Source of the DNA: Lachnospiraceae bacterium
Lineage (GTDB): Bacteria; Bacillota_A; Clostridia; Lachnospirales; Lachnospiraceae
DNA: 13,094 nt
NCBI GenBank assembly: GCA_009911175.1
Contig: QXWX01000144.1
Coordinates: 1-13,094 of the forward strand
Direction of reading: 5' to 3'
The stretch's first letter is position 1; each line of letters opens with the position of its first letter. A program made the position numbers and the translations under genes. This document shows positions 1 through 13,094 of the stretch, one piece after another. Under the pieces are notes generated by a model, which was given only the letters and a program-made list of their open reading frames with translations, was not told where the DNA came from and did no database searches.

Positions 1-78
1 ATGAAAAGTCTATACGGAGCTCCTTTTAGAAAAAAATAATCTGCAAATCGAATGCTCTTTTAATCTGAAAAACAACAT
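1..78. mobile_element. AT-rich flank, possible end of a second serine-recombinase element
   Basis: This stretch is about 31% GC (25 of the first 80 bases by hand count), while the coding sequence directly to its right is about 60%. It supplies only the last few codons of the ArdC/LPD25 gene, which end in an unusual Cys-Cys-Phe-Ser-Asp tail. The boundary reads CAACA, TC, then GC-rich coding sequence, much like the right end of the nested element (CCAACA, TC, then topB). On the minus strand there is a Shine-Dalgarno-like AAAAGGAG at about 21-28, but no start codon follows within usual distance before the window ends. The mobile-element reading is an inference. Confidence 0.3.
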
Positions 79-2543
79 CCTGCGGCGGCTGCTTCCTGTG
101 CGATTTCCTCCTTGACGTGTTCCTTGTAGGCTGCAAGCTCCGTGTCAAAGTCTTTAAGCTGCGGGACGGGCGGCAGGCTGTAATCCCCGCTGTTTACCAT
201 TGCCCGGCATTTGGAAACATAGTCTTTCATGGCGGTGTGGTAGGCGGTTTCGGTGGCGGTCATGCCGCTGTTTTCTTCCAGTGCCTTTGTTGCAATTTTC
301 TCCATTTGGGAGAGGTTGTTGTGCAGTTTCAGATAGGGGACAAACTCATGCAAGAGTATTTCCCGCTGTGCCTTGTCCGCTTCCAGTGCTTCCTTGCCGC
401 CGCTGTGTAAAACAAAATTGTCCCAGTCCGCATTGTTCTCATAGTAGGCATGGTAGCTTTCGATATGGTCTATGAGAGTGCCGTCCCCGTCCCCTAAGTC
501 CTGCCGCCCGATATAATTGTCGGGCTGCCCGTTCATTACAAAGTCAATGCGGAATTTTGTTTTATAATAGCCGTCCTCGGCAACGGTGGCTCTGTCAATG
601 CTTTCTATGAGGGCGTTTGCTTCGGAAAGGCTCATGGTTTCGCCGTCATGGAAACGGCTGTGTTCGCTCCAAAGGATTGTGACAACCGGCTCTGCGCCTA
701 AGTCGGGCGTTGGGAAAGTATTTTCCGGCTGCTCCGTCTGTGCGTCCTCTTTTGTGGGTTCTTGTGTGTCTGCCTTTTCCGCTTTTGGTGTGTCCGCTGC
801 GGGTTCGGTTGCGTCTGCTTTTTCCTCCTGCGGCGGCTCTGCCGTGGGTTCTGTTTTTTCCTCCGGCGTGGGTTCGTCTGCCTGTGCTTCCTGTGCCTGC
901 GTCTGCTCCTTATTCTGTGTCAGCTCCGCAAAGTTTTTATCTATTTCCTTAATCAGTTCGGAAGCGGTGCTGCGGATTGTTTCAAGGGACGCTTTCAGCT
1001 CGGCAAGCTCCCGCCCGCTGCTCCATTGTGCCACATAAGAAAAGGAATAGGCGGAAGTGTCAAGCCCGTAATGCTGGCACACGGCGTAGGCAATGCTTTC
1101 CGCCTGTACCTCACGGGTGCGGCGGTCGGGGCGGTCTGCCTGCTCCTTTGCCGGGGCGTTCAAATCTATGTCGTGCAGCTTGGCGTGTGCAATCTCATGT
1201 ATCAGTGTTTTAAGGTTCTGCAATTCGCTCATGCCCTCGTTAATGGCAATGCGTTTTTCGGTCTGTGAGTAGTAGCCCTTTGCGCCGCTTTCTATCTTTT
1301 CAAATTCTACCGGGGCGGGGCTTGCCTGTGTTGCCGCCTTGAAGAAATCGGCGTACTGTTCCACGTCCCCGGTCAGCTCGTCAACGCCGATAGTGGGAAG
1401 CTCCTTTCCCTCGGTCTGCGACACGTCAAAGACGGAAACAACCTTGAACGCCGGGACGGTTATTTCCGTTTCCTCCTTGACGGGCTTTCCGTCTTTGCCG
1501 ATCACTGGCTTTTGGGTCTGCGGGTCGATTTTGTCAACTTCCCTCTTGACTTTGTAAGGGGACGGCGCAAGTACCTTGATACCTTTTGCGCCCCTCGCAA
1601 CCTGCCGTCCAAATAAATTCTTCCATGAGTTGTAGCCCGCTACTAAGGTTGCGTCCGGCTTCTGCATGGCGATTAAAAGGGTGTTGTTAAAGCTGTAATT
1701 ATGGAACTTTGACATTACCTGCAAATACTCTTTGAAACGGTCGCTGTCGAATAAATCCTGTATGCCCTGTTCCAGTCGGTCAGTGATCTCTTTTATCTTT
1801 TCATTGGGTTTCTGCGCCGTTAATTCAATCGGGTGTGAGGGATTGGCGGCGGCTACTGCCTGCGGGTCTAAGGTCGGGGCGGCTGCGGCTTCCTTTTCGT
1901 CCTGCTCCGGGGCGGTGCGTTCCGTTTCCGGGTAACTCATTATGCGGTATTTATCCGGCGTTTCCTGTCCGGCGTAAACCTCTTTCCAGTCCGTCCCGCT
2001 TCTTGCGATATAGCCGTAGTCGGTCAGCTTCCCGTCCTCATGGAGTGCGGCGTTAAAGCCGAAATCCTCCTTGTCAATCCCGGCTTTCCATTCCTCCGGC
2101 ATTTGCACTTTGCCACTGTCATTGAGGAAATAGTCGCCCAATTCCTTATAGCTCAAAATCCCCGGAACGTAGGAATAAAAATCTGTGTTATAGGTGTGGT
2201 CTATCAGCCTGTCAAGGCTTTCCGGCTTGAAGTCGCTGTGCATTACTGCGTCCAGTCTTTCAAGCTGCTCCGGGGTCATTTCTTCCAGTCGGGAAGCAAG
2301 GAAATTTATCTTGTCAAGGTCGCCGTCCCTTATCCAGTCAAAGGGTATCTCTATGCGCCTGTTCTCGTCCGTGGAATAGCCGTTCAAGAAAAAATCATGC
2401 GGGTTGTCGGCGGTAATGTTCAGTGCTTTCATGGCTTCGTGGAGTTCTTCTTTTGTGGCGGGCAGGGAGAGGTACACGCCTGCCAGATTGCCTTTTTCAA
2501 ACTCGGTGCGGTTCTGTATCAGCACGGAAAAATCATCTTTCAT
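60..2543 (-). CDS. ArdA/ArdC-like antirestriction and zincin metallopeptidase protein with LPD25-like C-terminus
   Basis: A multidomain accessory protein of conjugative elements, about 827 aa from the ATG at 2543. An AGGAG lies 10 nt upstream; a TTG at 2549 is the alternative start. Residues of about 20-105 resemble ArdA-type antirestriction domains (GVYLSLP, many acidic residues). About 245-335 match the ArdC N-terminal ssDNA-binding domain (MSKFHNYSFNNTLLI). A zincin site HEIAH lies at about 449-453, with a probable third ligand Glu in EVQAES near 482. An Ala/Glu/Pro/Thr-rich linker (about 550-615) leads to an LPD25-like domain starting VVTILWSEHSRF. By family, such proteins protect incoming single-stranded DNA from restriction or process proteins during transfer; the exact role here is inferred. 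The end looks abrupt (AAAAGCCFSD), and as I recall homologs continue with a Gly-Met-Thr-type segment, so the 3' end may be truncated by inserted DNA. Confidence 0.8.
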   Translation of the reverse strand: MKDDFSVLIQNRTEFEKGNLAGVYLSLPATKEELHEAMKALNITADNPHDFFLNGYSTDENRRIEIPFDWIRDGDLDKINFLASRLEEMTPEQLERLDAVMHSDFKPESLDRLIDHTYNTDFYSYVPGILSYKELGDYFLNDSGKVQMPEEWKAGIDKEDFGFNAALHEDGKLTDYGYIARSGTDWKEVYAGQETPDKYRIMSYPETERTAPEQDEKEAAAAPTLDPQAVAAANPSHPIELTAQKPNEKIKEITDRLEQGIQDLFDSDRFKEYLQVMSKFHNYSFNNTLLIAMQKPDATLVAGYNSWKNLFGRQVARGAKGIKVLAPSPYKVKREVDKIDPQTQKPVIGKDGKPVKEETEITVPAFKVVSVFDVSQTEGKELPTIGVDELTGDVEQYADFFKAATQASPAPVEFEKIESGAKGYYSQTEKRIAINEGMSELQNLKTLIHEIAHAKLHDIDLNAPAKEQADRPDRRTREVQAESIAYAVCQHYGLDTSAYSFSYVAQWSSGRELAELKASLETIRSTASELIKEIDKNFAELTQNKEQTQAQEAQADEPTPEEKTEPTAEPPQEEKADATEPAADTPKAEKADTQEPTKEDAQTEQPENTFPTPDLGAEPVVTILWSEHSRFHDGETMSLSEANALIESIDRATVAEDGYYKTKFRIDFVMNGQPDNYIGRQDLGDGDGTLIDHIESYHAYYENNADWDNFVLHSGGKEALEADKAQREILLHEFVPYLKLHNNLSQMEKIATKALEENSGMTATETAYHTAMKDYVSKCRAMVNSGDYSLPPVPQLKDFDTELAAYKEHVKEEIAQEAAAAGCCFSD

Positions 2544-2571
2544 AAGCAATAAGCTCCTTTCTAAAAATGGG

Positions 2572-2608
2572 TAAAAAATAACAGTAAATTCAAAAAAGAA
2601 TTTACTGT
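2572..2608 (-). terminator. Rho-independent terminator downstream of the RES gene
   Basis: A perfect 11-bp stem (ACAGTAAATTC at 2581-2591 with GAATTTACTGT at 2598-2608) closes a 6-nt loop. Read on the minus strand it is followed by TATTTTTTAC. It lies 30 bp past the RES stop codon and just before the Shine-Dalgarno of the ArdC/LPD25 gene, so it would insulate the backbone gene from the cargo gene. Confidence 0.75.
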
Positions 2609-2637
2609 CATAAGTAATTGTTTGAAGTTGTAAGTAA

Positions 2638-3459
2638 CTATGCTTTGAATATAAAATCTTTTATATTGCCAGTTGGAGAAGCAAGCATTTTATCGAATAG
2701 AACTATATTTTTTCCACCATTGCAGACGGTACTTTTATAGATTATTCCACTATATCCTTTTGAAATGAAATATTGTGCTAGACATTGGAAAGGGGCATAT
2801 ATCAATTCTTTATCATTTGTTTCTAAGGGAACAAAAATGTTTTCAGACATTAGTTTTGCATATGTAAAAGTAATCCATTTCTTTGTTTCATATTCAAGGT
2901 TATTTTGTTTAATATTGCTTGCGAAATTGACGTTAAGTTTGTCAAAAGACACTTCATCACTTATAGTCAAATCAACAATTTTTTTATCAAGATATTTTTC
3001 GCTGATAGCAAAATGGCATAATCCAACTCTATCATTATCTTCAATCCGACATTCTTGAATACAACAATTTTCTATATTAGGAATTGCAGATATTGGATTG
3101 CCTATTGCAAGATATAGCCATTCTATACCTTTGGGACTAAAGCGATTATCTTCATTGATAAATTTAGATTTTGGAATAAACCTGTCATAAGTTACTTTTT
3201 CTAATGGTTTGAGTTTTGCACCACGACATAAATCTGTGTTTTTATCGCTTAAATCTGATAGAGTAGTTGATAATAAACCTCTCATAGATGTGTCTTGGAA
3301 AAGCTCGTCAAAAACATACAAAAAAGTATCGGATAATGCTTTGCTAACTTCATCGTATTTATATTTCTTGCTTGCTAATGATATTGTGAAGCCATTCCAC
3401 GTTTGACGTATCGTTTTTTCGCATTTATCTTTACCCGTAAAATCTAAAATCATTCCCAT
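2638..3459 (-). CDS. Solitary RES-domain protein (putative NAD+-degrading toxin/defence cargo)
   Basis: A 273-aa protein from the ATG at 3459 (GAGGTGG upstream; a GTG at 3468 is also in frame). The C-terminal two thirds look like a RES domain: Arg79 in CRGA, Arg106 in NRFSPKGIEWLYLA, Glu136 in IQEC, and Ser243 in the GYSGIIYKST then GGKNIVLF signature, giving the Arg-Glu-Ser set for which the family is named. RES proteins with known activity consume NAD+ and usually pair with an Xre/DUF2384 antitoxin. None is adjacent here, so it is either an orphan toxin or an abortive-infection-type effector controlled through its own roughly 100-aa N-terminal part, which I do not recognise. The gene is far more AT-rich than its neighbours (27% GC in a sampled 60-bp line) and has its own promoter and terminator, so it looks like an acquired cargo gene between topB and the ArdC/LPD25 gene. 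Confidence 0.7.
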   Translation of the reverse strand: MGMILDFTGKDKCEKTIRQTWNGFTISLASKKYKYDEVSKALSDTFLYVFDELFQDTSMRGLLSTTLSDLSDKNTDLCRGAKLKPLEKVTYDRFIPKSKFINEDNRFSPKGIEWLYLAIGNPISAIPNIENCCIQECRIEDNDRVGLCHFAISEKYLDKKIVDLTISDEVSFDKLNVNFASNIKQNNLEYETKKWITFTYAKLMSENIFVPLETNDKELIYAPFQCLAQYFISKGYSGIIYKSTVCNGGKNIVLFDKMLASPTGNIKDFIFKA

Positions 3460-3485
3460 ATTTACCACCTCATATTGTTTTATTT

Positions 3486-3514
3486 ATAATACCATTGTGA
3501 TAGGCAGAAAGCAA
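3486..3514 (-). promoter_or_regulatory. Sigma-70-type promoter for the RES gene
   Basis: On the minus strand TTGCTT (3509-3514) and TATTAT (3486-3491) are separated by exactly 17 bp, and the RES start lies 27 bp downstream. The -10 matches 5 of 6 consensus bases and the -35 matches 3 of 6. It gives the cargo gene transcription independent of topB. Confidence 0.5.
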
Positions 3515-3550
3515 TCGCAATAAGAGGGTTTGGGACACTTCCCAACAAGC

Positions 3551-3591
3551 AAAATCCCCACAAGTCCGCAGGACGGAAAAGTGGGGGTTTT
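3551..3591 (-). terminator. topB transcription terminator
   Basis: An 11-bp stem (AAAATCCCCAC at 3551-3561 against GTGGGGGTTTT at 3581-3591, one wobble pair) encloses an inner GTCC/GGAC pairing. Its 3' arm ends in four T residues on the minus strand. It lies 46 bp beyond the topB stop codon and upstream of the RES promoter. Confidence 0.65.
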
Positions 3592-3593
3592 AC

Positions 3594-3613
3594 GGGATTG
3601 GGTACTCAATCCC
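3594..3613 (-). terminator. Second hairpin downstream of topB
   Basis: A perfect 7-bp stem (GGGATTG at 3594-3600 with CAATCCC at 3607-3613) lies between the topB stop codon and the stronger terminator. There is no T-tract, so it may be an mRNA 3'-end stabilising structure rather than a terminator itself. Confidence 0.35.
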
Positions 3614-3636
3614 TATGCTTGCTATTCTTCTGTGGG

Positions 3637-5428
3637 TTACTTCTTGGGTTTTGGCTTCCCTTTCTGCTTTAACTCGATTTTGTAATTAACGTACTTGCCG
3701 CCCGTGTCTGCAAGCAGCACGTCAGCGTCATAGGTCTTGCCCGTTTTCTCGGAATACAAGCCTTTCATGCCTGCCCTGCCTTTGCTAAGCAAAGCGGCGG
3801 CAACGGCGGCGGTCAGCTCCTTTTTCTTGCCCGTGAAAAAGAGGTCATTCTTCCACATGGAAAACGCACAATCCCTGTTGCTGCAATAGAAATTTTTCTT
3901 TCCCTCATAGACGGGAGAGCCGCACCGGGGACACTTGCCGATTTCCTTTCGCTCCGGCGCAAACAGCTTTTTCTTTTCCTCCGGGACGGCGGCGTATTCT
4001 TTCACAAGCCCCGCCGCCATTGCTTCAATGCCACGCATGAAGCTGTCCGGGTCGGCTTCCCCTTTTGCGATCTCCGTAAGGGCGTTTTCCCACTCGGCGG
4101 TCAGCTTCGGGCTTGTGAGAATGTCGGGCAGGACGGCGACAAGGTTCTTGCCGTCTTTGGTGGGGATAAGCTGCTTTTTCTTCCGTTCCACAAATCCCGC
4201 CTGCACAAGTTTTTCCAGTACCGCCGCACGGGTGGCGGGAGTGCCTAAGCCTTTGCGCTCTGCGTCCTCTGTAATGTCCCCGCTTTCCGCCCGTTCCATT
4301 GCGGATAACAGGGTATCTTCCGTATAGGCTTTCGGGGGCGTTGTGTCATGCTCGGTCATGGCTGCCTTTGCCGTGATTTTTTGTCCCTCGGTCAGCTCCG
4401 GCAATGGGTTTTCTTTTGTGGTTTTCCCGTCCTCCGGCTTCGCTTTCAGCGTGGCACGGAAGCGGCGTTCCAGTTCCTTAAAGCCCTCGCATTTGACGGT
4501 CTTTCCCTTTGCCGTAAAGGTCACGCCGCCGCAGGAGAGGGAAGCGGTCACGGCTTCGTATCGGTGGGGCTGCGCCGTTGCGGATAACAGTTTCATGGAG
4601 AGTAAAAGCAGGATATTCCTTTCGCTTTCGGGCAGGCTGCCTTTATCTGTCTTTACCGCTTCGGCGGTGGGGATTATGGCGTGGTGGTCGGACACTTTCT
4701 TGCTGTTTAATATCCGGGAGTAGTCCGGGGAGAGGTCAACGCCTTTTGCAAAGTCCAGTGTGCCGAAAAGCCCGGACACGATAGTTTCAGCGGTGGGGAG
4801 CATATCGTCCGTTAAGAATTGGCTGTCCGTCCGGGGGTAGGTGCATAGCTTCTTTTCATAGAGCGATTGGGTGTAGTCAAGGGTCTGTTTGGCGGTGTAG
4901 CCGTAAAGCCTGTTTGCTTCCCGCTGCAAGGTTGTGAGGTCATAAAGGCGGGGCGGATTCTCGGTCTTTTCTTCCCGGACAAGGGAAGTGCAGACGGCGG
5001 TTTTTCCGTCACAATCCTTGCGGAGTTTTTCGGCTTCGTCTTTCTCTGTGTAGGGCGGGCTTGCCGCTTCAAAAGTGCCATTGCCGATATGTACCACATA
5101 ATATTTTTTCTTCTGGAAATTCTGGATTGCGTTGTCCCGTTCCACAAGCAGGGAGAGGGTCGGTGTCTGTACCCGCCCCACGTTCAAGGTGTGGTTGTAG
5201 AGGACGGAGAAAAGGCGTGTCGCATTGATACCGATTAGCCAGTCAGCCTTTGCCCGGCATAGTGCGGAATGATATAACGGGTCGTAGTCGTGTCCGTCCC
5301 GCAAATCGTCAAATCCTTTCTTGATTGCGCTTTCCTCCATGCTGCTTATCCACAAGCGGTAGAACGGTTTTTTACACCCGGCTTTTTCATAGACAAAACG
5401 GAAAATCAGTTCCCCCTCACGCCCTGCG
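3637..5428 (-). pseudogene. topB: DNA topoisomerase III, 3' part of interrupted gene
   Basis: This is the C-terminal 597 codons of a type IA topoisomerase, cut inside the TOPRIM domain. The fragment starts within the codon for the first Asp of D-A-G-R-E-G-E-L and continues IFRFVYEKAG. The active-site tyrosine lies in CTYPRTDS, residue about 301 of the restored protein. A GLGTPATRAAVLE segment follows. A C-terminal zinc ribbon has Cys at about 603, 606, 619 and 624 (CPRC ... CSNRDC), followed by a Lys-rich tail. There is no good ribosome-binding site or start codon after the in-frame TAA at 5455-5457, so this half is probably silent while the element is present. Joined to the 5' part after removal of the inserted element, it gives a 700-aa protein, about the expected length for TopB of Tn1549-like conjugative elements, where it is thought to help process the transferred DNA. 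Confidence 0.9.
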
Positions 5429-5441
5429 TCTGTTGGATAGT
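5429..5441 (+). repeat. Left attachment site of the nested element (core TC plus inverted arm)
   Basis: TC at 5429-5430 is the shared crossover dinucleotide and TGTTGGATAGT at 5431-5441 is the terminal arm. Left of it is topB sequence coding for A-G-R-E-G-E. Right of it is element sequence carrying the recombinase 3' end, whose stop codon is only 28 bp inside the arm. Confidence 0.85.
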
Positions 5442-5468
5442 TGGAATAGGTGACTTAGAAAATATCCA

Positions 5469-7106
5469 TTATTCAAGGGTTTCCAGTGCCCCTATGAACT
5501 TGTAATGGATAGTAAGTCGTTGAATTTTCTGCCCGTCAACTTCTACGGGTTCAGAAACAAGAATTTTTTCTATAAGTTGATTGATTATCTTAAAATTGAG
5601 TTCTGTTATTCCTGCATAACCGCTTATCTGCTCCGCAAACTGCTCAATGGAAGATAACTGCTCCTTGTCTGCTATGGCACTTTTTTCAAGTTCCTTTATC
5701 TTGGCTGTCAGTTCCTCCTGCTCGCTGTCATACCTTGCCGACAACATCTGAAAACGCTTTTCGGTCAGCAGTTCCCTTGTCAAGTCCTCGTACAGTCTGG
5801 CATACAGGTTTTCAATCTCCGACACACGCTGTTTACATTGCCTTAGTTCCTTTTTCTGCTGTTCCCTGTCCGCTGACATTTGGAGATTAAGACGCTCCGC
5901 AATTTCCGTTACCATTGCTTTCCTGTCCGTCAGTGCCTGTCCTGCGTGTTTCTGAATATCCGCAAGCACAACTTCGTGAACCGTCCTTGCTTCAATATTG
6001 TGTGATGAACACCCGTCTTTTCCAAACTTACGGTACTTGGTACAGCAGTAGAAAGTCTTGTCTAATACATTGTTACGCTTTCTTTTCTGCTCGACTTTGG
6101 CAAGCATGGCACTCCCACAATCAGCGCATTTGATAGTCCCTCGGAAAATGTTATCATATCCGCTTGAGCTTTCCCCGATAACAGGTGGTCGGCTCTGTAA
6201 AATCTTCTGCACATTGTTCCAGCGGTTCTGTTCGATAATCGGCTCATGTGTGCCATAGATAACTTCACGCTCTGCAAACGGAATATACTGTCTTTTCTTG
6301 GAACGCATGGTCTTAGTTGGTTTGTCCGCAACAGTAAGGTTTCCTGCATAGACGGGGTTGTGCAATATCTGACTGACATAGGCAGTATCCCAGTCATACA
6401 TTTTTTCCTCGTCCATAAAACGCTCAAACAGTTCCTTTTTGTAAAAACTCGGTTTCAGCACTTCCGCCTTACGTAAGCGGTTACAGATAGTGTGAAGCCC
6501 CACACCTTCCTCGGCGATTGAGAAAATCAGTTCCACAATGGGGGCGGTCACTTCATCAATGACAAGGTGGTTATGGTCTTTCTCGTCTTTCTGATAACCG
6601 AACGGGGCGGTAGTAGCCATATACTTGCCCTGCATTCTCCTTGCGTGGAGTGCGCTCTTGATTTTCCTTGACGTGTCCTTTGCGTACATTTCATTGATGA
6701 TGTTGCGAAATGGTGTAATATCCATTTGTGCGTTGTCTATGGAGTCCACGCCGTCATTGATAGCAATGTAACGTACATTATGGTTGGGGAAAAACACCTC
6801 GATATATGTACCCGTTTCAAGATAATTTCTCCCCAAACGTGACAGGTCTTTTGTAATGAGCGTTGACACTTCCCCGTCCTGTATGTCCTCAATAAGCTGT
6901 CGGAAAGCGGGGCGGTCGTAGTTCGTACCGCTGTAACCGTCATCAACGTAGAACTGGCAGTTCAGAAAACCGTTGCGCTTTGCATAATCTTTCAGCATGG
7001 TTTTCTGTGTGCTGATACTCATGCTCTCGTTGTTCGTGCCGTCATCTTTGGAAAGCCTGCAATATAAAGCAGTGATTTTGTCGTTATTCAGTTTTGCCCT
7101 TTTCAT
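5469..7106 (-). CDS. Large serine recombinase (TnpX/TndX-like) of the nested element
   Basis: A 545-aa site-specific recombinase, the probable integrase/excisionase of this element. The ATG at 7106 is preferred because AAGGAGG lies directly upstream; the longer reading from 7139 has no such signal. The resolvase catalytic domain contains nucleophile Ser19 in YCRLSKDD, DDGYSGTNYDRPAF, and KDLSRLGRN with Arg90 and Arg93. A recombinase domain follows (APFGY at about 168-171, then the NPVYAGN segment). A zinc ribbon has Cys at about 327, 330, 354/355 and 366. A long charged coiled-coil (about 395-500) leads to a DUF4368-like C-terminal end. The gene has its own promoter, and its stop codon lies beside the left attachment site. 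It belongs to the TnpX/TndX type, whose members use GA crossover dinucleotides, in agreement with the TC/GA found at both ends here. Confidence 0.92.
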   Translation of the reverse strand: MKRAKLNNDKITALYCRLSKDDGTNNESMSISTQKTMLKDYAKRNGFLNCQFYVDDGYSGTNYDRPAFRQLIEDIQDGEVSTLITKDLSRLGRNYLETGTYIEVFFPNHNVRYIAINDGVDSIDNAQMDITPFRNIINEMYAKDTSRKIKSALHARRMQGKYMATTAPFGYQKDEKDHNHLVIDEVTAPIVELIFSIAEEGVGLHTICNRLRKAEVLKPSFYKKELFERFMDEEKMYDWDTAYVSQILHNPVYAGNLTVADKPTKTMRSKKRQYIPFAEREVIYGTHEPIIEQNRWNNVQKILQSRPPVIGESSSGYDNIFRGTIKCADCGSAMLAKVEQKRKRNNVLDKTFYCCTKYRKFGKDGCSSHNIEARTVHEVVLADIQKHAGQALTDRKAMVTEIAERLNLQMSADREQQKKELRQCKQRVSEIENLYARLYEDLTRELLTEKRFQMLSARYDSEQEELTAKIKELEKSAIADKEQLSSIEQFAEQISGYAGITELNFKIINQLIEKILVSEPVEVDGQKIQRLTIHYKFIGALETLE

Positions 7107-7122
7107 GTCGTCCTCCTTAATG

Positions 7123-7140
7123 AAAAGGGACTTCCTCAAT
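7123..7140 (-). repeat. 18-bp repeat in the recombinase leader (copy 1)
   Basis: The minus strand reads ATTGAGGAAGTCCCTTTT between the predicted -10 (7145-7150) and the Shine-Dalgarno of the recombinase. An identical 18-bp copy in the opposite orientation lies at 12182-12199 near the other end of the element. Its position in the 5' untranslated leader suggests an operator or a protein-binding site, but no regulator is identified. Confidence 0.6.
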
Positions 7141-7144
7141 TCCT

Positions 7145-7173
7145 ATTATACTATATTCCCTTTTCCGTTTCCA
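7145..7173 (-). promoter_or_regulatory. Promoter of the serine recombinase gene
   Basis: On the minus strand TGGAAA (7168-7173, 4 of 6 consensus) and a perfect TATAAT (7145-7150) are spaced by 17 bp. Transcription would start near 7138, in the 18-bp repeat, about 30 bp before the recombinase ATG. No clear terminator was seen between the recombinase stop and the left end, so transcripts may run into the topB remnant. Confidence 0.65.
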
Positions 7174-7176
7174 GTG

Positions 7177-7350
7177 CTAATTTACGCTGTTTTCCGCTAT
7201 CTCCTTAACCTTTTTTGTTATCTGTTCCTCGGCTATCCGCTTGAATACCGTTTCCATTTTTTCAGTGCCTACATAGTGCCTTTCCACGATAATTTTTGTG
7301 GTTGGGTGCTGTCGGGTGGCTCTATGCCCTGTGTTGCTGTCTTTGCTCAT
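7177..7350 (-). CDS. 57-aa small protein upstream of the recombinase (possibly TnpW-like)
   Basis: The minus strand has AAAGGAG, seven bases, then ATG (7350) and an open frame of 57 codons ending in TAG at 7177. The protein starts MSKDSNTGHRATRQHPTTK, continues with a short beta-like stretch IIVERHYVG, then a charged helix ETVFKRIAEEQITKKVKEIAEN. It is too short for most ORF cutoffs but has a good ribosome-binding site, lies between the GNAT terminator and the recombinase promoter, and is on the same strand. Very small proteins called TnpW accompany many transposon recombinases of this group and share a short 'hydrophobic strand then helix' layout. The assignment is a weak resemblance, not a confident match. 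Confidence 0.6.
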   Translation of the reverse strand: MSKDSNTGHRATRQHPTTKIIVERHYVGTEKMETVFKRIAEEQITKKVKEIAENSVN

Positions 7351-7364
7351 AAATCTGCTCCTTT

Positions 7365-7405
7365 ACAATAAAATAGAGCGCATAGATTTGTTTTCTATAC
7401 GCTCT
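7365..7405 (-). terminator. Terminator of the GNAT gene
   Basis: The minus-strand RNA would pair AGAGCGUAUAG with CUAUGCGCUCU (7375-7405; 11 bp with one U-G pair, 9-nt loop). The pairing is followed by ATTTTATTGT. It stands 85 bp after the GNAT stop codon and immediately before the Shine-Dalgarno of the 57-aa gene. Confidence 0.6.
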
Positions 7406-7489
7406 GACGCTGTGTTGATTATTCAGTTGTGATTATAGCAAGGTAAGATAAAAACTAATTGAAATTAAAAATATATGTTTTCTCAACTT

Positions 7490-7981
7490 CTAAAGTGAAT
7501 TATCAAACGTAAATCCTGTTTCATTTGCCTCCGTTGCAGTAAATGTATCATATTTCCCTTTTGTATACTCCGCAATAACCTTACCCCAAAAGTTTTGGGC
7601 AGGTAAGTTGTTAATCCATTGGGATATTTCCCACCCACCATGAAACATATCAAAAATCTTCATAGCGGCTACCCTGCCAACTCCTCTTTGTCTGTATTTC
7701 TTCATTACAAAAAATTCGGCTATGTTATGAGGGTTTGGCAGATTATTATGTTCACAACAGGAACGTACTAAAACCAGTCCTGCAAGTTTTCCATTTACCC
7801 TGATAAAAAAAGGGTGTCTGCCTTCTTCATTCCAATAATCATCAATATGCTCATATCCAAAATATCCATATTCGTTTATGTCATCATTGGAAAACTCTGA
7901 AAAATCATAATTATACAATTCCAACATCTGAATAAAAACAGATTTCTGCTCGTATAATATAGGCTCTACACGAATGTCCAT
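7490..7981 (-). CDS. GNAT-family N-acetyltransferase, cargo gene
   Basis: A 163-aa predicted acetyltransferase that would transfer an acetyl group from acetyl-CoA to an unknown amine. The acetyl-CoA pyrophosphate loop is visible as RQRGVG (97-102) after the strand NIAEFFVMKKY, followed by helix RVAAMKIFDMF. NLPAQNFWGKVI (125-136) is the motif-B-like segment. The overall pattern fits the COG5628-type predicted acetyltransferases. The ATG at 7981 has GGAGG seven bases upstream and a perfect TATAAT about 20 bp upstream of the start. The gene is AT-rich (33% GC in a sampled line) compared with the recombinase and relaxase beside it and has its own promoter and terminator, so it behaves as a cargo cassette. 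The substrate is unknown; an antibiotic or toxin target cannot be claimed from sequence alone. Confidence 0.82.
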   Translation of the reverse strand: MDIRVEPILYEQKSVFIQMLELYNYDFSEFSNDDINEYGYFGYEHIDDYWNEEGRHPFFIRVNGKLAGLVLVRSCCEHNNLPNPHNIAEFFVMKKYRQRGVGRVAAMKIFDMFHGGWEISQWINNLPAQNFWGKVIAEYTKGKYDTFTATEANETGFTFDNSL

Positions 7982-8002
7982 ACATATCCTCCATAAAATT
8001 TT

Positions 8003-8031
8003 ATTATACTGTCTATGATTTGTACCTCTAA
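8003..8031 (-). promoter_or_regulatory. Promoter of the GNAT cargo gene
   Basis: A perfect -10 TATAAT on the minus strand at 8003-8008. The 17-bp-spaced -35 position (8026-8031, TTAGAG) is weak. The short leader then carries GGAGG before the start codon. An extended -10-like TGGTATTCT in the adjacent 39-bp repeat is an alternative upstream promoter. Confidence 0.45.
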
Positions 8032-8036
8032 CAGAA

Positions 8037-8075
8037 TACCATAATCACACGCACATTTCTATTAGATTTCCATTA
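8037..8075 (-). repeat. 39-bp block after relaxase stop codon (related copy at 11051-11089)
   Basis: This block starts exactly at the relaxase stop codon and ends upstream of the GNAT promoter. It aligns without gaps to 11051-11089, at 29 of 39 positions by hand count, including a shared TCTATTA core and a shared TACCA end. The second copy likewise starts at the stop codon of a gene and precedes the other AT-rich cargo gene. Confidence 0.55.
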
Positions 8076-9662
8076 AATCTCTTCCTCCCTCCGCTTAGTC
8101 TTGTTTTGTTGTCTGTTATGCTGTCGGCTTTCGTTCTGAAGTTCCCTCTCAAGGTTCTTCCTGTTATAGCTGATTACCTCGGCATATGCTAACTCTGTGG
8201 CGGTCTTGGTCTGCTCTCTGCCGATACTGTCATACTCGGATTGCAAGGACTGTATCTCGGCTTTCCACTGTTTCGGCGTTATCTTCTCGCCGTTCTGTAA
8301 AAGGCTCTGCATACGCTCCTTTAATTCGGGGTACTTTGATAAGCTGTCCTTATGCTCTCTATCGTATTTCATCTTAGCAAGTCCTTTGAGTGACTGGCTC
8401 TCCCTATAGGTGGCTTGGATTGGCGCATAAAGGGCATACATTTTTGACAGTTCCTTTAATCGGTTTAGTTTCTGCCCCTTTGAAAGATGTACCGTTTCCA
8501 ACTCTTGGTATCTCTGTTCCTTATCCGCTGTGAATTTCGCAAGGCTCTCAAAGCTGTCTATCTTCCTTGTTGTGATAAATTTTTCCGCATTGTCGGCTGA
8601 CTGCAAGGCGCTTCTGTCGGATATTCTTCTTAGGTGCTTTCCACTGACAATCGGCAAGTCAAGTCTGCCTTTGCGCTCCCTCACCTTTGCAATCATCTCC
8701 ATGACCTCATTCTTTACGCTGACCGCCGCATTTTTAATCTGCGTACTTTTGTACGTTGCGTACTGTGCGCTGTGAAGTTCCTGCTTGGCAAGCATGAGCA
8801 TTTCTTTCGCCTGTTCCAACAGCATATTGTTCTTGATGATTTCCCGATTGATGTTTCCCCTCTCGGTCTGTATTCCCTTGCGCTCTAAAGCGTTGGCAAC
8901 CGCCCCGATATGGATAGTTGGCTCTCGGTCAATTCCCTGTTCCTTAAAAGAACGGTGTTCCCAATGTACCGCAATCCCTAACTGCTCATTGACGGCATTG
9001 ATTGTGTCGGCTAAATCCTTGCGCCACATTTTAGCGTTTTCCTTACTGTTCCAGTCGGTGCTGTCGGCGGTGTGGCATTTCCATTGTTTCCTGTTCCGCT
9101 TGTCAACTTTCTGCTGACCTGTCTTTTTGTCAATCACTGGTATCTTTTCGCCGTTTTCGTCAAGGTCATAGATTTTCTTCTGTTTCGCTCCCCATTCCCC
9201 GTTTTCAGTGATAGGGCGCATGGTAAGCAAAACATGGATATGGAGATTACGCTGTCCTTTATCGTTCTCGCTGTCATGGATTGCCCAGTCAGCGCACATA
9301 CCTTTATCAACAAAATTCCTCTGAACGTAATCCCTCACAACTTCCTCTGCAAATTCGTAACTCCATTCGTTGGGGAGTGACGCTTTCAACATTCTTGCAA
9401 GCTGTGATTTCTGCCCTTTCTCTGACAGTTCAACAGCGTTCCATAAAGTGGCTCGGTCTGCATACTCTTTGGGCGCATTGGGCGGGAGAGTGATTTCACT
9501 ATGGACTAAATCCTCATGGTATTTCGGGCGGTAGGTCTGCCCGTCAAACTCGCTGACAAGAACACTCCTGCTGATATAGGACGCTTTCTCAACTGCCGAC
9601 TGCCCCTTGCTCCGCTTGACTATGGAAAAACGTGTGCTTGCCTGTTTCGTGACATTACCCAT
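8073..9662 (-). CDS. MobA/MobL-type (MobQ family) conjugative relaxase
   Basis: A relaxase of about 529 aa that would nick the element's oriT and lead the strand during mobilization. The ATG at 9662 is chosen because an AGGTG sits 6 nt upstream; a GTG at 9671 is also in frame. The N-terminal nickase domain shows STRFSIVKRSKGQSAVEKASY with probable catalytic Tyr29. It also has HSEITLPPNAP and the metal-binding histidine motif with His129, His141 and His143 (RNLHIHVLLTMRPI). The domain ends near residue 260. The C-terminal half is helical and charged (HSAQYATYKS, LKERMQSLL, a Gln/Arg-rich tail KRREEEI), as usual for MobA/L proteins. The probable oriT and a DUF3847-like gene lie directly upstream, the normal mobilization-module order. 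No coupling protein or mating channel is encoded, so transfer would need a helper. Confidence 0.92.
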   Translation of the reverse strand: MGNVTKQASTRFSIVKRSKGQSAVEKASYISRSVLVSEFDGQTYRPKYHEDLVHSEITLPPNAPKEYADRATLWNAVELSEKGQKSQLARMLKASLPNEWSYEFAEEVVRDYVQRNFVDKGMCADWAIHDSENDKGQRNLHIHVLLTMRPITENGEWGAKQKKIYDLDENGEKIPVIDKKTGQQKVDKRNRKQWKCHTADSTDWNSKENAKMWRKDLADTINAVNEQLGIAVHWEHRSFKEQGIDREPTIHIGAVANALERKGIQTERGNINREIIKNNMLLEQAKEMLMLAKQELHSAQYATYKSTQIKNAAVSVKNEVMEMIAKVRERKGRLDLPIVSGKHLRRISDRSALQSADNAEKFITTRKIDSFESLAKFTADKEQRYQELETVHLSKGQKLNRLKELSKMYALYAPIQATYRESQSLKGLAKMKYDREHKDSLSKYPELKERMQSLLQNGEKITPKQWKAEIQSLQSEYDSIGREQTKTATELAYAEVISYNRKNLERELQNESRQHNRQQNKTKRREEEI

Positions 9663-9720
9663 ACGCAACACCTACATTCTGCCAATAGGGTAGTGGGGTG
9701 CATGAATAGACTTTGTGGGC

Positions 9721-9931
9721 AGATAAAAGCCGCACTTTGGCTTTTGTCTGAACGCAAAGTTCACTAAAGGGTAGCAAGCGCAGCTTGCGAAGGGGAATTG
9801 TCGTTTCCCCTTTTGGCTGTCGCAAGACAGACAACGCTCTCCGCAGGAGTCCATGCAAGTGAAACTTGCCCCTCGGAGAGCGCACATACCACCTCTGGTG
9901 GTATATCTGTGCGCACCCTGTAAACAGGGTG
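9721..9931. other. Array of consecutive hairpins upstream of the relaxase: probable oriT region
   Basis: The roughly 300 bp between the relaxase and the DUF3847-like gene has no supported gene. It packs at least seven inverted repeats into 211 bp: 9721-9731/9739-9749 (11 bp, one mismatch); 9774-9779/9783-9788; 9790-9797/9805-9812; 9817-9821/9826-9830 with a GCAA loop; 9835-9843/9874-9882 enclosing 9855-9860/9864-9869; 9880-9886/9908-9914 enclosing 9886-9893/9897-9904; and 9914-9920/9925-9931 (7 bp, TAAA loop). Position next to a MobQ relaxase makes oriT the best reading. A GTGCGCACCCTG at 9909-9920 loosely recalls the GTGCG/CCCT nick region of R1162/pIP501-type oriTs, but the nick site is unproven. 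Confidence 0.6.
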
Positions 9932-9968
9932 GATACGTTACCTCGGCTTTCCAGCATCCTCGCCTTTG

Positions 9969-10310
9969 TCATTCCGTATCGCCCTCGCTTTCGTTTTCGG
10001 CATTGGTGAGCGTGGATTGTGGGGGAATGGTTTCTCGGCTTTCCGCTTTGATTTTGGATATAATCTGCTGACACTCCCTAGTCTGTAAGGCAACCGACAA
10101 GATACGGTTTAACTCGCCCTCGTCATAGCGGTAGCAGTCGGGGAAATACTTCACAATGATACCGCCCATGATGTACTTGTGATGGTTCTCGGCTTTCCGT
10201 TTCTTCTCATTTTGCTTTTTCTTTTCGTTGGCTACACGTTGTTTCGCCTGTTCCAATGCTTGCAATGCTTTTGCTAAGTTTTTGCTTGCGTCGTTTTTAT
10301 TCTCAATCAC
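9969..10310 (-). CDS. DUF3847-like mobilization accessory protein
   Basis: A 113-aa protein from a GTG start at 10310 with GAGGT seven bases upstream. The N-terminal half is a charged coiled coil (residues about 8-45: LAKALQALEQAKQRV, then Lys/Glu/Asn repeats). It is followed by HHKYIMGGIIVKYFP and a helical segment DEGELNRILSVAL. This layout (coiled coil, basic patch, Gly-Gly, hydrophobic segment) resembles the DUF3847 family encoded just upstream of MobA/L relaxases in gut Firmicute mobile elements, where a MobC-like role in oriT binding is plausible but not proven. It precedes the hairpin array and the relaxase. A Shine-Dalgarno and the upstream terminator at 10353-10397 separate it from the phosphatase cargo gene. 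Confidence 0.65.
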   Translation of the reverse strand: MIENKNDASKNLAKALQALEQAKQRVANEKKKQNEKKRKAENHHKYIMGGIIVKYFPDCYRYDEGELNRILSVALQTRECQQIISKIKAESRETIPPQSTLTNAENESEGDTE

Positions 10311-10352
10311 TTTTGATACCTCATTCTTTCTGTGCTGTGTTATTAGTTTCTG

Positions 10353-10397
10353 AAAATAAAAAAGGTAGCTGATTGTCTGTTAAGATAATCGCTACCT
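10353..10397 (-). terminator. Terminator of the histidine phosphatase gene
   Basis: AGGTAGC (10363-10369) pairs with GCTACCT (10391-10397), extended inward by GATT/AATC past a single bulge. On the minus strand the stem is followed by TTTTTTATTTTC. It lies about 65 bp past the phosphatase stop codon. Confidence 0.8.
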
Positions 10398-10462
10398 AAA
10401 AATAAACAATGTTCAGTTTTTACATCATTTTTCTGTTCTGATTTTCCCCGACAAGTGGGAAT

Positions 10463-10999
10463 TTACCGTTCTGCAATAACATATTCACCATTTGAATAGC
10501 TTAATTTGGTGTGACTAATCTTAAACGCTTGTTGCTTCATTTGGCTAAGGAGCGTGTGCATAAAAAATCCATGCGTGACAATGATACAATCTTTTTCCTT
10601 TTCCGCTATCATATTTATAAATTGCTCGGCACGATAAACCGTTTCTTTTCTGCATTCTTTTTGTGTATAAATATTAAAAAACCATTGTAAACGTGCGGAA
10701 ATATTCCAAAATATAAGCGGCAGCTTTTTATTTGAAATAACACTTGCACATAGAGGTACTTCATCAAGCAACTTTGTAGGAATAAAATCTCTTTCACCAA
10801 ATAACTGCTTTGCTGTATCCATGCTTCTTTGTAAAGTACTGATATAAATATCTTGATGATTTATTCGGATACCATTTGACAACAAAAAACAAATCGGTGC
10901 ATCATCATACATTTGACAGTCCTTATTAAACTGTTCCGATGTACTCCATTTTTTCCATTGAAAATCCACTTTGCCATGCCTCATGACAATCGCCCGCAT
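10463..10999 (-). CDS. Histidine phosphatase (phosphoglycerate-mutase-like) family protein, cargo gene
   Basis: A 178-aa protein with the catalytic set of the histidine phosphatase superfamily: Arg7-His8-Gly9 (MRHG, phosphorylated His8), Arg58 in TLQRSMDTA, Glu80 in DEVPL as probable acid, and His143 in VTHGFFMH. These enzymes remove or move phosphate groups on small molecules or proteins; the substrate cannot be told from sequence. The ATG at 10999 has GGAGG eight bases upstream. The gene is AT-rich (32% GC in a sampled line), has its own terminator and follows a 39-bp block related to the one before the GNAT gene, so it looks like a cargo cassette added between the small conserved genes and the mobilization module. 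The full active-site set argues against it being a decayed relic. Confidence 0.82.
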   Translation of the reverse strand: MRAIVMRHGKVDFQWKKWSTSEQFNKDCQMYDDAPICFLLSNGIRINHQDIYISTLQRSMDTAKQLFGERDFIPTKLLDEVPLCASVISNKKLPLIFWNISARLQWFFNIYTQKECRKETVYRAEQFINMIAEKEKDCIIVTHGFFMHTLLSQMKQQAFKISHTKLSYSNGEYVIAER

Positions 11000-11050
11000 A
11001 TCTATACCTCCACTAACACCGATTTGTTAAATTATTCAATGTCATTATCT

Positions 11051-11089
11051 TACCACAAACGCATACACAATTCTATTAAATTTTGCTTA
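11051..11089 (-). repeat. 39-bp block before the phosphatase cargo gene (related copy at 8037-8075)
   Basis: This block starts at the TAA stop of the 93-aa gene (11087-11089) and runs toward the phosphatase leader. Gapless alignment to 8037-8075 gives 29 of 39 identical positions. On the minus strand it contains TGGTAAGAT where the other copy has TGGTATTCT, both compatible with an extended -10 element (TGn then TAnnnT). It may therefore be a shared promoter, or a shared junction where cargo joined the element. Confidence 0.55.
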
Positions 11090-11368
11090 ATCTCCCTTTG
11101 CTTTATTCTTTGCAATCATCATCTGCCTTGCCCGTTCCCTCTGCTCGGTACTGACCGCTCTCGGCTTGCGGTAGCTGATATATGATTTCGGAAAAGAATA
11201 GGTTTTAGATACTTTGTCTTGCTCCGTCAATTTGTATGTGTCGGGGAAGTCGGCAACAAGCGTGTCAAGTTTCCGCATAACTGCTTTATCTCTTGTGTAG
11301 ACTGTGGCGGTCTGTTCTCCTGCATTGTAATTAACAATCGTTTCCTGCTCATATCGTGAAAGTTTCAT
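11087..11368 (-). CDS. Conserved small protein of unknown function (93 aa)
   Basis: The 93-aa protein begins MKLSRYEQETIVNYNAGEQTATVYTRD and ends in a basic helix (EQRERARQMMIAKNKAKGD). It has two segments: an N-terminal strand-like part with Tyr/Thr, and KTYSFPKSYISYRKPRAVS, where basic and aromatic residues alternate. Proteins of this type recur in mobile elements of gut Firmicutes, but I cannot give a function. DNA or RNA binding is a guess from the basic C-terminus. Its ATG overlaps the TGA of the 202-aa gene by four bases (ATGA), which implies translational coupling and a shared job. Confidence 0.75.
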   Translation of the reverse strand: MKLSRYEQETIVNYNAGEQTATVYTRDKAVMRKLDTLVADFPDTYKLTEQDKVSKTYSFPKSYISYRKPRAVSTEQRERARQMMIAKNKAKGD

Positions 11369-11973
11369 AGTGCCATATCCCCCTTTCCCTTGCTGTGGGT
11401 TCTATGCTGTTTTCCCACGGCAACTGTCGGCTGTTTCGCCTGTTCCTTTGCTTTGGCTAACCTTGTCTTTATGGAGTGGTCACGCTCGGTCAGTTTCCGT
11501 CTTTTGGTGGTGGCGGTCAGTTCCGAACACGTTTCTTCGGACAGGGCATTTAATTTCTTCAATGTGCCGCTTACTATCTGCTTTGTGTCGCTGTCCTTTA
11601 TCTGCGGAAGAATAGCGGACAGACTGGCGCACGTTTCCGCTTTGCTCTGCTCTCCAAACTGATAAATCAGATTGACTTCATCAGCGTTAAAAGGTATATG
11701 AAAATTTGCGCCCTCACATAAACGCTCCACGCCCACGCACTTAGGGATATTTCTTGTCAGTTCGTAATTATCCCTTGCTGTGATTGTTCCATGACTGTCG
11801 GTCTGACTTACCTCAACTTCGCACTGGCTTTTCTGCTCCAACACAAGCCACTGGTATTTGTCGCTTTCTTTGGTAAATACAGTCTGATGCGCATTAGAGT
11901 GTGTCTTGCTACGGATATATTTGTCTGTGGTGCTGTAATAATCTAAAATCTGCTGTTCCTGCTTTTTGTTCAT
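11365..11973 (-). CDS. Hypothetical protein (202 aa), first gene of the element's minus-strand operon
   Basis: A 202-aa protein I do not recognise. It starts MNKKQEQQILDYYSTTDKY with AGGAGG nine bases upstream of the ATG at 11973. The N-terminal 115 residues are mixed alpha/beta with several Trp/Tyr (KYQWLVLEQKSQ) and a segment ARDNYELTRN. The middle (about 110-160) is predicted helical with paired Cys (AETCASL, EETCSEL). The C-terminus is strongly basic (TKRRKLTERDHSIKTRLAKAKEQ, then KQHRTHSKGKG), typical of nucleic-acid binding. It overlaps the 93-aa gene by four bases. As the first gene after the right-end terminator it could be a regulator or accessory of replication/mobilization, but that is inference only. 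There is no signal peptide or membrane segment. Confidence 0.75.
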   Translation of the reverse strand: MNKKQEQQILDYYSTTDKYIRSKTHSNAHQTVFTKESDKYQWLVLEQKSQCEVEVSQTDSHGTITARDNYELTRNIPKCVGVERLCEGANFHIPFNADEVNLIYQFGEQSKAETCASLSAILPQIKDSDTKQIVSGTLKKLNALSEETCSELTATTKRRKLTERDHSIKTRLAKAKEQAKQPTVAVGKQHRTHSKGKGDMAL

Positions 11974-11990
11974 GGTCTTTGCCCTCCTGT

Positions 11991-12017
11991 GATATGGATT
12001 GATTGATATGATTGATT
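11991..12017 (+). repeat. Two tandem 13-14-bp direct repeats upstream of the 202-aa gene
   Basis: GATATGGATTGATT (11991-12004) is followed directly by GATATGATTGATT (12005-12017), differing by one G. The pair lies immediately upstream of the Shine-Dalgarno of the 202-aa gene, so it would be in the leader or be an operator. Confidence 0.5.
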
Positions 12018-12126
12018 GGTTTCGGTGCTGATATATGGTTTTCTTTCGTTGATTGTCGGGAGATTGGATTGCGGAATACTGTTGTTGGGCATTTCTCCGC
12101 TTGTTGGAATAAGGGTTTATTTCTTA

Positions 12127-12138
12127 CGGTAATTACCG
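12127..12138. promoter_or_regulatory. 12-bp perfect palindrome in the right-end leader
   Basis: CGGTAATTACCG is perfectly palindromic and lies just after the terminator, in the 255-bp gene-free stretch upstream of the 202-aa gene. It has the form of a binding site for a dimeric regulator. No convincing promoter was found close by, and the rest of this stretch shows only the terminator, the tandem repeats and the 18-bp repeat. Confidence 0.4.
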
Positions 12139-12142
12139 CATG

Positions 12143-12172
12143 AAAAAAAGCTATAACCGTTATTGTCATAGC
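12143..12172 (-). terminator. Terminator just inside the right end (insulates the element from topB transcription)
   Basis: The minus-strand RNA pairs GCUAUGAC (12165-12172) with GUUAUAGC (12150-12157), 8 bp with one wobble. It is followed directly by seven T residues (12143-12149). It lies about 60 bp downstream of the TAG that ends the broken topB 5' part, so topB-operon transcripts should stop here. It also leaves four T residues on the plus-strand side, so it may work weakly both ways. Confidence 0.7.
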
Positions 12173-12181
12173 CTTTTAAGG

Positions 12182-12199
12182 ATTGAGGAAGTCCCTTTT
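12182..12199 (+). repeat. 18-bp repeat near the right end (copy 2, inverted relative to copy 1)
   Basis: ATTGAGGAAGTCCCTTTT is on the plus strand, identical to the minus-strand leader of the recombinase at 7123-7140. It is 30 bp inside the right attachment arm. Confidence 0.6.
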
Positions 12200-12228
12200 T
12201 TATTTGTATTTGTTTGTCACCCCTCCGC

Positions 12229-12241
12229 ACTATCCAACATC
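12229..12241 (-). repeat. Right attachment site of the nested element (inverted arm plus core)
   Basis: ACTATCCAACA at 12229-12239 is the inverse of the left arm, and TC at 12240-12241 is the crossover dinucleotide. The topB codons for L-I-C-A-T lie to the right. The inserted bases turn the next codons into D-V-G followed by a TAG stop. Confidence 0.85.
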
Positions 12242-12550
12242 CGTGGCGCATATAAGGGTTTCCACATCTTTTCTGTGCATGAGGTTTTTTAAGGTTTCAA
12301 ACTGTTCTTCCTTATCCGGGGATATGACGGTTTCCCACGTCTGGGGCAGGATTGGTAAATCTTCATAACGCCATTTTTTATAGTCCCCGTAATGGGTAGC
12401 GTCTGCCAGTCCCGCAAGGTGTCCCACACACCAACTAACAAGGTAGCCGCCGCCCTCCATGTAGCCGTCTTTTCTTTCGCCTGCGCCGATTACGGCGGCG
12501 ATTGCCATTGCAACGCTTGGTTTTTCTGCGATTACAAGTTTATGCTGCAT
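12230..12550 (-). pseudogene. topB: DNA topoisomerase III, 5' part of interrupted gene
   Basis: The start is the ATG at 12550, eight bases after AAAGGAG. It encodes 106 aa, of which 103 are authentic TopB: the TOPRIM beginning MQHKLVIAEKPSVAMAIAAV with the conserved Glu of AEKPS, then GGGYLVSWCVGHLAGLA, ending ETLICAT. The element then adds Asp-Val-Gly and a TAG. The product would lack the D-A-G-R-E-G-E metal-binding motif and everything after it, so it should be inactive. The gene follows the 65-aa Cys-protein gene by 14 bases in one operon. Joined to 3637-5428 through a single shared GA it gives codon GAC and an uninterrupted 700-aa frame. Confidence 0.9.
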
Positions 12551-12564
12551 AAAAATTTCTCCTT

Positions 12565-12762
12565 TCAGCGTTCCGGCTCGGTGCGTTTCTTTGCCTGCAA
12601 CTTCTTGATACAGTAACCAATACAAGGGGCTAGCCCCTTGTTATAAGGGCAGCCAGTACAAGCCGGGGAACGGGGGACGGGCGGCGTGTCGTCCCCATGC
12701 CGCCTGTGTCCCGGTTTCTGTGTCATCATCTTTTCAAAAGGGCTGTCTGTGAACCACGTCAT
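12565..12762 (-). CDS. Small Cys-containing conserved protein of the conjugative-element backbone
   Basis: A 65-aa protein starting MTWFTDSPFEKMMTQKPG and containing a compact Cys cluster, ACTGCPYNKGLAPCIGYC, with four cysteines that could bind a metal. Small proteins of this form occur between the CD1107/DUF4366-type gene and topB in Tn1549-like elements; no function is known to me. Its ATG (12760-12762) overlaps the TGA of the upstream gene by four bases (ATGA), indicating translational coupling. Its stop codon lies 14 bases before the topB start, within the same operon. An 18-bp perfect palindrome lies within the Cys-cluster codons. Confidence 0.75.
   Translation of the reverse strand: MTWFTDSPFEKMMTQKPGHRRHGDDTPPVPRSPACTGCPYNKGLAPCIGYCIKKLQAKKRTEPER
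12623..12640. repeat. 18-bp perfect palindrome inside the small Cys-protein gene
   Basis: CAAGGGGCTAGCCCCTTG is its own reverse complement and codes for K-G-L-A-P-C in this gene. It could form a strong mRNA hairpin or a binding site, or be a coincidence of the coding sequence. Confidence 0.4.
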
Positions 12763-13018
12763 AAGCCGCCCTCCGTATCATCTTCAAGCTCTGTTTCGCC
12801 GTCCGTTTCGGTGTCGTCTGCGCCGTCCTCTGCGTCCTCCGTGCCGTCCCCGTAGCCGTCAAGGTCGGTGTCGTCCTCGTAGTCGCTTTCTTCGTCCTCG
12901 TCCCCGTCCTCGTCAAACTCAAAATCGGAAAAATCCGGGCTGCCCTTTGCGGTGTCCTTTGGCTTGATATACTTGAAATAATAGAACGCCCCGCCGCCTG
13001 CAAATAGCGTCAGCAGGA
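12759..13018 (-). pseudogene. CD1107/DUF4366-type mobile-element membrane protein, 3' fragment
   Basis: The surviving 85 codons encode a short hydrophobic segment (LLTLFAGGGAFYYF), a basic stop-transfer patch (KYIKPK) and a very acidic cytoplasmic tail (Asp/Glu/Gly/Ser/Thr repeats ending EDDTEGGL). This is the C-terminal end of CD1107-type proteins of Tn1549-like elements, which are normally anchored surface proteins. Upstream, the frame crosses into unrelated sequence at 13019 and meets an in-frame TAG at 13035-13037. The fragment therefore has no start codon here, and the gene is interrupted by the sequence beginning GTAAGCG. The stop codon overlaps the next gene's ATG. Confidence 0.6.
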
Positions 13019-13094
13019 GTAAGCGATGAATAATCTAACGTTTTTACAAGTCCCGAAATCTGTGCGATAATCTCTTTAACTGGAGAAGCATCTC
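13019..13094. mobile_element. Possible IS66-family insertion-sequence end
   Basis: The plus strand begins GTAAGCGATGAATAATC at the point where the CD1107-type frame fails. IS66-family terminal repeats characteristically start GTAAGCG. The 74 bases from 13021 are about 38% GC against about 50% in the preceding 60 bases. One minus-strand frame is open through the window edge (DASPVKEIIAQISGLVKTL), but I do not recognise it. The other terminal repeat and the expected 8-bp target duplication are outside the window. Confidence 0.35.

Follow-up and report, generated by a model that had tools for sequence, protein, structure and literature searches.

An integrative mobilizable element that probably prefers one GA dinucleotide in the TOPRIM codons of conjugative-element topB genes

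The split topB gene and the genes of the inserted element

The window, by which is meant the whole 13,094-nucleotide stretch of contig QXWX01000144.1 (Lachnospiraceae bacterium, assembly GCA_009911175.1), contains a topB gene that is split in two by an inserted element. The element occupies positions 5431–12239 (6,809 bp, minus strand), and its insertion point is in the codon for the first Asp of the gene's TOPRIM motif, DAGREGEL. The 5' part of the gene (12240–12550, minus strand; MQHK...ICAT plus the GA of the Asp codon) is 92% identical over 103 aa to P0002, an intact homologue of 698 aa. The 3' part (3637–5430, minus strand), which runs from the GAC of the same Asp codon to the stop and contains a Topoisom_bac domain (PF01131), is 94% identical to that protein. 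On the minus strand, the first 103 codons of topB stop at ...LICAT (12242), and the frame picks up again at 5427 with AGREGEL. In an alignment with E. coli topoisomerase III, the split Asp falls on the first Asp of DPDREGQ; the window motif is DxGxE rather than the usual DxDxE, with Gly replacing the second acidic residue. DAGREGEL is present in 118 of the 120 homologous proteins listed (absent in P0020 and P0083), and the five housekeeping-type topBs that were read (L157–L161) have the same codons.

The window topB looks to be part of a larger mobile element. The only ICE-type gene beside it in the window encodes an ArdA/ArdC/LPD25 polyvalent protein (60–2549, minus strand; PF07275, PF08401, PF18840), which likely belongs to the host mobile element.

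All the genes of the inserted element lie on the minus strand. The large serine recombinase (5469–7106) has the Resolvase, Recombinase, Zn_ribbon_recom, and DUF4368 domains, the set expected of TnpX/TndX-like (DUF4368) recombinases, and matches the TnpX N-terminal domain 2mhc (E 2e-39). Its start was taken to be the ATG at 7106, which follows AAGGAGG; the open frame extends to 7139. Recombinases this close are not common overall, occurring in 4 of 397 genomes in the family of the nearest genome (even samples, E ≤ 1e-200). A 57-aa open reading frame found in the ORF listing (7177–7350) has the position of the small TnpW genes, to which we presumptively liken it on that ground; p49969 of Citrobacter freundii contains a gene named TnpW. 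There follow a GNAT-family acetyltransferase gene, regarded as cargo (7490–7981; PF00583, no NCBIfam match), and a MobA/MobL relaxase gene (8073–9671; PF03389, E 5e-71), whose MobQ-like product scores 197.2 bits against the MobQ model, slightly below the cut-off of 200. The remaining genes encode a 113-aa protein that matches no Pfam or NCBIfam-type family (9969–10310), a histidine phosphatase family protein, also cargo (10463–10999; PF00300), a 93-aa protein with no family match (11087–11368), and a putative transposon-transfer assisting (TTRAP) protein (11365–11973; PF14203, E 3e-15). No mating-pore family was found among the seven element proteins scanned, no NCBIfam resistance model matched any of the ten window proteins scanned, and Rfam gave no match at gathering scores. 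Judged by gene content, with a recombinase, defined ends, a relaxase of its own, and no mating-pore gene found, the element is an integrative mobilizable element (IME).

Element ends, empty site, and recurrence at one topB codon

On the plus strand, the junctions read ...GCG TC / TGTTGGATAG (5431) ... CTATCCAACA (12239) / TC CGTGGCG. A GA core dinucleotide (TC on the plus strand) stands at the recombinase-side junction (5429–5430, minus strand) and again at the other junction (12240–12241, minus strand), the latter as one copy of the duplicated dinucleotide. The element ends in imperfect inverted repeats of 31 nt (5431–5461 on the recombinase side and 12209–12239 on the far side) that are 74% complementary to each other and perfect over the outer 11 nt. 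A GA core is the rule for TnpX/TndX recombinases, TnpX being the recombinase of Tn4451 and TndX that of Tn5397; a search for TnpX together with "GA dinucleotide" found no open-access paper.

The initial annotation fixed both ends to the base from the rejoined frame alone, and a natural empty site bears this out. The Lachnospiraceae locus L127, in a genome that also carries an occupied copy (L039), is an intact topB that matches the window at all 60 nt compared on either side and has a single GA; a second topB (L128) is likewise intact in a genome that carries copy L018. Such empty sites in other genomes were among the things that the annotation had proposed to look for. The predicted length of the rejoined protein, 700 aa, is confirmed as 103 aa, the Asp whose codon arises at the junction, and 596 aa. 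Closely related intact topBs have the same junction codons, and homologous elements share the recombinase-side end, so that neither of the two observations named beforehand as contradicting the proposed ends was made.

A scan of species genomes that used the recombinase only, blind to the target, gave 76 loci, and further searches added four more (L118, L119, L121, L122). With the window included there are 81 sources, 53 of which have a recombinase-side end readable at no more than two mismatches; the remaining 28 comprise diverged relatives, decayed copies, and contigs that end early. GA adjoins the recombinase-side end in all 53 readable copies. At the far end, GA is found in all 20 distinct topB sites that are readable there and in 6 of 8 other sites; the two exceptions (L016 and L049) have AA at that end and are therefore probably rearranged.

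Thirty-six of the 53 copies lie at the same GA of topB, after which the frame continues as DAGREG, and 17 lie elsewhere. The 36 copies represent 30 distinct sites at less than 97% identity and 18 at less than 80% identity over 300 nt. The reading frame at the insertion is DAGREGELIF in 34 of them and DAGREGLLIQ in two. All 36 are inserted in one orientation, as would be demanded by an asymmetric core. Chance is ruled out because all 53 ends fall at GA and 36 of the 53 fall at the same topB codon. In 30 of the 36 topB copies, both the recombinase and topB are long enough to compare. Across the resulting 435 pairs the recombinases are 91–100% identical and the topBs 28–100% identical, and in 98 pairs recombinases at least 98% identical reside in topBs no more than 60% identical. 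Near-identical recombinases in such different topBs indicate that the insertions were repeated rather than inherited with one ICE.

The suggestion that the recombinase has become adapted to a site shared by many conjugative elements thus finds support on the side of the element, with 36 of 53 copies at this GA in topBs down to 28% identical, and also on the side of the host. ICE-type genes adjoin three of the five topB targets examined (L002, L004, L018, L027, L039): a CD1107-like gene at L039, CHAP and ArdA/ArdC genes at L018, and a MobA/VirD2 relaxase gene at L027; those scanned next to L002 and L004 gave no clear ICE marker. A housekeeping-type topB is the target in none of the 36 topB insertions, even though those that were read have identical motif codons, which speaks against the proposal.

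One alternative is that the element is a relaxed-specificity (multi-targeting) TnpX/TndX-like transposon and that the topB cluster consists of tolerated or carried insertions, with no targeting. DUF4368 is a marker of the multi-targeting clade in the accessible text of Durrant et al. (PMC10083194), and the 17 copies at non-topB sites, including one (L047) that sits within another serine recombinase gene, are what this explanation would predict. Tolerance alone, however, cannot single out one dinucleotide within topB, and against it stand both the clustering of 36 of the 53 copies on a single base of one motif and the diverged lineages, in which three of four readable copies have the same position. 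The alternative is consequently considered unlikely. The same counts give good support to a site specificity that appears strong but not absolute.

A second alternative is a programmed switch, in which excision that restores topB would set the timing of host-ICE transfer or replication. Active lysogeny, in which prophage excision restores comK, is the model for such a switch. The exact restoration of the frame on excision fits this idea, as does the position of the insert in an active-site codon, which would turn topB off when the site is occupied. Yet intact related topBs occur in the same genomes at 16 of the 30 topB loci read, the element brings a relaxase of its own, and it ranges in length from 6.5 to 9.5 kb across 24 topB copies. 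Furthermore, neither 39 carrier genomes nor viral contigs nor 126 loci contained a circle junction, a result that also counts against the IME reading but is compatible with excision. A regulatory switch is thus very improbable.

Third-base preference within the topB codons was also considered. G stands at +11 in 20 of 30 occupied sites vs 5 of 29 sites in a family sample (which includes L097, itself an occupied copy), but a wobble preference is not claimed; it is weakened by the intact topBs of carrier genomes, where G is found in 6 of 16, and by the relatedness of the copies.

Off-target copies, diverged lineages, and the proposed reading

The 17 sites outside topB outscore the remaining GA sites within the same loci when scored with a matrix built from the topB sites (Mann-Whitney p 2.3e-6, which, like the Fisher value given below, is not a true probability since the copies are related). 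G is found at +3 in 14 of the 17. Three of these sites (L015, L016, L075) have no resemblance to the topB site; most of the others resemble it in part, several of them weakly.

A broken recombinase is found in 8 of the 16 off-target copies vs 2 of 35 topB copies (Fisher p 0.0006; one contig-edge copy is omitted from each class), a comparison limited by relatedness, by the double count of a single site (L048/L072), by a crude 515-aa cut, and by a crude edge rule, and in which the L075 recombinase was judged from 464 bases. The comparison is suggestive of greater recombinase decay off target. The two broken recombinases among the 35 topB copies uncut by a contig end are also what might be said for a nesting that has decayed or is a product of assembly, in which the element is no longer alive. 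That explanation has a negligible probability, given that the recombinase frame is at least 515 aa long in 33 of the 36 topB copies and that the same ends occur in many separate assemblies.

More distant recombinases extend the comparison. Among recombinases 58–63% identical to that of the window, the same GA is used in three of four readable loci: the Faecalibacterium loci L036 and L037, whose recombinases are about 63% identical, and L120, whose recombinase is 58% identical. In a further Faecalibacterium locus (L040) the element lies elsewhere, and the contig of L038 stops before the end of the element. No recombinase at or below 48% identity was found at the TOPRIM site of topB in the loci tested, many of which are short or were seen by tblastn only. 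Across 34 diverged loci (including L036–L038, L040, and L049), topB is matched only in L036, L037, and the Tn7470-type L115, the last of which is inserted at a different point of the gene. There is no topB match in L109 or L163–L167, which are short loci (L163 and L167 could be read only within the recombinase). In L166, with a recombinase 42% identical, GA is followed by codons that by eye resemble the helicase motif of a SNF2-type gene. Viral contigs searched with the Faecalibacterium recombinase contained no relative.

Taken together, these findings favor, with a probability of roughly 0.88, an IME whose large serine recombinase prefers one GA in the TOPRIM codons of conjugative-element topBs. 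What can be read directly from DNA and protein comparisons is the exact ends, the empty site, the use of the same site in divergent topBs and by two diverged recombinase lineages, and the relaxase. In the proposed mechanism, the target GA would be bases 1 and 2 of the Asp codon in DAGREG(E/L)L of topB, and the recombinase would recognize DNA that is kept constant by the protein motif, with third-base changes tolerated. Recombination of attP with attB at GA would leave one GA at each end and split topB, and TopB function would presumably be lost while the element is in place. The element might then be carried passively within the ICE, or it could excise as a circle, be nicked by the MobA/MobL relaxase, and exit through the pore of its host ICE or of another ICE.

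One broader reading, to which we give slightly less than an even chance, joins three ideas: a protein-constrained address (the invariant codon positions 1 and 2 of DAGREG, the third bases being free), the trapping and decay of off-target copies, and the use of other motifs by other lineages. If this reading is true, nearly every topB borne on an ICE would offer the element a place to land, irrespective of ICE family; off-target copies would be trapped and decaying, with the lineage persisting from topB; and separate lineages would have chosen other motifs, namely a later part of topB in HLGR_IME/Tn7470 and apparently a SNF2-type helicase motif in L166. The element seems specialized for lodging in larger mobile elements, as a parasite that would locate its host ICE by reading catalytic-motif codons. 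Since occupied and empty sites of differing sequence exist in nature by the dozen, it is directly testable how the recombinase recognizes its target and what the loss of TopB costs the ICE.

Comparison with known systems

There is a precedent for an IME in an ICE-borne topB. HLGR_IME of Streptococcus dysgalactiae, which is similar to Tn7470, is described in the accessible text of its report as an IME with a serine integrase and a MobA/L relaxase, and its preferred site is said to be the topoisomerase III gene of ICEs, there named topA (PMC13214566, 2026). Tn7470, as far as the available text of a second report describes it, resides in Tn7100 of Haemophilus influenzae and in p49969 of C. freundii (PMC9355037). 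Like these elements, the window element combines a serine recombinase with a position in a topoisomerase III gene, which for those elements is one carried by ICEs or plasmids, and the imperfect repeats described for them similarly end in GA. In contrast, Tn7470 itself is described without a relaxase gene, whereas the window element has MobA/MobL, and HLGR_IME/Tn7470 carries aminoglycoside resistance genes, none of which was found in the window. Identity of the window element with Tn7470/HLGR_IME was considered and rejected, as its recombinase is a different one (32.8% identical to the copy in the Tn7470-type p49969) and topB is broken at a different point (near residue 102, in TOPRIM, vs near residue 475, in another conserved part of the gene, in p49969). 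Together with HLGR_IME, the window element would mean that distant recombinase lineages have settled on two different points of the topB of ICEs. Searches of an open-access library turned up no report of the TOPRIM-codon site, of its recurrence in topBs as little as 28% identical, or of the gut-commensal family.

Streptococcal IMEs with serine integrases reside in the ICE genes traG, snf2, and maff2 (Coluzzi et al. 2017, PMC5357655), and the IME sites described by Libante et al. (2019, PMC7168690) are SNF2 and PPI, together with Tn1549-family traG, COG4646, and membrane-protein sites; topB is not mentioned in the main text of either paper. As far as those texts describe them, these IMEs and the window element alike combine a serine recombinase with a relaxase and disrupt a conserved gene of an ICE, or, in the window, of a putative one. 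Unlike them, the window element and its relatives have the TOPRIM codons as their target and occur in gut Lachnospiraceae and Faecalibacterium.

TnpX of Tn4451 and TndX of Tn5397 belong to the same broad clade as the window recombinase, as its match to the TnpX domain indicates, and plasmid genes named tndX are 33.8% identical to it; unlike TnpX and TndX, the window recombinase has one motif of topB as its preferred target. Finally, the multi-targeting DUF4368 clade (PMC10083194), in whose main text the word "topoisomerase" is not mentioned, shares the C-terminal DUF4368 domain with the window recombinase, which, in contrast to that clade as described there, has one dominant target motif.

Inverted repeat and RNA structure of the element

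The putative IME carries two inverted arms. Arm 1 (7123–7154) reads GAGGAAGTCCCTTTT and lies directly ahead of the Shine-Dalgarno sequence of the recombinase gene; arm 2 (12168–12199) is the complement of GAGGAAGTCCCTTTT and lies 40 nt inside the far end of the element. By our count, arm 1 is 1,706–1,707 nt from the recombinase-side end in 38 of 53 copies, and arm 2 is 39–45 nt from the far end in every readable copy (32/32). Pairing between the arms, either as antisense RNA or within a read-through transcript, could control translation of the recombinase. The minus strand of the far end (12060–12239) also has unusually strong predicted RNA folding (z −4.0) and is perhaps a terminator against topB read-through.

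The gene between topB and ArdA/ArdC

Between topB and the ArdA/ArdC gene of the window is a gene for a RES-domain protein (2638–3468; PF08808). RES-Xre is a toxin-antitoxin pair, of which this gene is perhaps a member; alternatively, it may be an inserted cargo gene.

Target sites within and outside topB

The target codons are present in housekeeping-type topB genes (loci L157–L161, reading DAGREGELVA), but no gene of this type harbours any of the 36 topB insertions. One element copy (L047:11706) sits within a different serine recombinase gene, a nesting within nesting. At locus L166, where the recombinase is 42% identical to that of the window, the GA is followed by codons reading DLEQRAGRIVRQG, which by eye resemble a SNF2-type helicase motif. 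In the p49969 relative of Tn7470 (locus L115; NZ_CP070545.1), the topB pieces break near residue 475; a different lineage has thus inserted into topB at a second position.
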